From Monodelphis domestica (Eukaryota; Chordata; Mammalia; Didelphimorphia; Didelphidae), in the NCBI RefSeq assembly GCF_027887165.1, contig NC_077233.1, positions 180,939,207 through 181,003,206 on the forward strand: a DNA stretch of 64,000 bases, in the 5' to 3' direction. The notes under the pieces were generated by a model. It worked only from the letters and a program-made list of their open reading frames with translations, was not told the DNA's origin and made no database searches. This document shows, one piece after another, positions 1 to 64,000 of the stretch. The position numbers were made by a program, and so were the translations under genes. Every line of letters begins with the position of its first letter. The stretch's first letter is position 1.

Positions 1-29
1 CTAGTTGTGGGCCATGTTACATAACCCTT

Positions 30-165
30 TAGAAGTTCAGTGACCTCATCTGTGAAATGAAAATAGCAAACCTATGTCACCCACCTCATAGGCATCTTAT
101 AAGGGAAAAAATCTGTATGTATTTTAAAGAATGACATAAATGCAATCTATTATTATCATTTAGAT
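30..165 (+). repeat. MIR-like CORE-SINE, 3' half
   Basis: The text runs through the MIR hallmark (CCTCATCTGTGAAATG, then a CCTCATAGG block and a TATTATTATCATT tail). It is diverged and lacks the tRNA-like head. Assignment is by eye. Confidence 0.6.
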
Positions 166-214
166 ATCCTGTTGGCACTTTTAATGCCATAATTTCAAAC
201 TGAACTCATCATCT

Positions 215-620
215 TTCCTTCTAAAGATTCTTCTCCTGACTTTCCCATCCCTGTTGATGCTGTCACCCTTCTCCTATTTTATTTCCACAGCTTTTTACAT
301 TCACCCTCCCCCCACCCCACTCCACCAATTTTCATTGCTCCTTCAATAATTTTGGCCAACATTTTTCCCCTCTCTTCTCTGACTATTATAATAGCTTCAT
401 TACTAACTGCTCTGCTTTGTCTTTCTACCTCTCCAAATCATCCTATATATACTGTCTGATTAGATTTTCTAATACATAGTTCTGATCATGCTCCTCTGAT
501 ACTTACTAACCTTCAGCACCTCCTCCCTGACTATGAAATAAGATTTTTATAATTTAGTAAGACTTACAAGATCTTTTCCAATTAGCATGCCTTTTACCTT
601 TCTCATCTAATCTCATATTT
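215..620 (+). repeat. Old LINE-like repeat, pyrimidine-rich
   Basis: The order of blocks (TGATCATGCTCCTCTGATAC, a CTCCCTGACTATG block, then CATCTAATCTCAT) parallels the repeat at 51,100-52,075, so I take both as copies of one ancient element. I cannot name the clade. No open frame survives. Confidence 0.4.
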
Positions 621-624
621 CATA

Positions 625-795
625 TATTTTGGGTTCATAGATTTAGAGTTGGAAGGGGCCTCAGAAACTTATCCAACTGCCCCCCCCCCAATATTATAAT
701 TGAAAAAACTGAGATGCAGGAAGATGAGCACTCAAGTGTTAAGGAGATCTGACTCTAGAGACAGGATTCTTTCCACTGTAATGTATCATTTTCTA
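625..795 (-). repeat. tRNA-derived/MIR-type SINE, antisense
   Basis: Begins with TTCATAGATTTAGAGTTGGA and continues through a degraded 'aaactgagatgcagg' block, the antisense signature of the common marsupial SINE seen many times in this window. A run of C interrupts it at about 680. Confidence 0.65.
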
Positions 796-859
796 GAAAA
801 AGGGGACTTCTTTTTTTTTCCTTAAACATGGCTTATATTTTCTTGCCTCCATTTATTTT

Positions 860-1160
860 AAATTTCATCTAAATTAATCTTGATTATTATTTCATATTCT
901 TTCTCTCTCTTCTCTACCAATTGAGAAGACAAAACCTGCCTCTTACTTTGCTCAAAGCATTCTCTTTACAGAAACTACTCTCCTTTCAACCTTGCCTCAT
1001 GAAATACTTCATATCTTTCAAATACCATCTCCCCTATGAATTCTTTCTGTTAGTCTCCTTGATCATTCTCAATGTTTTTCTTAAGAATTCAGGATGTCCA
1101 CTTATTCTATTAGTTGATGAATTAAATTGTCTTTATGACACTGCAACTTAGTAAATCCAA
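860..1160 (+). repeat. L2 fragment, sense
   Basis: Pyrimidine-rich text with an order like the better L2 3' copy at 60,235 (CTTCATATC, then CTATGAATTCTTTCTG, then TCTCCTTGATC). Diverged. The 76-codon open frame here is chance. 1,161-1,512 shows nothing I can assign. Confidence 0.4.
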
Positions 1161-1512
1161 AGAGTTATATCAGTTGAATGAAGAGATAAGTTGGATAGAG
1201 CATTAAAAAACTAATTCTTTTTGGAACAAAGACAACTATCTGAATACCACTGGGGGGAAAAAAGGTGCTACATTTGCTAATTTTTTTTTGTTGTTGTTCT
1301 TTACCTACTATGACTTCTCAGCTTTCCACTTGAACAAGTCTTAACTCCAAAGTTAAATGGAGCTGAAGTCATATCATGTTCTAGTCAAACTGGTCTACTT
1401 GTTGCTCCTTGTATAATCAATTCTATTTCTAATGTATCTGACTTTATACAGACATTTCTCATGCCTAGAATGGTCTCTGTCTTCCTTGTTACTTTATAGA
1501 ATCTTTAATTTC

Positions 1513-1690
1513 AACAATAAGCATTTATTAAGACCCTATATTGGGTTAGGAATTGTGTACTGTGTATACAAATAGAAACCAAAAGAAATATATTTCTCAC
1601 ATTCAAAGAGTTTAAACTGTAATAGAGGAAGAGAACACATAAAAGGGGAGTTGGTGGAGAGGAGGCATCTGATTGTACAAAGACATGGTA
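1513..1690 (-). repeat. L2 3' end, antisense
   Basis: Starts AATAAGCATTTATTAAG, the reverse complement of the L2 3' terminus, followed by a degraded 'gatacaaa' block and the 'acattcaaagag' block that recur in other antisense L2 copies here. Confidence 0.7.
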
Positions 1691-1849
1691 GCTAAGTCTA
1701 GATAATGAGGAATGGCTGGTCTGGGTCATTCCCCAAAATGGAAGTTCTCAGATGAACTTTCCAAAGGGATATGGAGTCCACAAGAGCAAAATGTGGAGGC
1801 AACTGAGGCATGGTTGTATATTTCAGAGAGACAGAAATGATAATATGAC

Positions 1850-2125
1850 CCATTTCCTAAAAGCCCATCTCAATCATCACCTTATACAGAAGACCTCCCT
1901 TCTTCCCCTCCACTTGTTAGGACTCTGTTTCCTCCTTATTAGTTGATATTTATTTTGAATATATTTTATTTTCTTATTTTTGTGCATATTATTTTCTCCT
2001 AAAAGAAGGTAAGTTATTGGAGCAGAACTACTGTTTCATTTTTTCCTTGGTAGTGATGGTGCCTATCCACAGTTCCTGACACAAAGTAGGCACCCACTTA
2101 ATGCTTACTGAATTGAGTTCCATTG
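1850..2125 (+). repeat. L2 3' end, sense
   Basis: Ends in a CCTGACACAAAGTAGGCAC...CTTAATGCTTACTGA block typical of an L2 3' terminus, preceded by the usual pyrimidine-rich section. Confidence 0.7.
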
Positions 2126-2689
2126 AATAAACCTCTGTATAAAAATGTGACTGAAATCTTAAAGCTAAGCCCTAAATTTTACTATACATGTTCCCACCAA
2201 GAGACTTGAATAAGAAAATTCAATAGAGCTCTGGACATAAATAGTTAAAGGCTTGCTTTTTCCTCTGTATATTAACAATTGTAAGACCAAAAAGGGTGAT
2301 CATAACAAACACCAAGGGAGTAGAAAATCAAGCACCTAACTTACTCCATTGGTTTAAGCCTTTGCTGCTTTGTGGGCATTCCTCCCTGCCCCCTTCCAGT
2401 TTAATGTTACTTTCAAGTAGAGACAGGAAGAATAATTATGTAGTTCTTTGTATACCTTCTGGATGGCTCAGCAGCCTCATTTAATCCAAGCAGAACAAAG
2501 CCTTGGATTGGAGATTGGAGTAAAAATAACTTCAGGCGGGTTAAAAAGTAAAATTAACCTTGATGTCAGAAGTTAAGTTTCAAGGTCTGTGGGGGCATTA
2601 CAAGAGGAACAAGAGAGTCAATTATTTGTACCCAGTTTGAGAACCACTGGGCACTGTCTGAATGACTTGTCTATTGAATTTCTCTTTCT
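2126..2689. other. Unassigned non-coding DNA
   Basis: No convincing repeat, exon or regulatory structure. Short open frames begin at 2,296 and 2,589 but have no recognisable product. Confidence 0.5.
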
Positions 2690-2711
2690 AACACACACAC
2701 ACACACACACA
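2690..2711. repeat. (AC)n microsatellite
   Basis: About 11 uninterrupted AC units. Confidence 0.97.
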
Positions 2712-3431
2712 GAGTTTAACCTATATGAGCTACAGATGTGGAAAATATTCCATATAGTTTCTAGAGTGACTGATTAGGGATTATGCTAATATCATAGGAT
2801 CTTGATTAGAAGATGGAAGATCATCCAGTCCATCCATTTAATTTTTACTGGCAAAATGACTTGTCAAGTGCCATCAGCACTTGCTTAGATTGCCTGAGGA
2901 AGGAGTTTCTGATTTTGAGGCTATAGGCTATACAGAGGTCCCTTGCAAAGTTTCGCTAGGTTTGAGGCAGAATGACAGTCTTTATAAAAGACATCATGTT
3001 AAGTAGAGCTAGCCTCTAGTGGAATAAATATAATTCTTCTCCAATGGAATGAATTACCCAATTCCTTAGTTCTCCCTACTTACTGAAAGCAAGAATGTAG
3101 CAAGAATAATATTAAAATAGAGAAATAAGAAAGGTTAGAAAAGATAGAGTTTGCTAGCAAGTTAGCTCATAGACAGAACTTTATGGAAAGGTTCTAAAAG
3201 AGTGTTAGGAAGAAATTTAAAGAGGATCTGAAGCTTGAAGCTGTGTGCTTAGTTCTTGTTTCTCTGGAACTTGGAGGAAGCACTTCCTGTGAGGAAAATA
3301 ACTGACTTTCAGAGAGAAGCTGTTTGACCTTACAGTTGATGCCTTCTGACCAGATTTCCAGTCTCCAAATAGAGATTTCATCTAGATTTTCATCTACTTC
3401 TACCTCTTGTATTCCTGAGCTTCAGTTTGAA
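2712..3431. other. Unassigned DNA with a weak antisense SINE
   Basis: 2,790-2,945 weakly resembles the antisense SINE ('atcataggatc', 'atcatccagtcc', 'tgacttgtcaag'). The remainder, with several AG-rich blocks, shows no repeat I can name. Confidence 0.35.

Positions 3432-3505
<74 letters not shown>
3432..3505. repeat. (TA)n microsatellite
   Basis: Alternating TA with a TG interruption near 3,451. Perfectly self-complementary and likely length-variable. Confidence 0.97.
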
Positions 3506-3507
<2 letters not shown>

Positions 3508-4859
3508 GTGTTCCTGAAAGAAAAGCCAACTTGAAGAAAACTATGCCTGCCTGTTATCAAGTAGACCTGAAGCCTTTTGGCTGTAGGGTTTTAAGTAACT
3601 CTACCATCTTATTACTACCTTATTTAGAAACCTGAACTATATACTTCCTTTACCAAGACTATTTTGGGAGAGGCCATATTCAGGAAAGCTAGATTAGGAA
3701 ATTGGGTTACAGACAGAGAGGTCAGGGTGATACCTAGTTTCAAGATCAGAAGAATAGACTTGGTGGGAGGAGAACAGAGTATTAGATTTAGGGAACTTTC
3801 CCCGGCCCTCCTTCCTTTCCCTGTTTTATTCTTTGTCAAACAAACCTTTTTTTTATTATAATCAAATAAGTCAGATTGTGTTTATAAGAGATTCAGGTCT
3901 GAGACCTGCCATTTTGGCCTGCCAACCTGACCCAGATAGAGACCTTTGGATTTTCAACTTACCATCTTTGAAAGTGATATAATCCACTTTTTTTTTTTGA
4001 AGAGACATGGTATAAAATTACTTTCTCAGAATAAATATCTAAAAAATGGAGATAATTAAAGCACAATTTGGGATCATTTGAGCTTTTAGGTTACTCTTCA
4101 GAGCAATGTAAAATATGATTATTTAGGTTAGTCATCATTGCCTTTGTCATATAGTATCATATTCCCAAACCTTTTGCATATTCTGAGTGTTACATCCTCC
4201 ATTAATTTAAGTATTTTCCAAAGCAAAGTAGCTTTGTTGGCAGAGAGCTACTCTTCTTTCTATAACTTTCCTGATAGTCATTCAGTTACTTTCATATTAT
4301 ATTTGTAGTGCTATATCTTTAAGAGTAGCATCTTATGAGATGGTCTAGCCAAGTGGCAAAGAGGAGATTAAAGAATCCTCAGTCCCAGGACATATTGGCT
4401 TATGTGCCTATATACAAATCAAGAACCAATAGGAGCCCAGATTTAAGAAAATTTATTAATCAAGATTATCCAGACACATAATACAAAGGTCCTATGAAAG
4501 GACATCTCGCTATAAAGGTCCTGTGATCTCTGATGTGAACAGACTGGAGAGAATAAAGAAAGATGCAGAAAGTGTTGTCCAGGTTACACATCTCTGACTT
4601 TATAACATAGCATCACAACCTTTTAAGCCTCTGTGCATAAATTATACTTTATAAACTCCAGTAGCTTTCCAATACATTACATTATTTCCAAAGGAACATA
4701 ATTTAGGGAAATCTAAACAAACTAAACCATCCAAGTAACCCAGTTCCCTAGAGATATACAGTTATGAAAAAAAAAAGATCTTATTGACACTCTTCCTAAT
4801 TAAAAAAAAAGAATCCATTTTTAATCTCCTCAAACTTAAGCTTGCTTTTATTGTTATTA
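3506..4859. other. Unassigned DNA, possibly LTR debris
   Basis: 3,510-3,990 ends in TTATTCTTTGTCAAAC and T-rich text followed by CTGCCATTTTGGCC, a composition like the R-U5 part of an ERV LTR, but I find neither ends nor target duplication. 3,990-4,340 shows nothing assignable. 4,340-4,760 could be an antisense LTR on composition alone. No gene is supported. Confidence 0.3.
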
Positions 4860-5062
4860 TTTGCTGTTGTTGTTCAGTTCTTTTAGTCTTCATGACCCCC
4901 TTTAGGGATGTCTTGGAAAAAGATACTGGAGTTATATGCCATTTCCTTCTCCAGTTCATTTTGCAGATAAGGGAGCTGAGGCAAACAGGGTTAAGTAACT
5001 TGCCTAGGGTCTCACAGCTAGCAAATATCTTAGGCCACATTTGAACTTAGGAGGAGGAATCT
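4860..5062 (-). repeat. Marsupial tRNA-derived SINE, antisense
   Basis: Contains in order 'ttgttcagttc', 'tcatgacccccttt', 'gccatttccttctcc', 'aactgaggcaaac'-like and 'acttgcctagggtctcaca' blocks, matching in reverse the sense copy at 52,650-52,900. Confidence 0.85.
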
Positions 5063-5231
5063 TAAGCCAAAGTAAACTATAAAGAACCATATTGCTAAAT
5101 CACCATCCTTCACATTTTTAAAAAATTGAAGAACTTGTCATTTTTTATCTTTCATTATCCTAGGTAAATTTTATTTTTTTCTAGATCTACAAAATGATTT
5201 TTTTTTGTAATTTGATTGGTATAGCACTAAA

Positions 5232-5290
5232 GTAAATTACTTTACGTAGAATTGTAATTGAAAATTACAATTCTATGTAAAGTAATTTAC
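5232..5290. repeat. Near-perfect hairpin, MITE-like
   Basis: Arms 5,232-5,259 and 5,263-5,290 are 28 nt each, reverse complementary except for one position (CGTA against TGTA, a G:U wobble in RNA), around a 3-nt loop GAA. The flanks keep weak complementarity (GTATAGCAC against GTATGCCA in reverse). This is the form of a palindromic MITE that could fold as a miRNA-like precursor. No expression evidence. Confidence 0.85.
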
Positions 5291-5679
5291 ATTGGCATAC
5301 TCATGAGCAATTACTTCTACTCTCACTTTTAAGGAGCTTATAGTACCATAATATTTAGAATTAAAATGAATAAATGAGTATACATTTTTTATATGTCAAG
5401 AGCTATGGCCAGTGCTAGGAATATAAATTCAATAGTGAAAGAGTACCTACTCTCATATAGTTCAGATTATAATGAGAGAGATGACAAATATGAGGGATGG
5501 AATAGAGAATTGAGTGGCTTAGGTCCTTTCAGTCATGGTTTTTGTTGGTCCAGGTTGGAAGCTGGACAAGTAGTAGACAAATGGAGGATAACCAAGGTGA
5601 AGATAAGATCACATGGTTCCATTGGAGTTAAGAGCTGAGTGGCTTAGGTTCTCCTTACTTATCAGTAAGGGATCTTAGA

Positions 5680-5835
5680 GAACAACTATCCCAACCAATT
5701 TATTTTACATATAAGGAACTGAGGCCTAGAGAGGAGAAGTAACATATCTAATCAAATATAGTTAATGTAAAAAATAGAGCAGGAATTATAATACAAGTCT
5801 ACTGACTTAAAATCCAATGTTCTATTTGGAACATA
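5680..5835 (-). repeat. SINE, antisense, degraded
   Basis: Blocks 'caatttattttacatataagg', 'aactgaggcctagagagg' and 'agtaacatatctaat' follow the antisense SINE order. 5,300-5,680 holds nothing I can assign. Confidence 0.6.
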
Positions 5836-5904
5836 TTTCTGCTTAAGTAGTTTGACAAGATAGAAGATATTGCTGAAGAATATGAAAATGCTTCTAAAAT
5901 TATT

Positions 5905-6820
5905 CATGAGACAAATATTGATTGAGCAGCTATAATATGCAAGGCACCTTAGGAGGCACTAAGGAGCAAAGAAAAAAACAAGTATAAGATAACCCTTTAC
6001 TCAAGTAGCTTACACTCTAGAAAGAAGATGAGTCTTGTACATAAAAAATACAAGTAGAATGTATTACACTTTGTAAAAGAGGTATAAAACGTTCAAAAGA
6101 AAGATATGTCTAGTTGATGGGATCAGGGAAGAATTTAATGAAAAACAATATCTGAAAAAAGCTATGAAGGATGGTTAAGGATTTGAAAGGAAGTAATGGT
6201 AGGAAGATCAATTTAGCTAGAGGAACAAAGTGAGTGAGCAACAACAGTCATTCAAGCAACAAGCATTTACTGAGCTAGGCACTATACCAGGCTCAGACCC
6301 TAGTGATACAAATAAAAAGAATGAATAAAACAATCCCTACATTCAAAGAGATTAGATTCCAATGAAGGAAATATGAAATACATGTATAAATATAATAAAT
6401 AGAAATGATTTAACTACAAGATACTGAGTGATGGCTTTAAGGGGAACCTGAAAAGGCTTCATGTGGTACCTGAGTTCTAGCTTTAAGAACATAAAGGATA
6501 CTATGAGTCATGGCAGAGAAGAGAATACAGTGGATGGTCAATGCAAAGATGCAGAGCTAGGAGATGGAGGTCCATAGGACCATAAAGGAAGACATGTTCC
6601 TGGATGAAAGAGTATAGGAGGAAGAGTAATGTCCAGTGAGTTAGGAAGGTCTGGGGTCATGTTATGAAGGCTTTAAAAGCTAAACACAGGAATGTTGGGA
6701 GTACTAGAGGCAATAAGACCTTTGGAGTTTATTATGCTCAAAAGTAGCAAGTAATATCATCATATTTATGCTTAAGGAAAATCACTTTGGTAGCTGTGTG
6801 AAGGAGGCCTAACAAAATAA
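5905..6820 (-). repeat. Two antisense L2 fragments
   Basis: One copy starts near 5,908 ('gagacaaatattgattg'), a second near 6,245 ('caagcatttactgagc', 'gatacaaataaaaag', 'acattcaaagagattag'), and the latter runs on through 'aaggcttcatg', 'gttatgaaggctttaaa' and 'atcactttggtagctgtgtg', the antisense body of L2. Confidence 0.75.
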
Positions 6821-6954
6821 AATGATGGTTTATAAAAGTTCTGAAAATGTTAAATCCTCTAAAATTTTAATACAGATTCCATAAAGTAATTTGGTTCACC
6901 AACTGGCAGTAATTGAGTTATGTGTTTATATTAAATAAGGTTTAAAATTCATAG

Positions 6955-7165
6955 AACCCGAGTATTCAGAAAATCATAGATTTAGATCTAGAAGGAACTT
7001 CTGTGATCATCTAGTACAACTCCTTCAATTTAAATTTGCAAAAATAGAAGTTTAGAGAACTTAAAGTATTTGCTTGAGGTCAGATTTCCAGTCAGAAGAA
7101 AAGATGGAAATTGAACTCATGTCCCTTCTCTTTAAATATAGCATCTGTTCCACTCTATTATGACT
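6955..7165 (-). repeat. SINE, antisense
   Basis: 'aaatcatagatttagatctag', 'gtgatcatctagtacaactcc' and 'gaaattgaactcatgtccc' mark an antisense tRNA-type SINE; the last block carries the reversed B-box-like region. Confidence 0.75.
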
Positions 7166-8861
7166 ACTTGTCATTCTTAATTCATGTGGAAGGGTTAAAG
7201 AATTATAGCATAATAGAAAAATTCAGATTATTTCATACCAAAATTTTTAGTGAAGATTATGATATTTTAAAGTTATTTTAAGATTTGATATTATTGCCGT
7301 TGTTGGTTGTGGCGCTGGTGTTTGTTTATATATGTGTATATGTTTTTCAAGAGTTTCAGGAAGCTAGAGGCCCTCGGTAATATGTGAACCACAGGAGAAA
7401 AAATTGACAGCTTTTGCCCCTGTAGCTAGCTTTTTTCATTTGATATAAGAAGGCCAATAATTCTTGGAATGTCCATATTTTTTATTTTAAGCTGACTGCC
7501 TTGGATGACATAACACTCTGAATCAAGGTAAACCTGTCTGGGGACATCAAAAGCTAAAAAAGGAAATAGTGAGTCTTTGATTTATATTTAGCAGTTTTCT
7601 AAGCTTAGGAGGGGCACACTATGATTCTATCTTTTTGTTCTTTTTTTTTCCATGAAGCCCCAAAGCTACTTGGGTGTCAGACTAAGAGCAGAAGTAACAA
7701 CTTTGCAGTTATTCTCTACTGACTTATTGTGGCTCATTACCTACCCAGATTTGTATTATGCAATAGGTCATATGTATGCATGCAGCTCACTTGCATGCAT
7801 ACTTGCTGGTTTTCTTGATATCAGTTAGAACTATGATTGATTTTGGACTACTATTTTGACTATTTTCCATCCCAAGCAGTGCTTGGTACTTTGATAAAGT
7901 GCTAAAAGCTTACATTTTTTTCACCTTCAAGAAATAAAAATTCAGTTTCTACTGTTTGATTAAGCTGACCACCAGGGGCACTGCTAATCAAGGGCCTGAC
8001 CTCGTTCAGGGATCAGGGCCAACCCAATCCAGTCATTCACATGTTACATACTCACTACAGTGGAAACACCTGTCATCCAATACCAGACCACACTCAAGGA
8101 TAACCACCTTGGAAATGGCTTCATGACAACTGTCTGTGTCTTTCCCAGTGCTCTGTTTCTTTTATTTGGCAGTGCTATTCTTGGTTGTCTAATGGGGTTG
8201 GTGTGAGTATGGCCAATAGGAGATTTTTGCTCATTAGAAAACTTAAGCTTATTTCTATCTCTGCTGAATTTATAATCATGGCTTAACTGTATACAATTAT
8301 TTATTGACAACAAAAAGGAAAGAAATTAAAAGATTATATTAAACAATGACAACAGATACTTTCTTCCTGTCTGTGGCTCCTCTGATTCCTGGGCAACCTA
8401 AAAAGTCTCCTTTACATCCTGGTAAGCCAAAATCTGAGAGTTAATAGAGAAAAATCCAGAAAAAACTCCAGATTTAAACCTTTCTTTTGTTTACAACTAA
8501 AGCCAAAAGCCCTACAAACTCAAAGAACATAATTAAGGTTCTCAGATTCCAAATTACTTGGAGGCAGCTCAGAACTCTCCATCACTGATCTGGCTCAGAT
8601 GCTTATTCCTCTTCTGGATCATCTGGTCTTAGCTGAATCCCATGGTTTGGCTCTGGCCTCAATCTCCAGGTTTTCAATTTAGAATATATACTCCTGCCCA
8701 GAGAGAACTACTGGCTACCAAATTCTCATGGGAGAATTCTAGATGAATTCTAGAGAATTTCATCTAGAGGATCTAGATGAAAGAAGTTGATGACTTTTTG
8801 TTCATGACCATATTGTATTCCTTTCTTTCTCCTTGAAAAACCTATATTCTATAAAGAACTT
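7166..8861. other. Unassigned DNA
   Basis: Mostly without recognisable repeats. Includes a perfect 11-bp-arm palindrome at 7,774-7,802. 7,940-8,860 has LTR-like composition (antisense) but no ends I can fix. The open frame on the minus strand at 8,044-8,313 matches nothing I know. Confidence 0.4.
7774..7802. repeat. Perfect palindrome with ATGCAT cores
   Basis: Arms GTATGCATGCA (7,774-7,784) and TGCATGCATAC (7,792-7,802) enclose a 7-nt spacer GCTCACT. The ATGCAT cores resemble half of a POU/octamer site. A chance palindrome is possible. Confidence 0.7.
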
Positions 8862-9900
8862 AGCCCCTGGGGAGTCAAGATGTTGGCTTTGGAGGAGCAA
8901 AAGCAGAAGCTCCTCTGACTATTCTTCCATACCAATCTTTAAAAAGTACTTAAAAAAGACTGAAATCCAAACCCAACAATAAGAGGGAGTCATTGGACTC
9001 TCCTGCTGAGTACAACTTGAAAGGTAGGCAGAGAGTGTCAAAATCCATAATATAGGGGAGAGACCTGACATCCCTCTCCCACCTACTATGCTGAGCCCTG
9101 TGATCAGACTTGGGCAACTGTGGGATTCCTGGGCTGGGGCTACAACCACAATGGAGCACCTCAGATCCACCACACTAGGTCCAAGGCTTTGACAGTAGCT
9201 GGCAGGGAGAAACTTGGAAGTAGCCATCTGATTGGACACCTTCAGTCTCCAGAGTATCTATGTGAAGATTTAGCCTCAGGCAGGTTAGCACAACAAGTCA
9301 GCTCAACTAGTCTAATTTATTATACCAGCAGAGGGGAGAGAAGACTGAAGATTCCCTCCAGGGCAAAGCTGCTCAAATGCCCTGCTCCAGTAAATCAACA
9401 GAGGGAGTTTGCAATTCACTGGAGGGTGAGATGGGGTGGGGGAGTAGTGGGGAATGAGTAAAAAAAGAGGAGGCAATGATAGAAAGCTTATATGGAGCTA
9501 ATGACCAAAGAACAGAACCAACAGAGGTCTATGGGATCCAATGAACTTCAAGCAAAACCTCAAAAAATCCAGGGAATTGGACTCAGGCTCTGTTAGAACT
9601 CAAAAAAGAATTCAAAGACTAAATAAGATAGGTTGAAGAAAAATGGGAAAAGGAAAAGTGTTATGGATCATCTGGAAACAGAGGCACATGAATTAAAACA
9701 AGGAAATAGTGTCTTAAAGGCCAAAATTTACAAACTGTAAATGAGGCAAAAAAGTCAAAGGAAGAAAAGAATGACACAAAAAGAAGAATGGATGAATTGG
9801 AAAAGGAGGATAGAAAGGTCATGGAAGAAATTTAGTCATTAAAAATTAGAATTGGGCAGTTAGAAATTAATTACTTCATGAGACACCAAGTATAATAGGG
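8862..9900 (+). mobile_element. L1, 5' UTR and ORF1 start (part 1)
   Basis: Starts with a GGGGAGTCAAGATGTTGGC block and proceeds through a G-rich 5' UTR to a candidate ORF1 ATG at 9,453 (Met-Ser-Lys-Lys-Arg). The following text encodes a Lys/Glu-rich coiled coil with stops, as expected for L1 ORF1p. The element breaks at a CAAG target site at 9,897-9,900 and resumes at 10,733. It is old and cannot be active. Confidence 0.75.
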
Positions 9901-11200
9901 AAATTAGAGAGAAAAGCATAAGATGGAAAGTTGGCTTTCAGAAACTGGCACTAGCCCATGCCAAAGAACTTTGTAGAAAGTATTCTAGAAGCCAGGGGGA
10001 GAGAAAGAAGGGTTAACAGATAGGCAACTGTCACTTGGTCCTGGATCTTGGTCTTGGACTGGCACTGAGATCATGGTCCTACCCAAGCAGAGGGAGGAAG
10101 AGCTGCTTCTAGGAGCTTTTCCTATCTCAGCTGCTTGGAGAACAAAGGACAACCCTTCAATCCTTCCCTCTAGTTCCTGAGAAGCTGAAGAGCATTTTGG
10201 AGCAGATCTAATTATCCCCGATGTCTATGAGTGTGTGCCAACTTGCCTAGGCTTTATTTTAAGTTAGGTTGGGCTTTGAGTTTCAACCCAGGGTCAAACC
10301 TTGTTATTAAACCCTTGAAACCAACTTTTGGGAGTAAAAGGAGAATTTTTAGCTAGTTAAATCTTAGACAGATTTTTTTAGGTGATATAATTAGATTAGG
10401 GAATGCCAATTAGCTTCAAGTAAACAAAGGATCTTGTCTTGTGACAGATGTAGTGCTGTAGGAGAGAGAATAGAGATTTAGAAGTAGGGACCCCTTTTTC
10501 CAAATCCTCAAACTTCAATTAATTTTAATTAAAGAGATTTCCTATATATATCTAAATATCTCATTGGTTTCAAGGCCTTGCACACTACTGGCCCAGTGAG
10601 GGAAAGTGGACATCTGCTTCCCCTTCACTTGTAACAGCTGAGATACCCAGAAATTACAGCTGGGTATCTAGACAATTCCCTAGGCTAAATTAACAACTTG
10701 GTCCCCTTTCACTAATCTGTTTTTTTCACAAGGAACAATAAAACAAAATCAAAAGAATGAAAAAATAGAAGAAAATATGAAATACCTCATTGAAAGAGCA
10801 ATTGGCCTGGAAAATTGGCCAGGAGACAATTTAACAATTATTGGACTACCTGAAAGTCATGAGCCAAAAAAAAAAGCCTCGACATTATACTACAGGGAAT
10901 TATCCAAGAAAACTGCCCTGATAGTCTTGAACAAGAGGGTAAAATAGAAATTGAAAGAAACCACAGATCACCTCCTGCAATAAATCCCCAAATGACAATT
11001 CCAAGTATAAAATAATAAAAACAGCTAGAAAAAAAAAACAACTCAGATATCATAGAACCCCAGTCAGGATCACACAGGATCTGGTAGCCTTCACATTGAA
11101 GGACTGGAAGGCTTGGAATATGAGATTCCAGAAGGTCAAATGAGATAGGTTTACAATCAAGAATCAACTATCCATCAAAACTGACTATATTCTTTTAGGG
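9453..11200 (+). pseudogene. L1 ORF1 remnant, interrupted
   Basis: L1 ORF1p is an RNA-binding trimeric chaperone of L1 retrotransposition. Here a Lys/Glu-rich coiled-coil stretch is visible before 9,900 and the conserved later part after 10,733, where text such as 'ggagacaatttaac' then 'attattggactacctgaaag' is the usual start of the RNA-recognition region. 'cacacaggatctggtag' and 'atcaagaatcaactatcc' follow in C-terminal order. Several stops and frameshifts occur, and an 828-bp LTR splits it. Start chosen at the first ATG before the basic coiled coil. Confidence 0.65.
9901..10728. mobile_element. Solo LTR inserted in L1 ORF1
   Basis: An 828-bp segment interrupts L1. The 4-bp CAAG at 9,897-9,900 is repeated at 10,729-10,732, and removing the insert with one copy restores the expected L1 text ('gacaccaag' joined to 'gaacaataaaac'). 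The insert ends ...TTTTTTCA and begins TATAATAGGG, so the expected TG start appears changed to TA. A 4-bp duplication fits a class I (gamma-like) ERV. Strand and family not determined. Confidence 0.6.
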
Positions 11201-14200
11201 GAAAGTATGATCATTTAATAAAATAGAAGATTTCCAAGCATTCTTGAAGAAAAGACCAGACTTAAACATAAAATTTGATGCCCAAATACAAAATTCAAGA
11301 GAAGCATAAAAAAGTAAACAAATAAATAAATTTAAGGGCTTCAATAAGGTCAAATGGCTTTCATTCCTATATGGAATGATGATATCTGTAACTCCTAAAA
11401 CTGTTATCATTGCCATAGTAGAAAGAAGAAGTATACATAGAGGACGTGGTAGTAAGCTAGGTAGGATAATATGTAAAAAAAACTGGGGGAAAAAGAGGAT
11501 AATATTAAGAGAAATGGGAAAAAGAGAAGTAAAATGGGACAGAATATATAACATAAAGAAGCATGTGGTGGGAGGGAGGGAAGAGAAGGGGGAGAAGATC
11601 AATACAATGGAAGGGAGGAAGAGACTGGTGACAGGTAATATTTACACCTTACTCTCATTGGAATTGGCTCAGAGAGAGAAGACCAGTGAGATTCATTGGG
11701 GTAGTATCTTACACTATAAAGAAGTAGAGGAGAATAAGAAAGAGTGATGGGGAGGGGAGTAATTCAATGGAGGGAGAGGTTGGGGGGTGATCAAAAGGTC
11801 CTATAGTAAGTGGGGAATAAGAAGGGAGTTCGTGGTAAGGAGAGAAATATAAGGGAGGGGGAAGAGGGGAGACTGATTAAAAGCAAAACACTGGGGAGGA
11901 AAGAATGAAAGGAGAAAGGTCAGAATTAAAGAAGGAAGTCATAATGGAGAGGAATGCACATATGGCAATCATAACTGTGAATGTGAATGGGAAGAACTCA
12001 CTCATAAAATGGAAGTAGATAGCAGAGTGGATTAAAAACCAGAATCCTATCATATGTTGTCTACAAGAAACACACATGAATCAGGTAGACACACACAAGG
12101 TAAAGGTAAGAGGTTGGAGCAGAATTTATTGGGTTGCAACTGAGACAAAGAAGGCAAGTGTAGCAATCATGATCTCAGACAAAGCTAAAATAAAAATAGA
12201 TTTGATTAAAAGCGATAAGGAAGTCAATTACATATCGATAAAAGACAAATACATAATAAAGAAATGTTGGTACTCAACAGATATGCACCAAATAGTACAA
12301 CATTTAGTTTTTCAAAGAAGAAACTAAAGGAACTTAAGGAGGAAATAGATAGTAAAACTTTACTATGGGGGGATCTCAACCTTCCCTTATTAGAACTAGA
12401 CAAATCAACCCAAAAAATAAATAAGAAAGAAAAAAGGAAGGGAAGTGAATGAAATGTTAGAAAAATTAGAATTAATAGATATCTGAAGAAAATTGAAAAG
12501 GGCTAAAAAAGGAATATACCTTCTTTTCAGTAGCAATGGTACACATACAAAGACTGACTATATACTACGACATAAAAAACATAGCAGACAAATGCAGAAA
12601 AGTAGAAATAATAAATTCAACTTTTTTCAGATCGCAATGTGATAAACATAAGTAATAAGTGTTCATGGAGAAGCAAATTTAAAATTAACTTGGAATTAAA
12701 TAATCACATCCCTCAAATCTGGTGGGTTAAAGAACAAATCAAAGAAATGGTTACTGATTTCATTGAAGAGGAGACAACATATGAAAAACCTATGGAATAT
12801 GGCCAAAGCTGTGCTCAGGGGGAAATTTATATCCCTAAGTGCCTATATCAACAAAATAGACAGGAAATCAATAAATTTGGCATGAAACTTAAAAAAAAAC
12901 TAGAAAAAGAACAGATAAAAAAATCTAGGTTAAAAACTAAGTTGGATATCCTAAAAATCATAAGAGAAATTAATAAAATTGAAAGCAAAAGAACTATTGA
13001 ACTAATAAGACTAGAAGCTGGTTCTTTGAAACAAATAGATAAAGTTTTGGTTAATTTCATTTCAAAAAGGAAAGAGGAGTATCAAATTAACAGTATCACA
13101 GATGAAAAGGGTGATCTCATCTCTAATGAAGAGGAGATTATGACAATTATTAAGAGCTAATCTCAATACTATACAAACTATTTGACAGAAAGAAAAAGCA
13201 AAGAAAGAGTCTTAGTAAATTCTTTTTATGAAAGAAATATGGTATCCATTCCCAAGCCAGGAAGACCAAAAACAGAGAAAGAAAACTATAGGCCACACTC
13301 CCTAATGAACATAGATGCAAAAATCTTAAATAAAATACTAGCAAAGGGACTATAGTAAATTATCATGTGGATTATTCACTGTTACCAGGCGGGATTTTTA
13401 TCAGGAATGCAAGGCTGATTTAATATTAGGAAAACCATTCACATAATTGACCATATCAACAACCAAACTAACAGAAATCATGATTATCTCAAAGATGCAG
13501 AAAAAGCCCTTGACAAAAAACAACACCCATTTCTATTGAAAATACTAGAAAGTTTAAGAATAGAAGGGCCTTTCCTCAAAATAATAATCAGTATTCATTA
13601 AAATTATCTGCAAGAATCATCTGTAATGGGGATAGCTTAGAAGCCTTCCTGCTAAGATTAAGAGTGAAGCAAGGATGCCAGTTACCATCACTATTTTATA
13701 TTGTACTATAAATGCTAGTAGTAGTAATTATAGAAGAAAAAGAAATTGAAGGAATTAAAGTAAGCAATGAGGAAACTAAACTATCACTCTTTGCAGATGA
13801 TATGATGATATACTTAGAAAATCCTAGAAAATCAACTAAAAATCTAGTGGAAATAATAACTTTACCAAAGTTTCAGGATATAAAATAAACCCATATAAAT
13901 CAACAGTATTTCTATATATTTCCAACACAACTCAGCAGCAAGAGTTGGAAAGAGAAACTCCATTTAAAGCCATTCTAGGCAAAATAAAATATTTGGGAAT
14001 CTATTTGCCAAGACAAACTCAGGAATTATATGAACACAACTACATAACACTTCTCACACAAATAAAACTAGATCTAAACAACTGGTTGCTCATGGTTAAG
14101 ATGAGCTAATATAATAAAAATGACAATCCTACTTAAATTAATTTACTTATTCAGTGCTATAACTATCAAAGTACCAGAAAACTTTTTATAGCATTAGAAA

Positions 14201-14535
14201 AAATATAAAAAAAACTTATCTGGAATAACAAAAGATCAAGAATATCAAGGGAACTAATGAAAAAAATGTAAAGGATGGTGGCCTAGGAATAACAGATCTT
14301 AAACTGTACTATAAAGCAATGATCATCAAAATAATATAGTACTGTTTGAGAGATAGCAGGTTGGATCAATGGAATAGATCTTGGGGCAAATGACTTCAGC
14401 AAGCTAGTGTTTGATAAACCTAAAGACCCCAGATTTTAAGACAAGAACCTACTATTTGACAAAAACTGCTGGGATAATTGGAAAACAGCATGGGAAAAAT
14501 GAAACCAAGATCAACATTTCATACATTATACTACA
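10733..14535 (+). mobile_element. L1, ORF1 end to RT/C-terminal region (part 2)
   Basis: Continues the L1 of 8,862-9,900: end of ORF1, a purine-rich inter-ORF section at 11,400-11,940, and ORF2 from about 11,962. The recognisable text stops near 14,535 without an L1 3' UTR or poly(A), so the 3' end was lost by a later rearrangement. Many stops and frameshifts mark it as old. Confidence 0.85.
11962..14535 (+). pseudogene. L1 ORF2 (endonuclease-RT), decayed
   Basis: ORF2p is the L1 endonuclease and reverse transcriptase. The N-terminal APE-like domain opens with Met-Ala-Ile-Ile-Thr-Val-Asn and soon reaches the LQETH motif near 12,060. The RT region follows: a GRPK block near 13,260, a degraded DAEKA motif near 13,495 and the catalytic FADD at about 13,788-13,799, followed by MMIYLENP. 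Multiple stops (for example after the endonuclease start, and around 13,170 and 13,360) inactivate it. The longest open piece is 12,639-13,160. No zinc-finger C-terminus is left. Confidence 0.85.
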
Positions 14536-14954
14536 AAGGACAGAGAAGATTGGGGAGGGGCAATCTATAGAAAACTCAAGTTTGGTGAGGTATAGGCAAT
14601 CTCAATTGACATTTGGAATCCTTCTCCAAAATCATCATTCCTGAAATTGTGAGGATTGTTTTAGTCATAGAGATGACCTCAGTGACAATAACAGTATTTT
14701 GATTTTGTTTTTTGGTGGTCCTAGTGCCAAAAAAAGTGTATGTACTAAACTAAAAGCCTACTTTTAAAGCGTACTGACCTTCCTGCAAAAGAAAACCTGA
14801 CCACTCAACCACCTTGGCATGATGTAAAGAACAGTGGGTTTTGTGCAATCAGGTAATTGATTGTAGATGGAACATCATGGTTGGAGGATCTGAGGGAGCT
14901 GATAATATTGTACTGTATGAAGACATCAAGGAACAGTTAAGTGTATGATTAATA
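14536..14954. other. Unassigned DNA
   Basis: Beyond the broken L1 edge. No repeat family or gene recognised. Confidence 0.45.
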
Positions 14955-15112
14955 ACAAAAGAAGGGGTTCTAGATTCAAATTTGGCCTTAGATATTTTCT
15001 AGCTATTGGACCTTGGACACAACATTTAATCTCTATTGCCTAGCTCCTACCACTGTTCTGCCTTGGAACCAATACACAGTATTGATTTTAAGATGGGAAG
15101 TAAGGGTTTTAT
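14955..15112 (+). repeat. tRNA-derived SINE, sense
   Basis: 'agattcaaatttggcc' is a B-box-like region, followed by the tail 'ttctgccttggaaccaatac' and 'ttttaagatgggaagtaagg'. The antisense copy at 56,840-57,055 has the same tail. Confidence 0.8.
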
Positions 15113-15623
15113 TTTTCTTTTATTTTTTTCTTTAAAATGTATTTATTAAAAACATTTATTTAGAATATTTTCCAATGGTTACATGATTAATGATCCTGCC
15201 CCTTCCCCCCCCCCAAACCAACAAGCAGTTACACTGGTTTATACATGTATCATTGTTCAGAACCTATTTCCATGTTATTCATATTTGCAGTAGAGTGGTT
15301 CTTTAACATCAAAACCCTAATCATATCCCTATCACACTATATGATTGATCATACATTTTTCTAATGCGTTTCTGTTCCCACAGTTTTTTCTCTGGATGTG
15401 AATAGCATTCTTCCTTTGGATTGTCTTGGATCATTGCATTGCTACTGGAAGAAAAGTCCACTACATTCAATTGTGCCACAGTGTTGGAGTCTCTATGTAC
15501 AATGTTCTCCTGGTTCTAATCCTTTTGCTCTGCATCAATTCTTGCAGGTTATTCCAGTTCACATGGAATTCCTCCAGCCTATTATTCCTTTCAGCACAAT
15601 AATATTCCATCACCAACATAAAC
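15113..15623 (-). mobile_element. L1 3' end, minus strand (part 1)
   Basis: A T-rich start (the poly(A) side) leads into the L1 3' UTR ('gaacctatttccatgttatt', 'tgttcccacag') and the end of ORF2 ('acaatgttctcctggttc', 'cacaataatattccatcacc'). Interrupted at 15,624 by an LTR; ORF2 continues at 16,368. Confidence 0.85.
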
Positions 15624-16367
15624 TGTATTAGAGGGGTCAGGAACCAAAGTTAGAAAGGTTGAGTAAAAGAGGAGACAGATAAAAGAAAGCACTACTTCCT
15701 CTCTTAGGTAGGACTACACAAGGGAAGGGGAATGGTTTTGATGAAGGTCCAGAGCTGAGAGGTAAGGAGGAAATCCCCTTCAGTCTCTGATTTCTGGTTT
15801 CTTCCCTTGATAAAGATTATCTTGATTCCCCTAGCACATTAGATGAAAAGGAGGATCAGTTTCTTTTAAAAAATAAGGTCTGTTTATTCTTTGGAGTATA
15901 CAGGAATGTGGGGTTTAGGGTAGAGGGAAAAATAGGTGTCCCTAACTACTGTTAATTCTAAATTTCCCCTCAGGAGCTGATGGCTCAGGTTTGGGGACCC
16001 AACTCCCTGGAGAGATGTAGTCAGGCTGTTGTATTTTTCCTAATGTAGAGAAATAACAGATAGAAATATGTCTTCTAGGTGAATAGTCTCTTCTGTTCCC
16101 CAAAGGGAAAAGTCTCAATCCATTAATGAGGAATTGATGACTAATCTGAATTTTCTTATATATGAGAGACCATGACAGGTTGAGCTCAGCAAGATGCTCC
16201 TATCTCTTCTTATTCAAAAGAGAAAAGAACCCTCTCTCCAACTGATGATCTGCATTTCTTGGCTAGAGGTTCTAGCCCCATCCCCCACTGACAGCAGAAT
16301 TCCATCTTTATTCCTGATGCTTTTACAAACCAAGTCCTTGCAATGCAGTCTAATTCTCTCATCCACA
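15624..16367. mobile_element. Solo LTR inserted in L1
   Basis: A 744-bp segment begins TGTATTAGAG and ends ATCCACA. Flanking 4-mers are AAAC (15,620-15,623) and ATAC (16,368-16,371), a target duplication with one mismatch. The L1 reading (compare 37,620-37,650) resumes directly after it. Family unknown. Confidence 0.55.
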
Positions 16368-16545
16368 ATACAACAATTTGTTCATCCATTCCCCAATCAA
16401 TGGACATCCCCTCATTTTCCATTTTTTTTTTGCCACCACAAAGAGTTTGGCTATAAATATTTTTGTACAAATCTTTTTCCTCATTATCTCTTTGGGGTAC
16501 AAACCCAGCAGTGGTATGGCTGGATTAAAGGGTAAGAATTCATTT
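16368..16545 (-). mobile_element. L1 3' part, minus strand (part 2)
   Basis: Text parallels 37,640-37,790: 'caatttgttcatccattcc', 'tctttttcctcattatctc', 'tttggggtacaaacccagcag'. This is the ORF2 C-terminal region in antisense. The L1 is truncated at its 5' side near 16,545. Confidence 0.85.
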
Positions 16546-16641
16546 AAAGAAGGGTTTTATTTTTAAAAAGCAAAGGAAGGACCCTGGAACAAATCTCATC
16601 TCTCATCTATTTTACCAATTTTCAGATAGTTGACACTAAGG

Positions 16642-16800
16642 ATGAATTGAATGAATGAAAAAAGCATTTCAAGTACATACTATGTGGTAAGCACGATGTT
16701 AAGTACTGGTGATACAAAGAGAAAAAAATGAAGTTTCTACACTCAAAGATTTCATTCTCCAATCAATGAAGACAACATTGAAAGGAAAGTTCAGCTATAG
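16642..16800 (-). repeat. L2 3' end, antisense
   Basis: 'aaaaaagcatttcaagtac', 'gtggtaagcacgatg' and 'gatacaaagagaaaa' match the antisense L2 terminus. Confidence 0.7.
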
Positions 16801-16900
16801 GCCTGAAATTCCTGTGTGTAATGGTGGAGCTGATGAAAAAGCTGGAGAGTCCTTGTCCTTGCATCTAGGCTAGTTGACAGGGCCATACATATATGTGAGT

Positions 16901-17006
<106 letters not shown>

Positions 17007-17784
17007 GAGACAGAGATAGTCAGAGTCAGAGACAGAGAAGATGGTAAGATCTAAAAGTTTAGAGAAAGAAATGTGCCTGAGATTAGGATGAGTGAAGAGA
17101 ATATTGGAAGAAATGAAAAAAAATTTCAGAGCTGTCAGTCTTTAGAATTCATGCTATTCTCTACCTGATTAGAAGTCTCTTCTACAACACCCAAGACAAG
17201 TTTCCACTTAACTAGAAGTTTCAAGGTGGATCATTTGTCTGGGATATTGTTCAGTTTTGTGCTGGACCAGATGGCTCAAGGCTCTTTCCAAACCTGAGAG
17301 TCTGTGATATTGCTTAAAAGGAAACTTGATTTTTCCCCTCTTTTGAGAAAGAGCATCTACATTCTTCAACTTCTTATATGTCATAGACTCTGAACCTTAT
17401 GGAATTTCAGAGAGACATGGCTTATGTTCTTCTACCAAGAATTTATAACAGCGATTAGAAGAGAGGGAGTTATTTAATAGACATTTTGCTTATATCCTTC
17501 TACCTAAAGTTATCAATAAAATATCACCACCAAAATTTTGTAAGAGTATTTTTTCCACTTGGAAATATTTTCAGTCATGACCAAGAGAGCACCTTTCAGG
17601 CTTAACCTTTCTAGATTAACATTTTTTTTCTTTTTCTTGGAAAGATACAGACAGTTAATGGGAATATGAAACACATTGATTATAGGGATGAATGCTTAGC
17701 TTAGTACAAATATGTGACTATATAAAATGACTTCTGTTCCACAAAATTAGATCCCTTACCAATATTCCTGTGGCCTTCTGTATT
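17007..17784. other. Unassigned DNA
   Basis: No repeat family, exon or structure recognised. Confidence 0.45.
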
Positions 17785-17975
17785 ATGGATAAAGATTAGG
17801 TCATGGAGTTAGAAAGATCTATGTTCAAGTCCCACCTTTCTGATGTATTGGCAACAATGACTCTCTTCCCTGCAAGTAACAACTTCTCAGGGTCCCAGGC
17901 AACTTTTTTAGACAAAATTGCAGATAAAGCATCCATCTACATTGAGAGAAAGAGAATAAAGATAAAAATAAAGAG
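17785..17975 (+). repeat. tRNA-derived SINE, sense
   Basis: 'atggagttagaaagatctatg' region then 'tcaagtccc' gives the tRNA-like part; 'tcagggtcccaggcaac' and 'aaattgcagataaagc' follow as in this family's body. Confidence 0.65.
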
Positions 17976-18154
17976 AAATTCTTTACTGAGAAAAATTTAT
18001 ATCTATGAAATCAAGTCTGAGCCTAAACAACTACAATGATTTTTAGCTTTAATACTTGAAAATATGAGAATCTGAAAAGAAGATTGCTATGGATTATATA
18101 TCCTGGGATCAGGTCCAGGTTGACATATGTTCCAAATCTTAGGAGAAATGCAGG

Positions 18155-18228
18155 TGATAGGAAAGGAGGAAGAGAAGGAGAGAGAAAGAGAGAGAGAGAT
18201 AGAAAGAGAGAGGGGGGGAGAGGGAGGA

Positions 18229-18288
<60 letters not shown>

Positions 18289-18490
18289 AGGGAGAGGGAG
18301 AGAGAGAGAGGGAGAGAGAGGGAGGGAGAGAGAGGGAGAGAGAGGGAGGGAGAGAAAGAGACAAAGACAGACACAGATAGAGATAGAGAAAGGGACAGAG
18401 AGACATAGAGACAGACAAACACAAAGAGAGACAGAGACAAATAGAGACAAAGAAAAACAGAGATAGAGTAAAAGACAGATTGAGACAGAG
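18155..18490 (+). repeat. GA-rich purine tract
   Basis: About 330 bp almost entirely A/G on the + strand: (GA)n, GAGGGA and GACAGA variants. All six-frame open frames here (RE-rich or SL-rich) are artefacts of the repeat. Such tracts can form triplex DNA. Confidence 0.95.
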
Positions 18491-18984
18491 AAAGTGCAGC
18501 TTATTTAAATTTGAAAACTATCAATAAGAATCCCAATTTCCTTTGATGGGGAGTAGCAGAGGTGGTTGGGGGAGAGGTCTTTGATCTTAAAATGTACAGT
18601 TCCAGAATCAGTTACATCCTTTTTACTGGCATGATTAGAGAAAATGTAATTGAGCAAGGCAGGGCTACATATGGATTGCTTTTTATGGTATTCATGGTTC
18701 ACATACTAGAGGATTTAATGTATTCCTTTACAGCAGTACCAATGATCTCATTGTGTCAAAATAGCAAGATTCAAATAATCATTGAAGAGCAAGGGCTCAT
18801 GGGCTCTAAGCAGTGTACTTTATCTGATATGCTGCAATTCACTTCTAGTTCTCTTCAGTGTTCCCAAGGCTGGCAAAGAGGTAGTCTCCTTTTGCTGATT
18901 ATCAAATGAGGTCATGGATAGAAAAGCACTTTGCAAATTATGCAAGACTGTATGACTCATTAGCTCTATCATTATCACTGTATC
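18491..18984. other. Unassigned DNA
   Basis: Holds a 115-codon frame (18,562-18,909) with no recognisable family. Taken as chance. Confidence 0.4.
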
Positions 18985-19165
18985 GATTCCAAGGGATCAT
19001 AGATTTAGAACTGGAAAGGATGTTAGAGATCACTTAGTTCAACTCTCTCATTTTACAGATGAGGGAACTGAGTGAAGTGATTTGCCCGGGTTCATATAAA
19101 AAGCAACTGATTGGTAGAACCTGCATTTGAACATAGGTCCTCTTACTCCAAAAACAGTGTCTCTC
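18985..19165 (-). repeat. SINE, antisense
   Basis: 'gatcatagatttagaactgg', 'tcattttacagatgaggg', 'tttgcccgggttcata' and 'tgcatttgaacataggtcc' in order. Confidence 0.85.
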
Positions 19166-19811
19166 CCCCCACCCACATTAAGCTGCTTTGCTTGCGAACT
19201 GTATGTAGATAATAGAGACAGATTACCAGGCTGTGTTGTGTTACCAATATCTTTGCAATCAATAATGGTGACAGGTGGGTCAGGCTGCACATTTGTGCTA
19301 TACATGCACATGGCAACCAGGAACACTTTGTTCTAGAGGAAGAGTCGATCTGCAGACTCCCCAAAAGACAGCTTTCTCCACCACCCCCAGATAGCTCCAA
19401 TTCTATTTATAGCCTTGCCAAGGAGCTCAGATTTATAGATACTAGTTTGCAGACCATGCAGGTTGATTTGCTTTGCTGAAGCATGTGGAATAAATCACTG
19501 GGATAGGGACAAATCTTGCAGTTTGGAAAATGGGTGTGACCAAGGAAATCCCATAGAAGCACTGACATATCCAGAGGGAAATTGCTTTAGAAAGAGATAG
19601 GTGACAATTTGGTAGAGGAGAGCAGGCCGAGAACAGTAGTGCTTGGATATTACTTAAGCTTCATAACTGTGACTTAGCTCCCTTGTCTGCAAACTTTATC
19701 CTAATAAAATAGTTTTGTTTGGCGGGTAGGGAGGAATGAATGCATAAATTACTCTAGTGCTGAACTTGTAAAAACAAATTCTTTGCCAGTGGAAAGGGAC
19801 CTGTGTCAGAG
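19166..19811. other. Unassigned, apparently non-repetitive DNA
   Basis: No repeat recognised over about 640 bp, a long gap for this window. Could include conserved non-coding sequence; not testable by eye. Confidence 0.35.
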
Positions 19812-20385
19812 GCATAGAATATGAGGACTGAAAGAGACAGTAGGGATTATTTAGTCTAATATCTTGCTTTTATAGAGAAAAGTGAGGCCCAGATAGGTCA
19901 ATTGATTGGACAGAAGTAACACAACTATAAATAGTCTAGGTGGGATTTGAACCTGATTCTGAATACCATCTGATTCTGTATGTATTTTTCTTTTCTTTAT
20001 ATCTTTTTGCTTCTCAAAGTGAACTAAGAGGTCATCTAGTCCAACTCCTTCTTTAGAGGAAACTAAAGTCTTAAAAAATGACTTGTTAAAAATTATGCAG
20101 TTAGTAACAGTGTCAGAAACAGACTGCCAATCAAATGATCATTCCACCATATCATGGTAGGTTTTCACAAAATCATAGAACTTCAGATTTCAAGGGTCCT
20201 CAGGGACTAGCTGTTATGGGATGATATGTAACTTTAAAAAATTCTCTTTACTTCATACTTGACAAGTGGTCATAAATCCTTGGCTTGAAGAGCTCCAAGA
20301 AAAGGAAACCATTGCCTTTCTACGCCATCTGTTTTGCTTTAGATACCATATACTATAATTTTTTTTTCTGACATGAAGACTAAAT
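19812..20385 (-). repeat. Antisense SINE fragments in a row
   Basis: 19,812-20,000 and 20,020-20,165 each carry the 'aaagtgaggccc' or 'tcatctagtccaactcc' antisense blocks. A third, weaker piece begins near 20,168 ('aaaatcatagaacttcag'). Confidence 0.65.
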
Positions 20386-20620
20386 GTCTTGAATGAATAA
20401 ATGAATGAATGAATGAAAGCATTTAAGAAATGCTAACTTGCTGTATCAAGTGCTTTGCTAAGTGTTGGGATACAAAAACAAATTTGAAGATAGTCTCCAC
20501 CCTTAAGGAACTTACTTTCAAATAGAGGGCCACAAAAAATGTAGATGAGTGGTGGTTGGCAGGGCATTTTGGTTTGGAAAGTTATTTGGATCGGTGAGTG
20601 AAGTCTTCCTGGAATGAACT
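20386..20620 (-). repeat. L2 3' end, antisense
   Basis: Begins with repeated TGAA units (the antisense-side end), then 'aaagcatttaagaaatgc', 'caagtgctttgctaagtg' and 'cttaaggaacttactttc'. Confidence 0.75.
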
Positions 20621-20639
20621 GAACCTTCAATTTCAATAC

Positions 20640-20890
20640 CTAGGTTATGCACTGGACAAATCTTCCACATATCATCCCTTCAAATATTTGAAGATAACTA
20701 GTATATCCTTCCTTTCCAGGCATTCACCATCCTGAATATCCTCTATCAGATATAATCCTCCTTATAATTGTCCTTCATAATATGTAGTATCCTGAAATGA
20801 ACATGATGAGAGCTCAAAACAAATCTCCAATGTGACATGGCTTTTCTCAAGGCTAACATCATCTTGGTCTATATGGGATCCAGAACAAAA
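20640..20890 (-). repeat. CR1/L3-type LINE, antisense
   Basis: Order of blocks ('caggcattcaccatcctg', 'gtatcctgaaatgaac', 'ctccaatgtgacatgg') matches the antisense 3' part of CR1-clade elements. Heavily diverged. Confidence 0.5.
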
Positions 20891-20924
20891 GGGTCAATAG
20901 GTCTTTGGAATTCTGCTCTCTTGA

Positions 20925-21440
20925 GACTATAACTGGAGTATTTTTCTCAGTTCTGACTACCACATTAAAAAAAAAAAAGATATTTCCAAATGCAATCACA
21001 TCCAAGCAAAAGTTTCAGGCCAGAAGACTAAGAATCATAACATAATGGATACCAGTTGCATAAATTAGAGATAGTTAGCCTAGAAATAAGAAGATTTGGT
21101 AGGAGAAAGTAGAGCGCATGCTCAATGTTTTAAAGTATTTCAATTACTGCAACATGGGAGAGGAATTCAAATGTTCTGATTGGCTCAAGGGCAATGCAAT
21201 AGGTACAATTTACCAATATGCAGATTTTAGCTTAAAGTATAGAAAAACTTATGAACAAGAACAATCCCAAAATGGACTGTATTGCACCAAGAATTCTTCG
21301 AGTACAAGCTATAATCCCCCTTCCAGAGAAACAAACAAGAATCCTTATCATTGGTGTGATAAAATAGGTTTCTATATAGCGGTGGTTAGATTAGATGATT
21401 TCTGAGGTCATTTTTAATTTAGATATTCTGTTATTCTGTG
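20925..21440 (+). repeat. CR1/L3-type LINE 3' end, sense
   Basis: 'ggagtatttttctcagttct', 'tagcctagaaataagaaga', 'tttaaagtatttcaattac' and the terminal 'ttagatgatttctgaggtc' with an ATTCTGTTATTCTGTG end are the classic CR1/L3 3' order. The 95-codon frame at 21,118-21,405 is a by-product. Confidence 0.65.
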
Positions 21441-21479
21441 TTTTTGACAATTAAGCAAATGGGCAAAACAATCCTGGCA

Positions 21480-23733
21480 CCTAGTATAGTAGGGGCTTAA
21501 TAAATAAGCATTCATTAAATACCTACTATATGCTAGGGATTCTACTAGATGCTGAGGAGACAATTACAAAGAATGAGACAAGACTTACTCTCAGGGAGTT
21601 TACATTCTAAGGAGAAGGCAACAGTTAGATGAGTAGACAAAGAGACATATCCACAGAAAGGAAGATAGATAAACATATAGACATAGTAGACATAGTAAGT
21701 AGATAATAGAAACAGATTATATAGAATTAATATAAAGAATATAACTAGAGAAATATTAAATAGATAGATGATGAATAAATCATTTATTAAGTGCTTACCA
21801 CATGCCAGGTATCATGCTAAATTCTGGGGATACAAACACAAACAAACATGACAGTCCCTGATCTTAAGAAATTTACAATGCAATGGAAGAACACACGTAA
21901 AGAGAAGCTAGATAAAGATGGGTGTCCTGACAGGGTCAAGATGGTGAACAAGTTGAGCCAAGAGCGAAGTGAAGCATAGTAAGTCCTCATGAAATGGTTT
22001 TGCATATATAAGAATATGAAGAAAAACCATAAAGGCAAATTCAAAATGTTTAAATGCAAGTTTGTTGGGAGAGAGAATACTAATTTAGAAGATCAGGAAA
22101 GACTTCATGCAGAAGGTAGTATTTGAACCTTTTATGAGGGAAGAGAGGAATGATGAGACAGAAGTGAGGAGAGAATGAATTTCAGCCAAGGAAGACAGGT
22201 CATGAAAAGGCATGGAGAGGGGAAATATAGTGTTATGTGTGAGGAGCAGAAAGAAAGCTAGTTTGACTAGATTGCCAAGTGAGAGGGAGGAGGTAAGTAA
22301 TATGCAATAAGTTTGAAAAGATAGGTTTGGGAAAGGCTGCCAATGGCTTTAAAAACTAAACAGCTGTGCTTATAGTTGGTCTTAGAGGCAAAAGGAAGTC
22401 TTTAGAGATTATTGAGTAGTGGAGAAATATGGTCAGATTTTTGCTAAAAGAAAAAAAAAACATTTTGGCAACTGAATGGAGGCTAGAGCAGAGGAGTGAG
22501 ATATTTGAGTCAGTATGAACAATTAGGAGACAGTTGCAATACTCTGGGCAAGAGGGGATGAGGTCTGAACTACATGGTAGTAGCTATATAAGTTGAGCGA
22601 AGAGGTCAGATAGGAGATATTGTGGAGATAGAAATAGAGAGATATAGTAAATAATTGGATATGTGAGATGACAGAAAATGAGGCGAGGATAACCCTAGGC
22701 TTATAAATATGGGAAACTAGAAGAATGGTGCTATCTTTGATAGAAATAGGGAAGGTTGTAAAGGAGATAGGTTTATAAGAAAAACAAAATACTATATTTT
22801 GCATATGTTGGGCAACAATATTTCTGGGACATCTAGTTTGAAATGTCCAAAAGAGTATTTGTGATATGGGACTGAAGCTTGTGAGTAAATCACAAGTAGA
22901 AATTGCAAAGAGAAAGATTTTAGCTCAATATTCAATATATGCAAAAACATGTGAATAGTAGATGTTCAAAAAGTAAAAGCTGTATGAAAACTTTTGATTG
23001 ATAAGTAGAAGAGGGGTATGTGTGTGAGAGTTATTGACATAAAGTTGAGAAGAAAGAATTCTTGAAACAGAGCCTAAGGGAATACACATAATTACAGAAC
23101 ATGATATAACAAATCCACTAAAAATATTGAGGAAATGGTCAGAGATATGAGGCAGACCATGAAAATGGAGAAAAGGGTATAAAGGAACAAAGAGTATTTA
23201 ATATTGGCAATAGTAGAGAGGTTAAGATGCATGGAGACTGAGAAAATACCATCAGATCTATCAATTAAAAGATTGTTGATAAGTTTGGAAGAACAGTTAC
23301 AGTTGAGTGATAAGACAGGAAAGTAGATTATGAAGGATTGAAGAATGAGAGGAAAGGATGTAGAGACAAAAACTGTAAAAAGCGTTTCCCCCTCATAGTT
23401 TATATAGTATGGTGACTTATAGGGATAGTGGTGTTTTGTGAAGGCACTTTTTTTTTTCAAAAAATGAGGGAGACTTGAGCATGTTTAAAAGTAATTAGGA
23501 GGTTCCCAGTAGATAGGGAGAGGTTGAAGGCTATTGTAAATGGGGTAGTGAGTGAGGTTGTTGCAATCTGTTTGAAAATATGGGCAGAAGGAGATCAAGG
23601 ACACACATAGATGGGTTGGCTTTGGTAAGAAGAAAGACCATTTCATTGTCAGAAACTGGGATAAAGTGGGAAATATTAGGAATGAGTTCAAGGGGGTTGG
23701 GATAAGGAGGAGAGAAGAGGAAAGGAGCTTTGA
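21480..23733 (-). repeat. Long antisense L2 with RT remnants
   Basis: Two antisense 3' ends (near 21,500 and 21,775) lead into a long L2 body ('gcttataaatatgggaaac', 'gacatctagtttgaaatgtc', 'gggagacttgagcatg'). Read on the minus strand, 23,485-23,691 and 23,250-23,330 keep recognisable CR1/L2 reverse-transcriptase text (for example a DGIFSV motif). All frames are broken. The provirus at 23,738 inserted into this L2, which resumes after 33,219. Confidence 0.75.
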
Positions 23734-23737
23734 CTTG
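23734..23737. repeat. Target-site duplication CTTG (left)
   Basis: CTTG directly precedes the LTR start TGTTAC and is repeated at 33,216-33,219 directly after the other LTR. A 4-bp duplication is usual for class I (gamma-like) retroviruses. Confidence 0.9.
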
Positions 23738-24705
23738 TGTTACAAGGGAATCACTTTAAAAGACTGATATATATTAATTTAAGGTCGCCAAGGAATCAGC
23801 TATGTAATTCCTAAATGAAAAACTCAAGTCAGCCGTCAGCCTTTTTTGGAGTTTAATTACAATAGGAGCAAGAAAGGAATTAGAGATATATATAGAGAGA
23901 GAGAAAGGGGAGAGAAGGGAATAGGGCTTAAATACCCCTTCTGTTTAGGCTGGGCCAAAAGGCCCAAGCCCTTAGATAGCTGGGGCAAAGAAAAAGAGAT
24001 CAGTCCCTATTACTCACGTGTCCAAAATGGAGAAACAGTCTCAGAGGCCCCCACCTTCAGCTTCCTTCAGAGCAAGCTTCCTCAGAGCCCAGGAACCACA
24101 CCGACCAAAAACTCCACTCCCTCCCAGTCTCCAGACCCTCCTATCTTTAAGGACACCATCCAAGTTGCCTCCCCTCAGTCCTCACATCTACCAATCACTC
24201 TTCATCAATTTCCCTGTCAATGGAGGCTCTCGCTTAACCCAGGACCGCCCAGAGGTTTCTGGCTTTTGCACATGTCTGTTGAAGATCATATTTTTCAAAT
24301 GATTAAATCTTTACTCCTTTGTTACAGCCCTTTCTAAATCCTGTTAACTTGAGTATGGTAGAGATTGGAATAATTAAATTTTGATCTAGGCTGCAGCCCT
24401 TACTCAATCCTATTAGGACTGAATAGGGTGGAGATTTATTCCAAGTATCTCCATTGTATCAATTCTAAAATCAATCAAGACTCAAAGAAATTCCTGTTCT
24501 ATGCTTAAGCATAGGTCAAAGTCCTTTCCATTGTTCAGCAAAGGGTTTCTGTCCTAAAGTAATCTTAAGAAGGGAAGAGAAGGAACCTCCCATGCCAATG
24601 GGGTTCCCATTCCAATAGACTATCAGTAAGAAATTTTCCAAGTATGAAATATCCCAATGGTGAAATTTCCAACATTTACAAGTCTAAGGAAATTTGAGGT
24701 TTACA
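23738..24705 (-). repeat. 3' LTR of the young provirus
   Basis: 968 bp on the genomic + strand from TGTTAC to TTTACA, giving TG...CA ends. Nearly identical to 32,251-33,215, and clearly related to the solo LTR at 62,732-63,760. Confidence 0.97.
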
Positions 24706-24717
24706 ATCCCCCCTGAT
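24706..24717 (-). promoter_or_regulatory. Polypurine tract
   Basis: On the minus strand a GATCATCAGGGGGGAT run abuts the 3' LTR. Such a purine tract primes plus-strand DNA synthesis in retroviruses. The 15-bp junction sequence (24,702-24,716) recurs at 25,211-25,225. Confidence 0.85.
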
Positions 24718-26079
24718 GATCATTGGGAGACTAGTCTCCCCATTGATCATTTAACATAATCATTTTGTAGTTCTAAATTCACTTCTAACTAAAGATATAC
24801 ACAATATTCAATTTTCTAGGAGAAATTAGAATAGTGAGAGAGGAAATAGAAAAGAAAAGAAAGCAAAACCAATGTTTGCTAGGCGCATTGACAGAAAGCC
24901 AAATTAGGGGCAGTCCCTTTTGGCATAAATGTTACAATAAATGTTCAATCAAAAGTTCAGTCCAATCAATCACATCCAAAGTTCATTCTTGATCTTCTTG
25001 ATGAAGTGTAGGTTTTTCGGCATCTTTCTGCAACAGTTCATTCTCTGGATATAAAAGTTTCAAGCTTCTTTCTTGAAGATCTTTTCTCGAACAAAATCAA
25101 AATCTTTGAATTTTTTATAAAAGTAAAATCTTAAACAAAATTCTTGGATTTTTATAAAAATACAATCTCAAACAAAAAAAATTCAAAAATTCTTAGATTT
25201 TAAATTAAAATACAATCCCCCCTGAAGTAAGTATTTAAAAAATATATATATCAAGTTTAGCTCAGAATGCAATGTTCAGTTATGGGGGTGTATGTGTCAA
25301 TTATCAAAAGAATAGAAAAATAATCAAAAACATAAGAAAAATTCAAAATAGACCTTGTATAGGTCCAGTTTAAAGTAATTTCTATCCCACAAGTATGTAG
25401 GACAGAATGCAGTAATATTTCACTTAGCCATTTGTAGCCAAGACTACAGGAAGTTGCCATAATATAAGAAGGAAAGAATTAGAATTCTATTTTGATGGGG
25501 AAATGTCATTCCCTTGTCTGATTTTTTCCTCAGGGATATAGGGAGCCAGCATGATATTCAAGCTTTGTACTTGTTTGAGTATTTCGAAAAGAGTGTAGAT
25601 ACAAGGAAGTCCTACGACTTAAACATAAGTTAAGCGTCGCAACCTCGAGTCTCACTTTAATATTTCATGTGTGCTCTATTGGCACTATTCAGGTTTAGTC
25701 TGTGCTCCTTGTTTTTATCCCTTTTCCTGGAATCAGACACAAACATTAATCACAGTCCTATAATATTTTATCAATAAATGGCAGGTTCCCATAGTTTAAA
25801 GCTTTTAGGCATATATTGATATTATAGCAAGAGTATATATATTAACTTGTATTACTGCAGGGAAAAATATTAATATTAATTATGTGTACCTTCAGTACAA
25901 AAAATGAGAAAAAAAATCAAATATTCTGATAAAAAATAAAAGAAAAGAAATAAAAAATAAGAAAAAAATCAGTAATTCAATATATTCTTGAGAAAAAAAA
26001 ACAGCATCCATTTGTCTATGGATTATTATCTCCAATTCATATGATAAGATAGAGTCACAATTCATATGATAGGATAGAG
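24718..26079 (-). other. Env-less region between pol and 3' LTR
   Basis: About 1.36 kb, strongly AT-rich, where env would be expected. I see no signal peptide, SU/TM cleavage site, or immunosuppressive or CX6CC-like motif in any minus-strand frame. The longest frame (25,892-26,083, 63 codons) is low-complexity, Phe/Ile-rich, and overlaps the pol stop. It also holds an internal copy of the polypurine-tract motif at 25,211-25,225. Env was either deleted or never present in this lineage. Confidence 0.75.
25211..25225 (-). repeat. Internal copy of the polypurine-tract motif
   Basis: TACAATCCCCCCTGA on the + strand is identical to the LTR/tract junction at 24,702-24,716. It may be a central polypurine tract or a relic of a former LTR edge. 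Confidence 0.7.
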
Positions 26080-26083
26080 TCAA
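26034..26083 (-). repeat. 25-bp tandem duplication covering the pol stop
   Basis: 26,034-26,058 and 26,059-26,083 are direct repeats with one mismatch. The TGA that ends pol (26,080-26,082) lies in the copy proximal to pol. Confidence 0.85.
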
Positions 26084-29000
26084 TCAGTCTCAGCAGAAGA
26101 TGCTTTCTTCACATGTGAGCAGTGAATCCAAGAGTCTCTTTCTCCAATCTTTATAGATGTTGGAGTAGTTAATAATATTTGGAATGGTCCTTCCCATGAA
26201 GGTTCAGTTGCTCCAGTTCGCTTGAAATTCTTGATATAAACTTTATCTCCTGGGTTCAGGTCATGCAGAGAAAAGTCTAATGGTCCAGCTTGTACTGCAG
26301 CTCCGGATTCATGAAGTTCACGTAGTTTGTGCTGTAACTCCTGTATATAGGAAGCAATAGTAATATCTCCCCCTAATAGCGATGTATAAGCCGGGGAGAA
26401 AGGCTTAGCCTGTATAGGCGGATGTCCAAAAAGCATCTCAAACGGTGAAATATGTAAGTCTCCTCTAGGCCTGCTTCTAAGATAAAATAGGGCCAGAGGG
26501 AGAATTTCAGGCCATTTTAAATGGGTCTCAGTGCATAATTTGCCAATCATAGTCTTAAGTTCTTTATTCATCCTCTCCACTTGGCCTGAGCTCTGGGGGT
26601 GATATGGAACATGGAATTTTGGAGTTATCCCCAAGCAAGAATATATTTGATTTAAGACAGAATCGGTAAAATGACTCCCTCTATCGGAGTCAATACGTGC
26701 TGGTAGGCCAAAACGAGGAATAATTTCTTTTAAAAGTATCTTTGCAACAAAATCTGCTGTGGCTCGGGTCGTAGGAAATGCTTCCGGCCATCTGGTTAGT
26801 TGATCTACAATTACTAGACAAAATTTATAACGTCCAGCCTTTGGCATTGTTATGAAATCTATCTGTAGATGTTCAAAAGGTGTGTAAGCCAGAGGACGTC
26901 CCCCAAAGGCTTTTCCACGATATGCATGTTGGTTATATGCCTGGCAAATAGGGCAGGCTGAACATACTTTAGAGGCTACAGTAGTTATACCAGGGGCTAT
27001 CCATACTCTCTTGACAGAGTCCACGATGCCCTGGGTGCCAAAATGACCATTTTTATGAATAGATTGGCAAATTTGGTTATAGAAACTTCTAGGGAGCAGG
27101 GGTTTTCCTTCAGGTGACACCCATACTCCATTAATTTGTTTTGCTTTAAATTTTTGTTTCCATTTTTCCACTTCCTTTTCATTATAGGAGAGTGATAAAT
27201 TTAAATTATCAGTGGTTGTTGATGTTAAAATTAATCCAGGTCCTTCTATGGCTGCTAGTTTTGCAGCGGCATCTGCTCGGTCATTTCCTCTAGAGACAGG
27301 GTCAGAGCCACCTGTATGGGCAGAGCAATGAACTACAGCTAGGGCTTTAGGCAGTTTGAGAGCAGAAAGAACTTCATTAATAATTTCTGCATTAGCTATG
27401 GATTTTCCAGCTGAGGTTAAAAATCCTCTTTGGAGCCATAGCATCCCGACTGAGTGACAAATGCCGAAAGCATATCTAGAATCCGTATAAATTGTTGCCT
27501 TTTTATCCTTGGCAATTATACAAGCTTGTTTTAGAGCTATGAGTTCTGCTCCTTGAGCGCTAATGTTAGAAGGTAGTGAAGCTGACCATTCAGTGGCAAA
27601 TTCTGAGACTACGGCAGCTCCAGTGTAACGTATGCCATCCCTCATAAAAGAGGAACCATCGGTAAATAAAATCAGATCTGCATTGTCTAAGGGAGTGTCC
27701 AAGAGATTATCTCGAGGCTTTTCTGCCATGGACACTAATGTTTCACAGTTATGTAGTGGTTCTCCTGAAGTAGGTAAATCTGGAAGCAAGGTGGCAGGGT
27801 TAAGAGTTGAACAGCGTTTCAAGGTAATATTTTCACTATTTAATAAGGTTATTTCATACCTTGTAATTCTCTGATCCGAGAATGCCTGTGTTCTATGTTT
27901 TACCAATAATGCTTCAATCTCATGTGGGCACATTATTGTTAATGGACATCCCAATACTAAATCAACGGTTTTTGTTACTAGTAAGGCTGTAGCAGCTACT
28001 CCTCTAAGGCATGGTGGTGCTCCTGCTGCTACTGGGTCTAGTTGGGCAGAATAATAAGCAATTGGGCGCTGAGAAGGTCCCAAAGTCTGAGTTAACACAC
28101 CAGAGGCTACTCCTCTTCGCTCATGCACATATAAAGTAAATGGCTTGTTGTAATCTGGGATGCCTAGAGCAGGGGCAGACATGATAGCCTTTTTCAGATC
28201 CATTAGAGCTGACAAGTGTTCAGGCTCTAATTTGAGGGGTTCAGGAACCGAATCCTTTGTTAATGCTATAAGGGGTTTAGTGATTTCCCCATAGCAAGGA
28301 ATCCATTGTCTACAAAACCCTGTTGCTCCTAAAATTGCTCTCAGCTGTTTCTTAGTGGTAGGAGCACTCAATTTTTGAATGTTCTCAATTCGTTTTGGAG
28401 AAATATAACGAGCACCCGCAGTCAAGATGAATCCCAAATATTCTACTTTTTGGAGACACCATTGAACTTTATCCTTAGAGATTTTATGTCCTCTTTTGTG
28501 CAATTCCAAAAGAAGGTGTTTGCTATCTTCTTGACATGTTTTTGCATCTGTTGAAGCCAAGAGTAGATCATCTACATATTTGATTAATTTGCTATTTTTA
28601 AATGTTATATTGTCTGTGTCTTGGCTCAAAATTTGCTCAAATAAGCTCGGACTTTCGACATAACCCTGTGGCAGTCGACACCAGGTATTTTGTGAGCCCT
28701 TCCAGGTGAAAGCAAAAATATGCCTGGAGTTTTCATGTATTGGTATGGAAAAGAAAGCTGAACACAAGTCTACTACTGTAAAGTATGTAGCTGTGCTAGG
28801 AATAGATGAAATAATAGTATGTATGTTAGAAACTACGGAGTGTCTCTTTATAACGTGATTATTCACTGCCCTTAGATCCTGTACGAATCTATAGATGTGC
28901 TTGCCATCGGGTCCTTTTTTTGGTTTTTTAATTGGCAGGATGGGCGTGTTGTATTCAGATTTGCAAGGGATTATTATTCCCTGTTCTATTAATGAGTTAA

Positions 29001-29667
29001 TAACTGGTGTAATACCCTCAATTGCCTCCTTTGAGAGGGGATACTGAGGGATAGAAGGAGGTGGGCTAGATTTAGTTTTTATCTGCACAGGAACAGCAGA
29101 TTTAAGTAAGCCTACATCAGAAGAAGATGTGGCCCAAAGAGACTCCGGTATATCTTTAGGTATTTCAAAAATGGAAGGTTCTTTTGCCTCCTGGTTTTCC
29201 GAGAGAAGTACAGGGAGTAAATTTAAAGATTCCTCTGGTACTTCTAATGATAATGAGCCATCTGGGGAGCAGGTTATTGTGGCTCTGAGTTTGCATAGAA
29301 GGTCCCTCCCCAGCAAATTTAAAGGGGAGTCAGGCATCAAAAGGAAGGTGTGTTGTACCTCTAGGGGTCCTACAGACACCATTCTAGGAGGAAGTCTTTT
29401 AACTCTTTGGGTTATTCCTGATACTCCCATTACATTCTCTGAGCCAATAGAATAACATTGTAAATCAGGTGTTCTCTTTAATACAGACCAGGAAGCTCCG
29501 GTGTCTAATAGACAATCATAATAGGTGTTACCCACTTTTAAGGTAACATGGGGTTCATTAGTATGGGGAGGGCAGTGGATAGGGACAACGGGTAGTAGGA
29601 CATCAGGGTCTGGGAAATCAAAGGTTGTATCCTCTGATTCCTGTGCCCCAGCCCCCCCCGGGCACCA
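26080..29667 (-). CDS. pol: Pro-Pol: protease, RT, RNase H, integrase
   Basis: The frame is open from the TGA at 29,668-29,670 to the TGA at 26,080, about 1,195 residues. Numbering below starts at the GTG codon at 29,535. Protease: DTGAS at 11-15. RT: first Asp at 256 (VVDL), LPQG 288-291, YVDD 320-323. RNase H: Asp626 (FTDGS), Glu664, Asp685 (YTDSR), Asp752. Integrase: zinc-binding His827, His831, Cys861, Cys864; catalytic Asp893, Asp951, Glu987 with 35 residues between the last two; C-terminal WEGPF. The text before the protease (a TLKV block) resembles the gammaretroviral Pro start. It shares frame with gag, so expression must pass the TGA, by readthrough as in gammaretroviruses. No frameshift or nonsense codon; probably enzymatically competent, though unproven. 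Confidence 0.95.
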   Translation of the reverse strand, partial: WCPGGAGAQESEDTTFDFPDPDVLLPVVPIHCPPHTNEPHVTLKVGNTYYDCLLDTGASWSVLKRTPDLQCYSIGSENVMGVSGITQRVKRLPPRMVSVGPLEVQHTFLLMPDSPLNLLGRDLLCKLRATITCSPDGSLSLEVPEESLNLLPVLLSENQEAKEPSIFEIPKDIPESLWATSSSDVGLLKSAVPVQIKTKSSPPPSIPQYPLSKEAIEGITPVINSLIEQGIIIPCKSEYNTPILPIKKPKKGPDGKHIYRFVQDLRAVNNHVIKRHSVVSNIHTIISSIPSTATYFTVVDLCSAFFSIPIHENSRHIFAFTWKGSQNTWCRLPQGYVESPSLFEQILSQDTDNITFKNSKLIKYVDDLLLASTDAKTCQEDSKHLLLELHKRGHKISKDKVQWCLQKVEYLGFILTAGARYISPKRIENIQKLSAPTTKKQLRAILGATGFCRQWIPCYGEITKPLIALTKDSVPEPLKLEPEHLSALMDLKKAIMSAPALGIPDYNKPFTLYVHERRGVASGVLTQTLGPSQRPIAYYSAQLDPVAAGAPPCLRGVAATALLVTKTVDLVLGCPLTIMCPHEIEALLVKHRTQAFSDQRITRYEITLLNSENITLKRCSTLNPATLLPDLPTSGEPLHNCETLVSMAEKPRDNLLDTPLDNADLILFTDGSSFMRDGIRYTGAAVVSEFATEWSASLPSNISAQGAELIALKQACIIAKDKKATIYTDSRYAFGICHSVGMLWLQRGFLTSAGKSIANAEIINEVLSALKLPKALAVVHCSAHTGGSDPVSRGNDRADAAAKLAAIEGPGLILTSTTTDNLNLSLSYNEKEVEKWKQKFKAKQINGVWVSPEGKPLLPRSFYNQICQSIHKNGHFGTQGIVDSVKRVWIAPGITTVASKVCSACPICQAYNQHAYRGKAFGGRPLAYTPFEHLQIDFITMPKAGRYKFCLVIVDQLTRWPEAFPTTRATADFVAKILLKEIIPRFGLPARIDSDRGSHFTDSVLNQIYSCLGITPKFHVPYHPQSSGQVERMNKELKTMIGKLCTETHLKWPEILPLALFYLRSRPRGDLHISPFEMLFGHPPIQAKPFSPAYTSLLGGDITIASYIQELQHKLRELHESGAAVQAGPLDFSLHDLNPGDKVYIKNFKRTGATEPSWEGPFQILLTTPTSIKIGERDSWIHCSHVKKASSAETD

Positions 29668-29670
29668 TCA
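29650..29670 (-). promoter_or_regulatory. Candidate readthrough stop (TGA) before pro-pol
   Basis: TGA at 29,668-29,670 (minus) is followed by TGG and a GC-rich section where TGCCC can pair with GGGCA across a G-run, an island of high GC in an AT-rich element. In gammaretroviruses a stop between NC and protease, followed by a structured element, permits readthrough. Position just before the Pro-Pol frame fits that role. A pseudoknot was not modelled. Confidence 0.55.
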
Positions 29671-29796
29671 TTGTGTTTGGGATATTCCTTGGGCACCCCC
29701 CTGAAGGGCACCTCTCTGAGGGTCATTAGTACCTCGAGTAATTTTTGGACGAGCGCCATTTCTCATATATTGTTGAGTATTATCATTAAAATTTTC
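29671..29796 (-). CDS. Open 42-codon segment between the gag and TGA stops
   Basis: In the gag/pol frame, after the gag TAA (29,797-29,799), 42 codons stay open until the TGA at 29,668-29,670. The segment begins Glu-Asn-Phe-Asn-Asp-Asn, echoing the last residues before the TAA (Glu-Phe-Asn-Asp-Asn), so it looks like a continuation of the nucleocapsid tail. Either the TAA is a late nonsense mutation that shortened Gag, or it is a second suppressible stop. It would only be translated if the TAA is passed. Confidence 0.5.
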
Positions 29797-31083
29797 TTAA
29801 ATTTGAGCATTGTCATTAAATTCCCAATTCCTATTTCTATAATTCTGGTTTCTAAAGTTCTTATTTCTATATTCATTATAGTTATTTCCATAGTCATTAT
29901 TATAATTTCTAGAATTCTGGTTTCTATAACCATTATCATAATTTCTATAGTTATTATTTCTAAAACCATTATTAAACTGTGTATTCCTTCCAAACATCTT
30001 AAGAAAGGTTCTACATTCCATCATTTTGTGGCCCTTCTTCTCACAGAAGTGGCAAGTAATGGATTGATAATTGGATTTCTGGAGAGGGGCAATTGTCGTT
30101 GGTTCATTATCATGCCCACTTTCTAATTTAGTTATCCTATCTATTACACATCTCATTTTTTTCTTCATTTCCTCCATGTCATCATTATTCTCTTTCTCCT
30201 TTTCTTCGTTTCCCTTAAAAACATATATAGCTGTTTTTCGCAATTCTTCAAGGTCCATATCTGACCATCTTGGGCATTGTGTTTTAAAATAATTTTTAAT
30301 TACTTTGCAAGAATTGTTTACAAAGATTCTTCTAACTTGTCTTAAACTATTCTCTTTATTTAAGTCCCAATCTAAGTATCTGTCCCCAAACTCGATAATT
30401 CTGTCCATAAATCTGGAGGGTGTTTCTTTTTCCTTTTGCTTAATTTTTTCCAGTTCCATCCACTTATCTGTACTGTCCGCACATTCCTTCATGGCCGTGA
30501 GGATGGCCTCTCTACAACGGTATAGTTGTAGATAGTCCTCAGGATTATTATAGTCCCATTCGGGATCCTGAGATGGCCAATGTGCTGCATTACGCCCCCG
30601 GGTTTTGTTGACATGAGCAATTATTTTATTTTTTTCACATTCACTTAAAAAAGCCTGTAGTAAGCTCTCAACGTCCTTGTAAGACGGATTATACTGAAAA
30701 AATATGTCTCCCATCTTTTTTGTTACTAGAAAAGGATCTTGTTCATATGTGGGGATATTTCGTGTAAATTCATTTATTTCTTGGGGAGTAAACGGTATCC
30801 TATGTCTTAAAGTCACCACATCCCCATTTCGTCCTATTTCAGGTACTTCTCTTAGAGGAAACAGGCCTCTAGTTGGATTTTGCACCTGTGGGTCAGTTTG
30901 ACAAGGGCAGGTTTCTCTAGGAGGACAAGATCTCCCTTGCATTGGAATTTGGTTTTCTGTAGGAGAAGGAACATGAGAAGCTGGGATTGCAGGGGAAGGG
31001 TTTTGGGGATTAAATTCAGACAAGATTTGCATTACACGAGAGAAGCAGTCTGTTAACTGGGCTATAGGGAAGGTGTTTTCCAT
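29797..31083 (-). CDS. gag: Gag: p12-like, capsid and nucleocapsid
   Basis: 428 residues from an ATG at 31,083, only two codons after the stop of the upstream frame. Gag is the structural polyprotein. Residues 1-75 are Pro/Cys-rich and p12-like. PLREV at 76-80 marks a class I capsid N-terminus. Capsid runs to about 320, a charged Glu/Lys-rich helix lies at about 290-320, and one CCHC zinc knuckle (CX2CX4HX4C) is at 344-357. An Asn/Arg/Tyr-rich tail ends at TAA 29,797. Odd points: residue 2 is Glu, so there is no Met-Gly myristoylation signal, and no matrix domain of usual size precedes the p12-like part. The frame just upstream may supply that role. Confidence 0.93.
   Translation of the reverse strand: MENTFPIAQLTDCFSRVMQILSEFNPQNPSPAIPASHVPSPTENQIPMQGRSCPPRETCPCQTDPQVQNPTRGLFPLREVPEIGRNGDVVTLRHRIPFTPQEINEFTRNIPTYEQDPFLVTKKMGDIFFQYNPSYKDVESLLQAFLSECEKNKIIAHVNKTRGRNAAHWPSQDPEWDYNNPEDYLQLYRCREAILTAMKECADSTDKWMELEKIKQKEKETPSRFMDRIIEFGDRYLDWDLNKENSLRQVRRIFVNNSCKVIKNYFKTQCPRWSDMDLEELRKTAIYVFKGNEEKEKENNDDMEEMKKKMRCVIDRITKLESGHDNEPTTIAPLQKSNYQSITCHFCEKKGHKMMECRTFLKMFGRNTQFNNGFRNNNYRNYDNGYRNQNSRNYNNDYGNNYNEYRNKNFRNQNYRNRNWEFNDNAQI
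29800..29995 (-). repeat. Asn/Arg/Tyr-rich repeat region of nucleocapsid
   Basis: Imperfect short tandem repeats (variants of TTTCTATAATTCTGG and TTATTATAATTTCT on the + strand) encode about 60 residues built from RN, NY and YRN units after the zinc knuckle. Confidence 0.75.
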
Positions 31084-31089
31084 CTCTAT

Positions 31090-31743
31090 TTACGGGAAGG
31101 AAATTTCCTCATTCAAAGGTTCAGAAACAGGTCTGTTTCTGGTAGAGTGGGTGTTTGCCCATTGATCCTGTAAGAAACATTTTAGATCTTCTAATTGGGC
31201 TTGCATTTTATCCTCAATTTTTCCTATTTTATCTTCCATATCTCCCATTTTATCCTCAATATTTCCTATTTTATTCTCAATATTTCCTATTTTATCCTCA
31301 AGTTTTTCTATTTTATTCTCAATATTTCCTATTTTATCCTCAATTTTTTCTATTGTATCCTCAATTTTTTCTATTTTATCCTCAATTTTTTCTATTTTAT
31401 CCTCAATATTTTCTATTTTATCCTCAATATTTTCTATTTTATCCTCATTTTTTTCTATTTTATCCTCAACATTTTCTATTTTATCCTCAATATTTTCTAT
31501 TTTATCCTCATTTTGTTTTATTTTATCCTCATTTTGTTTTATTTTATCCTCATTTTGTTTTATTTTATCCTCATTTTGTTTTATTTTATCCTCAATATTT
31601 TTTATTTTTTCATCTCTAAATATAGTATTGAGGAGTACAAAAATGACAGTACCTATTAATATAAAAATTTGGAGGTATCCTTCATTCCTCAATGCCCCTA
31701 CTTCTTCAGCTGCCATATAATTGTCAAAGAATGTAGTACTCAT
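31090..31743 (-). CDS. Pre-gag membrane-anchored coiled-coil protein
   Basis: 217 residues from the ATG at 31,743, with A at -3. I read no other AUG on the minus strand from the LTR R region to here, so this is the first AUG of the genomic RNA. N-terminus about 23 residues, net acidic; one hydrophobic segment at about 24-43 (YLQIFILIG...NTIF); then Arg/Lys; then 19-20 uninterrupted heptads (units such as IEDKIEN and NEDKIKQ, Ile or Asn at one core site and Ile at the other) to about 181; then a short polar tail. More positive charge after the membrane segment predicts N-out/C-in, leaving the coil in the cytosol. Stop TAA at 31,090 is in the gag frame, 6 nt before the gag ATG. It occupies the place of matrix. 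No known family recognised. Capture of a host sequence is an alternative. Confidence 0.8.
   Translation of the reverse strand: MSTTFFDNYMAAEEVGALRNEGYLQIFILIGTVIFVLLNTIFRDEKIKNIEDKIKQNEDKIKQNEDKIKQNEDKIKQNEDKIENIEDKIENVEDKIEKNEDKIENIEDKIENIEDKIEKIEDKIEKIEDTIEKIEDKIGNIENKIEKLEDKIGNIENKIGNIEDKMGDMEDKIGKIEDKMQAQLEDLKCFLQDQWANTHSTRNRPVSEPLNEEISFP
31205..31620 (-). repeat. 21-bp minisatellite encoding heptads
   Basis: About twenty 21-bp units (+ strand variants of TTTTATCCTCAATATTTTCTA) keep perfect 3n spacing so each adds one heptad. Four near-identical NEDKIKQ units at 31,530-31,600 look like the most recent expansion. Confidence 0.95.
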
Positions 31744-31934
31744 TTTTATATGTATATTTTGTAATTTCACAAAACACGTGGGGAGCAGGGCAAAGCAACA
31801 AACTTTCCACAGGGTTTTTTTTTTTTAATCCAGGAAGTTGTTCCTTAAGGGAAAGGATATTTAGAAACAGTTCTTCCAGCCAGGACTTTAGAGTCCTGTT
31901 GCTGAGATTTAAAAACAGCTGTTTTCTGTCTATC

Positions 31935-32033
31935 AGAGTCACACAGCTGGGAAGTATCTGAGGTCCGATTTGAACCCAGGACCTTCTGCCTCTAGGGCTG
32001 GCTCTCAATCCGCTGAGCTACCCAGCTGTCCCT
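31935..32033 (-). repeat. tRNA-derived SINE head inside the viral leader
   Basis: On the minus strand: GGGACAGCTGGGTAGCTCAG, an A-box-like TAGCTCAGCGG, and a B-box-like GGTTCAAATCG, then the SINE body up to 'tgtgtgactct', where it stops. Well preserved compared with the old SINEs elsewhere. No target duplication seen. Confidence 0.8.
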
Positions 32034-32229
32034 TAAGATTAAAGGGAAGAAAAAGAAAAAACTGCTGATTCCAATTTAACTTAAGGAGAAAAGAGAAAAA
32101 GTTTTTTATACTCACGTGTTCTAGCAGCTGTGTCTTTAAGCCAAGTTTTTTGTTAAAAAAAAAGGACTAAGTGGTGAAACAGTATAGTAAAAAGGCAAGG
32201 AAAAAGTTTTATTGAGAGGATTCTTTAGA

Positions 32230-32247
32230 CTCCCGTGTGGTCAGCCA
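32230..32247 (-). promoter_or_regulatory. Primer-binding-site position
   Basis: Three nt after the LTR, the minus strand reads TGGCTGACCACACGGGAG. It begins TGG as retroviral primer sites do, but I could not match it to a tRNA 3' end from memory. Confidence 0.45.
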
Positions 32248-32364
32248 CAATGTTACAAGGGAATCACTTTAAAAGACTGATATATATTAATTTAAGGTCG
32301 CCAAGGAATCAGCTATGTAATTCCTAAATGAAAAACTCAAGTCAGCCGTCAGCCTTTTTTGGAG

Positions 32365-32370
32365 TTTAAT
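32365..32370 (-). terminator. LTR polyadenylation signal ATTAAA
   Basis: ATTAAA on the minus strand, downstream of the predicted transcription start, so in R or just before the cleavage site. The working copy for 3' end formation is the equivalent in the 3' LTR at about 23,854. Confidence 0.5.
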
Positions 32371-32437
32371 TACAATAGGAGCAAGAAAGGAATTAGAGAT
32401 ATATATAGAGAGAGAAAGGGGAGAGAAGGGAATAGGG

Positions 32438-32445
32438 CTTAAATA
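32438..32445 (-). promoter_or_regulatory. LTR TATA-like box
   Basis: TATTTAAG on the minus strand, also present at 23,927-23,934 in the 3' LTR and in the solo LTR near 62,965. Spacing to the ATTAAA about 70 nt downstream fits a short R region. Confidence 0.6.
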
Positions 32446-33215
32446 CCCCTTCTGTTTAGGCTGGGCCAAAAGGCCCAAGCCCTTAGATAGCTGGGGCAAA
32501 GAAAAGAGATCAGTCCCTATTACTCACGTGTCCAAAATGGAGAAACAGTCTCAGAGGCCCCCACCTTCAGCTTCCTTCAGAGCAAGCTTCCTCAGAGCCC
32601 AGGAACCACACCGACCAAAAACTCCACCCCCTCCCAGTCTCCAGACCCTCCTATCTTTAAGGACACCATCCAAGTTGCCTCCCCTCAGTCCTCACATCTA
32701 CCAATCACTCTTCATCAATTTCCCTGTCAATGGAGGCTCTCGCTTAACCCAGGACCGCCCAGAGGTTTCTGGCTTTTGCACATGTCTGTTGAAGATCATA
32801 TTTTTCAAATGATTAAATCTTTACTCCTTTGTTACAGCCCTTTCTAAATCCTGTTAACTTGAGTATGGTAGAGATTGGAATAATTAAATTTTGATCTAGG
32901 CTGCAGCCCTTACTCAATCCTATTAGGACTGAATAGGGTGGAGATTTATTCCAAGTATCTCCATTGTATCAATTCTAAAATCAATCAAGACTCAAAGAAA
33001 TTCCTGTTCTATGCTTAAGCATAGGTCAAAGTCCTTTCCATTGTTCAGCAAAGGGTTTCTGTCCTAAAGTAATCTTAAGAAGGGAAGAGAAGGAACCTCC
33101 CATGCCAATGGGGTTCCCATTCCAATAGACTATCAGTAAGAAATTTTCCAAGTATGAAATATCCCAATGGTGAAATTTCCAACATTTACAAGTCTAAGGA
33201 AATTTGAGGTTTACA

Positions 33216-33480
33216 CTTGCCTCATTTTTTTAGTAAAGTAAGATGAGAGAATCCTCATCTGAGGGAAAGATGGAGGAGTAGATGTTAGAGGCTTAGGGAG
33301 AGAAGAGCTAGTTTGGAATAGATGGGAATTAGAGAATCATTTAAGGAGGAATACAAGAATTACAATGCTGCAGTGAGGGTCAACTTGAAATTGGATAATA
33401 AGAACTTATAATATATCTGGGCAAAAAGAGTAAGAAACAACTTTGCTAATTGTTTTACCCTCCTATGTACATCAGTCTCC
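33216..33480 (-). repeat. L2 continuation after the provirus, with CTTG duplication
   Basis: CTTG (33,216-33,219) is the right target duplication. The antisense L2 body of 21,775-23,733 continues ('gagagaagagctagtttgg'), confirming the empty-site structure. 33,481-33,865 shows nothing assignable except a TA repeat at 33,598-33,640. Confidence 0.7.
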
Positions 33481-33597
33481 AATTTTTTAAAAATGTCCTA
33501 GCATACAATTGTAATTCTAGCTATGATTCTTAGAATCATTTCAGTAGGAATTAAAACAATCTAACCCATCAAATTACTGAGTAACAGATTTCTAATA

Positions 33598-33602
33598 TAT
33601 AG

Positions 33603-33634
<32 letters not shown>

Positions 33635-33640
33635 GTATAT
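33598..33640. repeat. (TA)n microsatellite
   Basis: Alternating TA with GTA interruptions. Confidence 0.9.
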
Positions 33641-33865
33641 CTAGATCTTTAATTTAGTTGAGAAAACTAGAATTTCCTTTTCTCCAGGTTTTCCTTGATA
33701 ACTTTTATGAACAATATAGTCTTTAAAAAGAAATATTTCAAAATTTTACATAAAGATATGAAACCAAAACTAATTGTAAATTAATTTCCCTTATTTATAT
33801 GCTGTTGGGAAATCATATTCTATTTGTTCTGTGTGTTTATTCTATATCCAGAATTAAAGGCAATC

Positions 33866-34200
33866 CAATCCAACAAGTATTTATTAATTACTTGTTATGT
33901 ATAGGACTCTGGTCTTGGCACTGGAGAGATAACAACCAACAAAAAAATAGTCCCTGGCCTCAGGGGATTTACAAATGATTACTGGAAGAATTCAAGACAA
34001 TATGGGCACTGTCATCAAAAAATAAATGAAATTGGACTATATGAGTAGTATGACAGAAAGAACTTTCAGGAAAGGGAGAGATCACCACTAGAAAGAAAGA
34101 TGAGGTAGGACTTGTTCTAGATCTTGAAGAATGGTTTAGGCTTGAATAGAAATAGAGGGTCTTATAGGTGAACATGACAGAGATGGGGATGCATGGCTAG
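33866..34200 (-). repeat. L2 3' end, antisense
   Basis: 'caacaagtatttattaatt', 'gtccctggcctcaggggatt' and 'ttcaggaaagggagagatc' follow the antisense L2 order. Confidence 0.7.
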
Positions 34201-34754
34201 ATATGCTATTTATCAAATATAGGTTTGTGTTCAAATATGAACTATTTATATACCATCTGCATTGTGTCAGAGATATGAAGCACCTAGAGACCAAGAACTG
34301 CATCTATTTGGTTTAGAAATATATTTTCAGAGCCAGGCATACATTATCTCTTAGTTCTCCTGGATGAAGTTAAGCGTGACAGTAAATCAAACTCTGAGAG
34401 AACTTGCAATTTCCACTGTCCATTTTAATAGATCATTATCAAATCTGTGTGGCCTGAAGCTGAGCCACAGCTATTAAAAATAAAACAAGAGTTCATCAGA
34501 ATAGCCAAGAAATAATGTGTTCTTATTTCAGACATAGCATCACTCTCTTTAGACCAATCAAAGCTTGTTCCATAGCTTAGTTTCAGGCTGATTTCTGACA
34601 GCTGTTATTTATTGAAACTTGAACTGAGCTAGGGAGGAAGTAGAGATCATAAGATCCTAGGGACATCTTATCATATGATCATAGTTTTAGGAGTCTTATA
34701 TATCACCTAGTCAGTCAAATCCTCTCATGACTTTCTTCTATTTCCTTGCTGTCA
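34201..34754. other. Unassigned DNA, possible conserved non-coding
   Basis: 34,420-34,630 lacks repeat signatures and holds a MEF2-like CTATTAAAAATA. This is only a pattern impression. Confidence 0.3.
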
Positions 34755-35055
34755 CATTGGCCTTTGGAATGCTCTCCCTCTACACCTCCATTTCATAAAA
34801 TCAATAGTTTCTATTAAATGGTACTTCCTACATGGAGTTTTCCTAAATCCCTTTCTCAGCTGCTTGTGTGTCTGTCCATTACCTTGTATTTAGAAATATT
34901 TTATATATCCTTATATGTACACATGCTCTCTCTCCTATAGAGAATGTAAGCTTCTTAAATGTAGGTATTTTTTCCTGTAATTTAAAAATATTACTAAAGT
35001 CTAGCACTGTGCCTGGCAATAATAGGTACTTAATAAATGCTTGGTTGATTGTTTG
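34755..35055 (+). repeat. L2 3' end, sense
   Basis: Pyrimidine-rich section, then 'gagaatgtaagcttctt' and the terminal 'agcactgtgcctggcaa' with 'ggtacttaataaatgcttg'. 35,060-35,160 adds a weak antisense SINE. Confidence 0.85.
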
Positions 35056-35324
35056 ATCTGACTGTTTAAATAACTTGACCATACTTATCCAGTTAATAAA
35101 TGGAGATACAATTTGAACTCATGTATCTTGATTCCAAGCCTAAGACTTTAGTATACCATGTTCTCTCAATTTTAAGTTATATGAAGTACAGGTTTTAAAA
35201 ACTGGAGTCTCTCAAGCTCATTTGATAAGGCAACTTTGTCTTTTCTACTAGGACTAACTGTATAATATGAAAAGAATTTCTAGAAGTGAATTTGAAGATT
35301 GTTAGGGATTTTCCATGGACTTAT

Positions 35325-35900
35325 TAATTTCTTTTTAAATTAAATTTTTTTCAATAACAAAAATTGTTTTTCTCTCTACCTCTCTATCAGTAGGAAAAAC
35401 AAAACAAAACCGTTGTAACAAATATGCAGTCGAGCAAAACAAATTCCCATATTGGTTATGACCCGTAAATTATGTGTCATTCTGTGCCCTGAGTGTATCA
35501 CCTCTCTGTTAAGAGGTAGGTAGCTTGCTTCATCACTTAACCTTTGGTTATTGTTGGTCAGAGTTCTTAAGGCTTTCAAAGTTGCTTGTTTTTTACAATT
35601 TAGTTGTTATTGTATGAATTGTTCTTGTTCTGCTAATATCAGTTCTCAGGTTTCACTAAAAATCTTTCCAAATTTCACTAAAAACATCCCTTCATCATTT
35701 CTTCTGATATGATAATATTCCATTACATTCATATACAACAATTTATTTAACTGTTTTCCAACTGGCGCATTCCCACTTGGTTTCCAGTTATTTGGCACTA
35801 CAAAAAGAGCCATTATAAATATTTTTTGTACTTATAGATCCCTTCATTCTTTCTTTGATCTCTTTGGTATTTAGCCTTAGTTAATGACATCACTGTTTTA
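35325..35900 (-). mobile_element. L1 3' UTR, minus strand
   Basis: T-rich edge then 'gagcaaaacaaattcccat', 'gtcattctgtgccctgag', 'tatcacctctctgttaag' and 'ccattacattcatatacaac', the L1 3' UTR order seen in marsupial L1. Truncated before recognisable ORF2. 35,901-36,379 holds nothing I can name. Confidence 0.7.
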
Positions 35901-36379
35901 ATTTCACTTTGGGCATAGTTAAAAAAAATACTACTATGGGCATTAACTTCTAGGCTCTTAACAACAACAGCAACTAACTTTTTGTTTATAAAAGCAAACT
36001 CCTATGTAGAGATATGCTTTCTTCTCTTCTACTCTAAGCTTCACCATATACAAACATCTAATACAAACTTTGTTTAGATAGGCCCGCTTCACTCTGGATT
36101 TTAATATTTATATTTATATGATCATAGAGTCCATGAAATGTCCCTAACCATCTGGAAATTCACTTCTGGAAATTTTCTTTCATATTATGTGGTTATATCT
36201 GGAAGAATATAAAGGCCTCCATCACATGATGAGATGGAAAGTAGGTTTTCAAAGGCTTGGCTGGTAGTAGGGTGGTGATTGGCAAATGGAGTTGAAAAAA
36301 TCACAACCATGAGTAGGTGATACTGAGGGCCATGAAAGTGGGTTGTAACATATAAGTTGTATGGAGAAACAAGTCTAAA

Positions 36380-36445
36380 GACATATATATATATGTATAT
36401 ATATATACATATATATGCATATATGTGTGTGTGTGTATATATATC
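36380..36445. repeat. (TA)n/(TG)n microsatellite
   Basis: Self-complementary TA runs with GTGTGT. Confidence 0.9.
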
Positions 36446-36884
36446 AAATTAAATTTTTTTTTTGGATTGGATTGAAATGATTTATTGGTAAGCTTCTTGA
36501 GGGCTTTGCTACTTCTCATTTTTGGCTTTGCATCCCTAGTTCCATGGAGACGTGCATGATAGGCAGCAGTAAGCAATAATCCATGACTAGCAAGGAATTA
36601 CCCAGGAAAGTATTCTAAAGGGTGAATGTCATCAGAGAGATGTATGAGGGACTAAAAAGATGGGCTGGTCACTGGGCAAGAGTGAAGGATGACCACTTGG
36701 AGGCTCCATTGATATCTTTATGATGTCAAGAGATTGCAGAGAAGGCCCTCTGGCTGATTGAATGTACTCTCCCCCAAGCCCTGCATGGTGCACTTATGGG
36801 AAGAACTGGAGAAGAGTTAGGCATAGTATGTAGGCATGGATGAGTTGCAGTTTGCATCTTTGGAGGAAATTTCTGCATTAAAGA
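36446..36884. other. Unassigned DNA
   Basis: No repeat or gene recognised. Confidence 0.4.
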
Positions 36885-36975
36885 GACTGAAACTCCATTG
36901 GAGTATCATCATCTCTGAAGTGCCTTGCACACAGTAGGCATCTAATAAATGTTTGTTGAATTGAGTTGAATTGAA
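36885..36975 (+). repeat. L2 3' terminus, sense
   Basis: 'gtgccttgcacacagtaggc' then 'atctaataaatgtttgttg', ending in TTGAGTTGAATTGAA. Confidence 0.8.
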
Positions 36976-37091
36976 GTGACAAATCCATTCTTCTAAGGCC
37001 ATCCTAATAGTCATCCGTCAGTAGTCTGCCTCTTCTGTGCTGTGGTTGATCTGGAGAGGTAGCCTACAGGCAATTAGAGAGCTAGGTTTCT

Positions 37092-39535
37092 TTGTCACTT
37101 CTTTTTTTTTAAATTTTTATTTTTTTAACATTATTTTATTTGGTCATTTCCAAACATTATTCATTGGAAACAAAGATCATTTTCTTTTCTTCCCTCCAAC
37201 CCCCTCCCACCACCTCTCCCATAGCCCACGCACGATTCCACTGGATATCACATGTGTCCTTGATTTGAACCCATTTCCATGTTGTTGGTATTTGCATTAG
37301 AGTGTTCATTTAGAGTCTCTCCTCAGTCATATCCTCTCCACCCCTGTAGTCAAGCAGTTGCTTTTCATCAGTGTTTTTACTCCCACAGTTTATCCTCTGC
37401 TTGTGGATAGTGTTTTTTGGATCCCTGCAGATCCGCCCCTTCAGGGACATTGCATTGATCCTAATGGAGAAGTCCTTTACCTTAGATTGTACCACAATGT
37501 ATCAGTCTCTGTGTACATTGTTCTCCTGGCTCTGCTCCTTTAGCTCTTCATCACTTCCTGTAGGTTGTTCCAATCTCCATGGAATTCCTCCACTTTATTA
37601 TTCCTTTTAGCACAATAGTATTCCATCACCAACATATACCACAATTTGTTCAGCCATTCCCCAATTGAAGGGCATCCCCCCATTTTCCAATTTTTGGCCA
37701 CCACAAAGAGCGCAGCTATGAATATTCTTGTACAAGTCTTTTTCCTTATTATCTCTTTGGGGTATAAACCCAGCAGTGCTATGGCTGGATCAAAGGGCAG
37801 ACAGTCTTTTATCGCCCTTTGGGCATAGTTCCAAATTGCCCTCCAGAATGGTTGGATCAATTCACAACTCCACCAGCAATGAATTAGTGTCCCTACTTTG
37901 CCACATCCCCTCCAGCATTCATTACTTTCCATAGCTGTTACGTTAGCCAATCTGCTAGGTGTGAGGTGATACCTCAGAGTTGTTTTGATTTGCATCTCTC
38001 TGATTATAAGAGATGTAGAACACTTTTTCATGTGCTTATTAAAAGTTTTGATTTCTTTGGCTGAGAACTGCCTGTTCATGTCCCTTGCCCATTTATCAAT
38101 TGGAGAATGGTTTGATTTTTTGTACAATTGATTTAGCTCTTTGTAAATTTGAGTAATTAAACCTTTGTCAGAGGTTTTTATGAAGATTATTTCCCAATTT
38201 GTTGCTACCCTTCTGAACATTGGTTTTGTTTGTACAAAAGCTTTTTAATTTGATGTAGTCAAAACTATTTATTTTACATTTTGGGACTCTTTCTAAGTCT
38301 TGCTTGGTTTTAAAATCTTTCCCTTCCCAGAGATCTGACATGTATACTATTCTGTGTTCATCTAATTTACTTATAGTTTCCTTCTTTATATTCATGTCAG
38401 TCACCCATTCTGAATTTATCTTGGTGTAGGGTGTGAGGTGTTGATCCAAACCTAATCTCTCCCACACTGTCTTCCAATTTTCTCAGCAGTTTTTATCAAA
38501 TAATGGATTTTTGTCCCAAAAGCTGAGGTCTTTGGGTTTGTCATAAACTGTCTTGCTGAGATCATTTATGCCAAGTCCATTCCACTGATCCTCCTTTCTA
38601 TCTCTTAGCCAGTACCAAATTGTTTTGATAACCACTGCTTTATAGTATAGTTTGAGATCTGGGACTGCAAGTCCTCCTTCCTTTGCATTTTTTTTCATGA
38701 TTTCCCTGGATATCTTTGATCTTTTGTTCTTCCAAATGAACTTATTTATGGTTTTTTCTAATTCAGTAAAGAAGTTTTTTGGTAGTTCAATGGGTATGGC
38801 ACTAAATAAGTAAATTAATTTGGGTAGGATTGTCATTTTTATTATGTTAGCTCATCCCACCCATGAGCAATCAATGTTTTTCCAATTGTTTAGATCTAGT
38901 TTTAACTGTGTGGAAAGTGTTTTATAGTTGTGTTCATATAGTTCCTGTTTTTGTCTAGGGAGATAGATTCCCAAGTATTTTATATTGTCTAGGGTGATTT
39001 TAAATGGTATTTCTCTTTCTAATTCTTGATGCTGAAATGGGTTAGAGATATATAGAAATGCTGATGACTTATGCAGGTTGATTTTGTATCCTGCAACTTT
39101 GCTAAAGTTGTTGATTATTTCAAGTAACTTTTTGGTTGATTCTCTAGGATTCCTTAAGTAAACCATCATATCATCTTCAAAGAGTGATGGCTTGGTCTCC
39201 TCATTGCCAATTTTAATACCTTCAATTTCTTTTTCTTCTCTAATTGCTACTGCTAGTGTTTCTAGTACAATGTTAAATAATAGAGGTGATAATGGTCATC
39301 CTTGTTTTACTCCTGATCTTATTGGAAAGGCTTCTAGGTTATCCCCATTGCAGATGATGTTTGCTGATGGTTTTAGATATATACTTTTTATTATTTTTAG
39401 GAAAGGCCCTTCTATTCCTATGCTTTCTAGTGTTTTCAATAGGAATGGGTGTTGTATTTTATCAAAGGCTTTTTCTGCATCTATTGAGATAATCATGTGA
39501 TTTTTGTCAGTTTGTTTGTTAATATGGTCAATTCA
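37092..39535 (-). mobile_element. 5'-truncated L1, minus strand
   Basis: A T-rich 3' edge at 37,092, then 3' UTR to about 37,540 and ORF2 from its C-terminus back to the RT domain, where the element is cut near 39,535. This is the best preserved L1 in the window. No target duplication recognised. Confidence 0.93.
37540..39535 (-). pseudogene. L1 ORF2 RT and C-terminal domain, broken
   Basis: On the minus strand the RT domain begins within the DAEKAFDK region (39,496 downwards), passes SGVKQG, and has FEDDMMVY at about 39,180, where most L1s have FADD; both Asp are kept. The frame then runs to the C-terminal Cys-rich motif (CWRGCG, then HCWWSC) near 37,910-37,960 and a normal C-terminus at 37,540. 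Stops lie near 38,480, 38,850 and 39,180-39,290, and a frameshift near 38,200. Not functional. Confidence 0.9.
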
Positions 39536-39679
39536 AATTCAATTTTGGAAGAAGACAAAACTCAGGGGCTGCTATGTCAAGAATAGAGAAGGAATTGATT
39601 AAAGAGCTTCTTCCATGAGCTTAAACATTCTGTATCTTTATCATGCTATGAAAGAACTCAATAGAATGAACTAAAAAAA

Positions 39680-39845
39680 ACTGGCAATGTGGTTCAGTAG
39701 AAAGAATACAGAATTTGTAACAAAGGACTCAAGTTTGAGTTTTACTCTTGTCTTTATATGACCTAAGACAAGGAATGAAAGAAGTTGGACTAAATGACTC
39801 CTAAAGTCACTAACATTTCTAAATCTTGGATTAGATGATTGGAAG
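39680..39845 (+). repeat. SINE, sense
   Basis: 'ggttcagtagaaagaatac', 'caagtttgagttttac' (B-box region degraded) and 'ttggactaaatgactcc' follow the sense order. Confidence 0.7.
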
Positions 39846-39919
39846 ATTCATTTTTCCTTGAAAGCATTTGAGTGTCTGTTTCAGGCATGCATATTATCCA
39901 ATTTCAATATTGTGAAATA

Positions 39920-40030
39920 CAGTAGATTGTATATTCCTTGAGGGAAGGGACTGCCTCATTTCTACATTAGAATTCCCAGTTCCTAGCACAGTGATTGGCA
40001 CATATTAAACAATAAATATTTATAGACAAA
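39920..40030 (+). repeat. L2 3' end, sense
   Basis: 'attccttgagggaagggact', 'ttcctagcacagtgattgg' and 'aacaataaatatt' mark it. Confidence 0.8.
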
Positions 40031-40323
40031 TTACTTTTCATTATCTTTTTTTGATTCATCAAATATCTTTTGCTTTGAACTCATGGGTCTTCTGTCTTGT
40101 TCTGGTATAAATAGCTTTATTGGAGGGAAGACAAGCTCAAGAGTGATTTAAGCAAAACCCCAGCCCTCTCTTCCCCCCTCCCAAGATTTAGTGGAGCTGG
40201 TAGAAATCTAGAGCTTTATTTTCTGACTGATTGGATGCAAGCATAGAGCTCTGTGCTAGGTACAGAAGGAGAGACAAGGAGACAAGTATCCAATAAGACT
40301 TATCCCCTGCAGTCATACAACAT

Positions 40324-40364
40324 GTATGAGACATACTGCAGTACTAACAGTATGAGACATACTG
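40324..40364. repeat. Left inverted repeat beside the retrocopy
   Basis: 40,324-40,344 (GTATGAGACATACTGCAGTA plus C) is followed by a second partial copy, GTATGAGACATACTG, at 40,350-40,364. The 21-bp unit is perfectly inverted at 40,782-40,802. Confidence 0.95.
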
Positions 40365-40374
40365 TGTCTTCCGA

Positions 40375-40781
40375 GTTCACGCCGTCCCGCCCGTCTACCC
40401 ACCCTTCAGTCCTTTACCCGCCACCCAGCCCTGTGCCCTTGCCTCTCTCCCCTCGTCCCGTCCACCTTCCGGCCTATCGACCCCGCGCAGACATGTCCGA
40501 GGCTCCCGAATACGCGTCCTTCTTCGCCATCATGGGCGCCTCGGCCGCCATGGTCTTCAGCGCTCTTGGTGCAGCTTATGGCACAGCAAAAAGTGGCACT
40601 GGTATCGCAGCCATGTCAGTCATGTGACCTGAGCTGATCATGAAGTCAATCATTCCTGTCGTCATGGCTGGTATCATCGCTATTTATGGTCTGGTGGTGG
40701 CTGTTCTCATTGCCAATGCTGTGACTCCAGCAATCACCCTATTCAAGAGCTTCCTTCAGCTGGGAGCAGGCCTCAGTGTGG
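40375..40781 (+). pseudogene. ATP6V0C: ATP6V0C retrocopy, 3'-truncated
   Basis: The parent encodes the 16-kDa proteolipid (subunit c) of the V-ATPase membrane rotor. This intronless copy has a GC-rich 5' UTR remnant (40,375-40,492), ATG at 40,493 ([11 protein letters not shown]), and the first membrane helix ([16 protein letters not shown]). A CGA-to-TGA-type stop occupies codon 45 (40,625-40,627), directly before the Pro-Glu that begins the next recognisable block ([17 protein letters not shown]). Similarity breaks after GLSVG near 40,780, so the second half, with the proton-carrying helix, is absent. It cannot make a working subunit. The GC island is only retrocopy UTR. Inverted repeats on both sides point to an unusual insertion or later rearrangement. 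Confidence 0.93.
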
Positions 40782-40832
40782 GTACTGCAGTATGTCTCAT
40801 ACTTCCACTTCTCAGTGGAAGTATGAGACATA
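40782..40832. repeat. Right inverted repeat and 19-bp-stem hairpin
   Basis: 40,782-40,802 is the exact reverse complement of 40,324-40,344. Overlapping it, arms 40,791-40,809 and 40,814-40,832 form a perfect 19-bp stem with a TCTC loop, so the same unit is present in both orientations on this side. Confidence 0.95.
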
Positions 40833-41434
40833 AACACAGCTATAATGTACAATATTATATGGTAAATGCATTAGAGATATCCTGTACAATATTATGTATG
40901 AAGGCTGAGGGGAAATATTGTTATGCACTAAGATGCATTTCTGTTGCCAAAATAAATGAAAAATAAAAGATTTCTTTGGCAAATTTGGTCATCTTGATCT
41001 CTATTCAAAGCAAAGCAAGAAAAAACATCTCTTCTGGCACTTTAAGTGAGTTGAAGATGAGACAGTGTTGATTTGAGTCCTTCTTAACTTCAAACAGCAG
41101 CTATTAGAAAAATGACAATACCATGGGACAGTGAGGATGCACAGAGGCTTAATTTGCTTAAACCTTCTTAATGCCAAGCCCTTCAAAGAGAGGACCCTCT
41201 TGCTTCTAGGAAGTAATACAAAAGGTGACCAGAGAAGCCTTTTAAGAAATCTACCATAGATGGGAAAGAAATCCTGGGCCTGGAAGAAAGGTGAATGCTG
41301 AGGCATTTGTTAAATAAAATATAATTCTATTACGAAGCACCATGCCACATCAAGAATTCATTAGAGCTCAGGGCCAATAGCATTTTAGTCATAGAGAATA
41401 ATAAAAAATAAATAACAAATAAATTTTCAATTCA
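40833..41434. other. Unassigned DNA
   Basis: After the hairpin, 40,833-40,980 is AT-rich with AATAAA-like motifs (40,950-40,970), not clearly ATP6V0C 3' UTR. 40,981-41,434 shows no repeat I can name. Confidence 0.4.
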
Positions 41435-41680
41435 ATAAATATTTAAGTGTAAGAAGCATCATGAAGTAGTGGATAGGGAGCCAACAATGCTTGAGCTGAA
41501 CCTGGGTTCGAGTCTCATATTCTTCACCTCCCCCATATTGGCTCTGTGACCCTAGTCAAGTTATTTAATTTCTCAATATCCTAGGAAACTCTAAGATTAA
41601 AAAGCTGTAGAATAATTACAGAACTCCATTGGTGGAAGAAGTTTCCTCACCAGGAATTGACTGGCTGGTATTGGTTTCTT
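41435..41680 (+). repeat. tRNA-derived SINE, sense
   Basis: 'tagtggatagggagcc', 'cctgggttcgagtctcat' (B box intact), 'tgtgaccctagtcaagtta', and the distal 'agtttcctcaccaggaattg'. Confidence 0.85.
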
Positions 41681-41729
41681 CTCCTAAAAAAGAAGAATGT
41701 ACAGTTCTGTGTTAGGTTTTATGAATATA

Positions 41730-41975
41730 TAAAAGGGAATAATTCTTGCTCCCAATGTGCTTACATTCTATTGGGAAGAGGCAGGGACTTGGAGAAGGAA
41801 AAGTCTTCCATAAATTCAGAGCAAGTGGTTTAGTTTACCAGGGACAGACAGACAGGCACACACACACACAAATGCAGGTGGTAACGAAAGGATGGAAGTA
41901 GTTTCTTTTTGGTTTTGTATGTTCAGAGGTTAGGACAATGCTTTGAACATGGCAAGTACTTAATAACTTAAAAAA
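41730..41975. repeat. L2 pieces
   Basis: Antisense L2 near 41,750-41,790 ('gcttacattctattggga') and a sense L2 terminus near 41,930-41,970 ('catggcaagtacttaataa'). A short CA run sits at about 41,858. Confidence 0.5.
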
Positions 41976-42184
41976 TGATTAAAAAATAAGAATCAGCTAA
42001 TGAGTTCTTAAACAACTGACAACTTCTTAAAAATGCACATTTTCAAATACATTTTTACTGATTCTAATAAGATGTTCTTAGCTTAACTGGCTAGTTCTTC
42101 CCAGTTAACACTAAATTGTTAAAAGAATCTAGATTTTCTTTTATATGCAAAGAGGATCCAGTTTCATGATACCATTTAGCAAAG

Positions 42185-42450
42185 ATATCTGATGAACAAT
42201 AGCTGACACTCATATAGAGCTTGAAAGTTTACAAAAAAAAAAACATATGAACATCTCATTATCTCATCCAAGCTTCACAGCACTGTGAAGTACCACAGAA
42301 ATGATTATTTCTATTTTATATATGAGAAAACTGAGATTCAGAGTAGTCAAGTCACTTGACCTTGGTGACACAGCTAATGTCAGAAGTGGAACTTGAATCC
42401 AAATCTTCCCATCTCCAAATACAGCACTCTATATATTACATCATACCACT
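42185..42450 (-). repeat. MIR-like SINE, antisense
   Basis: 'gctgacactcatatagagc', 'tgagaaaactgagattcag', 'cttgaccttggtgacacagc' and 'cttgaatccaaatcttcc'. Confidence 0.75.
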
Positions 42451-42464
42451 TCTCTTCCATTTTA

Positions 42465-42715
42465 AGGAAGTGCTCAGGTCAGCTAATACTCCCTTCACTC
42501 CTCTCAGGCTCTGTTTTTGACTTTTTGGGTATTTCCATGGTCTCACCCCACCTCTATTTTTCAGTTTCCTTTTAAATGTTGTCTTTCCTTATTAGAATGT
42601 TAGCTCCTTGAGGGCAGGGACTTCCTTTCTGCCTTCATTTCTCCAGTTCTTACCACAGTGCCTGGCATATAGAAAACACATATTAAATGTTTATTGACCT
42701 GACTCAAATAACAAT
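42465..42715 (+). repeat. L2 3' end, sense
   Basis: 'ttagctccttgagggcaggg', 'accacagtgcctggcatat' and 'tattaaatgtttattgac'. 42,716-43,224 shows nothing assignable. Confidence 0.85.
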
Positions 42716-43224
42716 GCTGACAAAATGAAAAGAAATTTCTCTGAAAAAAGCAATTGTCTCTGTATCTAGATATACCCAAGTACACATGAACATGACTTCT
42801 CTGTCTCTTACTTTCATGTACACACATGGACACATATACATTTTTACATACACATCTCACCTTAGTCTTTTCATATTTCACTTCAAATTATTTCCTTGAA
42901 CTTTTAGCCAAATCCATTTTTAAGTTAATCTGTTACAGAAAAAAATATACAATAAAGTGAGTGGTAAAAATATTGCTAATGGCTTTTAGCAGCCATTGGG
43001 TTTTAGAGAATAAAAGGAGGGGTGTGCGTGCAAAAAAAAAAAAACAATTAAAGTAAGAGACCTTTTGTTTTTGAGATGAAGGGACAAGAATAGTTAGAAA
43101 TTATTTGGTGAACAAAATGGAACTGCTAAGATGTGTTATTGGCCATTTACTATTGAGATGAAAAAATAGCAATTAAATATATTTACCAGCTATACTTTCC
43201 AGAGAAGAGGGATTACATAGTATT

Positions 43225-43395
43225 CTAGAGAGATCATTAGGTGTGGAGTCAGAGGAGCTGGGTGTGAATCTCATCTCTGTTAACTTATATGTATGATACC
43301 AAGCAAATCAAGTATCCTCTGTGGCATTCACTTTACTCATCTGTATTTGAAAGGATTAGATCAGATTATCTCTAAGGTCCCTTGAGCTCTGACAT
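43225..43395 (+). repeat. SINE/MIR-like, sense
   Basis: 'taggtgtggagtcagagg', 'ggtgtgaatctcatctctg' and 'ggattagatcagattatctc' in sense order. Confidence 0.7.
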
Positions 43396-45234
43396 TTTTT
43401 GATACGATGAAATGTAACATAAAATATTTTTGCATTTGCTCCAGAGTAAGTGTTCTTTTCTCATCCAGGTCAAGGCAGAAAGCAGATAAATTGACCTTGT
43501 ATCTAAAGAGTCATCATCATTATCAGTGGTGGCCACATTAATAGCAAGAAACACTTATTGAACACTAGTCATGTACAAGCAGAAAGCAGTCATTACCCAC
43601 ACAAAGCTGGAATTCTACTTAAGGCAGGATTTATTGAGAGAGACATGACTAAGACCACACCTCTGATCTCTTTGGAGCTCATTTCTTCCATCTTTAAAGC
43701 ATACTAGTGCCCAGGCGCTGAGTTGGTGAGGAGTAGGTTACTCTCCAGTTACATATCCACAAGTATTGTGTTAGCAAGTTACTCAGTTAATTATCTAGTC
43801 AAGGGGTTTTAAGTAGCCCAGGGCAATGTCTGAATTAAGCACAAGGTGGTGTTCTAGTTGGATTAACAATCCAAATCTCTTTAATCACTGGCTACCCATG
43901 GCATTTTCTAAGATGTTCCTTGTGTCCACTACAAATACTAGGCTGCTCTCCTAAGAAACGTGAGCAACTTCTTAAGGGACTGGTTCAAAAACTGCTTTCG
44001 TGTGACCTCTTTATTGTACACTTTTAATTGAATGAGATATTGCTCAAATATTAAAATGCACAACCAGAGCTCCCATTCCATGGAGATCTTTTATTCTCTC
44101 AGATTGCTTCTACTCATAGATTAACCCAGTTTGTATATTTAAACCAAAAAATTAATTGTACAGAAAATAATTTGATGAGGAAAATAGACCAACTATTTAT
44201 TTGTAGGGTTTGTTACTACTAACCATTTCTCTTTTTTAATCCTCTTCGTTTTCTCCTGAATCTTAGCAGCATCATTCATCTATAGTATATAGAAAAGAAA
44301 TGGAGGAAAGGACATTCATTCTTAATCTAATACACATGGATTAAAAAGAGAAAGGAGTTTCCAGCCAAAAGTGACTTCAAATAGCTAGCAAAGCTGAATG
44401 ACTGTATCTCGCCACTCCAACCAGATCCAGGTACTGTCTTTGTTCCAGAGTCTCCATGCTCATGTCATTACTTCCAATTTCTCACTTTTTGGTATACCCA
44501 TCTCCCTTAAGTGCAGTAGATAGGAATGGAATTTAGGTCATAAGATCAGAGGAAGAAAGAGAAGGAAAAAAGCAGAGATCTCATTTTTTTATTCTAATAA
44601 GATGGCTTCTGCTTCCATCACAATACTAAAGAAGGAGCAGAAAATAATCATTTGCCATTGCCAAAAATTTTCAGAAATTGCTCCATTAAACAATCTGTCT
44701 ATCTGACTTTCTTCCATATTATGTCCTGAACCTTTATGATCTCTATAGAGATAAAAATACAAGTAGAGTCACTGGTATGCACATGGAAGCAAATAATGAA
44801 AGAAATTTTATTGCATTTAGATATAGATTAATAAATATAGATTAAATGGCCTGGATTTAAATGAAAAAAAAATCAACAACTTGCTATATATTGTGTAAGG
44901 CAGTCATGTGTGCTAATCAGAAAATGACCTCTCAGTTTCTTAGTTCTGTAATTTTAGGGAAAATCAGCTTTATTCAGAATTACAGGTAAAGTCCGAGAAA
45001 CAATAGCAGTTAGGGGCAGCACTGTCTTATACTTAGGAGGGAAAAGAGCTAGAAATTGGCAGTCTCTAGGCATCTACTAAATATATCAATCATGAGTGAC
45101 ATAGTTGAGGATGTACATAGATGTTAGAATTCCTTTTTGTATCAGGAAATCACATTTACATTCAATAATGATTCTAGTGGTTTCTCTGTCACCCATTCCA
45201 TCCTTAAGAGAAGGGCCCCAGGCTGGTCAAAGTG
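43396..45234. other. Unassigned DNA
   Basis: 43,550-44,040 has LTR-like composition but no ends I can fix. 44,041-45,234 shows no recognisable repeat or gene. No open frame of note. Confidence 0.35.
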
Positions 45235-45370
45235 AATTTTACCATATGACTTTATGCACATCCTATCAGTCCCCTGGATTTCAGTTTCCTCATGTATAAA
45301 ATAAGGGATTTAGAAGAGATCATCTTTAAGGTTCTTTCTATTTCTGGTTCTCATGAACCTATGCGATTAG
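45235..45370 (+). repeat. SINE/MIR-like 3' half, sense
   Basis: 'tttcagtttcctcatgtat' and 'aataagggatttagaagag'. Confidence 0.65.
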
Positions 45371-46954
45371 AATCAATCAAATGGTTTCTGAGAACACAGC
45401 TAACATTGATCATAAAGAGGGATCTCACTTGGCTTCAGGATCCCTTGATGGTGAGGCAAGGGGGATCCTGTTCATTGAATGAAACTTTAAAATATCAGAA
45501 CCCCATGAGCCTGTATGTGTGGAAGGAGCAGTTGCATCAGGAAGTATAAACTTGGGAAAATAAGGAAAAGAAAGGAAAATTCTCTTAAAAAAATTATAAG
45601 TAAGGCCCTAGAAGACTAACGTTTGGATAGGGAGTCCTGGAGTGTTATTGACATTATGATCAGGTATCTGAAGTAGTTTTGTCCAATGTTGTGGGTTATA
45701 ATATTTCAAATAGGAAATGATAGTTCAACAGGAACACTTGGAGGATAGGAACTCAGGAGACCATTTACTCAAGTAGAGTATTGCCTGTTAGTCTAGGGCA
45801 CCATTGGTTAATGTTTTTGAGTTTGCATGCCCAAACTGCAACTTCAAGCTGCCTGTGAACCCCCCATATTACCCCAGAGAGTGGAGGGAGGAAGTGCTTG
45901 CTGGACAGAGGGGAAAGGCCTGCCAAAATGTCCTTAGGCACTGGGAAGAAGGGGAATGGATCAGTACTCCTCCTCCACTCCCTCCACCCTCATGCTGGAT
46001 TGTCATGTGTGCCAATACTTCACTACTGCTGCTCTAGGATATCTATTCCAAGGCAAATCTAATTCCATATAGAGTAGATATCCAACTTGGTCATACAGAG
46101 CATGCTTCAAAGAAATGAACATAAATCATTTTTTTTTCTCCATCTACTCACTTAATGGGGAATAGTTTCCGCAATTCATATAAGTTGCCTCCAACAGGTT
46201 TCATCAAATTCATTACATCAGAAGATACCAGGAGATTTTGCTTATTTGAGTATAGAGGCAGAGAATAATTGAACTACTTCTCTCCTGTTATTTAAATGGA
46301 TTTTGGATTTTCATGAAATGTTTTTACTTTTGGATTGGTGGCACTTATAAGTTCTGTTAATGGAGAATGTTGTTTTGGTGATTTGAATTACTTATTCCAA
46401 TAGATCACAATGAACTGGGAACAGTACTGTAGAAGTCCAAGTTCTCAGAATTTGCAGAGGTTCATTGATACTCAAAGAAAACAAACTATATATGTATATG
46501 TTTTTTGTAAAAATAACTGTCACATCACTTATCTTGATTGTTTAGTTAGAACAACATGGACACTATAGATTTAGAGAGTAAGTTAAGAAAATGGAGAGCT
46601 TTATAACGGCTAGCATAGTGAGGGCAAAGTTTTACAAAAGAGGCAGAACTTGAGTTTAGCCTTGAAATGACACATATTGTCTCTAACTCTATACTAACAC
46701 TTTCTCAAGTTCAGTGACAATTGTAACCTCAAAGATTTAGCTGCCTAGTTGATTCTGTTCTCTACTTATTGTATGAATATAGTAAACAGTTTAATGACTA
46801 ATTCAGACAATTCTCTTTCTTCATCTCTGTCTCTTTGGATCTCTTTGTCTCTCATGATTTCCCTGTTCTGGTTTCAGGGACACTCATTTTGTGGATATAT
46901 CTTTTCTTCTCTAAGAAACTGAGGTTTCTCAACTCTCCTAACAGAAAATATATT
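45371..46954. other. Unassigned DNA
   Basis: A frame at 45,804-46,037 matches no known family. 45,425-45,475 can fold as an imperfect GGATCC-centred hairpin. No repeat recognised. Confidence 0.35.
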
Positions 46955-47105
46955 AGTGCTGGTTATCAAAGGATTCAGCTTCAAACCCTGCCTCTGACTT
47001 TTGTGACCTTGTTCATTTCACTCTGTGATCCTTGGCTTGTCCATCTATAAAATGATAAGGTAAAATAGATGGTGTCTGGTATCCGTTACAACTTAAAATC
47101 GATAA
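46955..47105 (+). repeat. SINE/MIR-like, sense
   Basis: 'gattcagcttcaaaccctgcc', 'ccttggcttgtccatctat' and 'aatgataaggtaaaatag'. Confidence 0.65.
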
Positions 47106-47715
47106 TTCTGTGTTCCTACGATGGTTTACAATTACATAACAACCACTAACATAAGGCAAGAGGCCTACAAAAACACAGGTGGAACAGAATAAGTCTTCTC
47201 ACTTCACAACAGGTTGCCATGTCTTTGCTTCCACAGGAGTCCAACCTGTTCTGTTTCTAGAATTTTTTTTTTTAATGATTAACTGAGGAATTCAGTCTCC
47301 TTTAAAATAATTTACAAGAAAAAGTGGGGGGAAAGGCAAATCTGGGCCATCTTTCAATTTTCATTAATTGTCTTCATTCTATAATCTAAATAGGTAAAGA
47401 TCAGTTTAAAGAATTAACTGACCACTGTGCCCATGATACTACCAAAAGAGAACAATTTTGTGAGAAGATACAGTCCTCACCCCCATGAAAATTATAGCAG
47501 AGTCAGGAGATTTGACATACACATGTGTAACTTCATTGTAAAACAATATATGATAATTGATTTAGATACAAAGTGATATATAAGCAGGAAAGGGCAAGTG
47601 GTTGCTACTAGTTTGGAGAATCAGGGAGGATATGGAAGAAGCATGAAGAAAGAGAAGATTCATAAGACAAGACAAGCATGCAAACCAAAGTAAAGGACCT
47701 TAGTTGTCAATCAAG
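47106..47715 (-). repeat. Antisense L2 debris
   Basis: 47,430-47,690 has 'acagtcctcacccccatg', 'gagaatcagggaggata' and similar antisense L2 blocks. 47,106-47,429 is unassigned. The gag-only ERV inserted next to this. Confidence 0.45.
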
Positions 47716-47923
47716 GTGAAGATTCCAAAACAGAATGTTCCCAAGAAAGGCAGTTGGAGTCTGGCCAGGAGAGGAAGGGGGAGAGAGCTTGGTGGCTCTG
47801 ACAGAATGGTAGAGAAGAAGCTGGGATTTCTAGCTTTGAATTATTTCTCTTGATTATGGGGAGAGACTCCCTTGGTTTTTGTCTGAAGGGGGAAGAAGCT
47901 GAGAACTGATCCTTGTTACCTTC

Positions 47924-48532
47924 TGTCCCAGGCTTAAGGACCCTTGGGGGGGCTTCTGGAATTAATCTGAGAAGAAATTAATCTTTGTTGGTGGCTTTGT
48001 GTAATAGGAAGAAGAAAGAAGATTTAACAGTTGTCCTCCATCTCTCTGACTGTCCCTGAGTCACGGTTATAATAGGACTGACATTTCCCAAAATCCTCCC
48101 AATCCTCCTTATAGATTAGGTTCACCCCTATCCCTCTTACCTCAATCCTTATCCTGTTGTTCCCAATAAACTCCCTTACTTGAGAAAAGAAGAGTGAAGA
48201 ATATTTCTCTTAAATCTCATAGTTCCCCTGAGTTACTTAGAAGGTGGCTGACTAAGACCGGGGGAGTGGAAAGGGAGGCAGAAAGGGTGTGGGTGGAAAC
48301 TGGGAGGTGAAGGGAGGAGAAGGGTAGGAAATATCTTGACTTATTAGCCATTAGAGATCAATAGGCAACCCCAGAATACCCCAGAGTACCCCTCTAGCAG
48401 CATCTCTCTATCTCTCATCTATCTCTATTATAACCAGGCACTCTCGGGTGTCTCTTAGCAGCTCTCTAGCAAACAGAGTATAATCCAGTTATTACAACCT
48501 GAAATAGTTCCACAGATTCTGTCTTTATTACA
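47924..48532 (+). repeat. 5' LTR of the gag-only ERV
   Basis: Shares a long alignment with 50,005-50,621: 'ggcttctggaattaatctg', 'gtcctccatctctctgactg', 'gttgttcccaataaac' (AATAAA at about 48,166) and the end '...tctttattaca'. It is followed by AT then TGG at 48,535, the expected primer-site position. Start uncertain. Confidence 0.8.
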
Positions 48533-48585
48533 ATTGGCATCTTGAAGTTTGATTGAAGCCCACAATCCTTTTACAGGCAGAGTAG

Positions 48586-49053
48586 AATAAGAAAGAAACA
48601 GTGTTTAGACAAGTTATTTGTGGATTTGTGATTGTGGCTGTCATTGCCTGTTTTGGAGTCTACCACATTTTGTACAGCAGAATTACCCATATGGAAATTG
48701 AAACTATTGATTATATTGGCAACATAACAATGTCTGTTTTGCAGTTGCCATTCCAAAATGAACTGGTACTCTGGCAGGTCCTGGCCCAAGTGTATGTGAT
48801 CTTTATGGCTGTCCTTCAAACTCTAACTGAAGTTAAGAAGATCTTTAGATTTGTGGTTCCCCTTAAGGCAGAAAAGATATTGACCATCGATAACAACCTA
48901 GAAAACATGATTAAGGCTGTGTTTGAGCAATTGATTAAGGAAAAAGGGCTAGATCTGGTTATGGGCAAGGACAATGAGCAAACAGAGAATGTACCTCAGG
49001 AAAATGGAGGTGACAATGAGAACAAGCCTGACTGTGAACCTGAAAAACTCTGA
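48586..49053 (+). CDS. Membrane-segment frame in matrix position
   Basis: Open from 48,586 (after a TAG) to a TGA at 49,051-49,053. The likely start is the GTG at 48,601, possibly a mutated ATG (A at -3), as no ATG precedes it and the first in-frame ATG is codon 31. From that GTG, 150 residues: hydrophobic segment at about 4-24 (VICGFVIVAVIACFGVYHI), an NIT sequon at 41-43, a second hydrophobic stretch at about 55-75, a Lys-rich middle, and an acidic Asn/Glu-rich tail. The next codons after the TGA, in the same frame, encode PLKEV, the class I capsid start. So this frame stands where matrix/p12 should be. It has stayed open despite the element's age. Alternative: it is simply the gag 5' part with one nonsense mutation. 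Confidence 0.6.
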   Translation, partial: NKKETVFRQVICGFVIVAVIACFGVYHILYSRITHMEIETIDYIGNITMSVLQLPFQNELVLWQVLAQVYVIFMAVLQTLTEVKKIFRFVVPLKAEKILTIDNNLENMIKAVFEQLIKEKGLDLVMGKDNEQTENVPQENGGDNENKPDCEPEKL

Positions 49054-49984
49054 CCACTAAAAGAGGTCACTAAATTGTCCAGTAATGCTGGTGCTCTGAA
49101 CTCCAAAGCCCATAGACAATTCTCAACACAGGACCTTGAATCCATAAAGAGCTGTTTTCCTAAATTTGTAGAAAATCCTTTCAAATCTCTAATGGAGTTG
49201 AAACGGGCTTTCAGGATCTTTGATCCTGATTTTGAAGATGTAGAGTTCCTCCTATTAGAACTGTTCAGCCCCCATGAACAGAGACAATTCTTGGAGAAGA
49301 CTAGATGCGATAGTAATTTTACTAGCTGGCCAATTGTAGAGCAAAGGGTATATATGAACTTTGCTAATCCTACTTGCATGTCCTACCTAAGAAAATGCAG
49401 GGAGGATTTGCTACAGGCCATAAAACAATGCTGTTCAAAACCTAATGCATGGGCTAGGCTTGACAAGATCTTGCAGAATAAAGGGGAACATCCTGCCACA
49501 CACATAGACTATCCGTCAGAGATGGACCATCTTAGGTCTAAAAGCCGATAGTGAAGAGTCAGCTAGTCATGTCCATAGGCAATTTCTAAGGGGTTGTACA
49601 CCTAATTTGAAAACGTTTTTCAAACACTATTTCCCCAAGTATGATTCAGTCTTTCTGATAGAATTGTGGGAGTCAGCAAGTTACTTGCATGAGAATAATT
49701 CAGAACAAAGTAAACAAGTTCAGGACTTAAAAGAAAAGTTAGAAATGACAGAGAATGATCTTAAACAAAAGGAGATTGAAGAAATCAAAAATCTGAACAC
49801 AGTTAGGATTTACACAACATCTAGTTACAAGAAACCTAGTTACAAGGTAAAAACAGTGCAGAGAAAAACTAGGGAATGTTTCTTTTGTCACAGGAAAGGT
49901 CACTTGATTAGAAATTGTTTTTTAAAGAAGAAACATGAGATTAATAACAAGAACACACAAAATGCAAGTCTCAGGGTTTACTGA
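49054..49984 (+). pseudogene. gag: Gag capsid and nucleocapsid, one frameshift
   Basis: The same frame as the preceding one continues after TGA with PLKEV and a capsid region that parallels the provirus Gag (FEDVEFLLLELF here against YKDVESLLQAFL there). Near 49,540 the reading shifts: the first frame ends in TAG at about 49,549, and the continuation is in the +1 frame to a TGA at 49,982. The second part has a Glu/Lys coiled-coil-like stretch and one CCHC zinc knuckle (CFFCHRKGHLIRNC). A single frameshift separates the parts. No protease follows. Non-coding at present unless frameshifting rescues it. Confidence 0.85.
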
Positions 49985-50004
49985 CCAAGGTAGGCTGGCT
50001 TCGT

Positions 50005-50621
50005 CTGTCCTAGGTTGAAGGACCTTTGGGGGCTTCTGGAATTAATCTGAGAAGAAATTAACTTTTGTTGGTTGTTTTGTGTTATTGGAAGAATAAAGAA
50101 GACTAAACAGTTGTCCTCCATCTCTCTGACTGTCCCTGAGTCACAGTTGTGACAGGACTGACAATTTCCATAATCCTCCTAATTCTCCTAATAGATTAGG
50201 TTCACCCCTATCCCTCTTACCTCAATTCTCATCCTGTTGTTCCCAATAAACCTCCTTACTTGAGAAAGGAAGAGTGAAGAATATTTCTCTGAAATCTCAT
50301 AGTTCCCCTGAGCTGCTTAGAAGGCGGTTGACTAAGACTGGGGGAGAGGAAAGGGAGGCAGAAAGGGCGTGGGTGGATATGGGAGGTGAAAGGAGGAAAA
50401 GAGTAGGAAATATCTTGACTTATTAGCCATTAGAGATCAATAGGCAACCCCAGAATACCCCAGAGTACCCCTCTAGTAGCATCTCTCTATCTCTCATTAT
50501 CTCTCATCTATCTCCATTATAACTAGGCACTCTCGGGTGTCCCCTAGCAGCTCTCTAGCAACCAGAGTATAACCCAGTTATTACAACCAGAAATAGTTCC
50601 ACAGATTATCTCTTTATTACA
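50005..50621 (+). repeat. 3' LTR (5'-shortened) of the gag-only ERV
   Basis: Aligns with 47,924-48,532 and contains AATAAA near 50,246. Preceded by 'gctggcttcg', not by a purine tract, which supports a deletion joining gag directly to U3. Confidence 0.8.
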
Positions 50622-50990
50622 AGGAGGTGATATTTAATTGCAGGTCCACTGTGACAAGCACCATTTCAAAGAAATGCTTGGTCTAACAAAGCTATTTCTA
50701 TGACCTATAAAAGTGAAGTATTGTTCATATGTTTTAAAACAAATAATTTATAAGCATAAGGAGTAATTCTCTATGAATGATTACATGTCAAATAACATGT
50801 GATAACTGCTTTAGTTATATCAAAGTGTAACATAAAGGAAAAAAAGTTACTAAGTTGGGGGAATCAGGAAAATATTCATAGAGGAAGTAACATTAAATAG
50901 CAGGTCCTTTGCAACAAGTGCCATTTTAAAGAAATGTACTATATAACAGAATTATTTCTATGGCTTATAGAAGCAATGTATTGTTGATGA
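50622..50990. repeat. Diverged direct duplication next to the ERV
   Basis: 50,626-50,735 and 50,881-50,985 share an order of blocks (gcaggtccactgtgacaag against gcaggtcctttgcaacaag; tttcaaagaaatg against ttttaaagaaatg; gtattgttcatatg against gtattgttgatg). Probably part of an antisense L2-like repeat. Confidence 0.5.
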
Positions 50991-51099
50991 TTCATTTTCA
51001 TAAAGAATAATTCTGGACACTATTGTCCACGTAATAGTCTACATAATGACAAAACTTGATTGCCTGCAGTTTTCATTACAAATAGGGAGTATAAAACTT

Positions 51100-51504
51100 T
51101 ACAATTCATCTTGCTCTCTAGTAATAATCATCCTTCATTTCCTTTAAAACTTCCTCCTCAGCTCCTATATCCTTAACATCTAAATACTCTCCTATCAAAT
51201 CTGTACCTATTCTCTAAAGCCACTGTATTTTTCAAACCCGTCCTCTTCTGTTTGTTCACATAGTCACCCCCTAGCTCAATTTACCATCATCTTTTGCTTA
51301 AGTAAATACAATAGCTTTTTCTTCCACACACAATAGTTTTTTAAATAGTTTCCCTCCTTCCTTGTCTTTCATTACTCCAACCTGTCTTTTACATCCCTGT
51401 CAAAGTGGTTTTCTTAAAGTGAAGTTCTACCCATGTCCCCCCAATTCCCCACCTCCACTCAATGAACTCTAGGGACTCTCTTTTGATGTTAGGATCAAAC
51501 ATAA
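51100..51504 (+). repeat. Old LINE-like repeat, left part
   Basis: 'cctgtcttttacatccctg', 'gttctacccatgtcccc' and 'aatgaactctagggactc' lead to 'ttaggatcaaacataa', where it is cut by the LTR-like insertion. Resumes at 52,021 with 'gtttggcatttaaaac'. Confidence 0.5.
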
Positions 51505-52020
51505 TGGGAAAAGGAAATTTCTCCTCTCTTCTTTTCACTACTCATACCTGTTGCAAGTTTCCGAACTTGAAGCAAGGACTGTGTGAGGAAAATCAGTGGA
51601 TAAATTTAGTCACAAGGGTAGAACAACAGCCAGAAAAATGGAGCAATGGAGTCAAGAATATCACGAAACCAGGAAGGCAGCATGATCTTTCCTACACCCC
51701 CTGGACTGCTCCCAGGATTGTTCCCTGGTGGCCCAGGCAAATTAGAAAACCATGATTGGCTCCTGAGATGTCACACGTGAAGGGCAGAGATTAGGCTAGA
51801 TAAATTGAGTCAGGGAGGGATCTCCTGGGCTCTGGACTTCTGTGTTTATGGATGACTGCTCTCCTCAGTGTTGGCATGATAGGGGGCCCAAAATGGTGGC
51901 TACAGATTAGAAAGCTAAGTACCTCACTCCTTTTATTCAGTCTACTTCCTACTCTTTTGGATTTAATAAATTATTATTCTATAGCCAATCTCTTACATTG
52001 AATTTTTTAAATAATCCCCA
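51505..52020 (+). mobile_element. Probable solo LTR
   Basis: A 516-bp segment, TGGGAAAAGG...ATAATCCCCA, splits a LINE-like repeat whose text is continuous on either side. AATAAA lies at 51,964, about 55 bp before the end. No target duplication recognised, so the ends may be off. Confidence 0.5.
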
Positions 52021-52075
52021 GTTTGGCATTTAAAACACGTTACAGCCTGGTTATAACCTATCTTTGATGATGATA
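52021..52075 (+). repeat. Old LINE-like repeat, right part
   Basis: 'gtttggcatttaaaacac' then 'acagcctggttataacctat' continues the element of 51,100-51,504. Confidence 0.5.
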
Positions 52076-52091
52076 ATGATGGTGATAACTA

Positions 52092-52125
<34 letters not shown>

Positions 52126-52130
52126 TTATA
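52092..52130. repeat. (CA)n(TA)n microsatellite
   Basis: About 11 CA units followed by TA units. Confidence 0.95.
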
Positions 52131-52300
52131 AGATCTTCTAAGTACTTTAAAATATTACCTCATTTGAACTTTACAACAACCCTGAAAGGTAGGTGCTACT
52201 TATCACCATTTTTTCAGATAAGGAAACTGAGGTAGACAGAGATTAATTGACTTGTCCAGGATCACACACAGCTAATCAGTGTGTGATGCTACATTTGTAT
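52131..52300 (-). repeat. MIR-like SINE, antisense
   Basis: 'aactttacaacaaccctg', 'ggaaactgaggtagacagag' and 'cttgtccaggatcacacac'. 52,301-52,649 shows only weak antisense L2 text ('gtgcttactatgtgccaag'). Confidence 0.8.
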
Positions 52301-52649
52301 TTACTTATTTCTAGTCTTATTATACAATACCTATATATTTATTCACCTTTTTGCATAAGATAAACCTTATTTCTATTATTTACATACAAAAACAACTAAA
52401 ATGCTCAAACATGTTTGAGAAATTAGGATGCCATCCATTAAAAAATAATAAACTATATTGGTATAGTGCTTACTATGTGCCAAGTACTGGCATTGGAAGC
52501 TAAATGCTTAACACTTATTACCTCATTAAGCAGTACCTTATAAAGAAAGAGGAATGGATTTAAAGAGAATCTTTCCTGTTGAGCTGAAATCAGAGAGTTT
52601 ATTTCTACTCATTGATTTCACATTGTATATGATGAATATCAAGGTCAGA

Positions 52650-52900
52650 TAGGTGATGCAGTAGATACAATGGGGCCTGAAGTCAGAAAAAATAAATTTT
52701 TCTTGAGTTCAAATCTGGCCATGGACACTAGCTGTGGGGTCCTTAATTTTGTTGGCCTCAGTTTCCTCATCTGTAAAATGAGTTGGAGGAGGAAAAGGCA
52801 AACCACTTCAGGATCTTTGCCAAGAAAATCCTAAAAAATACATTACAAAAGTGGGACATGACTGAAATGACTGAACAACAGCAGCAAAAACGCTGAATAT
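52650..52900 (+). repeat. Marsupial tRNA-derived SINE, sense
   Basis: 'ggtgatgcagtagatacaat', 'gagttcaaatctggcc' (B box), 'cctcagtttcctcatctg', 'aaaggcaaaccacttcagg' and 'gggacatgactgaaatgac'. The antisense counterpart is at 4,860-5,062. Confidence 0.9.
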
Positions 52901-52959
52901 CAAAACATATGTCTGTTAGAAGCACATTGAGACTAGTGATCATTTCATTAGTGATATTA

Positions 52960-53035
52960 GTATACTTAGCATTTAACAGACTGCCTGACACTTAAGAGGT
53001 ACTTAATAAATGTTTGCTGACCGACTTACCTATAT
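52960..53035 (+). repeat. L2 3' terminus, sense
   Basis: 'ctgcctgacacttaagagg' then 'tacttaataaatgtttgctg'. 53,036-53,394 is AT-rich with nothing assignable. Confidence 0.8.
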
Positions 53036-53394
53036 TGTTGCATTATGTTTTTTCAGAAAAAAAATGTATCTTAAAAAAAGAAATCCACATGCTTTGTTAG
53101 CTACATCAATTAAATTAAATTAACTGGATAATATACATTAATAAGCAATTATAAACAACTATCCCCTATCTTTCAGGACATCTGAAGGTCTTTTCTTTTT
53201 GTTTTTCATTTTTTAGAGATAATGAAGCATATTCAATTACCTTTATTTCATTAAAATATGATGATTAATTATTTTAGTGAAAGCAAAATATTATACTATT
53301 AATAGGTAAATTAAATATCAACATTTTGTTTTATCTCACTTATTTAATCTCTACTTTTTGAATGTTTTAAAATGTTTTACTATATCAACCTAAG

Positions 53395-54545
53395 GTCAAA
53401 ATAGATATATGATTTAGATATAAAGAGTGATACCATAACTAAATTAGGAGAACACAGAATAGTTTACCTGGCAGATCTTTGGAAAAGGGAAAAAATTATG
53501 ACCAAACAAGAGATAGAGAGCATTATGAGATGTAAAATGAATAATTTTGATTATATTAAATTAAAAATATTTTGAATAAATGAAACTAATGTTAAGATCA
53601 GAAAGGTAACAACACACTGGGGAAAATTTTATAATAATTTCTCTGATAAAGGTCTAATTTCTCAAGTTTATAGAAAACTAAGTCAAATTTATAAGAATAC
53701 AAGCCATTCCCCAATTGACAAATGGCCAAAGGATATGAACAAGCAATTTTTAGATGAAGAAATTAAATCTATGGATAATCATATGAAAAAATGTTCTAAA
53801 TAACTCTTGATTAGAGAAATTCAAATTAAAATAATGTTAAGGTACCACGTCACCCCTATTAGAATTGCCAATATGTCTGTAAAGGAATAATATGTTGGAG
53901 GGGATGTGGCAAAATTTGGACACCAGTGCATTGTTGGTGGAGTTGTGAACTGATTCAACTATTCTGGAGTTCAATTTGAAACTATGCCCAAAGGGCTATA
54001 AAACTGTGCATACCCTTTGATCCTTTAATATCACTACTGGGTCTATATCCAAAAGAGAAATAAAAAAGGGGAAGGGACTTACTTGTACAAAAATATTTAT
54101 AGCAGCTCTTTTTATAATGGTAAATTATTAGAAACTGAGGGGCTGTCCATCAATTGGGGAATGCCTGAAGAAATTGTGATACATATTGGTGATGGAATAC
54201 TATTGTTCTATAAGAAATGATAATCAAGATGATTTCAGAAAAAGTTGGAAAGATCTGTAGGAACTGATTCAGAGTGAAATAAGCAGAATGGGGAGAACAT
54301 CATACACAATAACAGCAATATTATATGATGATTATCTGGGAAAACTTGGCTACTCTCAGCAATGAGATGATCTGAGACAATCCTGACTTAGGAGGAATGC
54401 TAACTATCTCCAGAAAAAGAACTGTTGGACTCATCTTTCATATCAGTGTATTTATGGTCTTATTTGGGGTTTTGGTTGTGTATGAGTGTGCTCTTACAGA
54501 AATGACCAATATGGAAGTGTATGTTGCATAACAATAAAATAAAAT
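53395..54545 (+). mobile_element. 5'-truncated old L1, sense
   Basis: ORF2 C-terminal part with stops ('ttggaaaagggaaaaaatta', 'cattccccaattgac', 'ggggatgtggcaaaatttgg', 'ctgggtctatatccaaaag'), a 3' UTR, and an AATAAAATAAAATAAAA tail. Diverged. Confidence 0.88.
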
Positions 54546-54634
54546 AAAAATGTATATGATAGTTTATACTTTAGTTTGGTAGTATATACATATAATTTAT
54601 AGTCACTCATAGAGTGTGCTCAAACATATTTTTC

Positions 54635-54775
54635 TTTAAAAATTTTTATATTTCATTTTCTAATTACATGTAGTAATAATTTTCAGCATATGTTTTCTGA
54701 AATTACAAGATCCAAATTATCTCCTTTTCTCCCTTCTCTCTCTCCTCTTGGGGATGGTCAGTCATTTGATCTAGG
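54635..54775 (-). mobile_element. L1 3' UTR fragment, minus strand
   Basis: 'ttctaattacatgtagtaat' and 'ctccttttctcccttctctc' resemble the L1 3' UTR start. Confidence 0.5.
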
Positions 54776-54824
54776 TCAGATATCTTTTTCTCATGAGGTC
54801 TTATGATCAAAAAATTGATAGACC

Positions 54825-55620
54825 TCTGGTGGAAGGGATAGAGAACCAGCCTTAGGATTTAGAAAACCTAGGTCTAAGCCTAGCTTCTCACACATCCTAA
54901 CCTCTTAGTGTCCCCAGAAACACTCTAAGAATCTGAGCTGGTTAGTCAGTAAGCATTTATTATGTATCTACTATGTTCCATGCACTGTGCTACATTATAT
55001 AATTGAAGATGTAGGCACAGATTTGCATTGATTAAGGTAACTGTTTTTTAGAGTCTTTAAGAAAATCACAGGATTTGTCCAAAAAGTTAGGTAAGGTGAA
55101 TTAAGGGAAATTAGAAGATCATAATAATAATTCATTTTTATATAGCATTTTATGTAGATGATCTCATTTGAGCCTCACAACACCTTTGTGAAGTAGGTGC
55201 TATTATTATTGCTATCTTATAGATGAAGAATGATAGAGGTAAACTATCTTGAGTAGGGTCATATAGCTACTAAGTGTCTGATGCAGGCTTTCAACTCCAG
55301 CCATCCTGGTTGTTTAAATCCAGCACTCTGTTTCCTATACCACCTGTTTGATGGATACAAATGAGTTTTAAAAAGCATATTAAGCACTTACTGTGTTCTA
55401 AACACAAATAGAAAAATAGTTACACTCCCTGCTCTCAATGAGCTCACGTTCTAACCAGGGATAAGAGTAGATACAATACATAAGAAAGCTCAGTGGCACA
55501 AGGAATTGCAAGGTCTAAGGTCACTTTGGGCTCAGCACCATATCAGATGCTGGTGCTCAGGGACGTAGAAGGCAGAGTCATGGCAAATGGTAAGTCTTGG
55601 AGAATTTAGGATGTAGTGGT
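54825..55620. repeat. Cluster of MIR-like and L2 fragments
   Basis: 54,825-54,945 SINE sense; 54,945-55,020 L2 antisense ('agtaagcatttattatg'); 55,110-55,345 MIR-like antisense ('gagcctcacaacacctttg'); 55,365-55,620 L2 antisense ('aagcatattaagcacttac'). Confidence 0.7.
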
Positions 55621-55872
55621 AGACAATAGGAGATGGTGATCTTCCATTTCATCAACATAATTTAAATTGGTGACTCTCAGCTTCTCCCAAGTGGAGCGAC
55701 CAACAATGGCTCTTCTTGTCCTTTTTCTTTAAAGAGTCTCAGTGGCCTGGAGGTTGGGAAATGAGATGAAGAGAAGGCAATGTATTGACTGGCTGAATTG
55801 TCTGACATCTTAGCAATAATAAATGAGAAAAAGAAACCAACCAGCCAAATTAACTTAATCTGGGTGACATAT
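55621..55872. other. Unassigned DNA
   Basis: Nothing recognised. Confidence 0.4.
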
Positions 55873-56233
55873 TGTAACCAGTTAAAATTTAGGAATATGG
55901 GGAGACTGAGGCAGGTAGAAATTAGTTTCTCTCTGCGAGTATTATATTTTTTAGAGGTTTATTAAAGATTAAGGATTAAAGAATATACAAGTAAGAAACA
56001 TGTGCCTAGGCCAGAGGCCTAGACAAAATAAACTCACATCATGGAAGAGATGCCTCTGCTCCAAAACGGAAGTCCAAAAAAGAGAAAAGAGCCCCAAAAA
56101 CCTTTGCCACCAGCTTAAATCCTTCCTCGATCTCGGCCCACCTCAGAATTCCCATGAGATTACAAAGCATTTTGGGGAAGTGGAGCAAAGGCTTGTGGGG
56201 ATTGTAGTCCTGTATTCGAGTCTATTTTTTACA
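55873..56233. mobile_element. LTR-like segment
   Basis: 361 bp from TGTAACCAG to ATTTTTTACA, with TG...CA ends and an internal GC-richer part (CCTAGGCCAGAGGCCTAG hairpin; 'attgtagtcctgtattcg'). Flanks ATAT and GATT do not match, so ends or identity are uncertain. A 79-codon frame inside is incidental. Confidence 0.35.
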
Positions 56234-56344
56234 GATTGATGCCTAGTAATAGAATTGAGTTTGGATGTTTTTCTATTATGCTCAGTCTTTCCAAGGCCTA
56301 TCATCATATACTTGTATATTTACTACAGGAAGTAAATGGGGAAG

Positions 56345-56600
56345 GAGAAGGGAATGAGCATATTTATAGTGCCAGGCACTGTGCTAACTACCTTTTTTAA
56401 AAATAAAAATTATTAATTCCTTACAACAAACTTGTAAGGTAGGTGCTATTATTACCTGCATTTTAAAGTTGGAAAATCCAAGACAAATAGACATTTAATT
56501 TATTTAATTTGTGTTACACAGCTAGTAGATAGCTGAGGTTAAATTTGAACTCAGGTCTTTTTGACTCCAGGCCCAACATTCTATACCACACCATCAGATG
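56345..56600 (-). repeat. MIR-like SINE, antisense
   Basis: 'agtgccaggcactgtgctaa', 'aaggtaggtgctattattac' and 'tttgaactcaggtctttttg'. Confidence 0.85.
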
Positions 56601-56839
56601 CCTTAAGAATAGGAACCAAGGAAAAGTTTCTGTCTTCTAATTAAAAGACATGAGCATCATCATAGTTGCTTTCTTTAAGGAAGCCCTAAACATGCTTATT
56701 AGAAAAAGACAACTTATAGTCATAGCCTAGGTCCAAATGGAATAAGACATGGATTTTTGAAGTTTGAAGGGACCTAAATGTCTATATAAATCCATTCCAG
56801 ACAAAAAAATGAATCTCCACTACAATATAACAGATAAGT

Positions 56840-57055
56840 GATCCAGCTTCTTTTCCTCCTTAAAACTCTTACCTTCTGCCTTAGAATCAATACTGGTTCT
56901 AAGTCAGAAGAGTGGTAAATGCTAGGCAATAGGGGTTAAGTGACTTGCCCAGCATCACACAACTAGGAAGTATATGAGGCCACATTTGAACCTAGGACCT
57001 CCCATCTATAGGCCTGTCTCTCAATCCATTGAGTTACCAAGCTGTCCCTGATCCA
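56840..57055 (-). repeat. tRNA-derived SINE, antisense
   Basis: 'aaactcttaccttctgcc', 'gcaataggggttaagtgac', 'acatttgaacctaggacc' (B box reversed) and 'gttaccaagctgtccc', the same family as the SINE in the provirus leader. Confidence 0.9.
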
Positions 57056-57059
57056 GCTT

Positions 57060-57560
57060 CTTTTTAAAGACTACCATTATGGGGAAACTTCCAGAGCCAA
57101 CTTATTTCACTTTGGAAGAACACTAATTGGAAGAAAGTTTCCTTTCTCATAATATTAACACTAAATTTTCCCTTGCCTTTTAATTTTCTACTCATTGTTC
57201 CTACCAACCATTATGGTCTCTACTAGTTTCTCTTTCCAGTGAATCAATTAAACAATAAGCATTATTTAATGTGCACTAATGTGCAAGGTGCCTTGCTAGG
57301 CACTGAGGAAAGACAAAAACAGTCATACAGTCCCTAACTTCAAGGATGTTATATTCTATTAGGTTAAATAGCTACAGTTTCTTTAACTGTCATCAAATGT
57401 CATGGACTTAAGTCAATTTACCATTTATCTCTTTAGCCTACAAACAACTTTTCTGGGTACTTGAGATTCTCAGAACTGAATACAGTATTCCAGATGTTTT
57501 TCTGCAATAGATTTGAAGTTTCCCTTCCTCAAACTGTACCCTGTCCTACTTAAAAGGAAA
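57060..57560 (-). repeat. CR1/L3 and L2 antisense fragments
   Basis: 'aagaaagtttcctttctc' and 'cagaactgaatacagtattc' are CR1/L3-like antisense; 57,245-57,400 is antisense L2 ('acaataagcattatttaat'). Confidence 0.5.
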
Positions 57561-58484
57561 TTTCATGCTGAAACTTTTAGGAACTTTTATAGAAAACTAA
57601 TTGCATTTTAATATTTGATGGGTCCTGAAATTGTGTGCATATGCACGCATGTGTAGTGTGTGAAGAATTAGTGTTAATTTTAAGATAATTATTTTATTTC
57701 TAGCATTTTGTAAGGTATATGAATGGCGAACTAAAGGGACCTTCTGGAATTGTGCCCTCTAATTACCTGAATAGTATTCTGAATGGTTTCACTTTGCAGG
57801 GAAACTGTCAAGACTTCAGTTTTCCTCAAGCTTTATCAAATGGACTGTTTTGGAGGAAATGTTGCTAGTTTTTTGAAAGTGACATTAGCTAAGTGATTAA
57901 TTGGTTATAATCTCGGTCTACCTATGTTCCCAGGTAGAGAATATCAACTTCTATTGAAATCAGTTAGGTGGAATGGGACAGAATGCCACCTGGTGTACCC
58001 ACACTTCCATTTAGAACCAATTTTAAAAAGTTTCTCTTTGGGAAATAAACACAATAACACCATCTTGCATTGTTTTATTTTGTATTGGGGATACATTTTA
58101 ACTATCTCATCCAAACTGGAAGTATAATGGCCACTCACTATCCTGATCCCACTGTAGATTGGCAAGGCAATTTTGACTTGCTTTCTTTCTGACCTGGGCT
58201 AGTTTACTCTTAGCCAATCTGCTGTCTCTTTTCCAATTTCCAACCCCTGCTCTTAGAAGCTCACTACATTGGTGTTAGACTTAGTGATGACGTCTAATTG
58301 GCTTTAGCTAAATTACAGCTCAGAACTCCCAAACTCAAGCAATCTACTAGCCTTATTCTCCTTCAGTAGTAAGTGATTATAGTTACTTATGACCATGCTA
58401 TGCTAATTGCTTGATAATATGCCTAGTTTCACTTTATTTGGGTATTTAAGAAGAGCCAACTCAAAAAATCCAATTTTTGGAATT
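57561..58484. other. Unassigned, apparently non-repetitive DNA
   Basis: No repeat signature over about 0.9 kb. Contains AT-rich homeodomain-like stretches near 57,670-57,710. Two overlapping open frames at 57,924-58,165 match nothing known. Confidence 0.35.
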
Positions 58485-58785
58485 TATTATAAGAACTAGG
58501 AGGGACCAGAGAGGCCATCTGGTTCAATTTTCTCATTTTACAATTGAGAAAACAGATATCCTAAGAGACTAAGTAACTTACCCAGTAAGTTGGATCACAG
58601 GATCATATATTTTTAGAGTTGAAAGGCTATTTAGCCTAATCACCCTATTTTAGAGTAGAAGAAAACAAGACCTAGGGAGGCTAAGCAATTTGCTTAATGT
58701 CACACAGGTAGTAAATAGAAGAGGTAGTATTGGAATCCAAAATATCTGACTCCAAATCCAAAGCTCTTTCCAAAACATAGTTGCT
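58485..58785 (-). repeat. Two antisense SINE fragments in tandem
   Basis: The first carries 'ggccatctggttcaatttt', the second starts 'ggatcatatatttttagag' and ends near 'ctgactccaaatccaaagc'. Confidence 0.8.
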
Positions 58786-60234
58786 TTATTCTCAACTTTG
58801 CTTAGTAATAATCTCAGAATAGAGTCTCCTGAAATACAGTTATTGTAGGTTTTCTTAATGGTTCTAGAGTTTCAAAACTGTAAAATTTTTAATTTTTCAG
58901 GAAGATGATGTAGATTAGTAGTACATTATTTTCTTTCTCAGTGTGGGCTTCTTTTAATTGATGATGCCTGCTAGCTTATTTACCTTTATTTCCCAATGGA
59001 ATAAAAGGTAATCTTTTCTCTTGTGTGACTATAGTGTGGAGTAGGCTTAATTCTGAAAACTAAATTTGGTAATCCAAAGACATTGTCATTTATTAGCACT
59101 TCTGGGCCCCTGGCTGATTAAAGAAACACTGTAAAATAATTGCATAGATTGTGAGGCCTGCAGAACTGTAGTTCCTTAGGTTCACTGATAATAACTACAT
59201 TCCTAAAATAAGTATGAATAAATGGTATTTCATAGAATTAAATAAGTCTATGAAGAATCACAATTCCAGTGTCTCAAGTGAATCTGCCCTGAGAAATTGG
59301 AAGAGGCATCTTGAATTTAAATTTCTTAACAAAGAATGGTTAAAAGTGAGAGACCAAAAAAAAAAGAAAGAAAGAAAGAATGGGAGAGAAATCTTAATAC
59401 AAGTAAGCAATCAACTATTCATAGAGTTCTTTTTAATATTTTACATAAAATTGTGATAGTATTGTGCAATATGATACTATTAAAGCAGGAGGAAGAATAT
59501 AAGGAAAGAAGGAAGGAAGGAAAAACTAAGCAAATGGATCTTAAAAAGAGCCCACAAATTTCAGGACTCACTCAAGTGAAATGAGAAAGATCATTCACTA
59601 AAAGAACATGGGTATAGCTTCTGGGGATATACTTACTCATGAATGAAACACATGTATCATAGGAAGAGAAAAAGTATGTCTTTGTCACTTTTAAAATTCA
59701 GGAAAATAGAAAACAATAAATTTTCTGATCCCCAGGCCTTGAATAGCATGTGATCTGCATTACTCTTAAGCTTTTATCATGTACTGTTTTGTACTACAGC
59801 TATTTGTGTATATGTCATATAGCCAATAGTGTCCTACAGCTAGCTCATATCAACTCACAACAGCAAATTGTTAAATTTTCAGTGTGAGCATTTATACCTG
59901 GGAAATTGCCAACTGCCACAAAAAGAGACTTGATTTATTGTTTTGTTGACTGTTTAGACTTAAGAAAGGGTTGGAGAAAATGTTAATAATGTAGATTAAA
60001 CTTTTAAAAGTGCATTTTTTTTCAGAGAGCCTGTTGTTCAACACTCATTAGCACACCCTTCTTCGCCATAATAGTACTGAGTTCCACAAAGATGTCTCAT
60101 TTCATCTTTGTCTTCTCTCTAGCACCCAATATATAGTACTTTGTACACTGGAAATTGTATAAATAAAGGAATTCTAGTGAAACTAGACATTGGCTTAGAG
60201 ATTTCAATTCTCACCTCAGTGTAGCTGCATAAGC
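58786..60234. other. Unassigned, largely non-repetitive DNA
   Basis: The longest stretch in the window without a recognised transposon, apart from short AAAG and GGAA runs near 59,360 and 59,505. No exon signature seen. May hold conserved non-coding sequence. Confidence 0.35.
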
Positions 60235-60525
60235 CTTACTTTATACCTAGAATATACTTCTTCCTCATCTTTACCCTTCAGAATCCTCATCTTACTTCAG
60301 GTGACACTTTCTCCATGAAGCCTTCTCTGATCTTCCAATTGATCATGTTCTCTGTCTTCCCAAATCATCTTTTGATTAATGTCAATGTTGCATCCTCCCA
60401 AGTAGAATGAAAGTTCCCCAGGGAAGGCATTGACACTTTTTAATTTTGTCTTTCTATTTCCAGCCCTTGGCACAATGTACCAAACATAGAAGGTGATTAA
60501 TAAATGTTTGTTGGGGTTGTAAGAG
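60235..60525 (+). repeat. L2 3' end, sense
   Basis: A nearly complete L2 3' order: 'ctccatgaagccttctctga', 'tagaatgaaagttcccc', 'cccttggcacaatg' and 'ggtgattaataaatgtttg'. 60,526-61,060 shows nothing assignable. Confidence 0.88.
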
Positions 60526-61124
60526 CAAGTTTAGATATAAAATATTGTTTTGCCACTTGAAGAACTCTTATTGTTTTGCTATCTAATGGAACCTGAATTA
60601 ACTCCCAGGTTATGGTGAGTAATATGGTTAAGAACTGGAAAATGGCTAAAACCCAGTAACCAATCTGGTTTTTGTTCCAAGAGAGAATCTAATTAAGAAT
60701 ATTAACTCTTAGATTAATGGTGTTTTCCTGGCAATGCTGATATTTTCCCCTAGATTACTGGGAGTATGGGAGTACTCAGTCAGATGTATAATGGTTTAGA
60801 CAAATGACTGTGGTACCTATAGACCTCTACTTCCATCAGGGACTCAAAATAATGGAAATAGGAAAGAGAGAAAGATACTCTTCCCTTTAGCTTCACATTC
60901 AATATCACAAAGTCACAATCCAAAGTAATAGAAGGCCAATAGCATGCTGAGGTTACTGCCATCTATATTTGATTTACTAACAAATTTTCTATCATACTCC
61001 CCATAGACAATGTTTCAAAATCTTTTCTTTCTCTCTTAAAACCTCTCACAATTTGTCCTTTTCAAATGGAACATAAACTCTTTGAGGAACTGTTTCATTC
61101 TTGTCTTTTGTTCCCATTCATTTT

Positions 61125-62700
61125 TGTTGTCATTTTCCTTTTCTGTCATATTGGCCAACCTGATAGGTATGAGGTGGTACCTAAGAGTTGTTCTAATTTA
61201 CATTTCTCTATTTAATAGTGATTTAGATCATTTTTTCATATTACTATAGATAGTTTTGATCTCTTTGTCTGAAAATTGCCTATTCATATCCTTTGACCAA
61301 CTACCAGTTGGAGAATGACATATTTTAATAAAATTGACTTGGTTCTTGATAGATTTGAGAAATAAGACATTTATCAAAGATTCCCCCTCCCCACCCCCAG
61401 ATTTCTTCTTCCCTTCTAATGTCAGTTGCAATGGTTTTGTTTGTATAAAACCTTTAAAATTTAATATAATCAAAATTATCCATTTTACATTATATAATAT
61501 TTTCTCTCTCTTGTTTGGTAATAAATTTACCCCCTTTCTATAGATCTGACAGATAAACTATTCCATGCTCCCCTCATTCGCCTACAGTATCATCCTTTAT
61601 GTCTAAATCATATACTCATGATAACCTTATCTTGGTTGATAGTGTGATATTGCTTTTTTCCCCCTAGTTTTTGTCATATTGTTTTTCAATTTTTTCAATA
61701 GTTTTTGTCAAATAGTGTGTTCTTGTCCAAAAATTTTGGATCTTTTGATTTCTCAAACACTAAATTATATGGTCACTTGTCACTATTATTATGTACCTAA
61801 TCTATTGCACTAATCTACCACTCTATTTCTGGGCTGATAAAAGATTTTTTTTTGTTTATCACTTAGTAACATAGTTTAGAATCTAGTACTGCTAGACAAC
61901 CTTCCCTTACATTTTTTTCATTGATTCCCTTGATATTCTTGACATTTTATTCGTCCAGATGAATTTTGTTATTATTTTTCTAGGTCTAAGAACTTTGTGA
62001 CTTTGTGGCAGTTTGATTGGCATAGCACTGAATAGATTAATTTAAATAGGATTGTCATTTTTATTATATTGACTTGGCCTACCCCTGAGAAATTACTATT
62101 TTTCCATTTGTTTAGATTTTACTTTAGATCTGTGAGAAAAATGTTTTGTAATCATGTTCCTATAGTTCTTGTGTTTGTTTCAACAAATAGATTTTCAAAC
62201 TTTGCTTTAATGTTCTTTCATTTATATAGTTTGTGATCATTGTGTATATTGTGTTAGTTTTTTCCATTTAAAAATCCTAATCTTTATCATCCTTTATAGC
62301 ATAATGAAATTCTTTTAGGTGAAAAAAATTGTGCAACCATTCCCCAACCAGCGAGTACAACCTTTGTTTAATTTTTTGCTTCTATTATGATATGTTATAT
62401 TAGTTCCATTATGTATATTTGGGTGGAAATGGAGCTATTATGTCTTTCTTTTCTTTGTGGTTTATAATGATATCCATATATATATGTATATATTATTAGT
62501 AAAGATATAAAAGAGATTATACGCCATAGTATCAAACTCTCTGGATCAAAAGAAATGCATAATTTAGTGAATTTCTTCATGTAATTCCAAATTATTATCC
62601 AGAATGGTTGGACTCAGCTTCACCAACAAACTATATTTCTTTGCATGGCTATCTTTCCATGTCTCACTAAATACCATCAATTACTTAAACATATTTTATG
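61125..62700 (-). mobile_element. Old L1 ORF2 fragments, minus strand
   Basis: 61,125-62,270 parallels 37,930-38,950 ('ggtatgaggtggtacctaag', 'tgatctctttgtctgaaaa', 'gattgtcatttttattat'). A second piece at 62,280-62,700 parallels 37,570-37,920 ('ccagaatggttggac'). Both are diverged with many stops. A solo LTR interrupts after 62,731. Confidence 0.8.
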
Positions 62701-62727
62701 CATTTATTCAAAATTCACTGAGAGTCC

Positions 62728-62877
62728 ATAGTGTGACAAGGAAATCACTTTAAAAGACTGATATATATTAATTTAAGGTCGCCAAGGAATTCAGCTATGT
62801 AATTCCTAAATGAAAACTCAAGTCAGCAGTCAACCTTTTATGGAGTTTTTAATTACAAACAGGAGGAAGAAAGGTAT

Positions 62878-62943
<66 letters not shown>

Positions 62944-63764
62944 GGAGAGAAGGGAATAGGGCTTAAATACCCCCTCTGTTTAGGCTGGGCCAAAAGGCCC
63001 AAGCCCTTAGATAGCTGAGGCAAAGAAAAGAGATCAGTCCCTATCACTCACGTGACCAAAATGGAGAAACAGTCTCAGGGGCCTCCACCTCCAGCCTCCT
63101 TCAGAGCAAAACTTCTCAGAGCACCACCTCTCAGAGCAAAACCTCTCAAACTCCCCCAGTCCTCAGACCTCGCTATCTTTAAGGAAACCATCTAAGTTCC
63201 CTCCCCTCAGTTCTCACATCTACCAATCACTGTCCATGTCTTCCCTGTGCCAATGGTGGCTCTAGCTTAACCCAGGACCGCCCAGAGGTCTGTGGCTTTG
63301 CACATGTCTGTTGAAGGTCATATTCTCAAATAATTAAATCTTGATCCTTTGCTGCAGCCCTTCCTAAATCCTTTTACTCTGAGTAGGGTGGAAATTGTAT
63401 TTTCCAAGACCTGGTTCTGTCATTCCAAGTATCTCTATTGTATTAATTCTAAATTCTAGATTTTCTAAATTCTAAATTCTATTTAGAATTCTAATTCTAA
63501 ATTCTAAAATTCTAAAATCAATCATGACTCAAAGAACTTCCTGTTCTATGTTTAAGCATAGGTCAAAGCCCTTTCCATTGTTTAGCAAAAGGTTTCTGTC
63601 CTAAAGTAGTCTTAGGTAGGGAGGAGAAGGACCCTCCCATGCCTAGGGTTTCACATTCCAATAGAGTTTCTTACTATCAGTAGGAAATTTTTTCCAGTAT
63701 GAAATTTCCCAATGGGGAAATTTCCAACATTCATAAGTCTAAGAAATTTTAAGGTTTACAATAG
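62728..63764 (-). mobile_element. Solo LTR of the young provirus family
   Basis: LTR 62,732-63,760 (1,029 bp, TGTGAC...TTTACA) with a perfect ATAG duplication at 62,728-62,731 and 63,761-63,764. Aligns along its length with 23,738-24,705 but is clearly diverged, with a long (GA)n at about 62,880-62,940 and an expanded AATTCTA-rich block at about 63,440-63,515. No internal sequence, so formed by LTR-LTR recombination. The CACGTG E-box is kept near 63,050. Confidence 0.95.
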
Positions 63765-63765
63765 T

Positions 63766-63788
63766 ATGTGTGTATGTATATATAACCA

Positions 63789-63822
<34 letters not shown>

Positions 63823-63825
63823 AAA
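63766..63825. repeat. (TA)n microsatellite
   Basis: TA runs with GTGTATG interruptions directly after the solo LTR. 63,826-64,000 shows nothing assignable. Confidence 0.9.
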
Positions 63826-64000
63826 TGCTTCACAAAGGAATACACAACAGAGTCAGATATTTCTAATGACAGACAGGATTAGATTTTTTTTATTGCTTTG
63901 TATCATGGTCTCAGTGGTATATAAATGGTATTGCTTGTGTTTGTCTGAGACAAATAATAAAGATTTCACATGTTGAGGGTAAATGAATCTCTCTGTATGA

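What the first reader, a model, noticed from the sequence alone, without database searches (positions are those of the whole stretch)
31090..31743. Membrane-anchored coiled-coil protein encoded ahead of gag in a young provirus
Seen: the first AUG after the LTR R region opens a 217-codon frame with one hydrophobic segment and about 19-20 unbroken heptads, ending 6 nt before the gag ATG. Known: class I Gag usually begins with a myristoylated matrix; here Gag has Glu at position 2 and only about 75 residues before the PLREV capsid start. Inference: this frame supplies a transmembrane anchor and oligomerising rod in place of matrix. More positive charge after the membrane segment suggests the coil faces the cytosol, where Gag assembles. 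I know of no described retrovirus with this layout.
Basis: partly seen in the sequence, partly recalled or inferred. Interest (0 to 1): 0.92.

Follow-up and report, generated by a model that had tools for sequence, protein, structure and literature searches.

The report
Retroviral Gag with transmembrane coiled-coil front
In the opossum genome, many virus-like elements make their particle protein Gag with a built-in membrane anchor and a coiled-coil rod where most retroviruses carry a matrix domain; the copy in this window only looks like two genes because a stop codon cuts that one protein in two.

Summary
The frame exists, on the minus strand (31743 to 31090): 217 codons, one hydrophobic segment, 19-20 heptads made by a 21-bp tandem repeat, ending 6 nt before the gag ATG. 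It is not a separate gene. In 60 of 60 sampled sister copies in the same genome (Monodelphis domestica) a sense codon stands where this copy has its stop, and database relatives carry segment and Gag as one protein. So the frame is the N-terminal part of Gag: transmembrane helix, coiled coil, linker, gamma-type capsid, zinc knuckle, without a recognisable matrix domain or an N-myristoylation glycine in this copy. A second opossum family (Gag about 43% identical) has the same layout with a different coil and no Met between coil and capsid in 17 of 17 readable loci, so there the anchored form is the only evident Gag. In the first family coil length differs by whole heptads (about 1 to 20). No env was found in the copies looked at. 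Most likely a class I element that holds Gag on an internal membrane through its own anchor and oligomerises it with the coil, comparable in function to IAP Gag. Topology and function are inferred; dN/dS was inconclusive.

The parts
32251..33215 (-). 5' LTR of the provirus
   Evidence: 99.59% identical to the 3' LTR over 968 columns (1 mismatch, 3 gap positions)
23738..24705 (-). 3' LTR
33216..33219 (-). 4-bp target-site duplication CAAG, upstream copy (downstream copy 23734-23737)
31744..32250 (-). leader without any ATG; contains a tRNA-derived SINE-like piece at about 31930-32032
   Evidence: SINE recognised by eye, not by a call
31090..31743 (-). the finding: 217-codon frame, N-terminal part of the family's Gag (TM + coiled coil + linker)
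31618..31674 (-). predicted transmembrane segment, residues 24-42
31205..31608 (-). 21-bp tandem repeat, 19.2 copies, coding for the heptads
31090..31092 (-). stop codon seen only in this copy among those sampled; splits the frame from gag
   Evidence: sense codon in 60 of 60 sampled other copies
29797..31083 (-). rest of Gag in the same reading frame, from the internal ATG (31083-31081) to a second stop (29799-29797) at which relative P0003 reads on
30283..30771 (-). capsid match, Gag_p30
   Evidence: E 1.1e-13; solved chains labelled gag polyprotein or capsid protein p30
30013..30054 (-). CCHC zinc knuckle of nucleocapsid
   Evidence: seen in the translation
29668..29670 (-). in-frame stop between gag and pol; relative P0003 also ends here
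26080..29667 (-). pro-pol frame: RVP, RT, RNase H, integrase, MLVIN_C
24706..26079 (-). region between pol and 3' LTR without an env-sized frame (longest frame lying wholly in it 73 aa)

Best explanation
The frame is the N-terminal part of Gag of an opossum class I (gamma-like) endogenous retrovirus family; in the window copy a stop codon splits it from the rest. Shown: in sister copies one frame encodes TM segment, coiled coil, linker and the start of Gag, and database relatives continue into a gamma-type CA and zinc-knuckle NC; a second family has the same order with a different coil. Inferred: the nascent chain is put into the ER or another membrane as a single-pass protein with N terminus out and the coil plus CA in the cytosol. 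The coil then bundles Gag (Ile at a, Ile or Asn at d, complementary e/g charges suggest a parallel, possibly trimeric bundle) and spaces the capsid from the membrane, so that anchor and coil together do what matrix with its myristate does elsewhere. No env was seen, so the likely life style is intracellular retrotransposition. Coil length changes by slippage of 21-bp units, which keeps the frame.
For: Fusion: P0003 (650 aa, 8 member sequences, coil plus Gag_p30 plus zinc knuckle) and P0005 (303 aa, TM plus short coil plus CA) are M. domestica proteins with segment and Gag in one chain; of 150 scored copies the window alone has a 244-aa frame; the others report 312-826 aa, and 133 of 150 are 600 aa or more (recounted by hand; the script held 149 of the 150 values, 132 of them 600 or more, and the one left out is 725); sense codon at the junction in 60 of 60 sampled copies; of 18 loci picked through the P0007 query (matches Gag start and capsid, not the coil) and for varied frame length, 13 keep TM, coil and Gag start in one open frame; second family, 17 of 20 loci open from the first Met through TM and coil to the PLRE capsid motif; 0 of 17 have a Met between coil and capsid. 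No MA family listed for P0002, P0003, P0005, P0006, P0007, nor among the 25 of 140 families shown for P0001. Array lengths 1.1 to 20.1 heptads in 75 of 79 copies measured, all whole heptads apart. Flank charges: 15 residues before/after the TM are -2/+1 (window), -1/+1 (P0005), -2/+3 (P0006). No env: the stretch from pol end to LTR was in view in the window and in L128-L131, partly in L127 and L132; no env profile in 18 frames scanned there and in L133 (one frame antisense, one the integrase end).
Against: dN/dS does not show purifying selection on the TM/coil: family 1 N-terminus 1.23 (bootstrap 0.51-4.30), linker 1.02, start of Gag 1.00; family 2 N-terminus 0.75 (0.49-1.21), coil 0.72 (0.46-1.19); only the family-2 Pro-rich linker is below 1 (0.61, 0.39-0.96). 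Among 59 near-identical copies pN/pS is 0.67 (N-terminus), 0.52 (coil), 0.17 (linker), 1.13 (Gag) from few variants. Copies drift neutrally after insertion, which blurs this. The charge difference in family 1 is small, and family-2 loci such as L085 have a second, shorter hydrophobic stretch before the TM, so a hairpin is possible. The AlphaFold model of P0006 is poor (mean pLDDT 43, 5 sequences). P0003 starts inside the coil and lacks the TM. More distant, decayed P0007-like copies show no clear TM/coil match (10 loci). 5 of 18 copies are broken in this region. Only one genome; no expression data. Copies were ranked by score, which favours intact ones.
Confidence: 0.72

Rival explanations
1. 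Separate upstream gene: the 217-aa protein is made on its own and recruits a free Gag to membranes.
For: In the window copy the frame has its own stop and a new ATG follows 6 nt later.
Against: Sense codon in 60 of 60 sampled copies; fused database proteins; no Met between coil and capsid in 17 of 17 family-2 loci.
Confidence: 0.03
2. Glyco-Gag-like extension: two products, a membrane-anchored long form and an ordinary short Gag from the internal ATG, the long form being accessory.
For: In family 1 the internal Met is kept (74 of 75 copies read, of 78 loci) in a favourable context, ATAGAGATGG in 72. Glyco-Gag is likewise an in-frame N-terminal extension of a class I Gag (PMC3423011, passages).
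Against: Family 2 lacks such a Met in 17 of 17 loci, and L090 has none after the TM before the capsid. The long form starts at an AUG, not CUG. A short form would begin Met-Glu and have no matrix and no myristate. The predicted topology is opposite to type II glyco-Gag.
Confidence: 0.15
3. Leader or signal segment whose coil is only a neutral 21-bp minisatellite; membrane targeting matters, the coil does not.
For: Copies with about one array heptad (L107, L112, L116, L117) have Gag frames of 565-595 aa open. Differences between units are mostly nonsynonymous (3 synonymous, 48 not, which also counts one off-register unit and repeats inherited by duplication).
Against: Short copies still keep the coil-forming MQAQLEDLK-type end. 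Family 2 has a long coil of different sequence in the same place. Core position a is I/M in 20 of 20 and e/g charges are kept.
Confidence: 0.15
4. Chance reading frame over a simple repeat.
For: Tandem 21-mers stay open easily; three plus-strand frames are open too.
Against: Unique N-terminus, linker and fusion to Gag kept in many copies, and the same layout in a second family.
Confidence: 0.01

Closest known systems
Intracisternal A particle (IAP) Gag of mouse, class II (class recalled)
   Same: Gag brought to the ER by the signal recognition particle (Fehrmann 2003, seen only as a title in the reference list of PMC3945221); most IAPs lack env and live inside the cell at high copy number (PMC6466679, passages)
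   Different: IAP is betaretrovirus-like and I know of no heptad array in it (both recalled). Here the capsid and pol are gamma-like and a long coil follows the anchor
Gammaretroviral glyco-Gag
   Same: in-frame N-terminal extension of a class I Gag that brings it into a membrane (PMC3423011, passages)
   Different: glyco-Gag starts at CUG, is type II and accompanies a separate Pr65 Gag; here AUG start, N-out predicted, and family 2 offers no evident separate short Gag start
Foamy virus Gag
   Same: N-terminal coiled coil dimerises Gag; no homology to orthoretroviral matrix (PMC7828637, passages; PMC3705266, passages)
   Different: foamy Gag needs the Env leader peptide for budding; its capsid is not gamma p30 (recalled)
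Gammaretrovirus Gag (MLV type)
   Same: Gag_p30 capsid, PLRE start, one CCHC knuckle, in-frame stop before pol, MLV-type integrase end
   Different: no Gag_MA match and no Gly at position 2 in the window copy; TM plus coil instead
pre-gag ORF of HERV-T / pre-gag region of HERV-H
   Same: coding or variable sequence between LTR and gag in class I elements (PMC5388530, passage; PMC3036903, passages)
   Different: there described as a 5' pre-gag ORF or as a region not associated with a viral protein; here continuous with Gag

Membership tests
Class I (gamma-like) endogenous retrovirus | gamma-type capsid and pol | tested here: met
   Gag_p30 E 1.1e-13, MLVIN_C E 1e-15 and other pol domains; solved chains labelled gag or capsid p30. 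No pol tree was made
Class I (gamma-like) endogenous retrovirus | 4-bp target-site duplication, paired LTRs | tested here: met
   CAAG on both sides; LTRs 99.59% identical. That 4 bp is typical is recalled
Gammaretrovirus Gag (MLV type) | N-terminal matrix domain with myristoylation glycine | tested here: not met
   no Gag_MA for P0002, P0003, P0005, P0006, P0007, nor among the 25 of 140 families shown for P0001; the window copy starts MST and family-2 copies MWLQ; of the copies printed, L122 alone starts Met-Gly. Sequence profiles only, no usable fold
Glyco-Gag | in-frame N-terminal membrane extension of Gag | tested here: met
Glyco-Gag | non-AUG start plus separate downstream Gag AUG | tested here: not met
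   AUG start in both families; no Met between coil and capsid in 17 of 17 family-2 loci; family 1 does have an internal AUG
Glyco-Gag | type II topology | tested here: inconclusive
   flank charges favour N-out; no topology predictor or experiment
IAP-like ER-targeted Gag | SRP-dependent ER insertion of Gag | not testable with these tools
   hydrophobic segment only
IAP-like ER-targeted Gag | class II (betaretrovirus-like) Gag/pol | tested here: not met
   gamma-type CA and integrase end
IAP-like ER-targeted Gag | env absent | tested here: met
   pol end to LTR in view in the window and L128-L131, partly in L127 and L132; L133 matched neither pol end nor LTR and says nothing; 18 frames without env profile. 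Other copies not examined
Foamy virus Gag | N-terminal coiled coil without orthoretroviral matrix | tested here: met
Foamy virus Gag | spumavirus Gag sequence | tested here: not met
   Gag_p30 is the only retroviral Gag family listed; other listed families, some baculoviral, are coiled-coil matches

The most novel reading that the evidence does not exclude
A retroviral lineage has replaced the matrix domain by an integral membrane anchor plus a modular coiled-coil rod, so that Gag itself is a transmembrane protein; the rod's length evolves by adding or losing whole heptads and sets oligomerisation and the distance between membrane and capsid, and this env-less design let the elements multiply in the opossum.
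Probability: 0.5. Interest if true: 0.78.

Novelty: new variant of a known kind. Interest (0 to 1): 0.62.

Why it matters
Matrix and myristate are textbook features of orthoretroviral assembly; IAP, glyco-Gag and foamy viruses each break part of the rule. A class I Gag with its own transmembrane anchor and a tandem heptad rod, in two families with different coils, would show that matrix can be swapped out entirely and would offer a natural series of rod lengths (about 1 to 20 heptads) for asking what distance and multimerisation matter for assembly. It also warns that a 'pre-gag ORF' read from one copy can be a split Gag.

Tried and rejected
Separate-gene reading: rejected by copy comparison. 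Chance ORF: rejected. Selection test by dN/dS within the array and across copies: inconclusive; the ratios used blocks without gap alignment and are superseded. Simulation of frame and hydrophobicity drift between two family-2 N-termini (34 of 63 residues identical): 1.2% or 5.4% of runs keep both an open frame and a strong TM, depending on the start sequence: weak support. Structure: one AlphaFold job, low confidence, so no fold search was made. Solved structures: gag/capsid chains for Gag, nothing for a family-2 N-terminal stretch. Viral contigs: no relative. Phage collection: no match. The genome search for Gag_MA (PF01140) never ran. The first env check scanned one antisense frame of L130 by mistake; one search added the sense frames. 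Papers: searches found no paper holding the terms, 77 only two off-topic ones; so 'not described' rests on those, on listings 31, 34 and 40, and on recall, in an open-licence library only.

Full report
What is there. The provirus lies on the minus strand between LTRs at 32251-33215 (5') and 23738-24705 (3'), which differ by 1 mismatch and 3 gap positions in 968 columns, with CAAG duplications outside. The finding's coordinates hold, minus strand, a 217-codon frame: about 23 N-terminal residues, a hydrophobic segment (residues 24-42), 19-20 heptads encoded by a 21-bp tandem repeat at 31205-31608, and a short linker. Its stop is followed by 6 nt and the gag ATG, in the same reading frame. Gag matches Gag_p30 and the pol frame carries protease, RT, RNase H, integrase and MLVIN_C. 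Between pol and the 3' LTR no frame lying wholly inside exceeds 73 aa.

It is part of Gag. Searching the protein collection with the window's Gag gave five relatives; the four named ones are from Monodelphis domestica. P0003 (650 aa) and P0005 (303 aa) carry coil or TM-plus-coil and Gag as one chain. The window's own genome (3.59 Gb; contig C1 has the same length, 760,810,273, as the contig listed for P0005) was searched with the 217 residues: 150 of 41,259 first-look candidates were scored. My count from that listing: the window alone has a 244-aa open frame, the other 149 report 312 to 826 aa, and 133 of 150 have 600 aa or more (script check on 149 of the 150 values); 1 of 150 has a stop inside the matched stretch. 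I fetched about 1.25 kb around 60 of the other 149 copies. At the window's stop position 60 of 60 have a sense codon, and 60 of 60 keep the internal Met. One of these, L010, was fetched 20 bases short at its start, so it counts for the junction but not for the N-terminus; it was misplaced. The split is thus seen only in the window copy. The window has a second stop at 29799-29797 where P0003 reads on; the stop before pol (29670-29668) coincides with the end of P0003.

The sample above favours intact, long-coil copies. I therefore took 18 loci through the P0007 query, which matches the Gag start and capsid but not the coil (20 fetched, L125 and L126 are P0007-like and were set apart), chosen for varied frame lengths: 13 of 18 keep TM, coil and the Gag start in one open frame, 5 do not (L108, L113, L115, L118, L120). 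Array length between the TM and the MQAQ motif was measurable in 75 of 79 (window, 60, 18): 1.1 (5 copies), 2.1 (1), 3.1 (2), 11.1 (1), 13.1 (2), 16.1 (1), 18.1 (1), 19.1 (61), 20.1 (1) heptads, always whole heptads apart. Slippage by 21-bp units explains this.

A second family. P0006 (610 aa, 43% identical where it aligns) has hits across the genome (165 matches, 72 of 36,652 candidates scored). I fetched 20 of these loci. In 17 of 20 one frame runs from Met through a hydrophobic segment, a long coil of quite different sequence, and a Pro-rich linker to the PLRE capsid motif; L083, L088 and L095 did not give the full pattern (L095's stretch ends before the capsid motif). None of the 17 has a Met between coil and capsid (for L092, whose coil end the script missed, from its listed Met positions). 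So there Gag can start only within or before the coil, and in L090 only before the TM. This makes the anchored form the Gag itself, not an accessory like glyco-Gag. Older P0007-like relatives show no clear TM/coil match (10 loci compared, one weak linker match).

How it may work. Flank charges put the N terminus outside and the coil inside (window -2/+1, P0005 -1/+1, P0006 -2/+3), but only modestly in family 1. Ile at a, Ile at d with Asn at d in five heptads, Glu at e and Lys at g point to a parallel bundle; that Ile at a and d favours trimers is recalled, and Asn at d is described as a recurrent core layer in trimeric autotransporter coils (PMC4786415, passage). The anchor would tether Gag to an internal membrane, the coil would cluster it, and the linker would lead to the capsid. 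Env: in the window and in L128-L131 the stretch from pol end to LTR was in view, in L127 and L132 the part next to the LTR; L133 matched neither and is not counted. In the seven fetched stretches 18 frames were scanned and none matched an env family; one was antisense, one was the integrase end. This fits intracellular retrotransposition, as for IAP (PMC6466679, passages).

What speaks against or stays open. dN/dS does not show selection on TM or coil: family 1 N-terminus 1.23 (0.51-4.30), linker 1.02 (0.40-3.07), Gag start 1.00 (0.32-3.65); family 2 N-terminus 0.75 (0.49-1.21), coil 0.72 (0.46-1.19), linker 0.61 (0.39-0.96), capsid start 0.27 (about 0-1.47) (identical sequences removed). Among 59 near-identical copies pN/pS was 0.67, 0.52, 0.17 and 1.13 for N-terminus, coil, linker and Gag start. 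Inside the array, differences from the commonest unit are 3 synonymous and 48 not, against 19% synonymous expected; related units are counted repeatedly and one off-register unit is included. The structure model is poor (mean pLDDT 43), though it draws helices at 35-78 and 88-183 and no long element at 184-318. P0003 lacks the TM. No expression evidence was available, and only one eukaryotic genome.

Compared with the known. Closest in function is IAP Gag (ER-targeted, env-less), but that is class II (recalled). Closest in position is glyco-Gag (PMC3423011, passages), but with CUG start, type II topology and a separate Pr65. Closest in architecture is foamy virus Gag, a coiled coil without orthoretroviral matrix that needs the Env leader (PMC3705266; PMC7828637; passages). 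A marsupial ERV survey (PMC11334065) does not use the words coiled, transmembrane, matrix or myristoyl in its main text. Full-text searches for the combination found nothing relevant. I file it as a new variant of a known kind: a class I element with a matrix-less, membrane-anchored, coiled-coil Gag.

Noticed in passing
window 31930-32032: The proviral leader holds a tRNA-derived, SINE-like stretch between LTR and gag (recognised by eye); whether other copies carry it was not checked.
   Followed up: no
window 29827-29974: The C-terminal end of Gag after the zinc knuckle is an Asn/Arg/Tyr-rich tail with several overlapping tandem repeats, a second repeat-built stretch in the same protein.
   Followed up: no
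window 29797-29799: Second stop inside Gag of this copy at a place where relative P0003 reads on, about 43 codons before the gag/pol stop.
   Followed up: partly
L079-L082: In the second family the coil is also repeat-built: a 15-residue WGEIKTFLDEI-type module in about 3 to 4 copies.
   Followed up: partly
L122: One long-coil copy begins Met-Gly instead of Met-Ser; chance or a gained acylation site was not examined.
   Followed up: no
L129:2580-3200: A 207-codon open frame with coiled-coil profile matches below Pfam cut-offs runs to the end of the fetched stretch, beyond the LTR match at 2064-2207, so probably outside the element; not identified.
   Followed up: no
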